A stretch of 64,000 nucleotides of DNA from Devosia oryziradicis (GTDB lineage Bacteria > Pseudomonadota > Alphaproteobacteria > Rhizobiales > Devosiaceae). The DNA is taken from contig NZ_CP068047.1 of NCBI RefSeq assembly GCF_016698645.1, positions 2,825,001-2,889,000 of the forward strand. Reading direction: 5' to 3'. How positions within the stretch are numbered: position 1 is the first letter of the stretch; every line of letters begins with the position of its first letter. Both the position numbers and the translations under genes were made by a program. Positions 1 through 64,000 of the stretch are shown piece by piece. The notes below the pieces were generated by a model. The model was not told the DNA's origin. It searched no databases and worked only from the letters and a program-made list of their open reading frames with translations.

Positions 1-28
1 TGCGGACCCGATCAGCGACATCGCTCAT
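1..28 (-). CDS. acpP: Acyl carrier protein, N-terminal fragment cut by window edge
   Basis: Only the first nine codons are present (MSDVADRVR), reading leftward out of the window from an ATG at 28. This matches the conserved N-terminus of alphaproteobacterial acyl carrier protein, which carries growing acyl chains on a phosphopantetheine serine in type II fatty-acid synthesis. An AGGAAG ribosome-binding site lies just upstream. The gene follows fabG on the same strand, the classic fabD-fabG-acpP order, which supports the call despite the tiny fragment. The 234 bp between fabG and acpP contains a promoter-like element and two small hairpins (126-145 and 191-206), so acpP is probably also transcribed on its own. 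Confidence 0.8.
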
Positions 29-66
29 ATTAGACTTCCTTTTTCGAAATCGAGGTTTCGTTTCGC

Positions 67-95
67 TTCTTATTGGCGGAGTGCCAAATCTTCAA
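67..95 (-). promoter_or_regulatory. Candidate sigma-70 promoter for acpP
   Basis: On the minus strand a TTGAAG hexamer (90-95) and a TAAGAA hexamer (67-72) are separated by exactly 17 bp, about 40 bp before the acpP start codon. Spacing and placement fit a housekeeping promoter giving extra acpP transcription within the fab cluster. This is motif reading only. Confidence 0.45.
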
Positions 96-262
96 GCACC
101 GTGTTGGCTGACTTCGGGGCAATGTAGGCGCGCTTTCTAGCGCCTGCAAGGCGGTCCGCCACGGGTGTCAGCGGCGGCGAGTATCACACTTGGCGAGGCT
201 TCGCCAGAAGCCCACATCCCGGTTTTCAACGGCTTTCCGCTGCTTTTCGTTGCCCGACGACC

Positions 263-1000
263 TCAGATCATCGCCATGCCGCCGTTGACGTTGAGCGTGT
301 GACCCGTGATGTAGCCGGCAGCGTCGCTGGCGAGGAAGACGGCGCAGGCGGCGACTTCCTGGGCCGTGCCCAGACGGTTGGCTGGAATTGTCGACAGGAT
401 CGACTCACGCTGCTTGTCGTTGAGCTCGTCCGTCATGGCTGAGGCAATAAAGCCGGGCGCGATGGAATTGACGGTAATGTTGCGGCTGGCGACCTCGTGG
501 GCGAGGGCCTTGTTCATGCCGATCAGCCCGGCCTTGGAGGCAGCATAGTTGCCCTGCCCCGGATTGCCCATGACGCCGACAACAGAGGAAATGCCGATAA
601 TGCGTCCGAAGCGCTGCTTCATCATTCCGCGCAGTACGGCACGATTGAGGTGGAATGCTGCCGTGAGATTGACGGCGATGACCTCGTCCCACTCTTCGTC
701 CTTCATGCGCATGAAGAGGTTGTCGCGCGTCATGCCGGCATTGTTGACGAGGATGTCGAGCCCGCCCATGGCCGCCTCGGCAGCCGGGACCAGCTTGTCG
801 ACTTCGTCGAGCTTGGAAAGGTTCGCCGGCACGATGGGGCAATCCTTGCCGATTTCCCTGGCCGTATCCTCCAGCGCGCCGACGCGGGTGCCCGACAGGG
901 CCACGGTGGCGCCAGCGGCAGCCAGCGCCTTGGCGATCTCCCGGCCGATGCCACCGCTGGCGCCGGTGACCAGGGCGCGTTTGCCAGTCAGATCAAACAT
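263..1000 (-). CDS. fabG: 3-oxoacyl-[acyl-carrier-protein] reductase FabG
   Basis: A 245-residue short-chain dehydrogenase that reduces 3-oxoacyl-ACP to 3-hydroxyacyl-ACP with NADPH in each cycle of type II fatty-acid synthesis. The nucleotide-binding glycine motif TGASGGIG lies near residues 13-20, the NNAG motif near 86-89, and the catalytic Ser plus YxxxK (YAASK) near 138-156. Length is typical for FabG. The start ATG at 1000 is preceded by GGGGAGGAC, a strong ribosome-binding site. It sits 56 bp after fabD and upstream of acpP on the same strand, which distinguishes it from the many generic SDR proteins, including the one at 12585-13334. Confidence 0.97.
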   Translation of the reverse strand: MFDLTGKRALVTGASGGIGREIAKALAAAGATVALSGTRVGALEDTAREIGKDCPIVPANLSKLDEVDKLVPAAEAAMGGLDILVNNAGMTRDNLFMRMKDEEWDEVIAVNLTAAFHLNRAVLRGMMKQRFGRIIGISSVVGVMGNPGQGNYAASKAGLIGMNKALAHEVASRNITVNSIAPGFIASAMTDELNDKQRESILSTIPANRLGTAQEVAACAVFLASDAAGYITGHTLNVNGGMAMI

Positions 1001-1056
1001 TTAGTCCTCCCCTACGGAGATAGTGATTCAATTCCTTGATGGATTGATTCAGGGTG

Positions 1057-2007
1057 TTAAGCCGATAGTTCAGCCACGAAGGCGTCGATGTCCGCCGGCG
1101 AACCGACCGATGTGCCGACCACCTCGGCATTGATGCGTTTGGCCAGCCCGGTTAGGACCTTGCCCGTGCCCAGTTCAATCAGATGGGTAACGCCGCCCTC
1201 ACCGGTGAGCCAGGTCACGCTGTCGGTCCAGCGGACGACGCCGGTCACCTGCTCCACGAGGCGCTGACGAATTTCGGCAGGGTCGGAAATCGGCGCGGCC
1301 AGCACGTTGGCGACCAGGGGGACCACGGGAGCCTGCATGGCTACCTCTGCCAAGGCAGCAGCCATGGCATCGGCGGCGGGCTGCATAAGCGAGCAGTGAA
1401 ATGGGGCGCTGACAGGCAGCAGCAGCGCGCGCTTGGCGCCCTTGGCCTTGGCGAGTTCGACGGCGCGTTCGACGGCCGCAGTTGCGCCCGACACCACGAC
1501 CTGCCCCGGAGCATTGTCATTGGCGACATCGCAGACATCGCCCTGGGCGGCCTCGGCGGCCACTTCCTTGGCCGTGGCAACATCGAGGCCCAGCAGCGCT
1601 GCCATTGTACCATGGCCGACCGGCACGGCCTTCTGCATGGCCTGGCCACGCGTCTTGAGCAGGCGAGCCGTATCGGTCAGCGAAAAGGTGCCCGCGGCGC
1701 AGAGGGCAGAATATTCGCCCAGCGAATGGCCGGCGACATAGGCGGCGTGATCGGCAAGCCGGATGCCCTTGGATTCGAGCACGCGAATAACAGCGACGCT
1801 GACGGCCATCAGCGCGGGCTGGGCATTTTCGGTCAGGCGCAGGATATCGTCCGGACCTTCGAACATGATGGCCGAAAGGCGCTGGCCCAGGGCTTCGTCG
1901 ACTTCCTGGAACACCGCGCGGGCTTCCGGATAGGTCGCGGCAAGATCCTTGCCCATGCCAACGGCCTGGCTGCCCTGCCCGGGAAAGGTGAATGCGCGCT
2001 TGGTCAT
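1057..2007 (-). CDS. fabD: Malonyl-CoA:ACP transacylase FabD
   Basis: A 316-residue transferase that moves malonyl groups from CoA to acyl carrier protein, supplying the elongation units for fatty-acid synthesis. The N-terminal FPGQGSQ motif and the nucleophile-elbow GHSLGEY (Ser95) are present, and the downstream PVSAPFH segment carries the expected histidine. I chose the ATG at 2007 because it gives the family's usual start (MTKRAFTFPGQGSQ) and follows AGAGGGG; a longer in-frame reading to 2136 adds 43 residues that resemble no FabD. It leads the minus-strand fabD-fabG-acpP cluster and is divergent from the ribosomal rpsF operon. Confidence 0.97.
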   Translation of the reverse strand: MTKRAFTFPGQGSQAVGMGKDLAATYPEARAVFQEVDEALGQRLSAIMFEGPDDILRLTENAQPALMAVSVAVIRVLESKGIRLADHAAYVAGHSLGEYSALCAAGTFSLTDTARLLKTRGQAMQKAVPVGHGTMAALLGLDVATAKEVAAEAAQGDVCDVANDNAPGQVVVSGATAAVERAVELAKAKGAKRALLLPVSAPFHCSLMQPAADAMAAALAEVAMQAPVVPLVANVLAAPISDPAEIRQRLVEQVTGVVRWTDSVTWLTGEGGVTHLIELGTGKVLTGLAKRINAEVVGTSVGSPADIDAFVAELSA

Positions 2008-2342
2008 GATTGGCCCCTCTTTAGTCCCAGTTAGACAATCCTCAACGGGGCTGTCCAGTTGCGGCGCGTTTGAGCGAGTGTGTGTGGCAGAGTCAAGGCG
2101 CGGCGGACTTTTCCAGCCAGTTTTGCCTTGCTTCAAGTAGGTTCTTCCCCTATAGCGGCGCCAGCAATTCGTTTGGCCGGGGGCTGAACGGAGGGTTTTT
2201 CGTTTTCACGAATGAGAAATAGGGCTGATGCCCGGCCTCCCGTGTTCCCGCTCTTTGCAAGACTGCTTTGATGCCCTTTCCGGCTTCAAGGAGGCTCCGC
2301 GCCAGGCATTGCTGTGTTGAAACCACGAAGGAAGGCGCATTC
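2008..2342. other. Divergent intergenic region between fabD and rpsF
   Basis: This 335 bp stretch separates fabD (leftward) from rpsF (rightward). It holds a good promoter candidate for rpsF at 2128-2156 and would leave a leader of roughly 180 nt before the rpsF start. Short open frames exist here, but none has a recognisable product or a convincing ribosome-binding site. The AGTCAA at 2091-2096 reads as TTGACT on the minus strand and could be a -35 for fabD, though no good -10 follows it. Confidence 0.6.
2128..2156 (+). promoter_or_regulatory. Candidate sigma-70 promoter of the rpsF operon
   Basis: TTGCTT (2128-2133) and TATAGC (2151-2156) are spaced by 17 bp. The position gives a leader of about 180 nt before rpsF, long enough for autoregulatory RNA structure, as known for some S6/S18 operons. 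The hexamers are seen; promoter function is inferred. Confidence 0.45.
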
Positions 2343-2765
2343 ATGGCCCTCTACGAACATATCTACCTGGCGCGCCAGGACGTTTCCCAGCAGCAGGTCG
2401 AAGAACTGACCGCTGCGCTGACCGAAGTCCTCGCCAATGGCGGCGGCAAGGTCACCAAGAACGAATACTGGGGCCTCAAGGGTCTCTCCTACCGCATCCG
2501 CAAGAACCGCAAGGCGCATTACACGCTGCTCAACATCGACGCAGCGCCGGCCGCTGTTGCCGAGATGGAACGCCAGATGCGCATCAATGAAGACATCCTG
2601 CGCTTCATGACCGTCCGCGTGGACGAGCTCGAAGAAGGCCCGTCGGCAATGATGCAGAAGCGCGATCGCGACGATCGTGATGGCGACCGCGCAGGTGGCC
2701 GTCCGGATCGCGGCGGTGACCGCGGTGGCTTCGGCGGCGGCGAACGCCGTCCGCGTCGTTTCTAA
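2343..2765 (+). CDS. rpsF: 30S ribosomal protein S6
   Basis: A 140-residue protein beginning [15 protein letters not shown], with the S6 fold over about residues 1-100 (motif [11 protein letters not shown]). S6 pairs with S18 on the platform of the small ribosomal subunit and binds 16S rRNA. The C-terminal 35 or so residues are an Asp/Arg/Gly-rich tail with repeated RDRDD and DRGG-like units, as in many alphaproteobacterial S6 proteins. The ATG at 2343 follows GAAGGAAGGCG; a reading starting further upstream adds non-S6 sequence. rpsR follows after 18 bp, so the two are surely co-transcribed. Confidence 0.98.
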
Positions 2766-2783
2766 TTCAAGGACATAAAAGCT

Positions 2784-3038
2784 ATGGCAATCAAAGACCT
2801 TACCACCGCCCAGGCCCGCCGTCCGTTCCAGCGTCGCCGCAAGACCTGCCCGTTCTCGGGCGAAGGCGCGCCCAAGATCGACTACAAGGACGTCCGTCTG
2901 CTCAGCCGTTATGTTTCCGAGCGCGGCAAGATCGTCCCGAGCCGCATCACGGCCGTTTCGGCCAAGAAGCAGCGCGAACTGGCCCAGGCCATCAAGCGCG
3001 CCCGTTTCATCGGCATCATGCCCTACGCCGTCCAGTAA
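2784..3038 (+). CDS. rpsR: 30S ribosomal protein S18
   Basis: An 84-residue basic protein containing the S18 hallmarks [13 protein letters not shown] near the N-terminus and [16 protein letters not shown] in the second half. S18 binds the central domain of 16S rRNA together with S6. It lies 18 bp after rpsF and 90 bp before rplI. In several related Hyphomicrobiales I recall a DUF2232 membrane-protein gene between rpsR and rplI; the 90 bp here is too short to encode it. Confidence 0.98.
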
Positions 3039-3128
3039 GCCGCTGCTTGCTGAACTGCTTGTTGGGGTCCCGGATGGTCCGGGGCTCCTAACCGTCCGCG
3101 AGACGGGACAGCCACAAGGAATACCCCA

Positions 3129-3701
3129 ATGAAAGTCATTCTCCTCGAGCGCGTGGGCCGTACCGGCTCGATCGGCGATGAAGTCTCCGTCAAGGACGGC
3201 TTTGCCCGTAACTTCCTGCTGCCGCAGGGCAAGGCGCTCCGCGCCACGGAAGCCAACCGCAAGAAGTTCGAAGCCGAACGCGCGCACATCGAGAAGCGCA
3301 ACGACGACCGCAAGAATGCCGCTGCCGGCATTGCCGAAGGTCTCAACGGCCGTGAAATCGTGATCATCCGCCAGGCCGGCGAAACCGGCCAGCTCTATGG
3401 TTCGGTCGCCTCGCGCGACGTGGTCGAAGCCCTGGCTGCCGATGGTTTCACCATCCAGCGCTCGCAGGTCGACCTCGCCGACCCGATCAAGTCGGTCGGC
3501 ATCCACACCGTTTCACTGAACCTGCATGCGGAAGTGGCCGTGACGATCTCGGTCAATGTCGCGCGCTCGACCGACGAAGCCGCCCGCCAGTCGGCTGGCG
3601 AGGACGTCACTGTCACCGTCTATGACGACGACGTCGAAGGCGACTTTGCCGCCGGCCAGAAGGACGCGCTGCAGGACGACCGCTTCGACGACGAAGTCTG
3701 A
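3129..3701 (+). CDS. rplI: 50S ribosomal protein L9
   Basis: A 190-residue protein starting MKVILLERVGRTGSIGDEV, the L9 N-terminal domain that anchors to 23S rRNA near the L1 stalk. The long connecting helix (residues about 42-75) and C-terminal domain follow. It is longer than the roughly 150-residue Escherichia coli L9 because of an acidic C-terminal tail ending in an Asp/Glu-rich stretch, common in alphaproteobacteria. It is the last gene of the rpsF-rpsR-rplI unit and is followed within 20 bp by a strong intrinsic terminator. Confidence 0.98.
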   Translation: MKVILLERVGRTGSIGDEVSVKDGFARNFLLPQGKALRATEANRKKFEAERAHIEKRNDDRKNAAAGIAEGLNGREIVIIRQAGETGQLYGSVASRDVVEALAADGFTIQRSQVDLADPIKSVGIHTVSLNLHAEVAVTISVNVARSTDEAARQSAGEDVTVTVYDDDVEGDFAAGQKDALQDDRFDDEV

Positions 3702-3719
3702 GCGTGCCACGATAATCGC

Positions 3720-3754
3720 AAAAGGCCGGGCGAATTGCCCGGCCTTTTGTTTTG
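3720..3754 (+). terminator. Rho-independent terminator after rplI
   Basis: A perfect 12-bp inverted repeat (AAAAGGCCGGGC at 3720-3731 and its complement at 3737-3748) with a five-base loop ends in a T-rich tract. Its A-tract/T-tract symmetry could make it work in both directions, but it lies right after the rplI stop. It closes the ribosomal operon. Confidence 0.9.
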
Positions 3755-3808
3755 CAGCATGGTCCATCGGGTTGTGAGGGTCGGAACGGCCCCGATCCGG
3801 AGTAGGCA

Positions 3809-4255
3809 ATGACGTTTCTCCCCACCAAATTCGCACCGACCGCAGTCGTGCTCGCCGCCCTGTGGGGCGCTATGCTGCCCGCCTCCGCCGCTGATCTGCT
3901 GACGGGCGATTGGCACGGGTCCTATATCTGCTATCAGGGCCTCACGCGGCTGGCGCTGGTCATCATGCCCGATGGCGATCGATGGACAGGCCGGTTCATG
4001 TTCGGGCCCCATGAATCAAACCCGAATGTGCCGTTCGGCTCCTATGATATTACCGTCACGGAGACCGCGGGGGTTTATACGATCATGCCCGGCGATTGGG
4101 TTGACCAACCCGATGGATACGCTGCTGTCGGCGGAAGCGGGACATTGTCGGCCGATATGATGACGCTTTCCGGCAAGGTGAATTTCGATGGCTGCGGCGG
4201 CTTCGAGGTCACGCGACTTACCCCGCCTCCGGCGATAAGCCGCAAGAAGAAGTAG
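3809..4255 (+). CDS. Small secreted hypothetical protein
   Basis: A 148-residue protein of unknown function. Residues 1-28 form a signal peptide with a hydrophobic core and a cleavage-like PASAAD site, so it is likely exported to the periplasm. The mature part starts LLTGDWHGSYICYQG and looks like a small beta-rich domain with Gly/Trp/Asp turns; it contains two cysteines (in YICYQG and DGCGG) that could form a disulfide. The C-terminus ends in Pro-rich then Lys-rich residues. Similar short exported domains opening with G-x-W-x-G-x-Y-x-C are familiar from Rhizobiales proteins, but I cannot name the family. It stands alone between the rplI terminator and dnaB. Confidence 0.6.
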   Translation: MTFLPTKFAPTAVVLAALWGAMLPASAADLLTGDWHGSYICYQGLTRLALVIMPDGDRWTGRFMFGPHESNPNVPFGSYDITVTETAGVYTIMPGDWVDQPDGYAAVGGSGTLSADMMTLSGKVNFDGCGGFEVTRLTPPPAISRKKK

Positions 4256-4348
4256 AAGGCCAGGCGGGGTTCCATGCCCAGCATGGCACCGACTCGCCGC
4301 CATGCTGCCGCCTTGCTCGCATGCAACACCCGTTTGTCACCTTCCCCG

Positions 4349-4444
4349 TTGTCCACAGAGTTCACAGGGGGTGGTGAAGGCTCATTAACCAGCCTCCCGA
4401 TAGGTCAAGACACGACGCCGAGTCGCGTGGTTAAGAAAGGTTAA
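4349..4444 (+). promoter_or_regulatory. dnaB upstream region: DnaA-box-like, GANTC and TTAA motifs
   Basis: Within about 115 bp before the dnaB start there is TTGTCCACA (4349-4357), one mismatch from the strong DnaA box TTATCCACA; GAGTC (4420-4424), a GANTC site of the kind methylated by CcrM in alphaproteobacteria; and a pair of TTAA half-sites (4431-4434 and 4441-4444) with a six-base spacer, close to the CtrA pattern TTAA-N7-TTAA. Together they suggest cell-cycle control of the replicative helicase. Each motif is short and may occur by chance. Confidence 0.35.
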
Positions 4445-4462
4445 CGGTTCCCCAGAGGCATC

Positions 4463-5947
4463 ATGGCAGAGATTGCGCGGCTGCACCCGGCCGAAGACAA
4501 GTCGTTTCGTCTTGCGCCCCACAACGTGGAGGCCGAACAGGCCCTGCTGGGCGCTATTCTGCTGAATAACGATGCCTTCTACCGGGTGTCGGACTTTCTC
4601 GAGCCTGTACACTTCTACGAACCGATCCACAGGGACATCTATGAGCTGGCGGGCAAGATCATCCGCGCCGGCAAGTCGGCCGATCCGACGACGATCAAGA
4701 CTCATCTGCCCGAGCAACTGTTGCCCGATGTGACCATGGCGCAGTATCTGGCGCGGCTGGCCGCCGAAGCCACCACTGTGCTCAACGCCGCCGACTACGG
4801 GCAGGCGATATATGACCTGGCCATTCGCCGCAACCTGATCCTCGTGGGCGAGGAGATGGTGCAGGTCGCCTACGAGTCCGACGTCGAAATGACGCCGAGC
4901 AAGCAGATCGAGAAGGTCGAGGGCGAGCTGTTCCAACTGGCTGAGAAGGGCCGTTATGACGGCGGCTTCCAGAATTTCTCGAGCGCCCTCAGCGCCTCCA
5001 TCCAAATGGCGGGCGAAGCCTATCAGCGCGATGGCGGCCTTTCCGGCGTCGCCACGCTGCTCGACGATCTCGATCGTCAGATGGGCGGCTTGCAGAAGTC
5101 GGACTTGATTATCCTGGCCGGTCGACCGGCCATGGGCAAGACATCGCTGGCCACCAACATCGCCTTCAACGTCGCCAAATCCTGGCGGGGCGAGGTGACC
5201 CCGGATGGACACAGCAAGACGGTCAATGGCGGAATTGTCGGCTTTTTCAGCCTCGAAATGAGCTCGGAGCAGCTCGCGACAAGAATTCTTGCGGAACAGG
5301 CTGAGATTTCTTCGTCCGATATCCGGCGCGGCCGCATCCATGACAGCCAGTTTTCCAAGCTGGTCGACGTGTCCAACATGATGAGCAAGCTGCCGCTCTA
5401 TATCGACGATACCGGCGGCATCAGCGTTGCCCAGCTGGCGGCGCGCGCCCGTCGCCTCAAGCGGCAGAAGGGCCTCGATTTCCTCGTCATCGACTACCTT
5501 CAGCTGCTCTCGGGTTCATCGAAAGCCTCGAGCCAGAACCGTGTGCAGGAACTGACCGAAATCACCACCACGCTCAAGGCACTGGCCAAGGAGCTTGAAG
5601 TGCCGATCGTGGCCCTGTCCCAGCTCTCGCGCCAGGTGGAAGCGCGCGACGACAAGCATCCGCAACTGGCAGACTTGCGCGAATCGGGCTCTATCGAGCA
5701 GGACGCCGACGTGGTGCTTTTCGTTTATCGCGAAGAGTACTATCTCAAGAACAAGGAACCCAAAGAGGGTACGCCAGAGCACATGACCTGGCAGGGGGAA
5801 ATGGAAAAGGTGCACGGCAAGGCCGAAGTCATCATCGCCAAGCAGCGCCACGGCCCCACCGGCACCGTGCAGTTGAGCTTTGAGGCGCAGTATACGCGCT
5901 TCGGCAATCTAGCACGCGCCGACTACCTCCCTGAACGTATGGAATAG
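4463..5947 (+). CDS. dnaB: Replicative DNA helicase DnaB
   Basis: A 494-residue hexameric helicase that unwinds DNA ahead of the replisome. The N-terminal helical domain (PHNVEAEQALLGAIL) spans about residues 18-120, and the RecA-like core has a Walker A motif GRPAMGKTS at 220-228, the Walker B/H3 region FLVIDYLQLL, and the arginine-finger segment ESGSIEQDADVV. Length and architecture are standard; there is no intein. It is followed two bases later by alr, so the two are co-transcribed. The upstream region carries replication- and cell-cycle-type motifs. Confidence 0.98.
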   Translation: MAEIARLHPAEDKSFRLAPHNVEAEQALLGAILLNNDAFYRVSDFLEPVHFYEPIHRDIYELAGKIIRAGKSADPTTIKTHLPEQLLPDVTMAQYLARLAAEATTVLNAADYGQAIYDLAIRRNLILVGEEMVQVAYESDVEMTPSKQIEKVEGELFQLAEKGRYDGGFQNFSSALSASIQMAGEAYQRDGGLSGVATLLDDLDRQMGGLQKSDLIILAGRPAMGKTSLATNIAFNVAKSWRGEVTPDGHSKTVNGGIVGFFSLEMSSEQLATRILAEQAEISSSDIRRGRIHDSQFSKLVDVSNMMSKLPLYIDDTGGISVAQLAARARRLKRQKGLDFLVIDYLQLLSGSSKASSQNRVQELTEITTTLKALAKELEVPIVALSQLSRQVEARDDKHPQLADLRESGSIEQDADVVLFVYREEYYLKNKEPKEGTPEHMTWQGEMEKVHGKAEVIIAKQRHGPTGTVQLSFEAQYTRFGNLARADYLPERME

Positions 5948-5949
5948 GC

Positions 5950-7083
5950 ATGGCGCTGACGTCTGGGCTCGGGGGGCAACTCAGCATCGATCTTGGGGCT
6001 CTGGCCCGGAACTGGCGGGCCCTGGACAAGGTGAGCGCCGGAGCGTTGACGGGCGCTGTGGTCAAGGCCGATGCCTATGGGACGGGCATTACCATGGCCA
6101 GCAAGGCGCTGCATGCGGCGGGAGCCCGCTTCTTCTTCGCGGCTACTCCGGATGAAGGCATGGCGGTCCGCGCCGCGGTGCCGGATGCCCATATCTTCGT
6201 TCTCAATGGGCTCTATCCCGGCGCGGCCAATCTCTATATCCGCCAGAACCTGATGCCGATCATCTCCTCGATGGCGATGCTGGAGGAATGGCTGGCCAAG
6301 TGCGTCGAGCGCAACGAGGCCTACCCCTCTGCCTTCCACTTCGACACCGGCATGAACCGGCTCGGCTTCCGCCTCAACGAAGCGACGCTGGTGCGCGACC
6401 GCATCCAGGCGCTCGGCTATGCGCCGCAGATGGTGATGAGCCACCTGGCCTGTGCCGACCAGCCCAGCCACGAAAAGAACCGGACCCAGCTGGCGCTGTT
6501 TGGCTCGGTGATGACGCAGTTTCCCGGCATTCCCGCGTCGCTGGCCAATTCGGCTGGCCTGATGACCGGGCGGGACTACCACTTCCAAATGGTGCGTCCC
6601 GGCATCGCGCTCTATGGCGGGCGCGCCGTCAGTGGTCGCAAAAACCCGATGGCGCCGGTCGTTACGCTGCACGTTCCTATCGTCCAGGTTAAGGAAGCGC
6701 GCACCGGCGAGACGGTGGGTTACGGCGCCACCCATGCGCTGTCGCGCGACAGCCGGCTGGCTATCCTCTCGCATGGCTACGCCGATGGCTTCCTACGCTC
6801 GCTCTCGGCCAGCAACACCCGACCCGGCGGGAAGGTTGTCATCCGCGGCAAAGCCTGCCCCGTAGTCGGCCGGGTGTCCATGGACCAGGTCACGGTCGAT
6901 ATCACCGAGTTGGGCCCCGACAATATCCCCAATCCCGGCGAGGGCGCTGAAGTCCTGGGCAACCTGCTCGGCGTCGACGACCTGGCCGATGCCGGCGGCA
7001 CCATCGGCTACGAAATCCTGACCTCGCTCAAGGGCCGCTACAGCCGCAACTATGTCGGCGACGGCAACCTGCCACCCGGCTAG
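5950..7083 (+). CDS. alr: Alanine racemase
   Basis: A 377-residue PLP enzyme interconverting L- and D-alanine for peptidoglycan precursors. The cofactor lysine is in AVVKADAYG (Lys39), and the catalytic tyrosine is in the GYGATHAL segment near residue 258. The C-terminal beta domain includes GRVSMDQVTVDIT. The gene begins two bases after the dnaB stop, with the ribosome-binding site inside the end of dnaB. The neighbourhood dnaB-alr-radA is conserved in Hyphomicrobiales, supporting the biosynthetic rather than catabolic racemase. Confidence 0.96.
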   Translation: MALTSGLGGQLSIDLGALARNWRALDKVSAGALTGAVVKADAYGTGITMASKALHAAGARFFFAATPDEGMAVRAAVPDAHIFVLNGLYPGAANLYIRQNLMPIISSMAMLEEWLAKCVERNEAYPSAFHFDTGMNRLGFRLNEATLVRDRIQALGYAPQMVMSHLACADQPSHEKNRTQLALFGSVMTQFPGIPASLANSAGLMTGRDYHFQMVRPGIALYGGRAVSGRKNPMAPVVTLHVPIVQVKEARTGETVGYGATHALSRDSRLAILSHGYADGFLRSLSASNTRPGGKVVIRGKACPVVGRVSMDQVTVDITELGPDNIPNPGEGAEVLGNLLGVDDLADAGGTIGYEILTSLKGRYSRNYVGDGNLPPG

Positions 7084-7188
7084 GTTCGCGCTTTGTTCTT
7101 GCGCGAGCCCTGTTGTTGCGATATCCGATGGTAATAGGCCCGTCGCCCATCGGGTAAAGGGGCAGTCCGGCGTGAGGAACAAGCACCG

Positions 7189-7734
7189 ATGACCACCTTC
7201 ATCGTCCTGCTCCGCGCGATCGGCCCGGTGACCCATAAGATCATGTCGATGGCGCAATGGCGACAGGCCGTGGCGGAGGCTGGCTTCGCCAATCCAGAAA
7301 CCTATGTCGCCACCGGCAACATGATCGTCGACAGCGAGCTTGGAATCGCGGAAGTGACGCGCCGGATGAACGAAATCGTCATCGAACTTGGCCTGGGTCC
7401 GGGCAACACCGCGATTGTCCGGACGGCAGTGCAGATGGAGCGATTGCTGTCGGCGAACCCGCTACCCCAAGCCGTTCAGGCCAAGCCGCAGGCAGTGGCC
7501 GTGTACTTCTTCGCCAGAGCACGGCCGGATTTCAGCTGGGTCGAGCACTATGCTGGCAAGGAAACGATCCGTATCGAGGGCACTCACCTGGTGGTGGACT
7601 ATGTCACCCCGGTATCGTCGTCGCGCCTTCCTGCCATCATCGAAAAGAAATCGGGCACGGTGACGGCCCGCAATTGGAACACGCTCAGGGGCCTCACCAC
7701 CAGGGCAGCGGCGCGCGAGCTTAGGGAAGACTGA
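7189..7734 (+). CDS. DUF1697 family protein
   Basis: A 181-residue protein of the DUF1697 family (a ferredoxin-like fold protein of unknown function), recognisable from the N-terminal FIVLLRAI, the ATGNMIVDS segment near residues 41-50 and the C-terminal TARNWNTLRGL. No signal peptide or membrane segment is visible, so it should be cytoplasmic. It sits between alr and radA in an otherwise conserved core run, with a 105 bp gap after alr and one base before the radA start, so it is probably co-transcribed with radA. I would not assign a role. Confidence 0.8.
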   Translation: MTTFIVLLRAIGPVTHKIMSMAQWRQAVAEAGFANPETYVATGNMIVDSELGIAEVTRRMNEIVIELGLGPGNTAIVRTAVQMERLLSANPLPQAVQAKPQAVAVYFFARARPDFSWVEHYAGKETIRIEGTHLVVDYVTPVSSSRLPAIIEKKSGTVTARNWNTLRGLTTRAAARELRED

Positions 7735-7735
7735 C

Positions 7736-9136
7736 TTGGCCAAATCCAGATCCACCTTTGTCTGCCAGGCGTGCGGCGCGGTGACCATGCAATGGCAGGG
7801 GCGCTGCGACGCCTGCGGCGAGTGGAACACCATTGTCGAGGAAATCGCCGACAGCGGCGTCGGCGCCGGGCCGAAATCGGCCAAGGCCAACGGCCGCCCG
7901 ACCAATCTGGTACCCCTGTCGGGCGAAACCGAGAGTGCCGCGCGCGTGGTGACGGGGCTTTCTGAACTCGACCGGGTGACCGGCGGCGGCTTCGTAAAGG
8001 GCTCGGCTCTGCTGGTAGGCGGCGATCCAGGCATCGGCAAGTCGACACTGCTGCTCCAATCGGCTGCCGCGTTGGCCAATCAGGGTAAGCGCGTTGTTTA
8101 CGTCTCGGGCGAAGAAGCGGTGGCGCAAGTACGCCTGCGGGCGCAGCGGCTGGGCCTGGGCGAGGCAAACGTAATGCTGGCGGCCGAGACCAACGTCGAG
8201 ATCATCCTCGCTACGCTGGAAAACGGTCCTGCCCCTGACCTGGTCATCATCGATTCCATCCAGACGCTGTGGACCGACCGGGTGGACAGCGCGCCCGGCA
8301 CGGTAACGCAGGTGCGAACCTCGGCGCAGGCACTGACGCGCTTTGCCAAGAAAAGCGGTGCGGCGGTCGTGTTGGTCGGCCACGTCACCAAGGACGGGCA
8401 GATTGCCGGACCGCGCGTGGTCGAGCACATGGTCGACGCCGTGCTCTATTTCGAGGGCGATGCCAGCCACACCTTCCGCATCCTGCGCGGCGTCAAGAAC
8501 CGCTATGGCGCGACCGACGAGATCGGCGTGTTCGCCATGACCGAACTCGGTCTCGAACAAGTCGCCAATCCCTCGGCCCTGTTCCTCGACCAACGCGACG
8601 AAGGCGCGGCCGGTTCGGCTGTGTTTGCCGGCATGGAGGGTACGCGCCCTCTGCTTATCGAAATCCAGGCGCTGGTCGCCCCCTCGCCTCTCGGCACGCC
8701 CCGGCGTGCCGTGGTGGGCTGGGACAGTTCGCGCCTCTCCATGGTGTTGGCGGTGCTGGAAACGCGCTGCGGCGTGCGCATCGGCGCCAACGACATCTAT
8801 CTCAATGTTGCCGGTGGGTTGAAGATCAACGAGCCGGCGGCCGACCTTGCCGTGGCGGCGGCGCTGATTTCCTCGCTGACCAGTTCGCCGCTACCGACCG
8901 ACGCGGTCTATTTCGGAGAGATTTCGCTGGCAGGCGGAATTCGACCCGTTGCGCATGGTTCGCTACGACTGCGCGAGGCCCAGAAACTGGGGTTCAAGTC
9001 CGTCTCGACCGGTCGGCTCGGCACGGCGGATCGTGCGTCGGGGCTCGAAGTGTCCGAATTCAATGCGCTGTCCGAGTTGGTCGGACGGATCGCGGCCAAT
9101 GGCAAGCCGCGCGAGCCCGCCCGCGACGAGTGGTAG
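7736..9136 (+). CDS. radA: DNA repair protein RadA
   Basis: A 466-residue RecA-like protein that promotes branch migration in recombination. The N-terminal zinc finger has two CxxCG pairs (CQACG, CDACG), followed by the Walker A motif GDPGIGKST near residues 98-106, the RadA-specific KNRYG motif, and a C-terminal Lon-protease-like domain (residues about 280-450). The start is a TTG at 7736; it gives the family's usual MAKSRSTFVCQACG start and is preceded by GGGAAG inside the DUF1697 coding end. The stop lies one base from the convergent DUF2200 gene. Confidence 0.96.
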   Translation: MAKSRSTFVCQACGAVTMQWQGRCDACGEWNTIVEEIADSGVGAGPKSAKANGRPTNLVPLSGETESAARVVTGLSELDRVTGGGFVKGSALLVGGDPGIGKSTLLLQSAAALANQGKRVVYVSGEEAVAQVRLRAQRLGLGEANVMLAAETNVEIILATLENGPAPDLVIIDSIQTLWTDRVDSAPGTVTQVRTSAQALTRFAKKSGAAVVLVGHVTKDGQIAGPRVVEHMVDAVLYFEGDASHTFRILRGVKNRYGATDEIGVFAMTELGLEQVANPSALFLDQRDEGAAGSAVFAGMEGTRPLLIEIQALVAPSPLGTPRRAVVGWDSSRLSMVLAVLETRCGVRIGANDIYLNVAGGLKINEPAADLAVAAALISSLTSSPLPTDAVYFGEISLAGGIRPVAHGSLRLREAQKLGFKSVSTGRLGTADRASGLEVSEFNALSELVGRIAANGKPREPARDEW

Positions 9137-9137
9137 G

Positions 9138-9506
9138 CTAGGCCTCCGCCGGCTGGCGCAATATCTTGGCCATCGGGCGGCCCTTCGCCAACTCGTCAAC
9201 GAGCTTGTCGAGATAGCGGATTTCCTTCAACAGCGGCTCGTCGATCTCGGCGAGCTTCACCCCGCAGACCGATCCGGTGATGAGTTCGCGCGCGGGGTTG
9301 AGGCGGGCCTCGGCGAAGAAGGTCTCGAACGTGGTCTTGTTGGCCAGTTCGCGATCGAGTGATTCCTGCGTGTGGCCGGTGAGCCAGCGGATCACCTCAT
9401 CGACCTCGGCCTTGCTGCGCCCCTTCCTCTCTACCTTCTCCACATAGAGCCGATAGACGCTGGCCACACTCATGGCATAAAGGCGCTGATTGTTCTTGCT
9501 GTTCAT
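9138..9506 (-). CDS. DUF2200 family protein
   Basis: A 122-residue cytoplasmic protein of the DUF2200 family, whose function is unknown. Conserved features visible are the N-terminal [23 protein letters not shown], truncated here for brevity to the core SVYPLY-like segment, and the central VIRWLTGH motif. The family is usually annotated only by sequence. The gene is convergent with radA, their stops being one base apart, and is preceded upstream by a minus-strand acetyltransferase gene, with which it may be co-transcribed (29 bp gap). Confidence 0.8.
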
Positions 9507-9535
9507 GGCGCCAGCATAGCCGGCCCCTGCCCGTC

Positions 9536-10108
9536 CTACCAGCCGTAGCCGGGCAGTTCCCAGGTCTGGCCAGATTGGTCGGGGCGCAGCCGCTGCGCGC
9601 GCTCGGACAGGAGGAGCAGCATCGGAAGGCCCTCCTGCGCGTCGCGATCTTCGCCGAACCCCTTGGTAGCATGCAGGTTCGGCGCCGCGACCCAGCCGTG
9701 GCGGGCGTAGAAATCGGCATTGTCAGGGTCACAAAACAGGATGGCGATATCGGCATCGGCATCATCCCGGATGCGCCCAGTGGCCGCCGCGGTGACGGTC
9801 GCGCCGAAGCCGCGCTGGCGGAAGGCGGGGTATGTAAAGACGTCGCCCAGGCAGTAAAGCCGCCAGGTCTGCCCGCCATGTTCGAACGGCACCCAGATGA
9901 CCCGGGCATGGCTGAACAGAGCATGCCTTTCTGCCATGACGATATGGGTCGGATGGCGTTCGTGCGGCACCAGCGGACCGTCGAGATTGTATTGGTACTC
10001 ATCATGCCAATGCAGCCGAATGAACGAACGAATCTGGTGCTCGTGCGCTTCGGGCAGGTTTGAATCGGTGAAGATGCTGAGCTGTGCCATGCGCTGAGCC
10101 TGGGGCAT
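9536..10108 (-). CDS. GNAT family N-acetyltransferase
   Basis: A 190-residue protein with the GNAT acetyl-CoA-binding signature [14 protein letters not shown] (motif A, R/Q-x-x-G-x-G/A type) near residues 95-110 and an [15 protein letters not shown] segment (motif B) further on. The substrate cannot be told from the sequence. An alternative start six codons downstream (ATG at 10090) is equally plausible; neither has a strong ribosome-binding site. It precedes the DUF2200 gene on the same strand and is divergent from cvpA. Confidence 0.75.
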
Positions 10109-10247
10109 TTTTGCCGAAAATGGGAAGCGGATTGTTGCGCCGTTGCCGATTCCGTGAACATCGCGCAGTGAGAAGCCCGCACCGCTTGGCTTTGCCAGCA
10201 GAAGCGGCTAAACGGGGGCAGAACTTGCATTGGGCGGGCCCAGATCC

Positions 10248-10883
10248 ATGTTGACCGCATTCGACGTCGGCGTCGGCGTTCTTGTCTTGATTTCGGCGAT
10301 CCTCGCCACGGCCCGCGGCTTGACCCGCGAAGTCCTGTCGCTGGCAACCTGGGCCGGCTCGGCCGCTATCGCCATCTACATGTGGCAGTATCATCCCGAG
10401 ATCGCCCGGCAGTATATTGCCGAGCAGATCGTGGCCGACATTGCGACCGTCGTGGTGACCTTCATCGTGGCGCTGATCGTCTTGCACTTGTTGACCATGC
10501 GCATCGCTGATTTCGTGGTCGACAGCCGCGTTGGGCCGATCGACCGGACATTGGGCTTCGTGTTCGGCGTACTGCGCGGCATCCTGATTGCCATCGTCAT
10601 CACGATTTTCGGCACCTGGCTGCTGCCCAACAACCTGCCAAGCTGGGCGGCGGAATCGCAATCCCTGCCCCATCTGCAGAATATGGGCCAGACGCTGATT
10701 TCGCTCCTGCCGGAGGGGCTGGAAGAGCAGGTCACCGACATGCTCAAGGGCGGTACCGGCCTCACCGAAGATGCCGAATCCCCCGCCGCGGTGGACGAAG
10801 GCACGGACGCCAATGAGGATGGCACGGTGGAGGCGCCGGCGGCCACCACCCCGCCCGCTGCCGTACCCGCAACGCAGACCTGA
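10248..10883 (+). CDS. cvpA: CvpA family membrane protein
   Basis: A 211-residue inner-membrane protein of the CvpA family, named for colicin V production and often linked to purF. Four hydrophobic helices occupy roughly residues 5-25, 30-50, 65-85 and 105-125; the C-terminal 60 residues are Ala/Pro/Glu-rich and probably disordered. I chose the ATG at 10248 (MLTAFDVGVGVLVL), the usual family start, over a TTG 18 bp upstream. It leads into purF 193 bp later, the same cvpA-purF order as in Escherichia coli and other proteobacteria, but a hairpin lies between them. Confidence 0.9.
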   Translation: MLTAFDVGVGVLVLISAILATARGLTREVLSLATWAGSAAIAIYMWQYHPEIARQYIAEQIVADIATVVVTFIVALIVLHLLTMRIADFVVDSRVGPIDRTLGFVFGVLRGILIAIVITIFGTWLLPNNLPSWAAESQSLPHLQNMGQTLISLLPEGLEEQVTDMLKGGTGLTEDAESPAAVDEGTDANEDGTVEAPAATTPPAAVPATQT

Positions 10884-10889
10884 TCATAA

Positions 10890-10916
10890 TGTGGTGAGCG
10901 CGACGCGCTCGCCACA
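10890..10916 (+). other. Stable hairpin between cvpA and purF
   Basis: An 11-bp stem (TGTGGTGAGCG at 10890-10900 with 10906-10916, one G-U pair) closes a five-base loop six bases after the cvpA stop. No U-tract follows, so it is not a textbook terminator. It may protect the cvpA mRNA end or attenuate transcription into purF. Confidence 0.5.
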
Positions 10917-11076
10917 ACCCTGACCGCCTCGTGAGGCATTGGTCTGGAACCTTGAAATGGGCTATGGGGAAGAACCAACTTACCTTTTGGCCCTGTCGCC
11001 ATTGGCGGCACGACATTTGTGAGGCGTTTGTCCACTTCCGGCGAAGCGCCCGAGCCTGCGGTTGAGGCAGCATTGC

Positions 11077-12585
11077 ATGGAGAGCCCGGTGAACCATCCG
11101 AGCGATGACAGTTTCTTGGACGAGCTTGAAGGCGACACGCTGCATGAAGAGTGCGGCGTGTTTGGCATTTTGGGGCATAGCGATGCCTCGACGCTGACGG
11201 CACTGGGGCTGCATGCCCTCCAGCATCGCGGCCAGGAGGCTGCCGGCATCGTCAGCTTCGACGGCCGCCAGTTCTTCACCGAGAAGCGCATGGGCCTGGT
11301 CGGCGACCACTATACGGACCCCGCCCTGCTCGCCAAGCTGCCAGGCTCCATCGCCATCGGCCACACGCGCTACTCGACGACTGGCGAAGTCGCGCTACGC
11401 AACGTTCAGCCGCTTTTTGCCGAGCTCGAGGACGGCGGCATTGCCATCGCACACAATGGCAATTTCACCAATGGCTTGACGCTGCGCCGGCAGATCATCG
11501 CCACCGGCGCCATCTGCCAGTCCACATCGGACACCGAAGTCGTACTGCATCTGGTGGCGCGCTCGCGCCACAGCTCTACCACCGACCGCTTCATCGATGC
11601 CATCCGGCAGATGGAGGGCGGCTATGCCATGCTGGCGATGACCCGCACCAAGCTGATCGCAGCGCGTGACCCCATCGGCATCCGTCCGCTGGTGATGGGC
11701 GAGCTCGACGGCAAGCCGATCTTCTGCTCGGAGACCTGCGCGCTCGACATGATCGGCGCAAAATACATCCGCGACGTCGAGAATGGTGAAGTCGTGGTCT
11801 GCGAGTTGCAGCCCGATGGCTCGATCACGATCGAAGCCCGCAAGCCGGCGCGGCCGCAGCCGGAACGGCCGTGCCTGTTCGAATATGTCTATTTCGCCCG
11901 CCCCGACTCCGTCGTGGCCGGCCGCAGCGTTTACTCGGCCCGCAAGCGCATGGGCATGAATCTGGCTAAGGAAGCGCCGGTCGAGGCCGACGTGGTGGTG
12001 CCGGTGCCCGATGGTGGTACGCCCGCGGCTATCGGCTTCGCACAGGCCAGCGGCATCCCATTCGAGCTGGGCATCATCCGCAACCACTATGTGGGCCGCA
12101 CCTTCATCGAGCCGACGCAGTCGATCCGCGCCTTCGGCGTCAAGCTCAAGCACTCGGCCAACCGCGCCGAGATCGCGGGCAAGCGCGTGGTGCTGATCGA
12201 CGACTCCATCGTTCGTGGCACGACCTCGGTCAAGATCGTGCAGATGATGCGCGATGCCGGCGCCACCGAGGTCCATATCCGCGTCGCCAGCCCGATGATC
12301 TACTATTCGGACTATTATGGCATCGACACGCCGGATCCGGAAAAGCTGCTGGCCAACCAGCATGACAGCCTGGAATCCATGTGCAAGTTCATCGGCGCGG
12401 ACTCGCTGGAATTCCTGTCGATCGACGGCCTCTATGACGCAGTGGGCGGCGAGAAGCGCAATCCGCAATCGCCGCAGTTCACCGACCACTACTTTACGGG
12501 CGACTATCCGACGCAGTTGACCGACCTGAGTGGTCGGGTCAAAAACGAGCCCAAACAGATCTCCCTGCTCAAAGAGGCCGGTTAA
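11077..12585 (+). CDS. purF: Amidophosphoribosyltransferase PurF
   Basis: A 502-residue enzyme catalysing the first committed step of purine synthesis, transferring glutamine amide nitrogen to PRPP. The catalytic cysteine is Cys26 in EECGVFGI, exposed after removal of a short propeptide; the glutaminase domain continues to about 240 and the phosphoribosyltransferase domain carries the PRPP loop VLIDDSIVRGTT. I prefer the ATG at 11077 over a TTG 15 bp upstream. The stop overlaps the next start by one base (TAATG), coupling it to the SDR gene. Confidence 0.96.
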   Translation: MESPVNHPSDDSFLDELEGDTLHEECGVFGILGHSDASTLTALGLHALQHRGQEAAGIVSFDGRQFFTEKRMGLVGDHYTDPALLAKLPGSIAIGHTRYSTTGEVALRNVQPLFAELEDGGIAIAHNGNFTNGLTLRRQIIATGAICQSTSDTEVVLHLVARSRHSSTTDRFIDAIRQMEGGYAMLAMTRTKLIAARDPIGIRPLVMGELDGKPIFCSETCALDMIGAKYIRDVENGEVVVCELQPDGSITIEARKPARPQPERPCLFEYVYFARPDSVVAGRSVYSARKRMGMNLAKEAPVEADVVVPVPDGGTPAAIGFAQASGIPFELGIIRNHYVGRTFIEPTQSIRAFGVKLKHSANRAEIAGKRVVLIDDSIVRGTTSVKIVQMMRDAGATEVHIRVASPMIYYSDYYGIDTPDPEKLLANQHDSLESMCKFIGADSLEFLSIDGLYDAVGGEKRNPQSPQFTDHYFTGDYPTQLTDLSGRVKNEPKQISLLKEAG

Positions 12586-13334
12586 TGGCTGGAACACAGG
12601 ATCGAACCGGCCAGGATCTGGCTGGCAAGGTCATCCTCGTTACCGGCGCCTCACGGGGCATCGGCTATGCCGCCGCCATCGAAGCAGCCCGGCGCGGCGC
12701 CCATGTAGTGGCCGTGGCCCGCACGGTGGGTGGGCTCGAGGAGCTCGATGACGAAATCCAGGATCTGGGATCTTCGACTACGCTGGTGCCGCTCGACCTG
12801 CGGGATGGCGACGCCATCGACCGGCTCGGCGCGGCCATCTTCGAGCGCTGGGGTGCGCTGGACGGGCTGATTGCCAATGCGGGCCAGCTCGGCGTGCTGA
12901 GCCCCCTGCCTCATGTGAAGCCCGAGGATTTCGAGAAGGTGATGGCGGTCAACGTCACCGCCAATTATCGCCTGCTGCGGGCGACGGACCTGTTGCTGCG
13001 CCAGTCGGCAGCGGGTCGCGCAGTCTTCGTGTCGTCTTCCTCTGCCCGCTCGGCTAGGCCGTTCTGGGGCCTCTATGCAGCCAGCAAGGCGGCGGTCGAC
13101 GCCATGGCCAAGTCCTATGCCGGCGAAGTGGCGCAGACCAAGGTCAAGGTCAACGTGTTCTACCCGGGCGCCGTACGGACCGCGATGCGCGCCAAGGCCA
13201 TGCCGGGCGAAAATCCCGACACGCTGCCCAAGCCAGGCGACATCGCGCCAAAGCTTGTCGACCTGCTGAGCCCGTCGCTGAAGGAAAGCGGCAAGGTGTT
13301 CAATACCGAAACGGGCGCCTTCGAGGAGATCTGA
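12585..13334 (+). CDS. SDR family NAD(P)-dependent oxidoreductase
   Basis: A 249-residue short-chain dehydrogenase with the cofactor motif TGASRGIG near residues 24-31, the NAG motif (IANAGQLG) and the catalytic YAASK near residues 160-164. The substrate is unknown. It begins within the purF stop codon (TAATG) and ends within the start of the following acetyltransferase gene (TGATG), so the three genes form a tightly coupled transcription unit. A short-chain dehydrogenase directly after purF is a recurring arrangement in Rhizobiales as I remember it, but a link to purine metabolism is not shown. Confidence 0.9.
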   Translation: MAGTQDRTGQDLAGKVILVTGASRGIGYAAAIEAARRGAHVVAVARTVGGLEELDDEIQDLGSSTTLVPLDLRDGDAIDRLGAAIFERWGALDGLIANAGQLGVLSPLPHVKPEDFEKVMAVNVTANYRLLRATDLLLRQSAAGRAVFVSSSSARSARPFWGLYAASKAAVDAMAKSYAGEVAQTKVKVNVFYPGAVRTAMRAKAMPGENPDTLPKPGDIAPKLVDLLSPSLKESGKVFNTETGAFEEI

Positions 13335-13927
13335 TGGTCGAGCTGCGCCCCTATCGCGCTGGGGATCTCGACGCGCTCTACCAGATTTGCCTGCTTACCG
13401 GCGCTTCGGGCGAGGATGCGAGCGCGCTGCACAATGACGGGCAACTGCTTGGCCATATCTACTCCGCACCCTATGGCGTGCTTGAGCCCGACAACGTTTT
13501 TGTCGCCGAAGATGGAGACGGTGTCGCCGGTTACGTGGTGGGCACGCATGACACCAACGCATTCGCGGCAAAGCTGGAACGCGACTGGTGGCCGGCATTA
13601 CGGGAGCGCTATGACATGGTGCCTCAATCCGAGCTGACGCCGGCGGACCGAGAGCGCATCGCCCTCATCCGCGAGCCGAGCGAGAACCCGCCCGATATCG
13701 TGGCGCAGTATCCCGCTCACATTCACATGAATCTGTTGCCCCGGCTGCGTGGGCAGCGGGTGGGCAGCGGGCTGCTGGAGCTTTGGGTCGCCCGGGCTAA
13801 GCATGCAGGTGTTGCCGGCATTCACCTGGGCGCGAGCCCGACGAACAAGGGCGGCATCGCCTTCTGGAGCAAGAACTTCACGCCGCTGCGCACCGAGGGT
13901 GCCGTCTGGTTCGGGATGACGCTGTAG
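13334..13927 (+). CDS. GNAT family N-acetyltransferase
   Basis: A 197-residue acetyltransferase. The N-terminal half (VELRPYRAGDLDALYQIC) and the motif LRGQRVGSGLLELW near residues 136-149 mark the GNAT fold, with an FWSKNFTPL segment near the end. The HIHMNLLPRLRGQ sequence recalls the acetyltransferase-like domain found in O-GlcNAcase homologues, so an amino-sugar or glycoside substrate is one possibility, unproven. It overlaps the SDR gene by one base and ends the purF unit; a small GC hairpin (13946-13961) follows. Confidence 0.8.
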   Translation: MVELRPYRAGDLDALYQICLLTGASGEDASALHNDGQLLGHIYSAPYGVLEPDNVFVAEDGDGVAGYVVGTHDTNAFAAKLERDWWPALRERYDMVPQSELTPADRERIALIREPSENPPDIVAQYPAHIHMNLLPRLRGQRVGSGLLELWVARAKHAGVAGIHLGASPTNKGGIAFWSKNFTPLRTEGAVWFGMTL

Positions 13928-13989
13928 TCTAGAGGCTAACCTCCCGGCCTCGGGTGAGGCCAAGAGGGTGCACCTTGGCGGCGGCGCCG

Positions 13990-15303
13990 TTACTGCAACT
14001 GCGTCATCAGCACTTTGTCGATGCGACGGCCGTCGAGGTCCAGCACTTCGAACTTCCAGCCATTGTGCTCAAAGGTCTCTCCCACCGTCGGCAGGTGGTT
14101 GATGATGGAGAGCACGTAGCCGGCCACCGTCTCGTATTTGGCGTCGCGTGGAATGGCGATCTTGAGCTTGTCGCCGAACTCATCCACGGGCATCCAGCCC
14201 GCTACCAGATAGGAACCGTCATCGCGCTTGACGATTGCCGGATCATCTCCGGTCTCTTCCTGGAACACGCCGGTGATGACTTCGAGGATATCGCCGGAGG
14301 TCACGATGCCCTCGAAGTGACCGTATTCGTCCACCACTAGGGCCATGTGTACGGTGGAGTTACGGATAGCCCGCACGACGTCGAGCGCATCGGCGTGTTC
14401 CATGACAACGGGCACCGGTTGGACGAAACGGCGAATGTCGAGCGGCAGGCCGTTGGCGAAGACGCCGATAATGTCCTTGATGGCGACCACGCCGATGATG
14501 GAGTCGGCGTCGCCGTCCTGCACCAGCAGGCGCGACCGGTGGGTACTCAGGATCGTGCGACGGATTTCGTCGCTCTCGTCGCTGAGGTCGACCACGTCAA
14601 CATCGAGGCGCGGGGTCATCAAACCGCGTGCCGACCGGTCTGCCAGGCGCATCACACCCGAAATCATCGAGTGCTCGTCGCTTTCGATCACGCCTGCCGT
14701 GGTGGCCTCGGCGATGATGGTCTTGACCTCTTCTTCGGTGACCTTTTCCTCGGCCTCGCCACCCTGGCCCAGCAGGCTCAGGACCAGCTTGCCGGAAATG
14801 TCGAGGATCCAGACCAGTGGCGAGCCGATTGCGGCAAGCAGCTTCATCGACGGGGCGACGCGCGCCGCAACGCCCTCGGCGTCCCGCAGCGCGATCTGCT
14901 TGGGCACCAATTCGCCAATGATCAGCGAGATATAGGTGATCAGGACAACGACCACGCCGACGCCCAACACATCGGCGACGCTGCGGGAAACGCCAACCGA
15001 TTCGAGCCAGACCGTCAGGCGCAGGCCAAGCGTGGCGCCGGAAAACGCACCGGAGAGGATGCCGACCAGCGTTATGCCAATCTGCACGGAGGAGAGAAAC
15101 TTGCCAGGATCCTCGGCAAGCTGGATAGCGGTCGCCGCGCCATTGTTGCCCTGCTCCGCCATGGCGCGCAGGCGAGCCGGACGAGCGGAAACCACTGCCA
15201 GCTCCGACATCGCCAACAGGCCGTTGACGATGGTGAGGACGACGACGATCAATATTTCTACGAACAATGTCTTTTCATTGGAATGCGGCCCCGCACTCAG
15301 CAT
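13990..15303 (-). CDS. HlyC/CorC (CNNM-CBS) family membrane protein
   Basis: A 437-residue inner-membrane protein. The CNNM/DUF21 domain with about four helices covers residues 10-190, a pair of CBS domains follows near 205-335, and a CorC_HlyC transporter-associated domain closes the protein (DGRRIDKV near the end). Family members are called hemolysin-like, but evidence from relatives points to magnesium or cobalt ion efflux. The ATG at 15303 gives a start just before the first helix; an in-frame reading from 15354 adds 17 unlikely residues. It is convergent with the purF unit and divergent from the MAPEG gene. Confidence 0.9.
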   Translation of the reverse strand: MLSAGPHSNEKTLFVEILIVVVLTIVNGLLAMSELAVVSARPARLRAMAEQGNNGAATAIQLAEDPGKFLSSVQIGITLVGILSGAFSGATLGLRLTVWLESVGVSRSVADVLGVGVVVVLITYISLIIGELVPKQIALRDAEGVAARVAPSMKLLAAIGSPLVWILDISGKLVLSLLGQGGEAEEKVTEEEVKTIIAEATTAGVIESDEHSMISGVMRLADRSARGLMTPRLDVDVVDLSDESDEIRRTILSTHRSRLLVQDGDADSIIGVVAIKDIIGVFANGLPLDIRRFVQPVPVVMEHADALDVVRAIRNSTVHMALVVDEYGHFEGIVTSGDILEVITGVFQEETGDDPAIVKRDDGSYLVAGWMPVDEFGDKLKIAIPRDAKYETVAGYVLSIINHLPTVGETFEHNGWKFEVLDLDGRRIDKVLMTQLQ

Positions 15304-15420
15304 CGGGTCGCTTAAGCCGGGTGAATATAAGAGCAAACCAACCGGTTGCACCATGGGCGCGGAAAATATGTCGCGACCCCCACCGTGCCCGCGCGTTGAA
15401 GGCGAGCCAGAGGACGATCC

Positions 15421-15858
15421 ATGTCACTTATCGACAAACTGCTTATTCTCGCCATCGCCTTCCAGGTCCTTCTGACATTCGGCATCCTTGTCTGGATGGG
15501 CATTGAACGGGTGCCGCGCGTGGCGCGGGGCGAGATCGCCGTCAAGGACGTTGCGGTGGATCGCGACGCCTATCCGCTCAGGGCAAGGTTGTTGTCCAAC
15601 AGCTTCGACAACCAGTTCCAGCTCCCGGTATTGTTCTATGTTTCCGCTTTGCTGGCGCTTTGGAGCGGTGGTGCTGGATGGGTCGAGCTGGTTCTGGCCT
15701 GGCTGTTCGTGGCCTTGCGATATGTCCATGCGGCGATCCACGTCACCACCAACCGGGTGTATCGCCGCTTTGCCGTCTATACCGCGGGCCTTGTGGTGCT
15801 GGCGCTTCTGTGGCTATGGCTCGTGCTCAGACTTGTTGTTCTAGCTCCGAGTATGTGA
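15421..15858 (+). CDS. MAPEG family membrane protein
   Basis: A 145-residue integral membrane protein with four predicted helices (about 8-28, 65-85, 88-108, 115-140). The motifs NSFDNQFQLPVLFY and LRYVHAAIHVTTNRVYRRF match the bacterial MAPEG family, relatives of eukaryotic glutathione-linked microsomal enzymes; the activity of most bacterial members is unknown. The ATG at 15421 follows GAGGACGATCC. It ends one base before rsmB, so the two are co-transcribed. Confidence 0.85.
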   Translation: MSLIDKLLILAIAFQVLLTFGILVWMGIERVPRVARGEIAVKDVAVDRDAYPLRARLLSNSFDNQFQLPVLFYVSALLALWSGGAGWVELVLAWLFVALRYVHAAIHVTTNRVYRRFAVYTAGLVVLALLWLWLVLRLVVLAPSM

Positions 15859-17151
15859 ATGCGCCTGCCCGGCCGCCTGTCCGCCGCCATTGCCGTGCTT
15901 GACGACATCGAGACGCGCAAGCGCCCCGTGTCGGAGGCCCTCAAGGCCTGGGGTCTCAATAACCGCTTTGCGGGGGCTGGCGATCGCGCTGCCATCGGCA
16001 ACCTTGTCTATGACGCGCTGCGCCGCCGGGCGTCGCATGCCGCGCTTATGGGCAGCGATAGCCCCAGGGCTTTGGTGCTCGCGGTCGCCGTGCGCGACTG
16101 GCAAGAGGACCCGGCCGCACTCAACGAAAGCTTCGCCGCCGATAGCCATGCGCCCGATCCGCTGAGCGAGGACGAGATCGCGCGCGTGACCGGCCAGTTG
16201 AACGACGATACGCCGGGCTGGGTGCTGGCAGACGTACCGGAATGGCTCGCACCGTCACTGCAGCGCGGCTTTGGCGACAACTGGATCGCCGAGGGCCAGG
16301 ACATGGCGGGCCGTCCATCGCTGGACCTCCGAGTCAATACGCTCAAGTCGACGCGCGACCGGGTGATGAAGGCGCTGGCCCGGTTCGCGCCGGCCGAAAC
16401 CGCCGTCTCGCCGCTGGGTGTCACCATGCCGGCAGGGCTGCGCGACGCGCGGACGCCCAACGTCACTACCGACGAGGGCTACCTCAAGGGCTGGTTCGAG
16501 GTGCAGGACCACGGCAGCCAGATCGTGGCGGCACTGGCTGGCGCCAGGCCCGGTGAACAAGTGCTGGACCTCTGCGCCGGAGCCGGCGGCAAGACCCTGG
16601 CACTGGCGGCGGCGATGATGAACAAGGGCCAGATCTTCGCCTATGACAGCGACCGCAATCGCCTGGCGCCGATCTATGACCGGTTGAAACGCAATGGGGC
16701 CCGCAACGTGCAGGTTCGCGCCCCGCAGCCGGGCGCGCTGGATGACCTGGTGGGCAAGATGGACCGGGTGGTGATCGACGCGCCCTGCACCGGCACCGGC
16801 ACCTGGCGACGTCGGCCGGACACGAAGTGGAAGCTGAGTCCCGACCTCCTGGCCCAGCGAATGACAGAGCAGGCCGCAATTCTGCAGGAAGGACAGCGCT
16901 TCCTGAAGCCGGGTGGCACGCTGGTCTACATCACCTGCTCGATCCTGCCCGAGGAGAACGACGACCAGGTCGCGGCCTTCATCGCCGACCATCCGGGCTT
17001 CGCTTCGATTCCAGCCGATGCGTTGTGGCAGGGCGCTTTCGCGACCGAACTGCCCGACGATCTTGAAACTGCCCATGGCGGCGTTGCGCTGACGCCGCGG
17101 TTGACCGGTACCGACGGGTTCTACTTCAACGCCCTGAGAAAACCGGCATGA
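15859..17151 (+). CDS. rsmB: rRNA (cytosine-C5) methyltransferase, RsmB/NOP2/Sun family
   Basis: A 430-residue S-adenosylmethionine-dependent RNA methyltransferase. Residues 1-130 resemble the NusB-like N-terminal domain of RsmB, and the catalytic domain has the SAM-binding motif LDLCAGAGGKTL, the first cysteine motif DAPCTGTGTWRRRP, and the catalytic TCSILPEEND. Both essential cysteines are present. RsmB modifies C967 of 16S rRNA in Escherichia coli; assignment of the exact site here is by homology only. The stop overlaps the next gene's start (ATGA). Confidence 0.9.
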   Translation: MRLPGRLSAAIAVLDDIETRKRPVSEALKAWGLNNRFAGAGDRAAIGNLVYDALRRRASHAALMGSDSPRALVLAVAVRDWQEDPAALNESFAADSHAPDPLSEDEIARVTGQLNDDTPGWVLADVPEWLAPSLQRGFGDNWIAEGQDMAGRPSLDLRVNTLKSTRDRVMKALARFAPAETAVSPLGVTMPAGLRDARTPNVTTDEGYLKGWFEVQDHGSQIVAALAGARPGEQVLDLCAGAGGKTLALAAAMMNKGQIFAYDSDRNRLAPIYDRLKRNGARNVQVRAPQPGALDDLVGKMDRVVIDAPCTGTGTWRRRPDTKWKLSPDLLAQRMTEQAAILQEGQRFLKPGGTLVYITCSILPEENDDQVAAFIADHPGFASIPADALWQGAFATELPDDLETAHGGVALTPRLTGTDGFYFNALRKPA

Positions 17152-17540
17152 CGCTCGCACCGGATAATCAGGAGAGTGGCGTCCCGCTCTGGGCCTTTGT
17201 TGCCGGGGCGACGGCATTGGTTGCGGCAGCGTTTGCGTCTGTCTGGTTCATGTTCCCTGCGCCTGACACGCGACATGATCTGGTTTCCCCGTCGGGCACC
17301 GCGCGGATCGAGTTGGGAGAGCTCTGTGGCGGGTCCGGTTGCGACCGCGTTGCTATCCTCGATGTGCAAGGCGTCCGCACGGGCTGCCCCCTGGCGCTGG
17401 AAAGCCGCAAGCCACTATTCGCCGACGTCAAGGCCGCCTGGTCGGAAGACGAATCCGACGTCGTGGTGGACTATGTGGCAGCCGACGGCCAGACCGGCTC
17501 GCTGACCATAGCGCGTGGGGACTGCACGATCACCGAATAG
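17148..17540 (+). CDS. Hypothetical single-pass membrane protein
   Basis: A 130-residue protein with one hydrophobic segment at about residues 14-36 and a periplasmic-looking remainder. Four cysteines in the soluble part (LCGGSGCDR, TGCPLAL, GDCTITE) could form disulfides. No family is recognised. The ATG overlaps the rsmB stop by four bases, so it is translationally coupled to that gene. It is followed 63 bp later by the tspO-like gene. Confidence 0.6.
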   Translation: MTLAPDNQESGVPLWAFVAGATALVAAAFASVWFMFPAPDTRHDLVSPSGTARIELGELCGGSGCDRVAILDVQGVRTGCPLALESRKPLFADVKAAWSEDESDVVVDYVAADGQTGSLTIARGDCTITE

Positions 17541-17603
17541 GTGAAACTCATCGGAGCGCTGCCACGTTCACATGGGAATAGCATCCCAATCTGCGTGAAT
17601 CCC

Positions 17604-18089
17604 ATGACCGTTCCTTCCCTGGCAGACTACAAGACCCCTCGCCCCTGGCTGACGCTGGGCATATTCCTCGTCGTGGTAATCGGCGTCGGCGCCCTGATCG
17701 GTACGCAATCGGTGCCTGGCGCTTGGTACGAAAGCCTCGAAAAGCCGCCATTCAATCCGCCGAACTGGATCTTCGGGCCGGTCTGGTTCACGCTTTACGT
17801 GACGATTGCCGTGGCCGGCTGGCGCATCTGGATGGTGGATCCGCGCAGCGACGCCATGAAGGTCTGGTTCGCCCAGATGGCCTTCAACTGGGCTTGGTCA
17901 CCGATCTGGTTCCTGGGTCAGATGCTGTGGCCGGCCTTCGCCGTGATTGTTGCCATTCTGGCGCTGATCGTCGCCTTTATCGTCGTTGCCCGGAAATACG
18001 ATGCCATCGCTTCGTGGTTGTTCGTGCCGTATCTGGCATGGGTGAGCTTCGCGTCGCTGTTGAACCTGTCCATCGCCATCCTCAACTAG
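17604..18089 (+). CDS. tspO: TspO/MBR family tryptophan-rich sensory protein
   Basis: A 161-residue membrane protein with five helices and the family signature KPPFNPPNWIFGPVW near residues 50-64. TspO proteins bind tetrapyrroles and in Rhodobacter modulate photosynthesis and stress genes; bacterial roles elsewhere are unclear. I chose ATG at 17604, since a reading from 17541 adds 21 residues without family support. Its stop interlocks with the stop of the convergent acyltransferase gene through a shared CTAG at 18086-18089. Confidence 0.9.
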   Translation: MTVPSLADYKTPRPWLTLGIFLVVVIGVGALIGTQSVPGAWYESLEKPPFNPPNWIFGPVWFTLYVTIAVAGWRIWMVDPRSDAMKVWFAQMAFNWAWSPIWFLGQMLWPAFAVIVAILALIVAFIVVARKYDAIASWLFVPYLAWVSFASLLNLSIAILN

Positions 18090-19288
18090 GCCAGCGCGGG
18101 CGCGACCCTTCTTCTATCTTCCAGCCCGCGGGCCCAACGCACAGCCGGCTGCTCCAGAAGGTGAAAGCTCAGCGTCGCGATCGCGACGCTGAGAGCAATC
18201 GCAGCGGCGCTCGACCACAACCAGATCGTCCAGCCGCCCTCATCGCCGGTTTTGAAGCTGGGCGGCAGCAGCCGCGCCATCAATCCGATGACAAGGAAGT
18301 GCCAGATATAGATGCCGAACGAAATCTGGGCGACGTAGCGCGCGACCCGGTTGTCGACAATCCTGCCGGCCATGATGGATGAAGGCAGGGCGACCAGTGC
18401 CAAGCCGGTGGCCAGGGGCATCCACGGGTAGCCATAGGGGATGCCGAGACATCCGAAGCCCTCGGTGAGGCCGCCCATGTGGGCGGCAATCAGCCATGCA
18501 ATGGCACAGATGGCCGCGAGGCCAAGAAGGTCGAACACCCAGTGTCGCAGACCCGCTACCCTGACCTGGACCCCGGCTGCCAGGGCCCCGAGGGCAAAAA
18601 TGGCGAAGAAGCCAATTGGGTTGAAGCGCGGCATCCAGGCCTTGGCACCACCGACCAGGCCATGCTCCCACCCACGCTCCACCTCGTCGATTGGCGCCCA
18701 CTGCACCACGAGCCAGTGCATCAGCAAGATAGCCGCGATGACGCAGAGCCAGGCAAATCGAGCCGGCCAGCCCCGCACTTGGAAGGCGAAAAGCAGGGCC
18801 AAGCAGCATGGCAGCAGCAGGTAGGACGTGACTTCGAAGCCGATCGACCAGAGCGGTCCGTTATTGTCGACGGGGAATAAGGTCAGCCAGTGCCAATCGC
18901 TGACCAGGAAGAAGCCGGCGAAGAACCGAGTGATATGCTCGCCATCGAGCGGCGATCCGCTGATGGTGATGCTGAAGACGAGGCTTACCACCAGCGCAAG
19001 CCAGAAGCCGGGCAGAATACGCGCTGCACGACGCAGCGCGTAGATGCGCAGCGAAGGCATCGGTTCGCTCCGGTCCAGCGCTACCCAGAAAGGGCGCGCC
19101 AGCAGAAATCCGCTGAGCACGAAGAAGATGGAGACGCCGAAGCTGCCCATGACCAGGAACTGCATGAGTGGTTCGGCCGCGGCCGGTACATTGCGCATGT
19201 CCATGCGGAAGGCCAGGTGGTGCAGCAGCACCATCAAGCAGGCGGCGGCGCGCAGGAAATCTGCGCCAAGCAGTCGCTGTTGAGTCAA
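18086..19288 (-). CDS. OafA-like membrane acyltransferase (first copy)
   Basis: A 400-residue acyltransferase-3 family protein with about ten membrane helices. The N-terminal GADFLRAAACLMVLLHHLAFR carries the conserved histidine pair, and SIGFEVTSYLLLP plus FGIYIWHFLV are family landmarks. Such proteins acylate exopolysaccharide, lipopolysaccharide, peptidoglycan or small molecules at the inner membrane. A TTG at 19288 is preferred: CAGGAT precedes it and it matches the start of the paralogue. The neighbour at 19346-20569 is a clear tandem paralogue sharing order and motifs; the two are separated by 57 bp. Confidence 0.85.
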   Translation of the reverse strand: MTQQRLLGADFLRAAACLMVLLHHLAFRMDMRNVPAAAEPLMQFLVMGSFGVSIFFVLSGFLLARPFWVALDRSEPMPSLRIYALRRAARILPGFWLALVVSLVFSITISGSPLDGEHITRFFAGFFLVSDWHWLTLFPVDNNGPLWSIGFEVTSYLLLPCCLALLFAFQVRGWPARFAWLCVIAAILLMHWLVVQWAPIDEVERGWEHGLVGGAKAWMPRFNPIGFFAIFALGALAAGVQVRVAGLRHWVFDLLGLAAICAIAWLIAAHMGGLTEGFGCLGIPYGYPWMPLATGLALVALPSSIMAGRIVDNRVARYVAQISFGIYIWHFLVIGLMARLLPPSFKTGDEGGWTIWLWSSAAAIALSVAIATLSFHLLEQPAVRWARGLEDRRRVAPALA

Positions 19289-19345
19289 TGAGAAATCCTG
19301 TTGCGGTTTGCTGCGCAAACGGCGGCGGCAAGCTGTTCGTTGCGG

Positions 19346-20569
19346 TCAGGCAGGCATGCGCTGGCTGGTTGGCCGACGCTGCTCGAGCGTGCGCGCCCAA
19401 TTGATGACGGGCAGTTCCAGCCACCGCCACGAGAGCGAGGCAATCACCAGGGTGATAACCGTTATCACCAGGCTGGCGATCAGAAATTTTATGGGATCGG
19501 CCATGGTGCCATGCGCCATCTCGGGTGCCCAATAGAGCCGCACCAGTTCCAGCACAAGGTAGTGCCAGACGTAGATGCCAAACGAAATGCGCGCGAGCCA
19601 GGCAATCAACGGGTTGTCGAGAATCCGGCCCACGACCAGGCTTGACGGTGCAGCGGCCAAGGCCAGGCCAAGCACCAGATGGAAGCCCGGGAACTGGTAG
19701 GGTACGCGCAGCACGCCATAAAATTCGCCGCCGCCCCGCAGCCCCAGGAACCATACGGTCGCGCCGGTGAGGACCAAGGCCACGACTGCCACGATGTCAA
19801 ACACCACCGACCGGGCGCGGGCGAGGCTCACCTGCACCCCCGCGGCGAGGGCGCCGGTGGCGAACATGGCAAAAAACCCGAACGGGTTGAACCATGGCAT
19901 CCAGGTCTTGGCGCCACCCTGCAGGCCGTAGTTCCACCCCTTGTTGAAGGGGTCGACTTCTACATTGGTGTAGAACAGCCAATGGGCAAACACGGCAACG
20001 CCGATGACGCCCAGCCAGGCCACGCGTCCCGGCCAGAAACGCAAGCGGCCCTGCCCCAATGCAAACAAGGCAAGAAAGCCCAGCGGCAGCATGACATAGG
20101 AACTGACCTCGAAGCCGATGGACCAGAGCGGACCGTTGATCTCGACCGGAAACAGCGTCGTCCAGTGCCAATCACTGACCAGCAGCAGTCCGGCGGCGTA
20201 GCGCAGCCACAGCCAGCCATCGAGCGCGAAGCCGAACACCGTAAAACTCAGGATGAAGGTAACCGTGAGCGCGAGCCAGAACCCAGGCACGATGCGGGCT
20301 GCCCGGCGCATGGCATAGACGCGAAGGGAAGGCAGGGGCGCGCCCGCGTCGAGTGCCTGCCAGAACGGCCGGGCCAGGAGAAAACCGCTCAGCACGAAGA
20401 ACATGCCGACGCCAAACCCCCCCGCGCTGTTGAATACCTGGGCGAATGGATTGGCACCAAGGGCGCTGCGGGAATCGATGCGCTGGGCGAGATGATGAAA
20501 CAGCACGACGAAGCAGGCGCTGGCGCGGACAAAATCGGCCCCGTAAAGGCGATCGTGGCTAGGTGTCAT
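19346..20569 (-). CDS. OafA-like membrane acyltransferase (second copy)
   Basis: A 407-residue acyltransferase-3 family protein, paralogous to the following gene: both share GADF-RA at the start, RAARI-PGFWLAL, SDWH, NGPLWSIGFE, KAWMP/KTWMPWFNP-FGFFA and SFGIYVWH-LV. About ten helices are expected, and the histidine pair in LFHHLAQR is intact. The ATG at 20569 follows GGGAGGATAGT. Acceptor and acyl group are unknown; the absence of a glycosyltransferase cluster nearby gives no hint. It is first in the minus-strand pair and divergent from the DUF2339 gene. Confidence 0.88.
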   Translation of the reverse strand: MTPSHDRLYGADFVRASACFVVLFHHLAQRIDSRSALGANPFAQVFNSAGGFGVGMFFVLSGFLLARPFWQALDAGAPLPSLRVYAMRRAARIVPGFWLALTVTFILSFTVFGFALDGWLWLRYAAGLLLVSDWHWTTLFPVEINGPLWSIGFEVSSYVMLPLGFLALFALGQGRLRFWPGRVAWLGVIGVAVFAHWLFYTNVEVDPFNKGWNYGLQGGAKTWMPWFNPFGFFAMFATGALAAGVQVSLARARSVVFDIVAVVALVLTGATVWFLGLRGGGEFYGVLRVPYQFPGFHLVLGLALAAAPSSLVVGRILDNPLIAWLARISFGIYVWHYLVLELVRLYWAPEMAHGTMADPIKFLIASLVITVITLVIASLSWRWLELPVINWARTLEQRRPTSQRMPA

Positions 20570-20727
20570 ACTATCCTCCCGGTGGGCCATTCAGCACCTG
20601 TCCGCAATCGATACAGGTGCCATCCCCAAAAGCGAACCGCAAGCCAAGATGCTTGCCGGAGGAGAGTTTCCCCGCCGCCCTTGACCATCGGCGGAGCGCA
20701 TGCGCTTTTTGCGGTCGGGGGGGCGCG

Positions 20728-23454
20728 ATGGAAGGATTGGTGGCATTCGGGGTACTGCTGGGCGCGTTCTATTTGATCGCGCCGGTTGTCGCCCTGATTT
20801 TGGCCGTGGGCCATTCAGGCCGGGTTGCCCGGCTGGCAGCCGAGAATGCGAGCCTCAAGGTCCGCATCGACAATCTCGAGCGCCGGGCGCTGCATCCGAC
20901 CGACCCTGTTACGACAACGCCACCGGCTGCCGTCCCCGTGGACGTGCCCGAGGCCGAATCTGTCGTCGAACCGGTCGAGCCAGCCGACCCCCCGCCCGAA
21001 CAACCCGATCATATTGCAGACGAGCCAGAACCCGCCGAGCCCCTGGATGGCGGGTGGGCAGCGGCCGCGACTACGCCTGCAGCGGTTGCTTCGCCGCGCC
21101 CGCAGTTCGACTGGGAGCGTTTCATCGGTGTCCGCCTACCGGTTTGGCTGGGTGCACTGGCCCTGTCGCTCGCCGGCTTCTTCTTCGTCCGCTACTCGAT
21201 CGAAGCAGGCCTGCTGACGCCGGCCTTCCGCGTTTTCGCAGTCCTTCTGGCAGCGTTCGGCTTCCTGATTGCCGCCGAATTGGTACGGCGCCGCGTCAAG
21301 CTCGACAATGGTCCCGCCATTGCCGCCGCGCTGGCCGCTGCCGGCGTCGCGACGCTGGTCGCCACCGCATACCTGGCTTCCGTGATCTACGAACTGGTGC
21401 CGATCACAGCCGGGTTCATCGCTATGGCCGCAGCTACTGCCGCCGGTATCGCGATCGCCCTGATCTTTGGCCGCACTGTGGCCATTGTCGGCATGCTGGG
21501 TGGCTATGTGACGCCGGCGCTGATGCCCAGCGAGCAACCCTCCTCGGCAGTTCTGTTCGCCTATCTCACCGCCATCCTCGTCGGCATTTTCTTCGTTATA
21601 CAGCGCAAGGGTTGGTGGAACATCGCGCTGGTCGCCCTGCTGGGGCCGCTGGTTTGGATTGCCGCCTGGGCTTCCCTGCCCGGCTTCGAGACCGACCACA
21701 TCTGGGGAACGGCGTTCCTGTTCGCGGTGTCCGCAATTGTCCTGGTGGCTGCCTATCCAAGCTGGTCGATTGCGGATCGGCCCGTGTCGGCGCAGGGGCG
21801 CAGGGGCGAACCGACCAATCCTGGGCAAGCCGTTGTCGCGGCCGTGGCGCTCAGCAGCCTTGGCTTTGCGGCATTCCTGGTTCAATCGGGCTATGCGCTG
21901 CCATTCTGGCAGGGCCTCCTGGTGTTCGGCGCTGCGGCCGTTGCCCTGGCTTTCATTTGGCCCGTAGCCATGCGCTATCTGCCGCTGGCGCCGCTGGCGG
22001 CTACCGCAGTGGCCATGCTGGGATGGGAGAACAGCGAACCGGCGGCGACGCTGATCATCATTGCCGCCGCCGCGATCTTCGGCCTTTTCGCCCTGGACCA
22101 GTTCCGGCGTTTGCAGACACCGCTGCTCGCCTCGGGCACTGCTGCCTTTGTCGCGCTCTTTTTCTATATCATGGCCCTGAGCAAGACAGTGGGCTGGCAA
22201 GGCGCACTCGACCAGCCACACTCCTGGGCGCTCGGCGCCCTGGCATTGGCGGCAGCCCTGTTGGCCCTGCTGTGGCGGTTCGGACCTGCCACTGAAGATG
22301 CGGCGGTCCGCGATCGCGTCTATGCCATCCTCGCATCCGCAGTGACAGCCTTCCTGTCGCTCGTGGTCGTGCTCGAACTCGATCCGCTCTACTACCCCGC
22401 CGCGGCAGCCCTGGAAGTCCTCGGTCTCGCCTATGTGCATCGCCGCACCGGCGTTGGCGCGCTGCGCACGGTGGCCATTGGGCTCTCGGCAATCTATGCG
22501 CTGCTGATCGTCGGTGCTTTCAATGCGACCGGATCGACCGCCGCCTTCTCCTTCGATCCGGCCTATGCCTTCGCACCGTCGCTATCGGATTCGCCTTGGG
22601 TTCTCCTGATCCTGCCCGGCCTGGCTTTTCTGGGCGCCGGCTACCTGTTCAGGCGGGACGATGCCGATGTCTTCGCCGACTGCCTGGATGTCGGCGGCAT
22701 TGCGGTGGCCGCCATCGGTTTCCTGGTGCTGGGGGGCGCCGATGCGGCAACAATGCGCACTGCTCACAGCACTATCGCAAAGATCGCCCTACCCGAGCTG
22801 GCCCTTGCCGCGGCAGCTATCTATGCCGGACGGCGTTGGCTGCGGCGCACGCTCTATTTCGGGGGCTTGGCCGTCGCCGTGGCCACCACCCTGGCAATGG
22901 CCCTGAGCGTCGTGCTGCCGGTCTACACATTCTGGCCCTATCAAGAAATTGCCGGCGCTCCCGTCTTCAACATGTCGCTGCTGTCGCTCGGCTTGCCCTC
23001 GCTGGCACTGCTGGCCATTGGCTGGTTCGTCCGGCAGGACGCGCGGTTGCCCATCGCCCGCACGGGTATCGCAATTTCGATCGCGGCCGTCGTATTCCTT
23101 TTCACGCTGATGGTGCTCGACATCCGGCACGCCTTCCACCCGCTGGATCTTCAGGGGCCAACGTGGGATGCGGAGTCCTACACCTATTCGATCGCCATGC
23201 TGGCTTTCGGTGCTGCGCTGCTGATCATCGGCGTTGTGATCCGGAACCTGGGCGCGCGCGCTCTCTCGTTCGTGTTCGTCCTCGCGGCGACTATCAAGGT
23301 GTTCCTGTTCGACGCGGCAGACCTGGAAGGGCTGTGGCGCGTCCTGTCGTTTCTGGGCATGGGCCTGTCGTTCCTCGCCATCAGCTGGCTTTATGCCCGC
23401 TTCGTGTTCGGCCTTGGCCGAAAAACGCCGGAGCAACCCAGTCCTGCAACCTGA
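20728..23454 (+). CDS. DUF2339 family giant polytopic membrane protein
   Basis: A 908-residue protein of unknown function. Residues 1-25 form one helix, 30-55 a short coiled coil (AENASLKVRIDNLERR), and 56-125 a Pro/Glu/Ala-rich linker. The rest is a very hydrophobic block with more than twenty predicted membrane segments, typical of the DUF2339 family. The motif FDWERFIGVRLPVWLGALALS at the entry to the block is shortened here to its core WERFIGVRLPVW, a family hallmark. I chose ATG at 20728 because the preceding open frame is not family-like. It lies alone between acyltransferases and guaA. Confidence 0.85.
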   Translation: MEGLVAFGVLLGAFYLIAPVVALILAVGHSGRVARLAAENASLKVRIDNLERRALHPTDPVTTTPPAAVPVDVPEAESVVEPVEPADPPPEQPDHIADEPEPAEPLDGGWAAAATTPAAVASPRPQFDWERFIGVRLPVWLGALALSLAGFFFVRYSIEAGLLTPAFRVFAVLLAAFGFLIAAELVRRRVKLDNGPAIAAALAAAGVATLVATAYLASVIYELVPITAGFIAMAAATAAGIAIALIFGRTVAIVGMLGGYVTPALMPSEQPSSAVLFAYLTAILVGIFFVIQRKGWWNIALVALLGPLVWIAAWASLPGFETDHIWGTAFLFAVSAIVLVAAYPSWSIADRPVSAQGRRGEPTNPGQAVVAAVALSSLGFAAFLVQSGYALPFWQGLLVFGAAAVALAFIWPVAMRYLPLAPLAATAVAMLGWENSEPAATLIIIAAAAIFGLFALDQFRRLQTPLLASGTAAFVALFFYIMALSKTVGWQGALDQPHSWALGALALAAALLALLWRFGPATEDAAVRDRVYAILASAVTAFLSLVVVLELDPLYYPAAAALEVLGLAYVHRRTGVGALRTVAIGLSAIYALLIVGAFNATGSTAAFSFDPAYAFAPSLSDSPWVLLILPGLAFLGAGYLFRRDDADVFADCLDVGGIAVAAIGFLVLGGADAATMRTAHSTIAKIALPELALAAAAIYAGRRWLRRTLYFGGLAVAVATTLAMALSVVLPVYTFWPYQEIAGAPVFNMSLLSLGLPSLALLAIGWFVRQDARLPIARTGIAISIAAVVFLFTLMVLDIRHAFHPLDLQGPTWDAESYTYSIAMLAFGAALLIIGVVIRNLGARALSFVFVLAATIKVFLFDAADLEGLWRVLSFLGMGLSFLAISWLYARFVFGLGRKTPEQPSPAT

Positions 23455-23493
23455 CTGCTTGCGGAATCTGCCGCGCGGCGATAATGGCTCGCC

Positions 23494-25065
23494 ATGCAAA
23501 GCACAGACCTGTCCGACCGCCCGCAATCGATCCTGATCATCGACTTCGGATCGCAAGTCACTCAGCTTATCGCGCGCCGTATTCGCGAGACGGGCGTCTA
23601 TTGCGAAGTCCATCCGTTCAACAAGTCGGCGGCCGCCTTCGCCGAGATGCAGCCCAAGGGCATCGTCTTTTCAGGCGGGCCGGCATCGGTGACCGAGGCG
23701 GGCAGCCCGCGGGCACCGCAGGAAATCATCGATTCCGGCCTGCCGATCCTGGCGATATGCTACGGCCAGCAGACCCTGTGCCTGCAGCTTGGCGGCCAAG
23801 TCGAGGGCGGCCACCACCGCGAATTCGGCCGTGCCGATGTCGAAATCCTCGAGCCGTCCGCGCTTTACGAGGGCATCTGGGAAGTCGGCGGAAAATACCC
23901 GGTCTGGATGAGCCATGGCGACCGCGTGACGGTGCTCCCTGATGGATTCAAGGTCATGGCGACCTCGCCCAACGCACCCTTTTCCATTGCCGGCGACGAG
24001 TCCAGGAAGCGCTATACGACGATGTTCCATCCCGAGGTGGTGCACACCCCCGATGGTGGCAAGCTCCTGGCGAACTTCGTGCACAATATCGTCGGGCTCA
24101 AGTCAGATTGGACCATGTCGGCCTACCGGGCCAAGATGGTCGAGAAAATCCGCGCCCAGGTCGGTTCCGGCAAGGTGATCTGCGGACTTTCCGGTGGTGT
24201 CGACTCTTCCGTCGCGGCCGTGTTGATCCACGAAGCGATCGGCGACCAGCTCACCTGCATCTATGTCGATCACGGCCTGATGCGGCTCAACGAGAGCGAG
24301 CAGGTCGTGACCATGTTCCGCGACCAGTACAATATCCCGCTGGTGCATGTTGACGCGTCCAAGGTGTTCCTGCGCGAGTTGGAGGGGCAATCCGACCCCG
24401 AGACCAAGCGCAAGATCATCGGCCGCCTGTTCATCGAGACCTTCGAGGAAGAAGCCCGCAAGCTGGGCGGAGCCAAGTTCCTGGCCCAGGGGACCCTCTA
24501 TCCGGACGTCATCGAGAGCGTAAGCTTTTCGGGTGGGCCGTCGGTCGTCATCAAGTCGCACCACAATGTGGGCGGCCTGCCCGAGCGCATGAACATGCAG
24601 CTCGTCGAGCCGCTGCGCGAGCTGTTCAAGGACGAAGTGCGGGCGCTGGGCCGCGAACTCGGCCTGCCCGAAAGCTTCATCGGCCGCCACCCCTTCCCCG
24701 GCCCTGGCCTCGCCATACGCTGCCCTGGCGGCATCACGCCGGAAAAGCTCGACATCCTGCGCCAGGCCGATGCCATCTATCTCGATGAAATCCGCAAGTC
24801 GGGCCAGTACGACAAGATCTGGCAGGCCTTTGCCGTGTTGCTGCCGGTGCAAACCGTCGGCGTAATGGGCGATGGCCGCACCTATGAATTCGTCTGCGCC
24901 CTGCGCGCCGTGACGTCAGTGGATGGCATGACAGCCGACTTCTACCAGTTCGACATGAACTTCCTCGGCCGCACGGCCACGCGCATCATCAACGAAGTGC
25001 GCGGCATCAACCGGGTGGTCTATGACGTGACCAGCAAGCCGCCCGGCACGATCGAGTGGGAATAG
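23494..25065 (+). CDS. guaA: GMP synthase (glutamine-hydrolysing)
   Basis: A 523-residue enzyme converting XMP to GMP with ATP and glutamine. The class I glutaminase domain (residues 1-205) has the nucleophile Cys89 in ICYGQQ and the FHPEV histidine-glutamate pair; the ATP-pyrophosphatase domain carries SGGVDSS near residue 233, and the C-terminal dimerisation domain ends KPPGTIEWE as expected. It is 39 bp after the DUF2339 gene and probably has its own promoter. guaB lies 5 kb downstream on the other strand. Confidence 0.98.
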
Positions 25066-25074
25066 CCGCCTTCT

Positions 25075-25578
25075 TTAAGCACGTTGCATTCGACGCGTTA
25101 CCTTCGAAGCGACCTCTTCGAGCGTTGCCGAGAGCTGGTTAAGCTGTGACATCGAACTCAGCAACTCAACTGCATAGCGGCTGACAAGATATTCCCGGGC
25201 GCCAGACAGCGACCGCATATGCAAGATGGTGCGCTGGCGAAGGACCAAGCCTCGTAAAACGGCGCGCTCGGAGCGAGTTGCCAGGTCATGACCCAGGGCG
25301 CGTATCGCCTCGGGCGGCTCACCGACGCTCAGCAGAAAGGCACTCAGATAGAGCTCGATGGCGTGGATGGCATTGAGGCGGAAAGGAGCATATGACGCGG
25401 CCACGCCCTTTCGGCCGTTGCCCATAAGCAAGCCGGCAGCCTGTCGATACTCTCCCGCAAGCAGCAGCAGGCCGGCAGGAGTAGCCGAACTGCCCGGATA
25501 GGAGTTGGAGGTTGTGGGGGGAGGTATTGCCGCCGGGGGCTCAAAGTCGATGGCGGATAGGGGTACCCTGATGACCAA
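25075..25578 (-). CDS. HEPN-like domain protein of unknown function
   Basis: A 167-residue protein. After a Pro-rich, low-complexity stretch (residues 12-32), an all-helical region contains AIHAIELYLSAFLLS and RALGHDL, the pattern of HEPN domains, which occur in nucleotide-binding and RNase proteins. The Rx4-6H motif of active HEPN RNases is not evident, since only three residues separate Arg and His here. The start is probably the TTG at 25578, the first possible codon after an in-frame stop, and GAGGAA lies ten bases before it. No partner nucleotidyltransferase gene is adjacent. It is convergent with guaA. Confidence 0.55.
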   Translation of the reverse strand: MVIRVPLSAIDFEPPAAIPPPTTSNSYPGSSATPAGLLLLAGEYRQAAGLLMGNGRKGVAASYAPFRLNAIHAIELYLSAFLLSVGEPPEAIRALGHDLATRSERAVLRGLVLRQRTILHMRSLSGAREYLVSRYAVELLSSMSQLNQLSATLEEVASKVTRRMQRA

Positions 25579-25741
25579 GCCGACTGTTTCCTCAAGTTCC
25601 GATGTGTCCGAAGTCTAGCGATAAACGGTAAAGCTTTGGCCAAGAAGCCCTCGCAACTCCGCGCCTTCTCACCTGCATTTGCTTTCGTCGGGCAGCATGC
25701 TAAACGTGCGCCCGAATTGAACTGATGACCTTAGGCAGGCC

Positions 25742-26569
25742 ATGTCCGAACAGAATATCTTCCGCGAAGTCGACGAGGAGCTGCGCAGCGATCGCATGCG
25801 CGCCCTGTGGCGCCGGTTTGCGCCCTATGTGATCGGCGCTGCGGTCGGTGTCGTGCTCGTGGTGGCGGTCAACGAAGGCTGGACCTGGTATCACACCAAC
25901 AATGCCGCCCAGTCGTCCGACGAGCTCTATGCTGCCTTCGACGCGATCGATGGTGGCGATCTGCCGGCAGCGCAGACGCAGCTCGACGCCCTGATCGCCA
26001 ACGGCTCGGGCAGCTATCCGGTGCTGGCCCAGTTCCGCAAGGCGGGCCTGCTGGCCAAGGAAGGCTCGGTCGCCGATGCCGTGGCCGCCTATGATGCGCT
26101 CGCCAACAACCAGTCCAATACCCGCCTGCGTGAACTCGCGCTGGTCCTGGGCGGCACGTTGATGATCGATGCGGGTACCCTGGCCGATGTGGAATCGCGC
26201 GTCGGCAGCGTTGCCGCCGAAGATAGCCCCCTGCGCAATGCGGCGCGCGAGGCGCTGGGGCTGGCGCAATACAAGGCCGGCGACTTTGCCGCTGCCCAGG
26301 CTAATTTCGAAGCCGTGGCCAATGATCCGCTGACCCAAAGTACCGTGCGCAACCGCATGGGCTATTACCTGGCCCAGCTGCTGTCGCAGGGTGCAATCAC
26401 CGCGCCTCCCGCCGTTGACTCGGCCGACGCCGCCGCCACAGCCATCGACGAGATCGTCAGCGACGAAGCGCCTGCCGAGGAGACGCCGGCAGCGGATGCG
26501 CCGGCAGACCAGCCCCCTGCAGCGGATGCTCCCGCCGCCACCACCGAGGCGCAGCCGGTCACGCAATAA
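25742..26569 (+). CDS. YfgM-like tetratricopeptide membrane protein
   Basis: A 275-residue protein with a short cytoplasmic N-terminus (SEQNIFREVDEELRSDRM), one membrane helix at about residues 27-46, and a periplasmic TPR-like helical domain. The last 60 residues are Ala/Pro/Glu-rich. This matches the YfgM family, which in Escherichia coli associates with SecYEG and periplasmic chaperones. Placement 42 bp before der mirrors the enterobacterial yfgM-bamB-der order, but bamB is absent here. Confidence 0.85.
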   Translation: MSEQNIFREVDEELRSDRMRALWRRFAPYVIGAAVGVVLVVAVNEGWTWYHTNNAAQSSDELYAAFDAIDGGDLPAAQTQLDALIANGSGSYPVLAQFRKAGLLAKEGSVADAVAAYDALANNQSNTRLRELALVLGGTLMIDAGTLADVESRVGSVAAEDSPLRNAAREALGLAQYKAGDFAAAQANFEAVANDPLTQSTVRNRMGYYLAQLLSQGAITAPPAVDSADAAATAIDEIVSDEAPAEETPAADAPADQPPAADAPAATTEAQPVTQ

Positions 26570-26611
26570 GCGTGATCGCCTTCGCCTGACGCCGGATCGG
26601 AACAGACACGC

Positions 26612-28072
26612 ATGACCGTCACCGTTGCTATTGTCGGTCGTCCCAATGTCGGCAAGTCCACGCTGTTCAACCGGCTGGTCGGTCGCAAGATCGCCCTGGT
26701 CGACGACACCCCGGGCGTGACCCGCGACCGGCGTGAAGCCGAGGGCCGCATCGCGGACCTCACTTTCCGGATTCTCGATACGGCTGGCTATGAGGACGTC
26801 AAGGACGGTAGCCTCGAAGACCGGATGCGCCAGCAGACCGAACTGGCCATAAAGGAAGCCGACGTCATCCTGTTCATGATCGACGCGCGGGCCGGCGTCG
26901 TGCCGCTCGACCAGCGCTTTGCCCAGGTGCTGCGCAAGGCGGGCAAGGACGTGCACCTGGTCGGCAACAAGGCGGAGAGTGGCGCGGCGGAAGCGGGGCT
27001 GGTCGAAGCCTTCAAACTGGGCTTTGGCGAGGCCATCGCGCTGTCCGCCGAGCATGGACTGGGGCTGTCTGAACTCTATTCGATTGTCTCCGCCGCAATC
27101 GACCGGGTCGCAGCCGAGAAGGAAGCCGCAGGGGCCGCCGAGATTGCCGATCTCGATGAGATGCCCGAGGTCGACATCGATATTACCGCGGACATGCTCG
27201 AAGGCGAGGGCGACGAGGCAACCTTGCGCTGGAACCCCAAGCGCTACCTTAACGTGGCCATCGTGGGCCGGCCCAATGCCGGCAAGTCGACGCTGATCAA
27301 CCGCATGGTGGGCGAAGAGCGTGTGCTGGTGGGTCCTGAGGCCGGCATCACCCGCGACTCGATCCTGGTGCCCTGGGAGTGGGAAGGCCGGGTGATCAAC
27401 CTGGTCGACACCGCCGGCATCCGCAAGCGCTCGCGCGTCACCGAAAAGCTCGAAAAGCTGGCGGTGGGCGACAGCCTGCGCTCGATCCAATACGCCGAAG
27501 TCGTCGTGCTGATGCTCGACGCCACCATTCCGTTTGAAAAGCAGGATCTGGCGCTAGCCGATCTCGTCGAGCGCGAAGGGCGAGCTCTCGTGATAGCGGT
27601 CAACAAGTGGGACCTGATCGAGGACAAGAACGAGCATCTCAAGATGCTGCGCGAGGAATGCGAGCGCCTGCTGCCCCAACTGCGCGGCGTGCCACTGGTG
27701 ACGCTGTCGGGCCTGACAGGCAAGAATATCGACAAGCTAATGGACGCCATCTTCGCCATCGAGCGCAATTGGAACGCCCACGTATCGACCGCCAGGCTCA
27801 ACCGCTGGCTCAGCGGCATGGTCGACGGGCATCCGCCACCGGCCGTTTCCGGACGCCGGCTCAAGCTGCGATACATGACGCAGGCCAAGACGCGACCACC
27901 CAGCTTCATCCTCTTCGCCTCGCGGCCGGATGTGTTGCCGATGGCTTATCAGCGCTACCTGGTCAACGGACTGCGCGAGGCGTTCAACATCAAGGGCACG
28001 CCGATCCGGCTTTGGGTGCGCGGGGGCAGCGAAAACCCCTATGACGACAAGGCCAAGCGCAAGATCGGCTAG
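26612..28072 (+). CDS. der: Ribosome biogenesis GTPase Der (EngA)
   Basis: A 486-residue GTPase with two tandem G domains, needed for maturation of the 50S subunit. G1 motifs are GRPNVGKST at residues 9-17 and GRPNAGKST near 218-226; the DTAG and NKxD motifs appear in each domain (LVGNKAES is a variant of NKxD in the first; VNKWD in the second). A KH-like domain follows, ending WVRGGSENPYDDKAKRK. It is co-transcribed with the upstream YfgM-like gene. Confidence 0.97.
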   Translation: MTVTVAIVGRPNVGKSTLFNRLVGRKIALVDDTPGVTRDRREAEGRIADLTFRILDTAGYEDVKDGSLEDRMRQQTELAIKEADVILFMIDARAGVVPLDQRFAQVLRKAGKDVHLVGNKAESGAAEAGLVEAFKLGFGEAIALSAEHGLGLSELYSIVSAAIDRVAAEKEAAGAAEIADLDEMPEVDIDITADMLEGEGDEATLRWNPKRYLNVAIVGRPNAGKSTLINRMVGEERVLVGPEAGITRDSILVPWEWEGRVINLVDTAGIRKRSRVTEKLEKLAVGDSLRSIQYAEVVVLMLDATIPFEKQDLALADLVEREGRALVIAVNKWDLIEDKNEHLKMLREECERLLPQLRGVPLVTLSGLTGKNIDKLMDAIFAIERNWNAHVSTARLNRWLSGMVDGHPPPAVSGRRLKLRYMTQAKTRPPSFILFASRPDVLPMAYQRYLVNGLREAFNIKGTPIRLWVRGGSENPYDDKAKRKIG

Positions 28073-28185
28073 GCGCCACCTTTTTTGCTCTGCCCATCGC
28101 CCGAAATGTGATCGCCGTCCCAGGCCCGGCAACTAGGCCACCAGCCAATCCTGCGCTATCAGACGATGGGGTGGGGGGATAATCG

Positions 28186-29292
28186 ATGACTTGGGCGGTC
28201 GAACTGTCGGACTTGGCCTATGAGGCGGCCATTGTGCCCGAGCGGTGGCAGGGCTTTCTCGACAAGGCTAGCGAACTGGCCGAGGCGCGCGGCGGAACGC
28301 TGTTCGAAGTCAATGGAATGAACCGGCATTCCATCCTCAGCGAGCGCCTGCACGATGCCTGGCACGCCATCGTCAACGAGGGTTGGGCAGCCAGGAACCC
28401 GCTACCGGGCAAGGCGCTGCTCTCTCGCGAACCCGGTTTCGTCCACGACCTGGAAGTCCTGCCCGCCGCAGACCGTGCCGGCTACGAATGGTTTGACTTC
28501 GCGGCCCGTTGGGACCTGGGCCCGTCGATGGGCACCATCCTCAAGGTCCCCAATGGCAATATGCTCATCATGACGTTCGAGCGCGCCAGCGCCGCACCTG
28601 CCTATGAGCGCGCCGACGCCGAGCGGTTCGACGTGCTGAGGCCCAGCATCGCCCGGGCAGTGTCTCTCAGTGCGCAACTGGCGTTCCAGCACTTCAATTC
28701 GACCGTCGGAGTGCTCAACGCCGTCGGCCTTCCGGCGGCCGTGGTCAACGATAGTGGGAAGTTGCTGACCTGCAACCAATCTTTCGAGGGCCTAATGCCC
28801 GGCCTGTTCATGGATCGCCGGGATGGCTTGCGACTCAGGGCACCAGCCGCCAATGCTTTGCTCCAGGAAACCCTGGCCCGGCTGAAGCCGGAATTGTGGA
28901 CCGGAACAGTCGCGTCCGTGCCTGTACCGCGCAGCAGCCAGGGGGACCCTGCGGCCATCATCCACGTCCTGCCGATCCGCGGTGTTGCGCGGGACATCCT
29001 TTTCGGGGCTACTGGGCTGGTGCTGGTTGATCGCGTTGCAGAGCGCGCCGCGCCATCGGATACGATCCTGCGGGCCCTATACGACCTGACCCCGGCCGAG
29101 GCGCGGGTCGCTGCAACGCTGGTGCAGAATCGTGGTCGCCATAAGGAAGTGGCGGACATTCTGAGCGTGTCGCCCGAAACCGTGAAATCGCACAGCAAGG
29201 CGATATACCAGAAAACCGGCCTGTCTGGCATCATCGAACTGGCAGGCGTGCTTGGGGGGCTGCTGCCTAGCGACATGGACGGGCAGGACTAA
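28186..29292 (+). CDS. LuxR-type helix-turn-helix transcriptional regulator
   Basis: A 368-residue regulator. The C-terminal DNA-binding domain (about residues 300-360) shows LTPAEARVAATLVQ and the recognition helix region VADILSVSPETVKSHSKAIYQKTG, shortened to the core SPETVKSHSKAIYQKTG. A PAS-like segment (AVGLPAAVVNDSGKLLTCNQ) lies near 187-206. The N-terminal part is not an autoinducer-binding domain I recognise and lacks a receiver aspartate pattern. No synthase or kinase gene is adjacent, so the input signal is unknown. The next gene is a lipoprotein 95 bp downstream. Confidence 0.8.
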   Translation: MTWAVELSDLAYEAAIVPERWQGFLDKASELAEARGGTLFEVNGMNRHSILSERLHDAWHAIVNEGWAARNPLPGKALLSREPGFVHDLEVLPAADRAGYEWFDFAARWDLGPSMGTILKVPNGNMLIMTFERASAAPAYERADAERFDVLRPSIARAVSLSAQLAFQHFNSTVGVLNAVGLPAAVVNDSGKLLTCNQSFEGLMPGLFMDRRDGLRLRAPAANALLQETLARLKPELWTGTVASVPVPRSSQGDPAAIIHVLPIRGVARDILFGATGLVLVDRVAERAAPSDTILRALYDLTPAEARVAATLVQNRGRHKEVADILSVSPETVKSHSKAIYQKTGLSGIIELAGVLGGLLPSDMDGQD

Positions 29293-29387
29293 CGGGTGCA
29301 CAAGATCGGGTGGACCGGCGTTTCTGGCGCTTGCCAATAGGCAGCCTTGGGCTCAATGTCTGCCCGGCAAGGCAAGGGAGATTGGTC

Positions 29388-30032
29388 ATGGTCACGGTAG
29401 AAATGAAGCGCCGGTCGTTTCTGGGAGGCTCGCTGGCATTGGCCGCCCTTGGACTGGCGGGTTGCACGACCGGCGGCATGAGCTTTGCCGAGGCCGAGCG
29501 TGTCTATGGCCCGCTGCCCAACGAGCGTTTCCCGGTTCCGGCTGTCGACATCAACAAGGTCGACCCCAAATACCTGCGCCGGCGTGTGCGCTATGCGTCA
29601 AACGAAGCCGTCGGCACGATCATCGTCGATCCCAAGAATTACTACGTCTATCGCATAGAGGGCGACGGCATGGCGACCCGCTACGGCGCCAATGTCGGGC
29701 GGCAGGGCTTCCTGTGGAGCGGCGACGCCTATATCGGGCGCAAGGCCGAATGGCCGACCTGGACGCCGCCCAAGGAGATGATCGCCCGCCAACCGGAGGT
29801 GGCCCAATATGCCGGTGGCATGCCACCGGGCCTCGGCAACCCGCTGGGCGCGCGCGTGCTCTATCTCTACCAGAACGGCAAATACACGCTCTACACCATC
29901 TACAGCACCATCCAGCCCGAGACGATTGGCAGGGGTGTCTCTAGCGGCTGCGTGGGCCTGCTGACACAGGACATGCTGCACCTGTGGGAGCAGACGCCCG
30001 TCGACACCAAGGTTATCGTGCTGCCCGCCTGA
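29388..30032 (+). CDS. YkuD-like (L,D-transpeptidase fold) lipoprotein with atypical active site
   Basis: A 214-residue exported protein. MKRRSFLGG then a hydrophobic stretch leads to the lipobox LAGC (Cys26), indicating a lipoprotein, possibly Tat-exported. The rest resembles L,D-transpeptidases of Rhizobiales (GTIIVDPKNYYVYRI, NPLGARVLYLY). The catalytic cysteine is Cys188 in SSGCVGL. However, the usual IHGT motif reads IYST and the Arg after SSGC(I/V) is Gly, so residues normally part of the active site are missing. ATG at 29388 follows AAGGGAG. Function may be cell-wall binding or altered transpeptidation. Confidence 0.75.
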   Translation: MVTVEMKRRSFLGGSLALAALGLAGCTTGGMSFAEAERVYGPLPNERFPVPAVDINKVDPKYLRRRVRYASNEAVGTIIVDPKNYYVYRIEGDGMATRYGANVGRQGFLWSGDAYIGRKAEWPTWTPPKEMIARQPEVAQYAGGMPPGLGNPLGARVLYLYQNGKYTLYTIYSTIQPETIGRGVSSGCVGLLTQDMLHLWEQTPVDTKVIVLPA

Positions 30033-30066
30033 CGTGAGGGTGTAGCCCTCGAGGCAGGCCCGATGC

Positions 30067-33306
<3,240 letters not shown>

Positions 33307-33333
33307 CCGGGAGTTTTTCCCGGCGATATTGCC

Positions 33334-34725
33334 GTGTCTCGAGCCATGCCCCTCATCCTGGCGACCGCGCTGTTCATGGAAAACATGGACTCGACGGTGA
33401 TCGCCACCTCGCTGGCAGCCATTGCTGCCGATATCGGCACTGACCCGATCTCGCTCAAGCTGGCGCTCACGGCCTATCTGGTGGCGCTGGCCATCTTCAT
33501 CCCCATTTCGAGCTGGATGTCGGACCGCTTCGGGGCGCTCAATGTGTTCCGTGTCGCCATGGTCGTGTTCATGGTTGGGTCGGTGGCATGCGCGCTGTCG
33601 AGCACGCTGGCGCAGTTCGTCGGCGCCCGCTTCCTCCAGGGCATGGGCGGGGCCATGATGGGACCGGTGGCGCGGCTGGTGCTGGTGCGGGCCACCCCGC
33701 GTCACCAGCTTGTCGATGCGATGGCGTGGCTCACTATTCCAGCGCTGATCGGGCCGATCGTCGGGCCGCCTTTTGGCGGCTTCCTGACCACGTTTTTCAG
33801 CTGGCACTGGATTTTCATCATCAACGTGCCGATCGGGATCCTTGGCATTATCCTGGTCAGCTTCGTCTTGCCCAACACCCCCGAGCGCAACGAGCCCAGG
33901 CGGATCGACCGTACCGGCTTCGTGCTGGCAGGCTCGGCCTTTGCCCTATTCGCCTTTGGCTGTTCGGTCATGAGCCTCCCCGCCCTGCCGCCGGTCGTTG
34001 GTGCGGTGGCGGCGTCAGTCGGGATTGCCCTCGGGGCACTCTATGTGCGCCATGCTCTGCACACCGAATACCCGCTGTTGGACCTGCGCCTGTTGCGACT
34101 GCCGGTATTCCGTATCTCGGTGGTGGCTGGCACGTTCTTTCGGCTGGGCCAGGGGGCCGTCCCGTTCCTGTTTCCGCTGATGCTGCAACTCAGCTTCGGC
34201 ATGACGCCGTTCGAATCGGGGATGATCACCTTTATCGGCGCCGTCGGCGCCCTGATCGCCAAGTTCATGTGCAACTGGCTGTTCGCGCGCTTCGGCTTCA
34301 AATACCCGCTGGTGCTGGCGACTGGCATTTCGTGCCTGGGCATCCTGGCCATGGGCCTCTATACGCCGGCGACGCCCCTGCCCCTGATGCTGTCGGTGCT
34401 GTGCTTCGTCGGCTTCTGGCAATCGGTCTTCTGGACCGGCTCGAACGCCTTCGTGTTTGCCGATGTCGAAGACAAGGATGCCGGCCAGGCCAATGTGATC
34501 AGCCAGGTTTGGGGTCAGCTCATGTTCGCTATGGGCGTGGCCTTGGGCGGCGGCACGCTGGAACTGGTCCACCGGCTGCGCGGCGAGGGCCCGCTGCAGC
34601 TGGCCGATTTCCAGACCGCATTCCTGGTCGTGACGGGTGTCGCTGCCATCGCCACCGTCCTGTTTCTGCGACTACCCAACAATGCCGGGCATCAGCTGAC
34701 CCAACGCGACGGTGGCGGGCACTAG
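33334..34725 (+). CDS. MFS transporter, DHA2/EmrB-like (second copy)
   Basis: A 463-residue paralogue of the preceding gene, with the same N-terminal [18 protein letters not shown] and [10 protein letters not shown] motif A, and about fourteen helices. The GTG at 33334 and the ATG at 33346 are both possible starts. Its stop codon interlocks with that of convergent rlmE in a shared CTAG at 34722-34725. The close pairing of two EmrB-like pumps may reflect a recent duplication; no membrane-fusion partner (EmrA) is nearby. Confidence 0.88.
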
Positions 34726-35471
34726 CGCTCTTCGTGCTCGCCGTCTTCTTCGCCGTTTGTCCGCTCGTCGGGGCCCTTGAAACCCTTGGCAATCAGGTAG
34801 GCCTCGGCCGAATCCTGCCGGCTTGATGGCGGTTTAGCGTGGAAGGTCGTCTTGAAGTGGCGCTTGAGCATGTGCAGCAGTTCATGCTCAGTGCCGCCCT
34901 GGAACACCTTGGCGACAAAAGCGCCGCCGGGTGCCAGCACGTCGATGGCGAAATCGGCGGCGATCTCGATCAGCTGGACGATGCGCAGGTGATCGGTGGC
35001 CCGATGGCCCGTGGTGGGCCAGGCCATGTCCGACATCACCAGGTCCGCCTTCTTGCCGCCCATGGCATCGATCAGCAGTTGTGGCGCGTCATCCTCGGTG
35101 AAGTCCTTGCGAAACAGGACGACGCCGGGAATGGGATCCATTTCGAGATAGTCGATGCCGACCACCAGCGGATTGGCATCGGTGGACCCGACCGCCTTGG
35201 CCGCCACCTGCGACCAGCCGCCGGGCGCAGCACCCAGATCGACGACGCGCGTGCCCTTGTGAAAGAGCTTATGCTTTTCGTCCATCTCCTTGATCTTGAA
35301 CGCGGCACGAGACCGGTAACCCTCGGCGCGGGCGCGCGCCACATAGGGGTCGTTGAGCTGGCGCTCGAGCCACTTGGTCGAGCTGACCTTGCGGCCCTTG
35401 GCCGACTTCACGCGGATCTTGAGGTCCTTGTCGGACTTGCGACCGCCATTGCCGAGCGCTTTATCCACCAT
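34722..35471 (-). CDS. rlmE: 23S rRNA 2'-O-ribose methyltransferase RlmE (FtsJ)
   Basis: A 249-residue SAM-dependent methyltransferase acting on U2552 of the 23S rRNA A-loop by homology to FtsJ. The SAM motif [11 protein letters not shown] is near residue 85; the catalytic K-D-K-E set is visible in [28 protein letters not shown] and [11 protein letters not shown]. The N-terminal 45 residues are basic. ATG at 35471 follows GGAGGAAC and lies inside the end of ppx (11-bp overlap), so translation is coupled. Confidence 0.95.
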
Positions 35472-36645
35472 TGCCGTTCCTCCGCGGATAGCGCGACGCG
35501 CGGCTGTGGACGCGGTCGGCATCCATCAGCGAAATCAGGATGCCCTCGCGCAGGCCGCGATCAGCCACACGAACGCGTTCGGTCGGCCACTCGCGGCGGA
35601 TGGCCTCGAAGATGGCGCAGCCGGGCAGCACCAGGTCGGCGCGATCGCGACCGATGCACGGATGGGCGACGCGGCGGTCGAATGGCATGGCCAGCAGCAC
35701 CTTCATGGTGTCGTCGACCTCACCGCGCTTCATCCACAGGCCGTCGACCTTCTGCCGCTCATAGCGCTCGAGCCCCAGATGCAGGCCAGCCAAGGTTGTC
35801 ACGGTCCCCGACGTGCCGATCAGGTGCACCGGATGATTGGCGATCATCTGACGCAACTTTTCGCGACCACGGAACTGGCGCAGGTGTTCGGACACATAGC
35901 CGACCATGGCCTCGAACACGTCGCGGGTCACATCAACGCCGCCGAATCGCTCGGCAATCGAGACCACCCCCACCGGCAGGGATTGCCAGGAGCGGATCGA
36001 GGCCGACATGCGTCCCTGCGACTTGGGCCGCCCGCCGCGGAAATCGAGCCAGGCCAGTTCGGACGAGCCACCCCCGATGTCGAACATCAACGCGCCCGCG
36101 GCGGTGCCCTCGATGAGATCGGCGCAGCCGGTCACCGCCAGTTCCGCCTCGGTGCGACGATCGACGATTTCGAGCTCGAGCCCCAGCTCTTCCTTGACGC
36201 GCGCCAGGAAGGCCGGGCCGTTTTCGGCAGCGCGGCAGGCCTCGGTCGCGATCAGCCGCATGCGGGTGGGCTGGTGTTCGCGCAGCTTGTTGCGGCACTG
36301 GCGCAGTGCTTCAATCGTGCGCTCCATGGCGGCATCGCTCAGCCGCCCGGTGACCGACACACCCTCGCCCAGCCGGACGATGCGGGTAAAGCCATCCAAA
36401 ACGCGGAAGCCATGGTCATGCGGACGGGCGATAAGCAGCCGGCAATTGTTGGTTCCCAGGTCGAGCGCCGCATAGATGGGGCCGCGATGCCGACGCGGAT
36501 TGGGGGCGGCTTGTGTCCGCTTATCCGATCCAGGCATAGGCGCATGGCCCCCTGCCCGCCCCGCCGGTCCGGGAACGGACGGGGCACGGATTGCCGGTTC
36601 GTCTGGCGACGTCAGCCCGGCGGCGGACCGATCGGAATCGGTCAC
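35461..36645 (-). CDS. ppx: Ppx/GppA family phosphatase
   Basis: A 394-residue member of the exopolyphosphatase/guanosine-pentaphosphatase family (ASKHA fold). The glycine-rich phosphate motif [14 protein letters not shown] lies near residues 57-70, with [10 protein letters not shown] and [10 protein letters not shown] further on. It is shorter than Escherichia coli Ppx and GppA, lacking most of the C-terminal HD-like part, which is normal in alphaproteobacteria. A GTG at 36645, preceded by CAGGAGACC, is chosen; the first 50 residues are a Pro/Arg-rich low-complexity stretch. It overlaps rlmE, an arrangement common in this group. Whether it acts on polyphosphate or pppGpp is undetermined. Confidence 0.9.
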
Positions 36646-36882
36646 AGTGGTCTCCTGTCGTGCACGGTCGCCGAACTGGCCGAGCCAATCGCGCCCGAAC
36701 GCACTGTTTATTGCGTGTCGCCGATGACGGTAGTGCATGGGGGTCGCAAGCGCAATGCCGCCGACATGGGCAGCAGCAATGTCGGAGGCGCTTGCAATCT
36801 CGATCCGCATTGTCTATGCAGTGCCCGCGCCGGACGCCCTGCCGCTCCGCGCCACACCGACGGGCCCCGCCCGGTCCCTTGC

Positions 36883-36956
36883 TGGGGAATAGTTCAACGG
36901 TAGAACAGCGGACTCTGACTCCGTCAATCTTGGTTCGAATCCAGGTTCCCCAGCCA
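36883..36956 (+). tRNA. tRNA-Gln (anticodon CTG)
   Basis: A 74-nt cloverleaf: acceptor TGGGGAA pairs with TTCCCCA, the D arm is GTTC/GAAC, the anticodon stem GCGGA/TCCGT closes the loop CTCTGAC with anticodon CTG at 36915-36917, and the T arm carries GGTTCGAATCC. The terminal CCA is encoded. It reads CAG glutamine codons. No integrase or repeated 3' end is seen beside it. Confidence 0.96.
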
Positions 36957-37103
36957 ATCCTCCTGATGTTCCCCATCCCCCGGATAAGCCGCTTACAAAC
37001 AAGTCTCCTGCGCGCCCCTGCGTCGCCGCGATGATTCTAAATTCCCTGCACCGATCCGGCATGTTCGTAAGACGTATTTAAGCCGTACGCCCTAGGGTGT
37101 CGG

Positions 37104-39581
37104 GTGATTGAATACTTGGATGGCGTGTTGGGCCCGCTGGTTGATTTCTTTCTTGTTGGGCATGATCCTCGCCTTGTTGCGCTTGCGGCAATGGTTTGCC
37201 TCATCTCGGCCTATGCGTGCGTCAGCTTGCTGCGGCACGCGCATAAGGCGACTGGGCGGACGCGACATCTTTGGACCGGCGTCGCAGCGCTGGCCGTCGG
37301 CTTCGGCATCTGGGCGACCCATTTCGTCGCCGTGCTGGCCTTTCGGCCGGGTTACACCTTTGCCTATGACCTACTGCTGACCGCGGCCTCGCTGGCCATC
37401 GCCATCGGCCTTTGTGGTCTGGGCATTGCCATGGCCATTCGCGGCACCAACCGCTGGGACCATTTCCTGGGCGGCGCAGTGGTGGGCGTCGCCATTTCCA
37501 GCATGCACTATACCGGCATCGCCGCCCTTGTGATGGGCGGCACGATCGCCTGGAACGCGCCAATGGTGGGCGCCTCGATCGTCGGCGGAATGGTGCTGGC
37601 CGGGCTGGCAGCGGTGAGCGCAATGGGCGTGGGCTGGCGGCGGCTGACGCTGGGCGCGATCCTGCTGACGCTGGCCATCTGCGTGATGCACTTTACGGCC
37701 ATGGGAGCGGCCAATTTTGACCGCTGCTTCCCGCTAAGCGCCGATGGCGAGCTCAACGGCGGCTGGCTGGCACTGGCCGTGGCCTTTGTCTCCATGCTGA
37801 TCCTGGGGGCAGCCTTTGGCAGCGTGGTGCTCGACGAGACGGATCGCCGCCGGACGGAGCGCGAGCGGGCGCGCGAAGCGGCCGACGCGGTTCGGTTGAG
37901 CGAGGTATCGGCGCGGCTGGAACTGGCCATGACACATATGTCGCAGGGCTTGGCGCTCTACGATGCCGAAGGCATTTTGCGACTGCACAATCGGCGGCTG
38001 CCTGCAATGCTGGGACTGGATCCGGCGCAGGACCTGACGGGCCTCAGTTTCCGCGAGGTTTGCCGTCTGACCATCATCGGTCCCGGCGGAACGGAAGCGG
38101 CCGATACGGAGGAGCGTGTCGAGCAGGCCCTCAGCCAGCACTTGCCGCTGATTTCGGGGCAAGGCGGCGACATCCAGCACAGCTTTGGCGACGGGCGGAC
38201 ACTGCGCATCAACCATAGCCCCATCGGCGATGGCTCGTGGGTCAGCACCACCGATGACATTACCGAGCGCCAGCGCACGGAAGCAGCCATCTTCCACCTC
38301 GCCCATCACGACGGGCTGACCGGCCTGCCCAACCGCGAGCAATTCAACGAGCGCTTCGATATGGCGCTGCAGGCTGCCAGCGCGGGAGACGACAACGTGG
38401 CTGTCATCGCCATCGACCTCGACCGCTTCAAGGAGGTCAATGACGGCTATGGCCACGCGGCCGGCGACCAGGTGCTCAAGACCCTGGCCGAGCGCCTCAC
38501 CCATGGCCTCAAGGACGGCGAACTGGTGGCACGGCTGGGCGGCGACGAATTCGCCGCCATCAAGTCGTTCGTCTCGATGGATGCGCTGCGCGACTTTCTG
38601 GCTCGCATCGAAACAGCGCTGTTCACGCGGGTCTCCATCGGCGACACCACGGTCGGTACCGGGGGCAGCATCGGCGTGGCCATCTACCCCGAGGACGGCG
38701 CGGAACGCTCCAAGCTCCTGAGCAATGCCGACCTCGCCATGTACCGGGCCAAGGCCGAGTTCGATCGCCACATCTGCTACTACGAACGCGAGATGGACGA
38801 GCATGCGCGGCAGCGGCGCGAAATGGCCAAGGACATCTGGACCGCCCTCGAACAGGACGCGTTCTACCTGGTCTACCAGGTACAGAAATCGGTCGCGACC
38901 AACGAAATCACGGGCTACGAAGTCTTGCTGCGTTGGGACCGACCCGGCCATGGCCTGGTTTCGCCGGCCGATTTCGTGCCCGTGGCCGAGGAATGCGGCG
39001 CCATCGGCGCCATTGGCGCCTGGGTACTCAAGATGGCGTGCCTGGATGCCGCAAGCTGGCCCGAGCCGCACAAGGTCGCCGTGAACATCTCCGGGCTCCA
39101 GCTCAGCCAGGTCGACCTGATCGAAACCGTTCGCGCGGCCCTGCTGCGTTCGGGCCTGTCGCCCAAGCGGTTGGAGCTGGAGGTCACCGAAACGTCGATC
39201 ATCGCCGACAAGAACCGCGCGCTGCATATCCTGCGCCAGGTCAAGGCGATGGGCGTTTCGATCGCCATCGACGATTTCGGCACCGGCTATTCGTCGCTCG
39301 ACACGCTGCGCAGCTTTCCATTCGACAAGATCAAGATCGACCGCTCGTTCATGAACGAGGTCGAGGTCAACGAGCAGTCCAAGGCCATCGTGCGCGCTAT
39401 CCTGGCGCTGGGGCGGAGCCTGCATGTGCCCGTGCTTGCCGAGGGCGTGGAGACCACGGCGCAGCTCGAAGTACTGCGGGCCGAAGGCTGCACCGAGGCC
39501 CAGGGCTTCCTGCTCGGCCGGCCCGGCGCGATCGACTGGAACGATGCGCTCGAACCAACGCTGCGGACCAGTGCCGGCTGA
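37104..39581 (+). CDS. MHYT-PAS-GGDEF-EAL cyclic-di-GMP protein
   Basis: An 825-residue membrane sensor. Residues 1-245 hold seven helices with MHYT-type repeats (THFVAVLAF, MHYTGIAAL, MHFTAMGAA), thought to bind metal and sense a diatomic gas. A PAS-like domain spans about 275-390, then GGDEF (intact GGDEF at 479-483) and EAL (EVLLRW near 606-611, with ITDFGTGYSS-type IDDFGTGYSS and LAEGVET). The RxxD inhibitory site before GGDEF is not present. Both synthesis and hydrolysis of c-di-GMP look possible. The start is a GTG at 37104. Confidence 0.92.
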   Translation: MIEYLDGVLGPLVDFFLVGHDPRLVALAAMVCLISAYACVSLLRHAHKATGRTRHLWTGVAALAVGFGIWATHFVAVLAFRPGYTFAYDLLLTAASLAIAIGLCGLGIAMAIRGTNRWDHFLGGAVVGVAISSMHYTGIAALVMGGTIAWNAPMVGASIVGGMVLAGLAAVSAMGVGWRRLTLGAILLTLAICVMHFTAMGAANFDRCFPLSADGELNGGWLALAVAFVSMLILGAAFGSVVLDETDRRRTERERAREAADAVRLSEVSARLELAMTHMSQGLALYDAEGILRLHNRRLPAMLGLDPAQDLTGLSFREVCRLTIIGPGGTEAADTEERVEQALSQHLPLISGQGGDIQHSFGDGRTLRINHSPIGDGSWVSTTDDITERQRTEAAIFHLAHHDGLTGLPNREQFNERFDMALQAASAGDDNVAVIAIDLDRFKEVNDGYGHAAGDQVLKTLAERLTHGLKDGELVARLGGDEFAAIKSFVSMDALRDFLARIETALFTRVSIGDTTVGTGGSIGVAIYPEDGAERSKLLSNADLAMYRAKAEFDRHICYYEREMDEHARQRREMAKDIWTALEQDAFYLVYQVQKSVATNEITGYEVLLRWDRPGHGLVSPADFVPVAEECGAIGAIGAWVLKMACLDAASWPEPHKVAVNISGLQLSQVDLIETVRAALLRSGLSPKRLELEVTETSIIADKNRALHILRQVKAMGVSIAIDDFGTGYSSLDTLRSFPFDKIKIDRSFMNEVEVNEQSKAIVRAILALGRSLHVPVLAEGVETTAQLEVLRAEGCTEAQGFLLGRPGAIDWNDALEPTLRTSAG

Positions 39582-39736
39582 GTGCTAATCGAGCACGACT
39601 ATGGCCTCGGGACGCGCGTTCACCAGAAGCCTCAATTTCCTGCTTGATGGCCTGGCTCCGCACACGGCAGCAGAACGCTGATAAGGCCCGGCGAGCAAAG
39701 AGCGCCCTGCCGGCCGCAGACCCCGGGTCATTATTC

Positions 39737-40504
39737 TTAGGCGGCGCGCGATGTCTCGACCAGCCGCACGCCCGAGGCGGTGGCTATGGAACGCAGTTCA
39801 TCCAGGGTGCAGCGGTCGGTGACGAAGGTATCGACCTGCGACAGGTGAGCGATACGCACCGGCGCCGTGCGCTCGAACTTGGTTGAATCGGCCACCAGAA
39901 TAACGTGCCGCGCGTTCTCGATGATGGCTTGCGCCACCTTTACCTCGCGATAGTCGAAATCCAGCAGGGCGCCGTCGGCGTCGATGGCCGATGCGCCGAT
40001 CACGGCATAGTCCACCTTGAACTGCCTGATGAAGTCGACCGCCGCCTCCCCGACGATGCCGCCATCCGAGCCGCGCACCACGCCGCCGGCAATCACCACC
40101 TCGATGCCACGGTAGATACGCATCCTGTTGGCAACATTGATGTTGTTGGTGATGACCATCAGTCCGGAATGGTTGAGCAGAGCCTGGCTGACCGCCTCGG
40201 TGGTCGTACCGATATTGATGAACAGCGAGGCGCTGGATGGAATCAGTGCGGCGGTAGCGCGGCCAATGGCGGCCTTCTCCGGCGCTGCGATGCGCCGCCG
40301 GGCTTCGTATTCGACATTCTCGACCCCGGACGGAAAGACGGCACCCCCATGCGTGCGGGTCAGGACCCCGTGTTCGCAGAGTTCGTTGAGGTCCTTGCGG
40401 ATGGTCTGTACAGAAACATTGAACCGGCTGGCGAGTGCCTCGACGGCCACCTGCCCGTCCTGCCGCGCCAGTTCCACGATTTCGCCGCGCCGCCCGTCAA
40501 GCAT
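39737..40504 (-). CDS. DeoR/GlpR family transcriptional repressor
   Basis: A 255-residue regulator: an N-terminal DeoR helix-turn-helix (residues 5-55, VSVQTIRKDLNELCE and LTRTHGGA) and a DeoR sensor domain (INIGTTTEA, DFDYREVKVAQAI, DSTKFER). The profile is close to GlpR-type repressors, which bind sugar- or glycerol-phosphates. I chose ATG at 40504; a reading from 40594 adds 30 residues not found in the family. No glycerol or sugar transport gene is adjacent, so the regulon is elsewhere or unknown. Confidence 0.88.
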   Translation of the reverse strand: MLDGRRGEIVELARQDGQVAVEALASRFNVSVQTIRKDLNELCEHGVLTRTHGGAVFPSGVENVEYEARRRIAAPEKAAIGRATAALIPSSASLFINIGTTTEAVSQALLNHSGLMVITNNINVANRMRIYRGIEVVIAGGVVRGSDGGIVGEAAVDFIRQFKVDYAVIGASAIDADGALLDFDYREVKVAQAIIENARHVILVADSTKFERTAPVRIAHLSQVDTFVTDRCTLDELRSIATASGVRLVETSRAA

Positions 40505-40613
40505 GTCGCACCCATAAGACCAGGCCGCCGGTGGGCTAAGGCGGTACACTTTCGTTTCGAGAGCATTTTTCCAGCAAGCGAAGAGATTTCGCAAGCGCGG
40601 CGCAGCCCAAGGA

Positions 40614-41096
40614 TCAGTCGATGCCGATTATCTCGAGTTCTTGCTCGCCCAGGGTCACGATGTCACCAACCGACTTGCCCATGAATGCGACGGCAAGGGG
40701 AGAGACATATGAGATGGATCCGGCCTTTGGATCGGCTTCGTCCTCACCGACGATGCGATAGCTTTGCTGGCGGCCATCATCACGCGTGAAGGTGACGGTG
40801 CAGCCGAATGCTACGCTATCTGTGCTAGTTGGAGCGGGCATGAGCTGTGCGGTCCGCAGTCGCTCGGCATAGTAGCGCAGGTCGCGCACCGGTCCGGCCG
40901 ATTGCCGGCGGCGCTCATTGACGTCCTCGATGAGGGCAGCGGCCTCGTAGGCAACGCGCGCCTCATGAAGCCGCGATTCCAGCGCCCGCAGTCCGGCCGC
41001 CGTCACGAGGTTGGGATGCGCCGAAATGGGGCGGTCCGGCAACTGGGTTTCAGCGGCCGTCTCAGCACTGTCTTCCTTGGTGAAGGCGACACTCAA
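40614..41096 (-). CDS. GreA/GreB-type transcription elongation factor
   Basis: A 160-residue Gre-type factor. The N-terminal part (SVAFTKEDSAE, LPDRPISAHPN, ERLRTAQL) matches a Rhizobiales family of GreA/GreB relatives, with a coiled-coil region at about residues 35-85 and a C-terminal FKBP-like domain (IVGEDEADP, SYVSPLAVAFMGKSVGD). Such factors stimulate transcript cleavage in paused RNA polymerase. The start is a TTG at 41096 preceded by GGAGAA. It lies downstream of nothing obvious on its strand and 109 bp before the DeoR gene. Confidence 0.85.
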   Translation of the reverse strand: MSVAFTKEDSAETAAETQLPDRPISAHPNLVTAAGLRALESRLHEARVAYEAAALIEDVNERRRQSAGPVRDLRYYAERLRTAQLMPAPTSTDSVAFGCTVTFTRDDGRQQSYRIVGEDEADPKAGSISYVSPLAVAFMGKSVGDIVTLGEQELEIIGID

Positions 41097-41261
41097 TCTG
41101 GCATTCTCCTTCCCGCAGCCCCTGCGCAACAGGGAGCCGTTCACCAGAGAACGGTATTACGAGGCTGCGGGTTCGCCTGCTTCTCACATAAAGGAAGTCG
41201 CGCCAACCGCCCGGTGTTCCCAGGTCGATCGGCCTACTTTCTTCCCTGGCGAAGCGGCGCG

Positions 41262-44030
41262 TCAGCTTGCTCCGTCATCCACCGGAAGTTGCGCGGTCAT
41301 CACCACCAGCGCATCGAACAAAGCCGCGGCGACCGGATCGGCACCCGGCGCTTCGCGGGTCAGGCGGAAGGTGGTGGCGACCACCCCGCCCCGGCCGACG
41401 CGCTTTTCGCCGATGATGGCGGCTGGCTTGTGCACCCAGCCCACGACCATGCCGGCATGGACGTTGTTGCCGAATTCCCAGGGCCGGAAGCCGGTCAGCA
41501 GGTGATGCGGCACGACGCCCGAGAAGCTCAGATCGAAGATCGGGCCACCCGGAATATTAGCGAAGGGGCCATCGCGACGAATCCAGGAGAAGCCGGCGAT
41601 CCAGTCGCCCCGCCAGATCGTCCCGTCGCGCTCCACGAGGCTGATGCCCGGCAGATGCTGGTCGAGGCTGGGGCGGAACTGCTTGCCGTCGGCAACAATG
41701 CTGCGATGCGGCAGTTCGCCATCGGGCATGTCGGTGCGCAGGTTTTTGTTGGTCGCCACCGAACCATCCGCGAGGATGAGGAAACGACCGCCGGCCTTCA
41801 TCACCTCGACATCGGCGCCGTCCACGGCATAGCACAGCACGATATCGGCCTTCTCCTGCGGCACCACGGTGTAGCCCAAACCCCTGGCATAGGTGGCAAG
41901 GGTCGCATCGGCAGCCGCGATGGTCGGCAGGGCTGACGTGTCCCGCGTGGGATAGAGGGCGATGTCGCAGCTATTGCGCGCCACGACATCGCCGCCAGCT
42001 TCGAGCACGAAATCAAGTCTGGCCATGCGGCTCGTGCCGGTGGCAGGGAGGTCGACCTTGAGGGTGCTGGGGCTGGTAGTGGAGACCGGGCCGGCAGCCG
42101 GCACGGTTATGGAGCCGGAGGCATCACCGCTCCAGCGCAGGACGGCGCCTTCCGGCAGGGGGTTGCCGCCGGTGGCCACGGTGATTTCGACATCGAGCGT
42201 TTCGCCCCCATAGGCTGCATAGCGGGCCGGGCGCGGCACGATGACGGTATCGGTATTGATCTGGGCAAAGACGTCGTGGAACACGCGCGGATTGCGTTCG
42301 ATGTCCATCAGGCCGTTGGCCTCCCAGTGGACGTCGGTCAGTTCGGTGATGACGTAGCCCATGATCGAGGGATAGCGGCGCATCTCCTCGATCTGGTAGC
42401 GCAGGTTCATGAACTGGTACCATTGTACGTTCTCGATGAAGCCATCGAATGAACCGAAGGTGCGGTGCAGGTCGAGCGAGGCAAACCGCTCCTCGACGCC
42501 ATGCGGCAAGGCCACGCCATCGCCCCAGAGCGAGCCGGTTTCGAACCAGTCCGGCTCGCTGCCATCGGCACCGCGCAGGAGCTTCGGATCGGGCAGGCCC
42601 CAAACGCCGAATTCCGAAACGATCAGCGGTTCGTCGCCGCGCCTCTCGGCATCGCCGAGTGGGGAGAAGGTCCAGTCGGCACCGGCGGCGAACTGGGCCG
42701 TGATGTCGTCCCATTCCTGGCGGCGTTCGGGCACCGAGCGGTAATAATGGTAGTCGTTGAGGTCGGTCTTGACGTGGAAATTGGGGAAGCAGGCGGAGTT
42801 GTCGACCACCAGGCGCGTCGGGTCTTCGGCCTTGAGCCAATCGTAGCTGTCCTTGAGCCACTGGCGGTGCTCGGCATTTTCCACCAGCCGGGTGCCCCAA
42901 TCCTCGTTGATCAGTGTCCATGCGATGATCGAGGGATGGTTGCGGTCGCGGTCGAGAATGCCCTGCATGGTCTGGCGCATACGGTCAGCCGACTTGGCGG
43001 TGAAATTGGCGACGTTGGGTACTTCCGTCCAGACCAGCAGGCCCAGGCGGTCGGCGACCTCGTAGTAGCGCGGGTCCGGCACCTTGATGTGACAGCGCAG
43101 CAGGTTGAGGCCCAGATGCTTGGCCTTGCGCGCCTGATCCTCGATGAATTCCAGTGAGGGCGGCGTATAGATACCTTTGGGATAATAGTCCTGGTCCAGG
43201 GCCCCGCGCATGTAGATGGGCTTGCCGTTGAGCAGGATCTGGCCGTCGCGGGTTTCGACCGTGCGGAAGCCGAAGGTTTCGACGCGCTTGTCGGTCCCTA
43301 TGTTCACGACAAGAGAATAGAGGTTTGGCGCTTCCGGCGACCACAGCAATGCGTTGGCAACGCGGAGGCTGGTGACGCCCGCGCCCGAGGTGGCTTCGGC
43401 AACGACTGAGCCATTGGCATCAATGATCGACAACTCGGCCTGCCTGCCCTGCGCAGCACTGGAAAATGCCAGCTCGACCTGGGCCACGCCATCCATGCCG
43501 GCAGAGATGACGACGCTCTCGATATGGGTCGGATCACGCGCCTCGAGCGCCACCGACTGCCACAGGCCGCCGATGCGGCCATACCAGCTGATCTTGCCAT
43601 GCGGCACTTCGCCGAACGGATAGTCTGGATAGGCGCGGTGATCGGCCGACGGCATGGTCACCCGCACTTCCAGCTCGTTCTGTGCCTTGATGGCCGAAGC
43701 CGGCAGCACGAACTCGAACGGCAGGAAGGCTCCTTCATGGCAACCGATGGCCTGGCCGTTAAGCAGCACTTCGCAAAAGTAACTGACCGCGCCGAACTGC
43801 AGCGCCAGCTCCTGATCCGCCCAGCCTTCGGGCACAGAAAAGTTGCGCTTGTAGACAGCACGGCCGCTCGTATCCACTACGTCGGAGAATTCGGCCTGCC
43901 AGGGCCCGGGGACATGCGCCTCGCGCCATGGTCCGTCCTCATGCCGGAATTGCCAGACTCCATCCAGCGACAGCCGGCGGCGCGTACCCGGACCCGTTCC
44001 TGTCACCTGCATGACCCTCTCGCCAGCCAT
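41262..44030 (-). CDS. Glycoside hydrolase family 2 protein
   Basis: A 922-residue enzyme without a signal peptide, thus probably cytoplasmic. The sugar-binding jelly roll (residues 15-170), immunoglobulin-like domain (170-265) and TIM barrel (265-570) are in GH2 order. The acid/base is Glu376 in LINEDWG and the nucleophile Glu473 in SEFGVWG. The C-terminal 300 residues form extra beta and Rossmann-like parts (GLGYTVV). Likely a beta-glucuronidase, beta-galactosidase or beta-mannosidase type; the substrate is not readable. It is divergent from a LacI repressor gene and may be its target. Confidence 0.9.
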   Translation of the reverse strand: MAGERVMQVTGTGPGTRRRLSLDGVWQFRHEDGPWREAHVPGPWQAEFSDVVDTSGRAVYKRNFSVPEGWADQELALQFGAVSYFCEVLLNGQAIGCHEGAFLPFEFVLPASAIKAQNELEVRVTMPSADHRAYPDYPFGEVPHGKISWYGRIGGLWQSVALEARDPTHIESVVISAGMDGVAQVELAFSSAAQGRQAELSIIDANGSVVAEATSGAGVTSLRVANALLWSPEAPNLYSLVVNIGTDKRVETFGFRTVETRDGQILLNGKPIYMRGALDQDYYPKGIYTPPSLEFIEDQARKAKHLGLNLLRCHIKVPDPRYYEVADRLGLLVWTEVPNVANFTAKSADRMRQTMQGILDRDRNHPSIIAWTLINEDWGTRLVENAEHRQWLKDSYDWLKAEDPTRLVVDNSACFPNFHVKTDLNDYHYYRSVPERRQEWDDITAQFAAGADWTFSPLGDAERRGDEPLIVSEFGVWGLPDPKLLRGADGSEPDWFETGSLWGDGVALPHGVEERFASLDLHRTFGSFDGFIENVQWYQFMNLRYQIEEMRRYPSIMGYVITELTDVHWEANGLMDIERNPRVFHDVFAQINTDTVIVPRPARYAAYGGETLDVEITVATGGNPLPEGAVLRWSGDASGSITVPAAGPVSTTSPSTLKVDLPATGTSRMARLDFVLEAGGDVVARNSCDIALYPTRDTSALPTIAAADATLATYARGLGYTVVPQEKADIVLCYAVDGADVEVMKAGGRFLILADGSVATNKNLRTDMPDGELPHRSIVADGKQFRPSLDQHLPGISLVERDGTIWRGDWIAGFSWIRRDGPFANIPGGPIFDLSFSGVVPHHLLTGFRPWEFGNNVHAGMVVGWVHKPAAIIGEKRVGRGGVVATTFRLTREAPGADPVAAALFDALVVMTAQLPVDDGAS

Positions 44031-44190
44031 CAGCCATTCCTCAGCAATATTAGTTATATCTTTATCACCTTAGGTCCATGACTGGATGGTGGCAAGAGCG
44101 TCACCGATATGCCGCCTTAGGATTCGCAGTCGGTGATCATTTCCGGCTAAGAAACGACTGCTGCTCAATGGATTGACGACAGGGTGAACG
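44031..44190. promoter_or_regulatory. Divergent control region between GH2 and LacI genes
   Basis: This 160 bp region is notably AT-rich near 44046-44065 (the palindrome-like ATATTAGTTATAT at 44047-44059), which could supply a -10 element and a repressor site for the GH2 gene. LacI proteins usually bind palindromes close to their own genes, so this is the natural place for the operator; I cannot name the exact site. Confidence 0.35.
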
Positions 44191-45219
44191 GTGGAAAAGC
44201 GCGCGACGATGGTGGACGTGGCCGAACTGGCCGGCGTGTCGCAGGCGACCGTTTCGCTGGTGCTCAACGGCGTCCCTAACGCCCGAGTGTCCAAGGCTAC
44301 GCGCCGCCGCGTGATCGAAGCCGCGGAATCGCTGTCCTATCGCCGAGGCAAGGCGCATCCGGTTCCCGAAGGCCGCAAGCGCGTCATCGGCCTGATGCTG
44401 GATGAAGTTTCAACCACCCCGTTTGCCGCGCAGTTTATCGAGGGCGCCCGCGACGAGGCGGCGCTGCAGGAGGTCACCGTGGCCATGTTCTGCACGCGCT
44501 CAGAGCCCGCCCTGGAGCAGGCGGCGATTGACCTGCTGGTGTCGCAAAAGGCCATCGGGGTCATCTATGCGTCGCTCATGACGCGGCAGGTCTCAGTTCC
44601 GGACGCCTTTTCCGAGCTGCCGCTGGTGCTGCTCAATTGCTACGAGCGCAAGCTGCGCTACCCCTCGGTCGTGCCTGGCGACATTGTCGGGGGCTATACG
44701 GCCACCCAGGCCCTGCTACGCGCCGGCCATCGCCGCATCGCCCATATGGCCGGGGAGCGGTTCGTCGAGGCCGCCGTCGACCGCGAAAAGGGCTTCCGCC
44801 AGGCCATGTCCGAGTGGAACGTGCCGGTCGATGACGACCTCGTAGTACAGGCCGGCTGGACCATCCGGGCCGGTCGCGAGTCAGCGCTCAAGCTGATGTC
44901 GCACCCCCATCCGCCAACCGCCATCTTCTGCTTCAACGACCGCATGGCCATGGGCTGCTATGAGGCGGCACAGCGGCTTGGCCTGGCGGTGCCGGGCGAT
45001 ATTTCGATCGTCGGTTTCGACAATGAAGACCTGGCAGCCAACATGGATCCGCCGCTATCGACCATGGTGCTGCCGCACGATGAAATGGCCCGCTGGGCCG
45101 TTGCCGAATTGCTCGACGGCTATAACGGCGCCGACCAGGACGAGCGGCAGCAAAAGGTCAAGATCGAATGCGAATTCCTCGAGCGCAGCTCGATAGGCCA
45201 GGTAAAAGCGGCTGACTAA
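44191..45219 (+). CDS. LacI family transcriptional repressor (first)
   Basis: A 342-residue regulator with a LacI helix-turn-helix at residues 5-55 (MVDVAELAGVSQATVSLVLNG, core VDVAELAGVSQATVSLVL) and a periplasmic-binding-like sugar domain (ICF NDRMAMGCYEAAQ, shortened, near 250-265). The GTG start at 44191 follows AGGGTG; an ATG six codons later is an alternative. It is divergent from the GH2 gene and convergent with the second LacI gene; their stops interlock at 45216-45219. Confidence 0.92.
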   Translation: MEKRATMVDVAELAGVSQATVSLVLNGVPNARVSKATRRRVIEAAESLSYRRGKAHPVPEGRKRVIGLMLDEVSTTPFAAQFIEGARDEAALQEVTVAMFCTRSEPALEQAAIDLLVSQKAIGVIYASLMTRQVSVPDAFSELPLVLLNCYERKLRYPSVVPGDIVGGYTATQALLRAGHRRIAHMAGERFVEAAVDREKGFRQAMSEWNVPVDDDLVVQAGWTIRAGRESALKLMSHPHPPTAIFCFNDRMAMGCYEAAQRLGLAVPGDISIVGFDNEDLAANMDPPLSTMVLPHDEMARWAVAELLDGYNGADQDERQQKVKIECEFLERSSIGQVKAAD

Positions 45220-46292
45220 GCCTTTGGCTTAGCCACGGAATCTCGCTCAACCAGCGGACATTCCAGTTTGACCAGGGGGTAACGCCCCTGCCCTGGCACG
45301 AACTCGTTCAGTTGCTCGACGATCCACTGCCCCATGGCACGATGCGGCAGGATCGAGGTGGTGAGGCGGGGATGCAGGTGGCGGGAAATTTCCTCGTCGT
45401 CATAGCCCACCACCGACATGTCGGTCGGAATATCCAGGCCTGCTTCCTTGAGCGCCTCATAGCAACCGATGGCTGTGCGATCGTTCTGGCAGAAAATGGC
45501 CGTGGGCGGCTGTGGCAGCGCCAGCAATTGCCGCGTAGCATCGTAGCCGGCGCTGGCCGACCAATCACCTTCCACCACAAGGGTCGGATCGAATGGGATA
45601 TCCGCCGTCGCCAAAGCGCGGCGATAACCTTTGAGCCGATCCTGCGCCGCTTCCATCCAGATCTCGCCGGTAATGGTGGCGATACGCCGATGGCCATTTT
45701 CGATCAGGTGACGGGTGCTGCGCTGCCCGCCGGCAATTTCGCTTGGCACGACAGCGGGATAGGCCTGGCTTGATGTGTAGCAGTTGAGCAGGAAGACCGG
45801 CATGTCGAGGCCCATCAGCTCCCTGGGAAGGTCCACCTCCCGAGTGAAGATCGTCATGTAGACCAGTGCCGACATCCGCTGATTTGCAAAATCGCGGATC
45901 AGCTCGGCCTCCAGCTCACCGTCATTTTGCGTCTGGGAGACAAGGACGATATCGCCGCTTGCCCGCGTCGCCTGCGTCAGGCCTTCGATCGCCACCATCG
46001 CCTCGGGGCTGGTGGCCAATTGGTCTGCAATGAAGCCGATGCGCCGCCCGCGCGGGGTGGCGACCGCCATCGGCATGGCCGGCAAGGCGTAGCCCAGCCG
46101 CCGCGCGGCGTCGAACACCCGTTGCCTGGTTTCGGCCGCAAGCTTGATGCCCGGCGCGTGGTTGAGGACGAACGACACGGTCGCCTGGGAGCATCCCGCT
46201 TCCCGCGCCACATCGGTCATGGTCACGCGCCGGCCACCGCCGCGCTTCCGGCGGGTCGCCTGCGGCGCAACTGTTTCGACTGAACCGGCCAT
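45216..46292 (-). CDS. LacI family transcriptional repressor (second)
   Basis: A 358-residue regulator. After a Gly/Arg-rich tail (RRKRGGGRRV) the helix-turn-helix TDVAREAGCSQATVSFVL is at residues 25-42, followed by a sugar-binding-protein-like domain (CQNDRTAIGCYEALKEAG). It is paralogous to the first LacI and convergent with it. It lies divergently before the GH43-like gene, a standard place for a local repressor. Effector unknown. Confidence 0.92.
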   Translation of the reverse strand: MAGSVETVAPQATRRKRGGGRRVTMTDVAREAGCSQATVSFVLNHAPGIKLAAETRQRVFDAARRLGYALPAMPMAVATPRGRRIGFIADQLATSPEAMVAIEGLTQATRASGDIVLVSQTQNDGELEAELIRDFANQRMSALVYMTIFTREVDLPRELMGLDMPVFLLNCYTSSQAYPAVVPSEIAGGQRSTRHLIENGHRRIATITGEIWMEAAQDRLKGYRRALATADIPFDPTLVVEGDWSASAGYDATRQLLALPQPPTAIFCQNDRTAIGCYEALKEAGLDIPTDMSVVGYDDEEISRHLHPRLTTSILPHRAMGQWIVEQLNEFVPGQGRYPLVKLECPLVERDSVAKPKA

Positions 46293-46416
46293 TCAAGACT
46301 CGTCGGGATTGAGTAAAACTAATGCACTTCAGCGCGCCCGATCAAGTATCGCGGTCATGCACCGACCAGCGGCCTCGGCGGTTGATTGCCCGTAAATAGC
46401 TGGTAGACATAGTAAC

Positions 46417-47367
46417 ATGTCAGCACCAATTTACCGCGATCCGATCGCCGACGGCGCAGCCGATCCTACCGTCATCCGCAAGCAGGGCACCAACGAATGG
46501 TGGATGTTCTACACCAATCGCCAGCCTGCAGCGCCGGGGCCTAAATTCACCTGGATTCACGGCTCGCCCATCGGCGTCGCCGTCAGCACGGACGATGGGG
46601 CCAGCTGGCACTATCGCGGTACCGTTGCGGGGCTGGACGATCCCAGGGATGCCGGCCAACGCAACACGCATTGGGCGCCGGAGGTCATCTGGGCCGAAGG
46701 CCAATACCATATGTGGCTCAGCTATATCCCGGGCGTGCCGGATAACTGGCCTGGCATACCGCGCACGATTACCCATTTCACCAGCCCCGACCTCGAGAAC
46801 TGGACACGCGTCGGCCCCCTGACGCTCAATGGGCCGCGGGTGATCGACGCCTGCGTGCTCAAGTGCCCGGATGGGCTCTGGCGCATGTGGTACAAGGACG
46901 AGGATGCCGGATCGAGCACCTGGAGCGCCGTCAGCACCGACCTCTACACATGGAAGCAGGAAGGCCTTGTGCTGTCTGGCTCGCCCGACGCGCCGCCGCA
47001 TGAAGGGCCCAACGTCTTCGTGCTCGGCGGCTGGCATTGGCTGATCGTGGACGAATGGCGCGGACAAGGCGTCTATCGCTCCCAGGACGCAGTCAATTGG
47101 GAGCGACAGGGCATTATCGGCGGGGAGCCGGGCACGGACCCGATGGACATCCGCTTCATGCGCCATGCTGACGTGGTTGTCGCTGGCGATCATGGCGCGG
47201 TCTACTATTTCACGCATCCTGAATGGGACGAGCTTAACGCGAAGGAAGGTCCGCCCGACGTCGCGGCCCGCAAGACTGCCGTGCATCATGGCCGCGTAAC
47301 GGTGGTGGATGATGTGCTGGTATTCGAGCGGAATATCGCTGCTGGCATACCGCTGCTGAAGCCCTAG
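46417..47367 (+). CDS. GH43-like five-bladed beta-propeller glycosidase
   Basis: A 316-residue protein with no signal peptide. The order of motifs fits the GH43/GH32-type propeller superfamily: ADPTVI (Asp16, base), HWAPEVIW, VIDACVLKCPDG (middle Asp) and HEGPNVFVLGGWHW (general acid Glu). Repeated WY/FYT and SxDLxxW blade signatures (TSPDLENW, STDLYTW, SQDAVNW) support five blades. The substrate could be an arabinan, xylan or galactan fragment, but this cannot be decided. It is divergent from the second LacI gene and probably repressed by it. Confidence 0.8.
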   Translation: MSAPIYRDPIADGAADPTVIRKQGTNEWWMFYTNRQPAAPGPKFTWIHGSPIGVAVSTDDGASWHYRGTVAGLDDPRDAGQRNTHWAPEVIWAEGQYHMWLSYIPGVPDNWPGIPRTITHFTSPDLENWTRVGPLTLNGPRVIDACVLKCPDGLWRMWYKDEDAGSSTWSAVSTDLYTWKQEGLVLSGSPDAPPHEGPNVFVLGGWHWLIVDEWRGQGVYRSQDAVNWERQGIIGGEPGTDPMDIRFMRHADVVVAGDHGAVYYFTHPEWDELNAKEGPPDVAARKTAVHHGRVTVVDDVLVFERNIAAGIPLLKP

Positions 47368-47383
47368 GAAGACAAGAGTCGCG

Positions 47384-47902
47384 CTACAGCGCCGAGCGGG
47401 CATGCAGGATGGTGGGATTGTCCTTGTAGGTCGTCCGGTCATACTCAACATAGCCAAGCTTGGCTGCCAGCCGGAGCGAGGGCGCATTGGCCGGGTCGAT
47501 CATGCATACGGTGCGGGGCATGGTCGCATCGGCCCAATCGAGGACTGCGCTCATGGCTTCGTGGGCAAGACCTTTGCCGTGATGGCCGGGCAGCATGATC
47601 CAACCTGCTTCCGGCCTATCGCCAAGCGGCGGACTGATGTCGCGATGAAAGTCGGCCAGGCCGAATTCGCCCACCGGTAAGCCGGTCTGGCGATCGGTGG
47701 CCAGGAAGTAGCCATAGCCAATTAGCGACCACATGCCGGCGTAGCGCAGCAGGCGCTGCCACACCTCCTCGGGCGTGGAAGGACGACCACCGATGAATCT
47801 CGTCAGTTCAGGGTCGGCCCATAACGCGCAGCAGGCGGCGAAGTCATATTGCGTGTGGGCACGCAGAATTAGGCGTTGCGTGGCGAGAGTTGGCGCAGCC
47901 AT
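47384..47902 (-). CDS. GNAT family acetyltransferase (RimJ/RimL-like)
   Basis: A 172-residue acetyltransferase of the RimJ/RimL type: TQRLILRAHTQYDFA at the start, the acetyl-CoA motif PGHHGKGLAHEAM near residues 103-115, and the C-terminal NAPSLRLAAKLGYVEYDR. It begins within the stop codon of the M24 peptidase gene (TAATG), so it is translationally coupled to it. Substrate unknown; a role in modifying peptide-derived amines is speculative. It is convergent with the GH43-like gene. Confidence 0.85.
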   Translation of the reverse strand: MAAPTLATQRLILRAHTQYDFAACCALWADPELTRFIGGRPSTPEEVWQRLLRYAGMWSLIGYGYFLATDRQTGLPVGEFGLADFHRDISPPLGDRPEAGWIMLPGHHGKGLAHEAMSAVLDWADATMPRTVCMIDPANAPSLRLAAKLGYVEYDRTTYKDNPTILHARSAL

Positions 47903-49005
47903 TAGCTGCCGCCGGCAACCGCCGCGCGCGGCATGTCCGACAGGATTTCGGCCCGGCCATTGCGGATAATAACGATCTCCTCGAGCCGCAAGCCGAACTG
48001 GCCCTGCAGGTAAATGCCCGGCTCGATGGAGAAGCACATGCCCTCTTCGAGCACGGTGTCAGACGTCGCGGTGATGTAGGGCGTTTCGTGGACGTCGATG
48101 CCCAGGCCGTGGCCGGTGCGGTGCAGGAAATTGGGGCCGTAGCCTGATGCGGTGATGACGTCGCGGGCGGCTTTGTCAACATCGCTGGCCTTGACGCCCG
48201 GCTTGGCGGCCGCAATGGCAGCTTCGACGGCGCGATCCAGGATCGAGTGGATCTGGCCGAACCCTTCCGGTGCCGTGCCCAGGAACCCGACACGGGTCAT
48301 GTCGGAGGGGTAGCCGTGGATGCGGGCGCCGGTATCGATGAGGACGGCGTCGCCTTCTCGGAGCTTGGTCTCGCCGGTGTGGTGATGCGGGAAGGCGCCG
48401 TTGGGGCCGAAGCAGACGGAACAAAACTCAGTAGTGGCGCCGTTGGCTTTGTAGAAGTCACGAATGACCGTTGCCACCTCGCGCTCGGTGATGCCGGGGC
48501 GGAGGGCGGCGAAGCCGGCCTTCATGGCAACGTCATTGAGCACGGCTGACTTCTTGAGCGCGCTATATTCGGCATCATCCTTGCGCGAGCGGAGATAGCC
48601 GACGGTGTCCTGGGTGAAACGCCTGTTCGCCTCCGGTAGTGCGTCGAGCACCAGGAGAGCAAAATCAGCGCGCATGGTCTCGTCGAGCACGACGGAGGGA
48701 CTGACACGCGACACGCCGGTCGCGTCGAGCAGTTGCTGCAGCGCGGCGTGCGGGCCGTCGGCATCGGTCCAGGGGAAGAAGGGCAGATCGGTATGCTGGC
48801 GCGCGCTGTCGACATTGAGCGCGGGCATAAGGAAGCCGGCGTAAGTCGAGCTCACCATGAGCAGCACCGGGCGCTCATCGCCATGGGGCGACAGATTGGC
48901 CAGGTAAAGCATGTGGCTCGATGGGCCGATGACGACGAGATCGGTATTGGTGGCGGCCATCCGGGCGCGGAGGTTGGCCATGCGGGTGGTGAGGGTGGGG
49001 TTCAT
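47902..49005 (-). CDS. M24 family metallopeptidase (Xaa-Pro dipeptidase-like)
   Basis: A 367-residue cytoplasmic enzyme of the pita-bread fold. A creatinase-like N-terminal domain (residues 1-125) precedes the catalytic domain with the dinuclear metal ligands visible in LIDTGAR, PSDMTRVG, HRTGHGLG, FSIEPGIY and LRLEEIV. All five ligand positions are intact. Family members hydrolyse Xaa-Pro dipeptides or related imides. It lies downstream of the ABC binding protein on the same strand, so it may process the imported compound. Confidence 0.88.
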   Translation of the reverse strand: MNPTLTTRMANLRARMAATNTDLVVIGPSSHMLYLANLSPHGDERPVLLMVSSTYAGFLMPALNVDSARQHTDLPFFPWTDADGPHAALQQLLDATGVSRVSPSVVLDETMRADFALLVLDALPEANRRFTQDTVGYLRSRKDDAEYSALKKSAVLNDVAMKAGFAALRPGITEREVATVIRDFYKANGATTEFCSVCFGPNGAFPHHHTGETKLREGDAVLIDTGARIHGYPSDMTRVGFLGTAPEGFGQIHSILDRAVEAAIAAAKPGVKASDVDKAARDVITASGYGPNFLHRTGHGLGIDVHETPYITATSDTVLEEGMCFSIEPGIYLQGQFGLRLEEIVIIRNGRAEILSDMPRAAVAGGS

Positions 49006-49040
49006 GCTGGGTGCTCAACAGGGTACGGTGCGTGTGGCTC

Positions 49041-49150
49041 CCCCCTCCTAGCCTCCCCCATCAAGGGGGAGGTACAGCTCCACTCCGTGGCTTGATCGTG
49101 TCCGGCCACAGAACGGCACCTCCCCCTTGATGGGGGAGGCTGGGAGGGGG
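49041..49150. repeat. Large inverted repeat made of two palindromic units
   Basis: A 33-base arm (49041-49073) is repeated in inverted form at 49118-49150 with one mismatch and a 44-bp spacer. Each arm also contains its own palindrome (CCTCCCCC, five bases, GGGGGAGG). It lies between the binding-protein stop and the M24 peptidase start. It resembles intergenic palindromic elements dispersed in alphaproteobacteria. Confidence 0.85.
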
Positions 49151-49250
49151 TGGGGCGACAAGCGCCAGGCTTTTGGTAGGAGCCGGACCGGAGGGACTGA
49201 GCCCGGCTCCTGTGGCGGTGGCGCTTGGGCACCACCGCTGTTCGAGTGGC

Positions 49251-50837
49251 CTACTGCTTGGTCACGAGGCGGTAGTAGACGAAGTCCGACGTCGCGCCGT
49301 TGACATAGCCTTCGACATTGTTGGCCATGGCGATGGTCAGGGCAGCCTGGAACATGATGACGATGGGCGAGGACGCCTGGGCTTCCTTCTGGATTTCGAC
49401 ATACATCTCATTGCGCTTGGCCTGGTCGGGCTCGGCCAGGGCAGCCGTGACCTTGGCATTTAGCTCTTCCGGCACCGCCCAGGCGTTCCGCCAGGTGGTG
49501 GTTGCGGTGTAGTTCTCATCCGAATTGTCGGAATTGTAGGCGAAGGCCTTGGCGTTGGAATGCGGGTCCATGAAGTCCGGGCCCCAGTACAGCAGCATGG
49601 CCTGGTGGGTACGCTCGCGATACTTGGTGATGACCTGAGCGCCGGTGCCGGGCAGGATTTCGAAGTTGATGCCGGCTTCGGCAAAGGTGGCCTGCAGCGA
49701 CTGCGCCATGTCGGTGAACGGGGTCGAGTTGATCACGTCCAGGGTGACATTGATCGGCGTCTTGACGCCGGCATCGGCCAGGATCTGCTTGGCCTTTTCG
49801 ACGTCGAGCGTGTAGGGCGTTTCATCGTAGGAACCGGGGAAGCCCTTGGGCCAGAAGGCCTGGTGCACTTCCATCTGGCCCTTGAGGAAGGACTGGGTCA
49901 TGCCGTCGTAGTCGACGAGGTAGCGGGCGGCTTCCCACACGGCCGGCGGAGTCAGCTCTTCGTCCTTCTGGTTGAAGGAGAGGAAGTGGACCGCGGCTTG
50001 CGGATAGGTCTCGACCTTGACGGTGTCGGCGGGCAGGCCGGCGATCTGGTCGGGGGTGAGGTTCTTGGCAATGTCAACGTCACCCGAGGTCAGCAGCAGT
50101 TGCTGAGTGGCGGCTTCGGCGACATGGCGGATGATGATCGATTTCATCGCCGGAGCGCCGCGGAAGTAGCTCTCGTTGGCGGTGAGGCGGACGATCTCGG
50201 CCGGGCGGTAGTCTTCCATCACGAACGGGCCGGAACCGGCCGAATGGGTATTGAGCCAGGCATTGCCCAGGTCTTCGCCTTCGGCATGTTCCATGACCAG
50301 CACTTCGTCAACGATCGAGGCCGGACGCGAGGCCAGGACGTTGAGCACGAAGGCCGAGGAGAAATCGCCCTCATACTTCACGACCACCTTGCCATCAGCA
50401 ATGGTGACCATGTCGTCCATGTTCTCGGGGGTCCAGCCGAGCTGGGCGAGAATGAAAGCCGGGGTCAGGTTGAGCTTGATGACGCGGGAGAACGAGAAGA
50501 CCACATCTTCCGGACGCACCGGATTGCCGGAGGCGAACTTGGCGTCGCGCAGGGTGAACGTAATGGTCTTGGCGGCGTCGTCGGCGACCCATTCGGTGGC
50601 GAGGCCCGGGGCCAGGACCGTCGTATCCTCGGCTTCGTAGCCGACCAGGCGGTCATAGACGTTGGTGTTGATCTCGCCCGAGGTAAATTCATACGCCTGG
50701 GCGGGGTCGAGCGCGACGATGTCGTCGATATTCTGCGCAATGACCAGCGCATCGGCGGGGGTAGCGGCATAGACGGCGCCGGCTGCCAGCGGCAGCGAAA
50801 GCGCAGTTGCAAGCAGAGCAGCCCTAAAGAGCTTCAT
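49251..50837 (-). CDS. ABC transporter substrate-binding protein, peptide type (family 5)
   Basis: A 528-residue periplasmic protein. Residues 1-24 are a signal peptide (core ALLATALSLPLAAGAVYA, cleavage after AYA-like VYA), and the mature protein shows the SBP_bac_5 pattern (EINTNVYDRLVGY, LRDAKFASG, WPKGFPGSYDETPY-type region). Such proteins bind di-/oligopeptides, opines, nickel or glycosides. It overlaps the regulator upstream (TGATG) and faces the permease genes across a shared divergent promoter, so it supplies their substrate. Confidence 0.9.
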   Translation of the reverse strand: MKLFRAALLATALSLPLAAGAVYAATPADALVIAQNIDDIVALDPAQAYEFTSGEINTNVYDRLVGYEAEDTTVLAPGLATEWVADDAAKTITFTLRDAKFASGNPVRPEDVVFSFSRVIKLNLTPAFILAQLGWTPENMDDMVTIADGKVVVKYEGDFSSAFVLNVLASRPASIVDEVLVMEHAEGEDLGNAWLNTHSAGSGPFVMEDYRPAEIVRLTANESYFRGAPAMKSIIIRHVAEAATQQLLLTSGDVDIAKNLTPDQIAGLPADTVKVETYPQAAVHFLSFNQKDEELTPPAVWEAARYLVDYDGMTQSFLKGQMEVHQAFWPKGFPGSYDETPYTLDVEKAKQILADAGVKTPINVTLDVINSTPFTDMAQSLQATFAEAGINFEILPGTGAQVITKYRERTHQAMLLYWGPDFMDPHSNAKAFAYNSDNSDENYTATTTWRNAWAVPEELNAKVTAALAEPDQAKRNEMYVEIQKEAQASSPIVIMFQAALTIAMANNVEGYVNGATSDFVYYRLVTKQ

Positions 50838-51511
50838 CAGCGTTTCTCCTGTTTGACGATCTTCTTGTTCTTCACCGGCTTGGGGCCGGGTTTTGCTGCC
50901 GCGGCGACCTGCCGCGATGGCTTGGCCGACGAGCGGAAGAGGGTGAGCGTGCCCGTCCAGAGGAGGCGCGCCGGCTGGTCGGTATGATTGGACCAGGAAT
51001 GGGGACGATTGCCGCGGAAATGCAGGCTATCGCCAGCGCTCATCACCATTTCCTCGTCGTCGAGACGCTGCGTAATGGAGCCTTCGAGCACGTAGAGGAT
51101 TTCCTCGCCCTCGTGGGCCACCGTCTCGGAGCGGTAGCCGGGCGGAACCGTCATGATGAAGCTCGACAGGGTATTGCCGGGGAATTCGGTACCGAGCCGC
51201 TCATAGACGATGGACGAGCCATCGAGCGAAAAGCGGTTGCGCTCGTTGGCGCGCGTCAGGGCAGTCTGCGCCGATGGGGCGGAAACGAAGTAATCGATGC
51301 CGACGCCCAGCGCCCGGGCGATGCCCGCCAGAGTGCCGAGCGACGGCGTGGCATGGTCGCGCTCGACCTGGCTGAGATAGCCCACCGAAACTTCCGCGGC
51401 CTTGCCCAGTGCCTCGAGCGTCAGATGCTGCTGGCGCCGGCGGGCACGGATCAGCGCCCCCACCTTGGGATGCCCCTCCGTCTCAGCTCTGGTCAGCGCT
51501 ACACCCGCCAT
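50837..51511 (-). CDS. XRE family regulator with cupin domain
   Basis: A 224-residue regulator: an N-terminal Xre helix-turn-helix (about residues 18-72, LEALGKAAEVSVGYLSQVER) followed by a cupin beta-barrel (about 125-190, EGEEILYVLEGS, SAGDSLHFRGNRPHSW). The cupin likely senses a small ligand, as in other XRE-cupin repressors of catabolic operons. The C-terminal 30 residues are Lys/Pro-rich. ATG at 51511 is chosen because the frame upstream is not family-like. It is translationally coupled to the binding protein. Confidence 0.88.
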   Translation of the reverse strand: MAGVALTRAETEGHPKVGALIRARRRQQHLTLEALGKAAEVSVGYLSQVERDHATPSLGTLAGIARALGVGIDYFVSAPSAQTALTRANERNRFSLDGSSIVYERLGTEFPGNTLSSFIMTVPPGYRSETVAHEGEEILYVLEGSITQRLDDEEMVMSAGDSLHFRGNRPHSWSNHTDQPARLLWTGTLTLFRSSAKPSRQVAAAAKPGPKPVKNKKIVKQEKR

Positions 51512-51660
51512 CCATTCCACCAAAATTTTTTTGATATAAGCAAAGTTTTCTGTATGGTGAAAGCGAAATGTGAAGCCCCTCACAATCCGCACGAGAGTCA
51601 TCTTGCGGCACTAGCGCCTTGTTTTCACGGGAGAAAATCTGCTTGAGCCTGGAGCCGCAA
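51512..51660. promoter_or_regulatory. Divergent control region of the XRE-cupin/ABC locus
   Basis: A 149-bp AT-richer gap between the regulator (leftward) and the first permease (rightward). GTTTTC...GAAA half-sites occur twice: 51545-51562 (eight-base spacer) and TTTTC...GAAAA at 51622-51637 (six-base spacer). These repeated inverted half-sites are candidate operators for the XRE-cupin protein. Confidence 0.4.
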
Positions 51661-52716
51661 ATGGCCCTATCACCTGCCCCCGCCGTCGTTGCCCGGCGGC
51701 GCTGGGGCCGTGGCCTGTCGGCGTTGCTGGGCTTCGTAGCGACGGTTTTCCTCACGTTTCTGGGCTTGCTCGCCATCACCTTCTTCATCGGCCGGGTGAT
51801 CCCGATCGATCCGGTGCTGGCGGTGGTGGGCGACCGGGCGACCAAGGCCGTCTATGAGGCGGCGCGGGCGCAGATGGGGCTCGACCAGCCGCTCTACATG
51901 CAGTTCTTCAACTATGTTGTCGGCGTGCTGTCGGGCAATCTGGGGCAGTCGGTATCGACCGGGCGCGCGGTTGCCGAGGATATCAGCCGGTTCTTCCCGG
52001 CGACGCTGGAAATGGCAACGATCGGCATCATCATCGGCGTGGTGATCGGGGTGCCGCTCGGGGTGATTGCGGCGAGCCGGCAGGGATCGATCATCGACCA
52101 GATCATCCGCGTGGTGGGCCTTCTGGGCTATTCCATGCCGGCCTTCTGGCTCGGACTCGTCGGGCTCGCGGTGTTCTATGCGCGCTTGCGCTGGGTGGGC
52201 GGACCGGGGCGGCTCGACATTTTCTATGATGGGTTGGTGGACCCGGTGACCGGGCTGACCCTGATCGACAGCCTACTGGCGGGCGAGATCGACATTTTCT
52301 GGAATGCGATCAATCACTTGATCCTGCCGGCATCGGTGCTCGGCTTTTTCAGCCTGGCCTATATCGCGCGCATGACGCGCAGCTTCATGCTGGATCAGCT
52401 CAGCCAGGAATTCGTCACCACCGCCCGCGTCAAAGGGCTGCCCGAGCGCGTTGTGATCTGGCGGCATGCATTCAATCCCATCCGCGTCCCGCTCATCACC
52501 GTGATCGGGCTCAGCTATGCCGGGTTGCTCGAGGGTTCGGTGATGATCGAGACCGTGTTCTCGTGGCCGGGGATCGGCAACTACCTGACCACGGCCCTGC
52601 TCAATGCCGACATGAATGCCGTGCTCGGCTCGACACTGGTGATCGGAGCGGTGTTCATCTTCATCAACAAGGTGAGTGACGTACTCTACCGCGTGCTGGA
52701 TCCGAGGGCTCGGTGA
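51661..52716 (+). CDS. ABC transporter permease, DppB type
   Basis: A 351-residue inner-membrane protein with about six helices (first at residues 20-45). The permease loop EFVTTARVKGLPERVVIWRHAF, core TARVKGLPERVVIWRHA, is the EAA motif that contacts the ATPases, and the C-terminus ETVFSWPGIGNYL is typical of DppB/OppB. ATG at 51661 follows CTGGAG; longer readings from TTG codons upstream are possible. Stop overlaps the next start (TGATG). Confidence 0.93.
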   Translation: MALSPAPAVVARRRWGRGLSALLGFVATVFLTFLGLLAITFFIGRVIPIDPVLAVVGDRATKAVYEAARAQMGLDQPLYMQFFNYVVGVLSGNLGQSVSTGRAVAEDISRFFPATLEMATIGIIIGVVIGVPLGVIAASRQGSIIDQIIRVVGLLGYSMPAFWLGLVGLAVFYARLRWVGGPGRLDIFYDGLVDPVTGLTLIDSLLAGEIDIFWNAINHLILPASVLGFFSLAYIARMTRSFMLDQLSQEFVTTARVKGLPERVVIWRHAFNPIRVPLITVIGLSYAGLLEGSVMIETVFSWPGIGNYLTTALLNADMNAVLGSTLVIGAVFIFINKVSDVLYRVLDPRAR

Positions 52717-53615
52717 TGGCAACGCGCGATTGGCTGCTTGACGATTCCCCCACCTCTCGCTGGCAAGCCAATGCCGGACGGGCCTATCGGGTCTTTGCAT
52801 CGCTACTGCGTAACCCGCTGTCGGTGCTGGGCGGGATCATCATCCTGCTCCTGCTGCTGACGGCGATTTTTGCCCCTTGGCTGGCGCCCTACTCGGCGAC
52901 CGGTCAGGACCTGGCCAACCGGTTGGCACCGCCATCGGGGACCCACTGGATGGGTACCGACGAGCTGGGCCGCGACATCTTCTCGCGGGTGATCTGGGGT
53001 TCGCAGATCACGCTGACGATCGTGTTGCTGGTGGCGCTGATTTCGGCGCCGCTGGGGCTGCTGATCGGCGCCATTTCAGGCTATTTCGGCGGATGGACCG
53101 ACCGCATCCTGATGGGCGTCACCGACATATTCCTGAGCATGCCCAAGCTCATTCTGGCCCTCGCCTTCGTGGCCGCCCTCGGGCCGGGCATCAACAATGC
53201 GATCATCGCCATCGCCATCACCTCCTGGCCGGCCTATGCCCGCATCGCGCGAGCAGAGACGCTGACGATCCGCAATGCCGAGTTCATCGCCGCAGTGCGC
53301 CTGCAGGGGGCAAGCCCGGTTCGCGTCATCCTGCGACACGTCCTGCCGCTCTGCACCTCGTCCATGATTATCCGGGTCACCCTCGACATGGCCGGCGTGA
53401 TCCTGACGGCAGCCGGCCTGGGCTTTATCGGGCTGGGCGCGCAGCCGCCGCTGCCGGAATGGGGTGCGATGATCTCGCGCGGTCGCACGTTCATTCTCGA
53501 CCAGTGGTGGGTGGCGACGATGCCTGGCTTTGCCATCATCGTGGTATCGCTGGGATTTTGTTTCCTGGGCGATGGGTTGCGCGACGTGCTCGATCCCAAG
53601 AGCGAGGGCAAGTGA
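52716..53615 (+). CDS. ABC transporter permease, DppC type
   Basis: A 299-residue inner-membrane protein with six predicted helices. HWMGTDELGRDIFSRVIWG, core GTDELGRDIFSRVIWG, is the classic DppC/OppC motif, and the EAA loop is EFIAAVRLQGASPVRVILRH, core AAVRLQGASPVRVI. It starts in the stop codon of the DppB-like gene and ends in the start of the first ATPase gene, so the four transport genes are one tightly coupled unit. Confidence 0.94.
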   Translation: MATRDWLLDDSPTSRWQANAGRAYRVFASLLRNPLSVLGGIIILLLLLTAIFAPWLAPYSATGQDLANRLAPPSGTHWMGTDELGRDIFSRVIWGSQITLTIVLLVALISAPLGLLIGAISGYFGGWTDRILMGVTDIFLSMPKLILALAFVAALGPGINNAIIAIAITSWPAYARIARAETLTIRNAEFIAAVRLQGASPVRVILRHVLPLCTSSMIIRVTLDMAGVILTAAGLGFIGLGAQPPLPEWGAMISRGRTFILDQWWVATMPGFAIIVVSLGFCFLGDGLRDVLDPKSEGK

Positions 53616-54448
53616 TGGCGCCGCTATTGTCGGTTCAGAACCTGCGCGTTTCCTTCCCGACCCATCGCGGTCGGGTGGAGGTTGTGAAGGGAATTTCGTT
53701 CGATCTGCGCCGCGAGCGGCTTGGCATCGTCGGTGAGAGCGGGTCGGGCAAGTCGATGATGGGCCGCGCCATTCTCAAGCTTATCCGCAAGCCGGGGCTG
53801 GTCACGGCGGATCGGCTGGATTTCGATGGCGCAGACATTTTGAGCCGGTCGGAAACGCAGATGCGGGCTATCCGCGGGGCGCGCATCTCGATGGTGATGC
53901 AGGACCCGAAGTTCTCGTTGAACCCCGTCATGACAGTAGGCGAACAGATCGCCGAAGCGCTGGTGACGCACGAGAAGCTGCCGCGGCAACAGGTTGATGA
54001 GCGGATCATGAGCATGCTGGAGGCGGTGCGGATCAACGACCCCAGGCGCGTCGCCAAGCTGTACCCGCATGAAGTATCGGGGGGCATGGGGCAGCGCATC
54101 ATGATCGCCATGATGCTGATCCCCGAGCCCGAGTTGCTGATCGCCGACGAGCCGACCTCGGCGCTGGACGTGAGCGTGCAGGCGCAGGTGCTCGACATCA
54201 TCGACGACCTGGTCAGAACGAAGGGGATGGGGCTGATCCTCATCAGCCACGATCTCAACCTCGTCAGCCGCTATTGCGACCGTATCCTGGTCATGAATGC
54301 AGGGACGGTGGTGGAGGAATGCGCGGCGGGAGAGCTGGAGCGCGCGTCCCACCCCTACACGCGAGGGCTGCTGGCGGCGATGCCTGTTATCGACGAGGTG
54401 AGGGTTGAACTGCCTGTGCTGGATCGTAGCCAATGGGCCGGCACATGA
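53615..54448 (+). CDS. ABC transporter ATP-binding protein, DppD type
   Basis: A 277-residue ATPase with Walker A GESGSGKS near residues 40-47, the signature VSGGMGQR and Walker B ELLIADEPTSALD, plus the D-loop and switch His (LISHDLN). The SHPYTRGLLAAMP C-terminus is characteristic of peptide-type ATPases. The signature reads SGGMGQR rather than SGGQRQR, a common variant in this group. It overlaps the next gene by four bases (ATGA). Confidence 0.93.
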   Translation: MAPLLSVQNLRVSFPTHRGRVEVVKGISFDLRRERLGIVGESGSGKSMMGRAILKLIRKPGLVTADRLDFDGADILSRSETQMRAIRGARISMVMQDPKFSLNPVMTVGEQIAEALVTHEKLPRQQVDERIMSMLEAVRINDPRRVAKLYPHEVSGGMGQRIMIAMMLIPEPELLIADEPTSALDVSVQAQVLDIIDDLVRTKGMGLILISHDLNLVSRYCDRILVMNAGTVVEECAAGELERASHPYTRGLLAAMPVIDEVRVELPVLDRSQWAGT

Positions 54449-55194
54449 GCGCCATTCGCCTCAACAATCTCGACATTGCCTATGGCGACACCAAGGTCGT
54501 GCATGGGGTGAACCTCGACATAGCCGAAGGCGAGAGCTTTGCGCTGGTCGGCGAGAGCGGCTCGGGCAAGTCGACTATTCTGCGTGCCATTGCAGGGCTC
54601 GCGCCGGATTGGACAGGCGAGATTGCCGTGCTGGCCCGTCCGCGCAGCCATGCCATCGAACGCGCCGTAGCCCGACAGGTGCAAATGGTGTTTCAGGACC
54701 CCTATGGCTCACTGCATCCGCGCAAGACCATTGATGCCGTGCTGAGTGAGCCGCTCGAAATCAACAGCATCGGCAATCGCGGGGATCGGGTCGAGGCGAT
54801 GCTGCAGGCGGTTGGGCTGGATCGCCGTTTCCGCTTCCGCTTTCCGCACCAGCTTTCGGGAGGGCAAAGGCAGCGCGTGGCGATTGCGCGGGCGCTGATG
54901 CTGGAACCCAAGGTGCTGCTGCTGGATGAGCCGACCTCGGCCCTCGACGTTTCGGTGCAGGCGGAGATCCTCAACCTGCTCAAGCGGCTGAGGCGGGAAC
55001 AGGGGCTGACCTACCTGCTGGTGACGCACAATCTGCCGGTGGTGAGCTTCCTCTGCGACCGGCTGGCGGTGATGCGGCATGGGCGAATTGTCGAAGTCGC
55101 CGACGTCGCGTTGCTCAAACGCGGAGACCTCGCCGAACCCTATTCAAGGGAATTGCTGGCAGCCACCCAGGGCCGGGCCAGCCTGACTGTCTAA
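54445..55194 (+). CDS. ABC transporter ATP-binding protein, DppF type
   Basis: A 249-residue ATPase with Walker A GESGSGKST, signature LSGGQRQR and Walker B LLLDEPTSALD. It is the second ATPase of the peptide-type system, expected to dimerise with the preceding one. The ATG at 54445 gives a four-base ATGA overlap; an ATG 12 bp earlier is possible. The oligopeptide/dipeptide C-terminal extension of some DppF proteins is short here. Confidence 0.93.
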   Translation: MSAIRLNNLDIAYGDTKVVHGVNLDIAEGESFALVGESGSGKSTILRAIAGLAPDWTGEIAVLARPRSHAIERAVARQVQMVFQDPYGSLHPRKTIDAVLSEPLEINSIGNRGDRVEAMLQAVGLDRRFRFRFPHQLSGGQRQRVAIARALMLEPKVLLLDEPTSALDVSVQAEILNLLKRLRREQGLTYLLVTHNLPVVSFLCDRLAVMRHGRIVEVADVALLKRGDLAEPYSRELLAATQGRASLTV

Positions 55195-55204
55195 GGACCA
55201 AACC

Positions 55205-55696
55205 ATGACTGACTATTCCAAAGCCGTCGCTCAGTTCGACGCCGCTATTGCCAATGCCAAGGACGCCGACGCGGCGTTCGGCGCCTTGCAGGCGCTGGTG
55301 CAGGCGACTGTCGGCGCGAAGCTCTTCACCTTCATGACAGTGGACATGGAGGCAGAGGTGGCGCGGCGTGCTTACACAAGCGACCCGTCCAACTACCCAA
55401 CATCAGGCACCAAACCGATCCGCTATGACAGTTGGTTCGACATCGTGCACAAGGAGCGGCAGTATTTCGTGGCGAACACCATTGCCGATATCGCCAAGGT
55501 GTTCCCCGACTATGGGCTGATCAATTCGCTCGGCTGCCAGAGCGTGGTGAACATGCCGGTGGTGATCGGCGGGGAGCTGGTGGGCACGGTGAACATGCTC
55601 GACGTGGACGGCTATTACACGCCGGAACGGGTGCAGGCGATCCGCGACGTGATTGCGGTGCCCGCGAAGCTGGCGGCTGTGCTGGCGCGGGGGTAG
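55205..55696 (+). CDS. GAF domain protein
   Basis: A 163-residue cytoplasmic protein that is essentially a single GAF domain (residues about 15-155: TFMTVDMEAEVARRAYTSDP, core RRAYTSDPSNYP, and NMPVVIGGELVGTVNML). It has only one cysteine, so it is not a free-methionine sulfoxide reductase of the fRMsr type. Lying ten bases after the last ATPase gene, it belongs to the transport operon and may bind the imported ligand or a product. Family relatives appear beside peptide ABC operons, but the role is unknown. Confidence 0.8.
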   Translation: MTDYSKAVAQFDAAIANAKDADAAFGALQALVQATVGAKLFTFMTVDMEAEVARRAYTSDPSNYPTSGTKPIRYDSWFDIVHKERQYFVANTIADIAKVFPDYGLINSLGCQSVVNMPVVIGGELVGTVNMLDVDGYYTPERVQAIRDVIAVPAKLAAVLARG

Positions 55697-55711
55697 CTCA
55701 CGCCCACTGAG

Positions 55712-55797
55712 CGTCACCCTCGGGCATGACCTGAAGGGGCTGTACTTCGCGACGGGCCCTAAAGTGAAGAGCCCTCGGGTCAAGCCCGAGGGTGACG
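55712..55797. repeat. Inverted repeat after the GAF gene
   Basis: A 20-base arm at 55712-55731 (CGTCACCCTCGGGC core) recurs inverted at 55778-55797 with one mismatch. It lies in the gap between the GAF gene and the end of putA (convergent), and could act as a bidirectional terminator-like structure or be a member of a dispersed repeat family. Confidence 0.75.
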
Positions 55798-55851
55798 GCT
55801 GGTGGGTGGGCTATAATGCGCCTAACCTTCCTGCCCTACCCCGTTCCTGCC

Positions 55852-58800
55852 CTACCCCGCCTGCGCCATGAGCGTGGCGTTGCCGCCTGCGGCCGTAGTG
55901 TCGATACAAACGTGGCGTTCGACGAGTAGGCGCGCACCCTCTTCCTCTTTAGTCAGCAGCGGGATGATTGCGCCGTGTCGGCCGCTGAGGGCGCGGCGGA
56001 TGGCGCGGAGGTTGGCGTCGTCGGCAAAATAGGCCACGGCGTCGAAGGTTTTGGCGTGGGCCAAGGTGTCGAGATCGAGCTCGGCCAGGATCGCGGTGTT
56101 GCCCAGCATGGCGGCCATGGCGGCCTGGACCTGCTGATCGGCAGTCGTTGGGCCAAGACACAGCAGGGTGCCACGCGGTGCCGTGTGCATGACGTTGCTT
56201 TCCCCGGTAGGCCCGGGGAGCGATAAGGGGGCGGTCTCGGCATGGCCCAGACCCAACGTGAACCGGGGTAGGTAATGCGGACCGCCGGCCTTCGGACCGG
56301 TGCCCGAGAGGCCTCCGCCACCGAAGGGTTGCGAGCCGACCACCGCGCCGATCTGGTTGCGATTGACGTAGATATTGCCGGCACGCACCGTGTTCGACAG
56401 CTGGCGAACACGCGAGGAAATGCGCGTATGAAGGCCGAAGGTGAGGCCGTAGCCGGAGGCATTGATAGCGGCAACCACCGCACCCAGCTCATCGGCCTTG
56501 AAGGTGGCGATGTGGAGGACCGGGCCGAAGATTTCCTCGGCGAGGTCGGCGATGCCGCCTATGCGCAGGACTGCCGGGGCAACGAAAGTGCCGCGCCCCG
56601 GCGTCTTCAAGCGATGAATCAGATTCCCGTTCTTCTCGTAAGTATCGATATGTGCTTGGATTTTTGCGCGGGCCGCTTCGTCGATTACCGGGCCGATGTC
56701 GGTGCTCAGATCCCAGGGATTGCCCAGGGAGAGCTCGTCCATGGCGCCCTTGAGCATCTCGATGGTGCGTTCGGCAGCGTCCTCCTGGACGTAGAGCACT
56801 CGCAGCGCGGAGCACCGCTGGCCGGCCGATTGAAAGGCTGAGGCGAGGATGTCGCGGACTGCCTGTTCGGGAAGCGCGGTGGAATCTACCACCATGGCGT
56901 TGAGGCCGCCGGTCTCGGCGATGAGCGGGACGGTTGGCGCGAGGTGTTCGGCCATGACGCAGTCGATTTTGCGGGCAGTCGGCAGCGAGCCGGTGAAGAC
57001 GACACCGGAAATTGCTGCGTTACTCGTCAGGGCTGTGCCGACTTCGCCGGCTCCAGGCAGCAACTGGACGGCGTCGGTGGGGATTCCCGCCTGATGCATC
57101 AGTTGGACGGCGCGGAAGGCGATGAGCGGGGTCTGTGGGGCTGGCTTGGCGAGGACCGGATTGCCGGCGACGAGGGCGGCGGCAATCTGGCCGGTAAAGA
57201 TGGCGAGCGGGAAGTTCCAGGGCGAGATGGCGGCGATGGGGCCACGCGCTGCGCCGAGCGTTTGGCGCTCCGCCTCGGCGGCGTAGTAGCGCAGGAAGTC
57301 GACCGCTTCGCGAACCTCGGCGACGGCATCCGCCCAGGTCTTGCCCGCCTCGCGGGCGAGGAGCGCGAAGAGTTCGGGGCGGTTGGCTTCGTAAAGATCG
57401 GCGGTCGCCCGGAGGAGTTCGGCGCGGGTGTTGACGGGGGTTTGCAGCCACGTGGAGTTGGTGGCGGCTGATATGGCGGAGGCGACGTCGTCGGGCGTGG
57501 CGTTGGTGACGGTGCCGAGGCGGTCGCTGGGGTCGGCTGGGTTGCTCAGATTAACGGAAGGCCCCCTCACCCGACCCTTCGGGTCGACCTCTCCCCCAGA
57601 GGGAGAGGTGAAGAGCGGTTCGGCGTGCCACTGCGTGGTTTGGAAGGCGGCGCGGGATTTGGACATGGCCGGGAACGCAACCGGGTCAGTGAGGTCGAGC
57701 CCGGCGGAGTTCAGGCGCGGGGCGAAGATGGCTGCGGGGGATGGAATGGCGGGGTTGGGGATGCTGTCCAGCGCCGCGGCCTTGGCGATCGGGTCTTCGG
57801 CCACGGTTGACGCCGGGATGTCTTCGTCTGCGATCTGGTAGACGAATGAGCCATTGGCTCCATTTTCGAGCAGACGACGGACGAGGTAGGCCAGCAGGTC
57901 CTTATGGGCCCCGACCGGGGCATAGATACGCGTACGGGTGCCGGCGGTGGTCCGCAGGACTTCGTGCAGACGCTCGCCCATGCCGTGGAGACGTTGGAAC
58001 TCGTAGGTGTCGGGGGTCCTTCCCGCTTCGGCGGCCATATGGAGGACGGCACTGGCGGTATGCGCGTTGTGGGTGGCGAATTGGGGGTAGATGCTCGCTT
58101 TGGCGAAGAGCCGTTTGGCAGCCGCGATATAGCTAATATCGGTGGCGGCCTTGCGGGTGAAGACCGGATAGCCGTCGAGGCCCATGACCTGCGCGCGCTT
58201 GATTTCGGCATCCCAATAGGCGCCCTTGACCAGCCGGACCATGATGCGGCGATCAAGCGACCTGGCAGTGGCATCGAGCCAGTCGATCAGCGGCAGTACG
58301 CGCTTGCCATAGGCCTGGACGACCACGCCGAAGCCGTCCCAGCCCGCAAGGTCCGGCGTTGCGAGCACGTCGGCGATGATGTCGAGCGAAAGGTCGAGGC
58401 GGTCGGCCTCCTCGGCGTCGATGTTGAAACCCATATTGGCAGCCTTGGCCGCAAGGGCCAGTTTGCGCGTCGCCGGAACGAGTTCCGACATGACGCGGTG
58501 GCGCTGCGCGAATTCGTAGCGGGGATGGAGCGCCGAAAGTTTCACCGAGATACCCGGATTGTCCCGCACGGAGGCCGCGGTGCAGTGTGGGGCCAGGGTC
58601 GCGATGGCGCGCGCGTAGGCGTCGAAGTAGCGGGCAGCATCCGCGCCGGTGCGGGCGGCTTCGCCGAGCATGTCGTAAGAATAGCGGTAGCCCTGCGCTT
58701 CGGGCTTTCTGGCGTTCTGGATAGCCTCGTCGATGGTGCGGCCGAACACGAATTGGCTGCCCAGCAGCCGCATCGCCTGGGCGACCGCCGTGCGGATAAC

Positions 58801-59265
58801 CGGCTCGCCCAGGCGAGCGACCGCGCGATGCAGTGCGTTACGCAGACCGACTTCGGGATCGCCGAGAACGTCGGCGGTAAGGCTCAGCGCCCAGGAGGAG
58901 AAGTTGACCAGGGCATTGGGCGAGCCGCCGAAATGGGCGGGCCAATCGGCACCGCCGACCTTGTCATGGATGAGGGCATCGACGGTCTCCGCGTCAGGGA
59001 CGCGCAGCAGAGCTTCGGCAAGGGACATCAGCGCCACGCCTTCGTCGGTCGCGAGGCCATATTCGGCGAGGAAGCTTTCCATCAAGCCCAGGCGGTTACC
59101 CTTGCGCACCGTGGTGACCAGGGTTTCGGCGTGGGAGGAGATGGCCTTGCGCGCGGTGTCGTCGAGACCGGTGGCGGCAATGAGATCACGGACGAGCGTG
59201 GTTTCGTCCGCGAGGGTGTGGGCGCGGAGGGCCTGGCGGGCGGCGGTGATGCCGGTCTGATTCAT
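55852..59265 (-). CDS. putA: Bifunctional proline dehydrogenase/P5C dehydrogenase PutA
   Basis: A 1137-residue enzyme oxidising proline to glutamate in two steps. The FAD-dependent proline dehydrogenase barrel covers about residues 120-470 (LVKGAYWDAEIKRAQ), and the aldehyde dehydrogenase domain about 600-1010, with Cys818 in GQRCSALRV and Glu in IAETGGLNA. No N-terminal ribbon-helix-helix is present, so it does not repress itself; an Lrp-type gene sits divergently. An in-frame palindromic insert is at residues 552-568 between the domains. Start ATG at 59265 follows ACGGAGCC. Confidence 0.95.
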   Translation of the reverse strand: MNQTGITAARQALRAHTLADETTLVRDLIAATGLDDTARKAISSHAETLVTTVRKGNRLGLMESFLAEYGLATDEGVALMSLAEALLRVPDAETVDALIHDKVGGADWPAHFGGSPNALVNFSSWALSLTADVLGDPEVGLRNALHRAVARLGEPVIRTAVAQAMRLLGSQFVFGRTIDEAIQNARKPEAQGYRYSYDMLGEAARTGADAARYFDAYARAIATLAPHCTAASVRDNPGISVKLSALHPRYEFAQRHRVMSELVPATRKLALAAKAANMGFNIDAEEADRLDLSLDIIADVLATPDLAGWDGFGVVVQAYGKRVLPLIDWLDATARSLDRRIMVRLVKGAYWDAEIKRAQVMGLDGYPVFTRKAATDISYIAAAKRLFAKASIYPQFATHNAHTASAVLHMAAEAGRTPDTYEFQRLHGMGERLHEVLRTTAGTRTRIYAPVGAHKDLLAYLVRRLLENGANGSFVYQIADEDIPASTVAEDPIAKAAALDSIPNPAIPSPAAIFAPRLNSAGLDLTDPVAFPAMSKSRAAFQTTQWHAEPLFTSPSGGEVDPKGRVRGPSVNLSNPADPSDRLGTVTNATPDDVASAISAATNSTWLQTPVNTRAELLRATADLYEANRPELFALLAREAGKTWADAVAEVREAVDFLRYYAAEAERQTLGAARGPIAAISPWNFPLAIFTGQIAAALVAGNPVLAKPAPQTPLIAFRAVQLMHQAGIPTDAVQLLPGAGEVGTALTSNAAISGVVFTGSLPTARKIDCVMAEHLAPTVPLIAETGGLNAMVVDSTALPEQAVRDILASAFQSAGQRCSALRVLYVQEDAAERTIEMLKGAMDELSLGNPWDLSTDIGPVIDEAARAKIQAHIDTYEKNGNLIHRLKTPGRGTFVAPAVLRIGGIADLAEEIFGPVLHIATFKADELGAVVAAINASGYGLTFGLHTRISSRVRQLSNTVRAGNIYVNRNQIGAVVGSQPFGGGGLSGTGPKAGGPHYLPRFTLGLGHAETAPLSLPGPTGESNVMHTAPRGTLLCLGPTTADQQVQAAMAAMLGNTAILAELDLDTLAHAKTFDAVAYFADDANLRAIRRALSGRHGAIIPLLTKEEEGARLLVERHVCIDTTAAGGNATLMAQAG
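57562..57612. repeat. Palindromic repeat element inside putA, translated in frame
   Basis: Within putA a short block contains two adjacent palindromes (CGACCC-TTC-GGGTCG at 57572-57586 and CCTCTCCC-CCAGA-GGGAGAGG at 57588-57608). Read as protein it gives SPSGGEVDPKGRVRGP, a sequence style seen when dispersed palindromic elements are captured in frame. It falls in the linker between the two catalytic domains, where an insert would be tolerated. Confidence 0.75.
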
Positions 59266-59384
59266 TATGGCTCCGTATCTTGCAATCACGATCATGATAA
59301 TACCGTGACCTCAGCAGGCGTTTCGCCTGATATGGTGGCGCATGGCAGCGCGAAGCGTTATCGTGAAGGCCAGCGACAGGATAA

Positions 59385-59858
59385 ATGGCCATGAAGATTG
59401 TCACTTACGAGACTTTGGACCAGATTGATCGCAATATTCTGGCTGAGCTGGCCAAGGACGGGCGGATCAGCGTGGCAGAACTCAGCCGGCGGGTGAACCT
59501 GAGCAAGACACCCTGCCAGGCGCGGATCACGCGTTTGGAAAAAGCCGGCTATATCCTCGGCTATCGGGCAGTAATCGATCCCCGGCGGCTGGGGCTGCTA
59601 CATGTGGCGTTTGTCGAGGTGAGGCTGTCGGATACGCGGAAGGCGGCGCTGGATGCCTTCAACAAGGCGGTGCGGGCGATACCGGAGGTGGAACAGGCGC
59701 ATATGATTGCGTCGAGCTTCGATTACCTGCTCAAGGTGAGAACCAAGGATATAGCGGACTATCGTGAAGTGTTGGGTGAGAAGATCAGCGCCCTACCCCA
59801 TGTGGCGCATACGAGTACGCATGTGTCGATGGAGGCCGTGAAGGGGGACGAGGACTAA
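59385..59858 (+). CDS. Lrp/AsnC family regulator of putA (PutR-like)
   Basis: A 157-residue regulator with an AsnC-type helix-turn-helix (LDQIDRNILAELAKDGRISVAEL, core RNILAELAKDGRIS) and a RAM ligand-binding domain (IPEVEQAHMIASSFDYLLKV). Position divergent from putA with a 119-bp gap and the genus context match PutR, the proline-responsive activator of putA in Rhizobium and Agrobacterium. Two near starts exist (ATG 59385 or 59391); ACAGGATAA favours the first. Confidence 0.88.
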   Translation: MAMKIVTYETLDQIDRNILAELAKDGRISVAELSRRVNLSKTPCQARITRLEKAGYILGYRAVIDPRRLGLLHVAFVEVRLSDTRKAALDAFNKAVRAIPEVEQAHMIASSFDYLLKVRTKDIADYREVLGEKISALPHVAHTSTHVSMEAVKGDED

Positions 59859-59913
59859 GCGCTCGCTCCCAGCATGCCGCAAGATTGCTTGCTGATTGCT
59901 GGCGTTAGCCGGT

Positions 59914-60951
59914 TCAAGTGGCTGGGAACAGCGTCCAACGCTTGGGACGGAAGGCCAGGCGCGTCTTTTCGCCGGCGGGGTGATCGAACGGCAGGTCGAC
60001 TTCGACGAGGTGACCGGCGCCACCGATTTCGAGTTCGACGCGACGCGTGCCGCCGACGCGGCGGCTGGTGCTGACAACCCCGGCGAGGGAAGCATCGGCT
60101 TCGATCAGTTCGACATCGTGCGGGCGGAAGAACAGTCGGGCATTGCCGGGCTTGGCGTCGCCGGCAGGCAGGCCGATGGCACGGCCGCCAACCCACAGTT
60201 CGCCATTTTCGACGGTGACGGGCAATTCGCTGGATTCGCCGATAAAGCCGAATACAAAGGGCGAGGTGGGGTGATCGTAGACGGTATCGGGCGTGCCGAC
60301 CTGCTCGATCCTGCCCTGGCTCATGACGCAGAGGCGGTCGGAAAGCTCGAGCGCTTCTTCCTGGTCGTGGGTCACGAAGACGGTGGTATGGCCGGTGCGG
60401 TCGTGGATCTCGCGCAGCCACTTGCGCAACTCGCGGCGGACCTGGGCGTCGAGCGCGCCGAAGGGTTCGTCCAGCAACAGCACGGCCGGTTCGATGGCGA
60501 GCGCACGCGCCAGGGCGACGCGCTGGCGCTGGCCGCCGGACAGCTGGTTGGGATAGCGCTTCTCGAGCCCGGAAAGCTGGACGAGATCGAGCAGCTCCAT
60601 GGCGCGACGGCGGATTTCACTGGCGGGCGGGCGGGTGGAACGCGGGCGAACCTTGAGGCCGAAGGAGATGTTCTCAAGGATCGTCATGTGGCGGAACAGG
60701 GCATAGTGCTGGAACACAAAGCCGATATTGCGCTCCTGCACGGTCTTTTCCGACGCGTCGGTGTCGCCAAAAAAAATCTTGCCGGCGGTGGGCATTTCGA
60801 GGCCGGCGATCAGGCGCAGCAGGGTCGTCTTGCCGGAACCAGAGGGGCCTAGCAGCGCGATCAGTTCGCCCGAGCGGATATCGAGCGACACGTCATGCAG
60901 CGCCGGGAACCGGTCGAATTCCTTGCGCACATTTTGAACGCGAACTTCCAT
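59914..60951 (-). CDS. cysA: Sulfate/thiosulfate ABC transporter ATP-binding protein CysA
   Basis: A 345-residue ATPase: Walker [10 protein letters not shown], signature [15 protein letters not shown] and Walker [12 protein letters not shown], with a C-terminal TOBE-like domain ([10 protein letters not shown]). This combination is typical of CysA. The ATG at 60951 is preferred, though a GTG six bases upstream is possible. It is the last gene of the cysT-cysW-cysA set, 19 bp after cysW. Confidence 0.94.
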
Positions 60952-60970
60952 AGTCACTCGATCCTACGCG

Positions 60971-61888
60971 TCAGTGTTTGGCGCCGGCGGCGATTTCCTC
61001 GCCGAAGCGCCATTCCAGAAGAGTCTTCAATACCAGGGTGACCAGCGCAAGCATGGCCAGCAGGGAGGCGAGGGCAAAGGCCGCCGTGCCGTTATACTCG
61101 TTGTAGAGCATTTCCACCTGCAGCGGCATGGTCGTGGTCTGGCCTCGGATCTTGCCGGAGACGACAGCGACGGCACCGAATTCGCCCATGGCGCGGGCGT
61201 TGCAAAGGAGCACGCCATAGAGCAGGCCCCATTTGATGTTGGGGAGCGTGACGCGCCAGAAGGTCTGCCAGCCATTGGCGCCCAGCGACAGCGCCGCTTC
61301 CTCGTCACCGGTGCCCTGATCCTGCATCAGCGGGATGAGTTCACGGGCGACGAAGGGGAAAGTGACGAAGATGGTCGCCAGCACAATGCCGGGCAGCGCA
61401 AACAGGATTTCGATCGGCGGCAAGTGAAGCGTAAAGAGGCCAAGATCGAAGGAATGGCCGGCCTTGAGCCATGGCCCCAGCACGCTGCCCGCGCCGAACA
61501 ACAGCACGTAGACGAGGCCAGAGATGACCGGGGAGACCGAGAATGGCAGGTCGATCAGGGTGATGAGGAAGGCCTTGCCCTTGAACTCGAACTTGGCAAT
61601 GGCCCACGAGGCGGCCAGGCCGAAGACGACGTTGAGCGGCACGGCGATGGCCGCCACCAATAGTGTCAGGCGAATGGCTGCCTGGGCATCCCGATGGGCG
61701 AGGCCGGCGAAGAAGGCGCCGATGCCCTTGATGAAGGCCTCGTGGAATACCGCATAGAGCGGCAGCAGCAGGATGACCGCCATGAACAGGGCGGCGATGC
61801 CGATCAGCAGCCACTGGACCGGACGGCTTTCGCTGGTGGGCGAGACGCGGCGCCTGCGGCGTGCGGTGAGCTTAACTGCCATAGCCAT
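60971..61888 (-). CDS. cysW: Sulfate ABC transporter permease CysW
   Basis: A 305-residue inner-membrane protein with about six helices, an N-terminal Arg-rich tail (RRRRRVSP) and the EAA loop [21 protein letters not shown], core [15 protein letters not shown]. The sequence [17 protein letters not shown] is characteristic of CysW. An alternative ATG two codons in is possible. Its start lies inside the end of cysT (17-bp overlap), so translation is coupled. Confidence 0.95.
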
Positions 61889-62741
61889 ACCTCCGGCGCG
61901 ACCATGCCTGGATCAGGTTGATGGCAAAGAGCAGCACGAACGAGATGATCAGCATGACCGAGGCGATGGCTGCGGCTCCGGCATAGTTGGTCTCTTCGAG
62001 GCGGATGACGATCAAGAGCGGGGCGATTTCCGAGACGAAGGGAATGTTGCCGGCAATGAAGATGACCGAGCCGTATTCGCCCACGGCGCGGGCGAAGGCG
62101 AGGGCAAAGCCGGTGAGAATGGCAGGCATCAGGCTGGGCAGGATGACATGGGCAATGGTCTGGAAGCGGTTGGCGCCGAGCGTGGCGCTGGCTTCCTCGA
62201 CCTCGTGGCTCACCTCCTCGAGGATCGGCTGGATGGTGCGGACCACGAAAGGCAGGCCAATGAAGATCATCGCGATGGTAATGCCGATGGGCGTGTAGGC
62301 TATGCGCCAGCCCAGAGGCGCGAACAGGCCTCCAATAACGCCGTTGGGGGCGTAGATGGCGGTGAGCGAAATGCCGGCGACAGCCGTCGGCAGCGCGAAC
62401 GGGAGGTCGATGATGGCATCAAAGATGCGGCGACCAGGGAAGCGGTAGCGCACCAGGACCCAGGCAATCAGGGTGCCGAAAACGACGTTGATGGCGGCCG
62501 CGAAGAGCGCGGTGACGAAGCTGACCCGCAGCGAGCCGAGCACGCGCGGATCGGTGGCGGCTTTCCAGAAGCCCTCCGGACCGAGGCCGGCGGAGCGAAC
62601 CGCAAGAGCGATCAGCGGAATGAGGATGATCAGGCAGAAATAGGTAAGGGTGAAACCCAGGGTAAGCCCAAAGCCCGGGATGACGCTCTGCTGGCGAAAG
62701 CGCGGGCCAGCGCGCCTGGCGGTCGAGACGGCGGTGCTCAA
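61872..62741 (-). CDS. cysT: Sulfate ABC transporter permease CysT
   Basis: A 289-residue permease with about six helices. The motifs [19 protein letters not shown], core [12 protein letters not shown], and [19 protein letters not shown], core [14 protein letters not shown], are typical of CysT/CysU. The start is a TTG at 62741 with CAGGG upstream, giving an N-terminus like its relatives; the frame upstream of it is not permease-like. It leads the cysT-cysW-cysA unit. No sulfate-binding protein gene lies upstream within 200 bp, which is unusual; the binding protein must be elsewhere. Confidence 0.93.
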
Positions 62742-62933
62742 GCGGCAGCCCTGAAGGCAGCAGTTCTGGCGGCGCAGTGCATGTCGACCTCTCAACCCGG
62801 TTCGGCGGCGGTGACCCTAGTGGAACGGTCGGGTTTATCAAAGCGAGGCGGTGGCGTTTGGGATCAGCGCGGCGGAAAAAAATTCTGCGCCTGCGGTCAA
62901 GGAGAGATTCAGCACGTGAGGCGCGCGGTGACT

Positions 62934-63425
62934 TTACCGCGGAGGGGTCCACACCGGCGTCTCGCGCTCCAATGGCGCCATTCGGGTGATGTCCTCACCG
63001 CGCCGCATGGCGATGTTCATGCGGAACGAGTTGCCGATGCGTTCGGAGCGCTCGATAAAGACGGCGGCGATTTCGGATGGGCAGAGCTCTTCCACCGTCC
63101 GCCGGAACAAGGCCAGCCAGCGCATGAAATGGCTGTCCGACAGTTCCGGGATCGCCAGATGCTTCGGCATGGGCCGCCCGGCATAGCGGCCGGTACCGAG
63201 CAGCATCGAGCTCCAGAAATCGGCGATGGTGGCAAGGTGATGCGGCCAGGCCTCCGGCGCGATGATCCGATTGAACACCGGACCGATCAGCGGGTCGCGC
63301 CGCGCGTCGGCATAGAAGCGGTCGACCACCGCGCGGATCATGGCCTCGTCGAGGCCCTCGGGCGTCTCCCAGCCAACGCGCTGGTGCCGCGTACCGACAG
63401 GCGGGCGAGGATTGTCGTCGCTCAT
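62934..63425 (-). CDS. Group III truncated haemoglobin
   Basis: A 163-residue haem protein of the truncated (2-over-2) globin fold. Group III features include the N-terminal RVGWETPEGLDE, the RFYADARRDPLIGPVF segment (core FYADARRDPLIG), WPHHLATIADFWSS (distal site) and RYAGRPMPKHLAI with the proximal histidine. These globins bind oxygen or nitric oxide and have been tied to NO or microaerobic physiology. It overlaps the upstream regulator by four bases (ATGA), so the two are translationally coupled. Confidence 0.92.
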   Translation of the reverse strand: MSDDNPRPPVGTRHQRVGWETPEGLDEAMIRAVVDRFYADARRDPLIGPVFNRIIAPEAWPHHLATIADFWSSMLLGTGRYAGRPMPKHLAIPELSDSHFMRWLALFRRTVEELCPSEIAAVFIERSERIGNSFRMNIAMRRGEDITRMAPLERETPVWTPPR

Positions 63426-64000
63426 GGGGCCGTCTCGCGGATCGAGTAGCTGCAGCGACGCCCACCTGCAACGATATGCTCGGTGCGCTCGACTTCGGTG
63501 CCCGTGCCGAGAACCGAGCGGAAGACGTCGAGTTCGGCACGGCAAAAGCCCTGGCAGGCAACCGCCGCGGCGCAGATGGGGCAATGGTTTTCGACCAGGA
63601 CCAGGGTGCCGTCGGCCTCTTCGCGCCAATCGGCCATATAGCCTTCGGCGGAGCGCAGGTCGGCGAGCGCGGCTACCTTTTCCCGCAAGCTGACACGATC
63701 GGCCAGCGCGGTCTCGTAGATCATGCGGGTCTCGGTCTCCCGGACGGCGATCAGGGTGTCGAGGGCCGCCTCGCCCAAGGAGTTCCGCACGATGCCCAGC
63801 AACTGCACCGTGAGAGCGGCATGGGTGTCGGGAAAGCGCCCCTGCGCGGCCGGCGTCAAACTCCAGCTCTGGGTGGGGCGACCGACGCCCTTTGCCTCGC
63901 TGCTCGGCGCCACCAGCCCCTCTTCGGCCAGGCGCACCAGTTGCTGTCGCGCCGCCTCGCCCGATGTGCCCAGCTTGGCTCCGACCGCGGCGGAGGACAG
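63422..64000 (-). CDS. SufR-like helix-turn-helix regulator, 5' end beyond window
   Basis: The last 192 codons of a regulator are present; the start lies past the right edge. The visible N-terminal part is a winged helix (AAVGAKLGTSGEAARQQLVR, core KLGTSGEAARQQLVR, then VGRPTQSWSLT). The C-terminal part carries a cysteine cluster HCPICAAAVACQGFCRAEL, as in iron-sulfur SufR-family regulators, suggesting a redox or NO sensor. It overlaps the truncated haemoglobin gene by four bases, strongly suggesting that it controls it. Confidence 0.82.
   Translation of the reverse strand: MSSAAVGAKLGTSGEAARQQLVRLAEEGLVAPSSEAKGVGRPTQSWSLTPAAQGRFPDTHAALTVQLLGIVRNSLGEAALDTLIAVRETETRMIYETALADRVSLREKVAALADLRSAEGYMADWREEADGTLVLVENHCPICAAAVACQGFCRAELDVFRSVLGTGTEVERTEHIVAGGRRCSYSIRETAP

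Follow-up and report, generated by a model that had tools for sequence, protein, structure and literature searches.

The window analyzed here, a 64-kb stretch of the Devosia oryziradicis genome, carries on its minus strand a putA gene whose identity is supported by the NCBIfam equivalog model NF008869 (1372 bits against a cut-off of 747). A palindromic unit of a dispersed repeat, here called family A, lies in frame inside this gene, and a doublet of a second kind lies elsewhere in the window:

55852..59295, minus strand: putA, bifunctional proline dehydrogenase / L-glutamate gamma-semialdehyde dehydrogenase, 1147 codons, open throughout
57558..57615, minus strand: family A unit, 58 bp, in frame in putA, its ends set by dispersed copies
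57587..57609, minus strand: hairpin 1 (outer), 9-bp perfect stem with 5-nt loop, conserved in family A
57572..57586, minus strand: hairpin 2 (inner), 6-bp stem, differing in sequence and length among copies and mostly still palindromic
49041..49152, minus strand: B2 doublet, two inverted palindromic units with a spacer, outside putA (G000:C1:2874041-2874152)

A first-pass annotation of this stretch had described two palindromes read in frame within putA, between the proline dehydrogenase and aldehyde dehydrogenase domains. The palindromes are real, with stem arms at 57587-57595 / 57601-57609 (hairpin 1) and 57572-57577 / 57581-57586 (hairpin 2, loop TTC), and the frame is open across them. Since the Pfam match to Pro_dh (residues 191-486) ends at 486 and that to Aldedh (582-1013) starts at 582, the insert falls between the two. 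The annotation's 51-bp element was correctly positioned but too short, as dispersed copies define the 58-bp unit; likewise, its 16- to 17-residue insert at 552-568 marks this same place in a numbering that starts at Met-11, whereas the unit is actually translated as LFTSPSGGEVDPKGRVRGP(S), about 19 residues at 561-580 of the 1147-residue frame.

Within the window, the outer-stem pattern has one exact match and three matches at up to three mismatches, against an expectation of 0.03; apart from the exact match, these are both arms of the repeat at 49041-49152. The 31-base core of the insert occurs once, with 0 expected. The predicted RNA fold of the insert (-33.9 kcal/mol) is ordinary for its composition (z = -1.19; 27 of 200 shuffles fold equally well), so it is copy number, not fold energy, that marks the putA palindromes as beyond chance, and fold energy was rejected as a sign of function.

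The linker that holds the insert is 28 residues long in the window and mostly 18-23 residues in genes that lack a repeat, making the net gain only about 5-10 residues. Across the genus, linkers without a recognizable repeat range from 9 to 23 residues (32 in G040) and those with a repeat from 27 to 58, figures that leave out the G050 row, which caught an upstream insert, and G066, which has no row. The spread of 9-23 residues among repeat-free linkers indicates that changes in length are tolerated. An AlphaFold2 model of PutA built on 40 sequences matches solved PutA structures in its fold (mean pLDDT 80) and places residues 564-576, below 50, between strands at 556-558 and 580-584. This weakly suggests that the insert forms a floppy or disordered loop, because five other inner segments score equally low (147-152, 477-483, 824-829, 977-1001 and 1029-1033, with 824-829 in the conserved dehydrogenase core) and few of the 40 aligned sequences contain the insert.

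Family A inside and outside genes

The insert had been read as a translated member of an intergenic repeat family, with a genome search for other copies proposed as a check, and that search bore the reading out: BLAST (E <= 0.01, against extracted genome stretches plus the window) returned 63 matches at 39 loci, 37 of which lie outside genes by a coding-score test. A search of the 3.5-Mb genome with the unit and short flanks yields at least 66 matches at E <= 1, the best dispersed copy being 97% identical over positions 4-63 of the 66-base query. Dispersed copies delimit the unit as AAGGCCCCCTCACCCG ... GGTGAAGAG, with a conserved outer stem and an inner stem that varies in sequence and length and is mostly palindromic; five of the 39 loci match the outer hairpin only. 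True inverted pairs occur at 22 of the 39 loci (matches on both strands were found at 24, from which L138 and L145 were left out because one palindrome matched on both strands), and the putA copy is a single unit. At E <= 1e-4, 59 of the 75 genus genomes contain family A, and 44 of 199 genomes of the order do so; in both surveys copy counts are lower bounds because at most 12 candidates per genome were scored in the genus survey and at most four in the order survey, as they are in D. oryziradicis itself, where 40 of 46 first-look candidates were scored.

To decide which copies are genic, codon usage was scored on both sides of each copy in the frames crossing it, with no use of annotation. Both flanks score for three frames: putA (191/173), a 603-codon frame at L113 (102/64) and a 1033-codon frame at L123 (170/91). 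The last was rejected by hand as a third genic copy, because it runs antisense to a pair of long frames on the plus strand (694-1956 and 2071-3996), and the repeat pair falls between these or at their ends; L135 and L141 were also rejected, as only one flank has a coding score. The two genic loci that remain among the 39 are both in frame and both between domains. The frame at L113 is CydD (TIGR02857, 553 bits against a cut-off of 435):

L113:1053-2861: cydD with an in-frame family A repeat pair

The repeat pair in cydD separates the ABC membrane region (24-272) from the ATPase domain (396-542). Of 57 matching genomes, 30 were read for this gene, and the pair or its remains are present in six of the 30 cydD genes, that of D. 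oryziradicis included. The inserts measure 84-153 bp, and the one in G037 has another palindrome, CCCCGGACTTGATCCGGGG, nested within the repeat pair with the frame still open. Filled genes lack part of the native linker, most clearly in cydD. Family A is read in one frame in putA and in other frames in cydD, which argues that the encoded peptide is not what is kept.

The putA insert at 57563-57611 (minus strand) also resembles the Rfam family whalefall-1 (RF01762), sharing in the alignment a conserved CUCUCC/GGGGAGAG hairpin, a variable second hairpin and a GGGUGAGG end. The family A score of 23.2 bits falls below the 37-bit gathering cut-off, and none of 20 stretches of the D. oryziradicis genome with family A copies reached that cut-off. 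Whalefall-1 differs too in that part of PMC2864571 describes it as a noncoding RNA confined to environmental sequences. Matches at E <= 0.01 were obtained in 29 of 199 genomes of the order and in none of 14 control genomes. Four genomes of the order have 14-21 places each (G253, G230, G136 and G144 also show the likeness), the cut-off is exceeded at nine places in two genomes, and about five inverted pairs are visible. Whalefall-1 may be no RNA gene but a palindromic repeat, in which case at least one Rfam 'sRNA' would belong among such repeats. Separately, a 4.2-kb stretch with a repeat pair also holds a TPP riboswitch at L125:3286-3384, which at 54.7 bits only just passes its cut-off of 54.3.

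Different repeats in one PutA linker

A PutA match (E <= 1e-100) was found in 67 of the 75 genus genomes and in eight there was none. Seven genomes with more distant or partial PutA were left out (G002, G012, G017, G022, G024, G057 and G058), and the 63 putA rows were reduced by seven that were broken or duplicated (G001, two pieces each of G034 and G043, G052 and the second G004 copy), leaving 56; G066, broken at the end of the linker yet readable, was counted. The expectation that relatives would lack the insert was borne out for most of them: 42 of the 56 linkers have no recognizable repeat. Family A is not confined to D. oryziradicis, as it also occupies the same place in three other genomes, and ten more carry other repeats there. 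Among the 14 filled linkers, family A is found in four (D. oryziradicis, G037, G036 and G003), a half-unit of family B, termed B1, in six (G065, G013, G014, G067, G074 and G066), a B2 doublet in three (G016, G050 and G049) and a C2 doublet in one (G026). The 32-residue linker of G040 has the length of four B1 cases and no recognizable repeat, and is perhaps a decayed copy.

Of these other occupants, B1 and B2 are likewise dispersed, B1 at 16-66 places or more in each of five genomes and B2 at 53-74 places in each of four, the latter with palindromes partly counted on both strands. The B2 doublet in the window, an 84% match to the putA insert of G050, is the form found inside putA of G016, G049 and G050. 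By the coding-score test, none of 20 B2 stretches in the D. oryziradicis genome is genic, a set that leaves out at least five further places and the window copy.

Genome G050 carries a second in-frame insert, a B1 unit about 50 residues upstream of the main site, and G034 has a B unit at the same upstream place, at a contig end. When A, B1, B2 and C2 were compared by BLAST with the 63 putA frames, matches fell only at about 510-518 and 560-574 (window PutA numbering), both between Pro_dh (486) and Aldedh (582), and no repeat of these four kinds was found elsewhere in PutA. Conservation of the segment across distant genera, which the first-pass annotation had named as evidence against capture, was not observed: among the best 80 of 341 named contig loci, a set that overlaps the genus set, six have a repeat (five labelled Devosia and one alphaproteobacterial MAG), and none was seen by eye in the linker of other genera. 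Two draft contigs, G034 C4 and G043 C12, end in the interdomain part of putA, one of them just past a B-type repeat, and repeats may thus break assemblies there.

The reading of the insert as a captured repeat is therefore confirmed, and by far the most probable explanation is that a single unit of a non-autonomous, dispersed REP-like repeat inserted into the variable PutA linker, at a site that recurrently tolerates such capture. A unit of the palindromic repeat would have entered the linker that joins the proline dehydrogenase part of PutA to its aldehyde dehydrogenase part, and would have been retained because it has no stop in the frame used, keeps the length of the gene in frame and lies where changes in length are tolerated. 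We infer that the repeats are mobile and the insert neutral. The same linker, taken by other repeats in other Devosia, is then a recurrently tolerated capture site, and in cydD another one lies where the membrane domain gives way to the ATPase domain.

Number of entries and alternative histories

All 14 filled linkers fall within one part of the PutA tree, as they would if one ancestral insertion in a Devosia subclade had been inherited vertically and later lost, decayed or partly replaced. Such a history, which would leave the capture itself standing, draws further support from the family A junctions, both of which coincide in the window genome, G037, G036 and G003 (with one 3-nt difference in G003); this coincidence counts against separate entry, since one old insertion would give the same. 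Cross-matches show that B1, B2 and C2 have hairpin sequence in common, and the cydD inserts share their right junction and lack identical native residues. We consider a single ancestral insertion improbable, however, because family A is unlike family B in both sequence and position, and A, B1 and B2 each occur as scattered copies in genomes. On a PutA tree of 56 taxa with the linker removed, Fitch parsimony requires nine changes for the five states (10 if G040 is scored as B1) and six for presence or absence of a repeat alone, with several nodes weakly supported; the cydD tree requires four for repeat presence. In addition, the empty cydD genes of G013 and G014, sisters of the filled G036 and G037, keep PLADIKP-like residues also seen in distant species, so that these linkers look never to have been filled.

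The identity of the inserts themselves also weighs against a single old insertion. In putA, all 19 same-family insert pairs (G066 and G026 left out) are more alike than the third codon positions of the gene. Measured against all positions in the rest of the gene, 17 pairs are higher, one equal and one lower; within 130 codons, a fairer comparison because a frameshift in G014 depresses its gene-wide figures, 14 are higher, three equal and two lower. The excess is large for pairs involving the window putA and small in most B pairs. Against G003, the window insert is 0.91 identical, compared to 0.53 at third positions and 0.77 at all positions of the gene (0.49 and 0.76 locally), and against G036 it is 0.93 identical, compared to 0.81; the nearest flanks of the window pairs are about as alike as the gene and not raised. 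In cydD, all 15 insert pairs exceed third positions, and against the rest 11 of the 15 are higher (two by 0.01), three equal and one lower. These identities are inflated to some extent, because inserts were grouped by likeness and decayed copies (perhaps G040 and G021) were left out. Judged from these comparisons, simple neutral vertical inheritance of one insert fits poorly, as all 19 putA pairs exceed third positions, and separate insertions from conserved pools, or conversion by dispersed copies, fit better than one old neutral insert.

The patchy distribution and high insert identity could instead mean that filled alleles passed among Devosia species through homologous recombination over a short tract, the capture again standing as such. 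Third positions near the insert are raised between G050 and G049 (0.77 compared to 0.64 gene-wide) and between G065 and G014 (0.75 compared to 0.62, the latter figure being depressed by the G014 frameshift). For the window putA with G036, G037 and G003, however, third positions near the insert (0.46-0.64) are about the same as gene-wide (0.53-0.62), and we regard spread by recombination as an unlikely account.

Under repeated capture, at least two entries at the main putA site are firm, those of family A and family B, and there were probably four or more; B1, B2 and C2 are unequal in length and sequence yet cross-match, so that one form might have arisen from another and they may or may not be separate entries. 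We speculate, as a tentative and rather doubtful extension, that certain interdomain linkers (PutA, CydD) act as exchange cassettes, in which repeats of different families enter time and again, displace part of the native linker and are then held to the likeness of the dispersed copies by gene conversion, the linker being rewritten by the genome's repeats rather than by point mutation.

Both genic copies in the D. oryziradicis genome lie between domains, which could also be expected if the insert were kept for a benefit, such as a hairpin in the mRNA that delays ribosomes where two domains meet and aids co-translational folding. In G036 putA, both inner-stem arms have changed relative to D. 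oryziradicis, altering three residues, and the palindrome is kept. However, the inner stem is broken in G037, so the palindrome is not always kept, and the many linkers without a recognizable repeat, the ordinary fold energy and the differing frames in putA and cydD, which show that at least the peptide is not kept, all speak against a benefit. Tolerance alone predicts the same places, and retention for a benefit is thus very improbable. With 75 genomes available for the genus, in-frame capture becomes countable, datable and comparable with empty sites, which makes it testable whether proteins simply tolerate selfish palindromes or are shaped by them. Linker differences between orthologues, moreover, can be repeat DNA.

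Comparison with known palindromic repeats

Family A is REP/REPIN-like in being a short palindrome with many, mostly intergenic copies and frequent inverted pairs. REPINs, which go with a RAYT transposase, are inverted pairs of palindromic units at many loci, and family A resembles them in this arrangement. Unlike REPINs and GTAG REPs, it resides in a genome with no match to Y1_Tnp (PF01797), so RAYT was rejected as the mover of the repeats; the same search found matches in three of the 75 genus genomes and in five of 14 control genomes. The GTAG tag is absent on both strands of 57558-57615, as is the CGTC tag.

In-frame capture of palindromes is already known, from Rickettsia RPEs and from intragenic REPs. 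RPEs are palindromes of 105-146 bp read in frame in conserved Rickettsia genes, according to parts of PMC2229807 and PMC10969869, and the presence of family A inside the conserved genes putA and cydD is alike. The two differ in length (a 58-bp unit here, 84-153 bp in cydD), in the lack of a CGTC tag and in genic share, which is two of 39 loci here and nearly half in R. conorii as given in part of PMC10969869. The CGTC REP/RPE tag (variants TGTC and CCTC) is described in part of PMC3733652 as lying beside a stem that starts with two A-T pairs, whereas in family A the outer stem starts A-T, C-G, with GTCG or CTTC before it. The putA insert is accordingly neither an RPE nor a CGTC REP, a distinction drawn from the terminal tag as described in that portion of PMC3733652 and not from RPE sequences.

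Literature searched at the level of titles and abstract openings, with subscription papers outside its scope, gave no report of the Devosia putA case among papers on palindromes in Devosia, on palindromic insertion in PutA or on independent same-site insertion. A close likeness is to intragenic REPs of the GTAG and CGTC families, which part of PMC3733652 presents as short, mostly intergenic palindromes, often in head-to-head pairs and sometimes in genes, a description that also suits family A. The same portion of that source proposes flexible linkers as neutral places for intragenic REPs and notes that recB of X. campestris and recB of X. oryzae carry different REPs at roughly one site, so that same-site capture has precedent. 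Unlike in those cases, one Devosia linker holds two families in four forms across the genus, one genome has an additional site within putA, and cydD provides a further one. Capture of a repeat in a tolerant linker is thus ordinary in kind; the notable part is that different repeats occupy one linker, which lifts the putA case above a curiosity.
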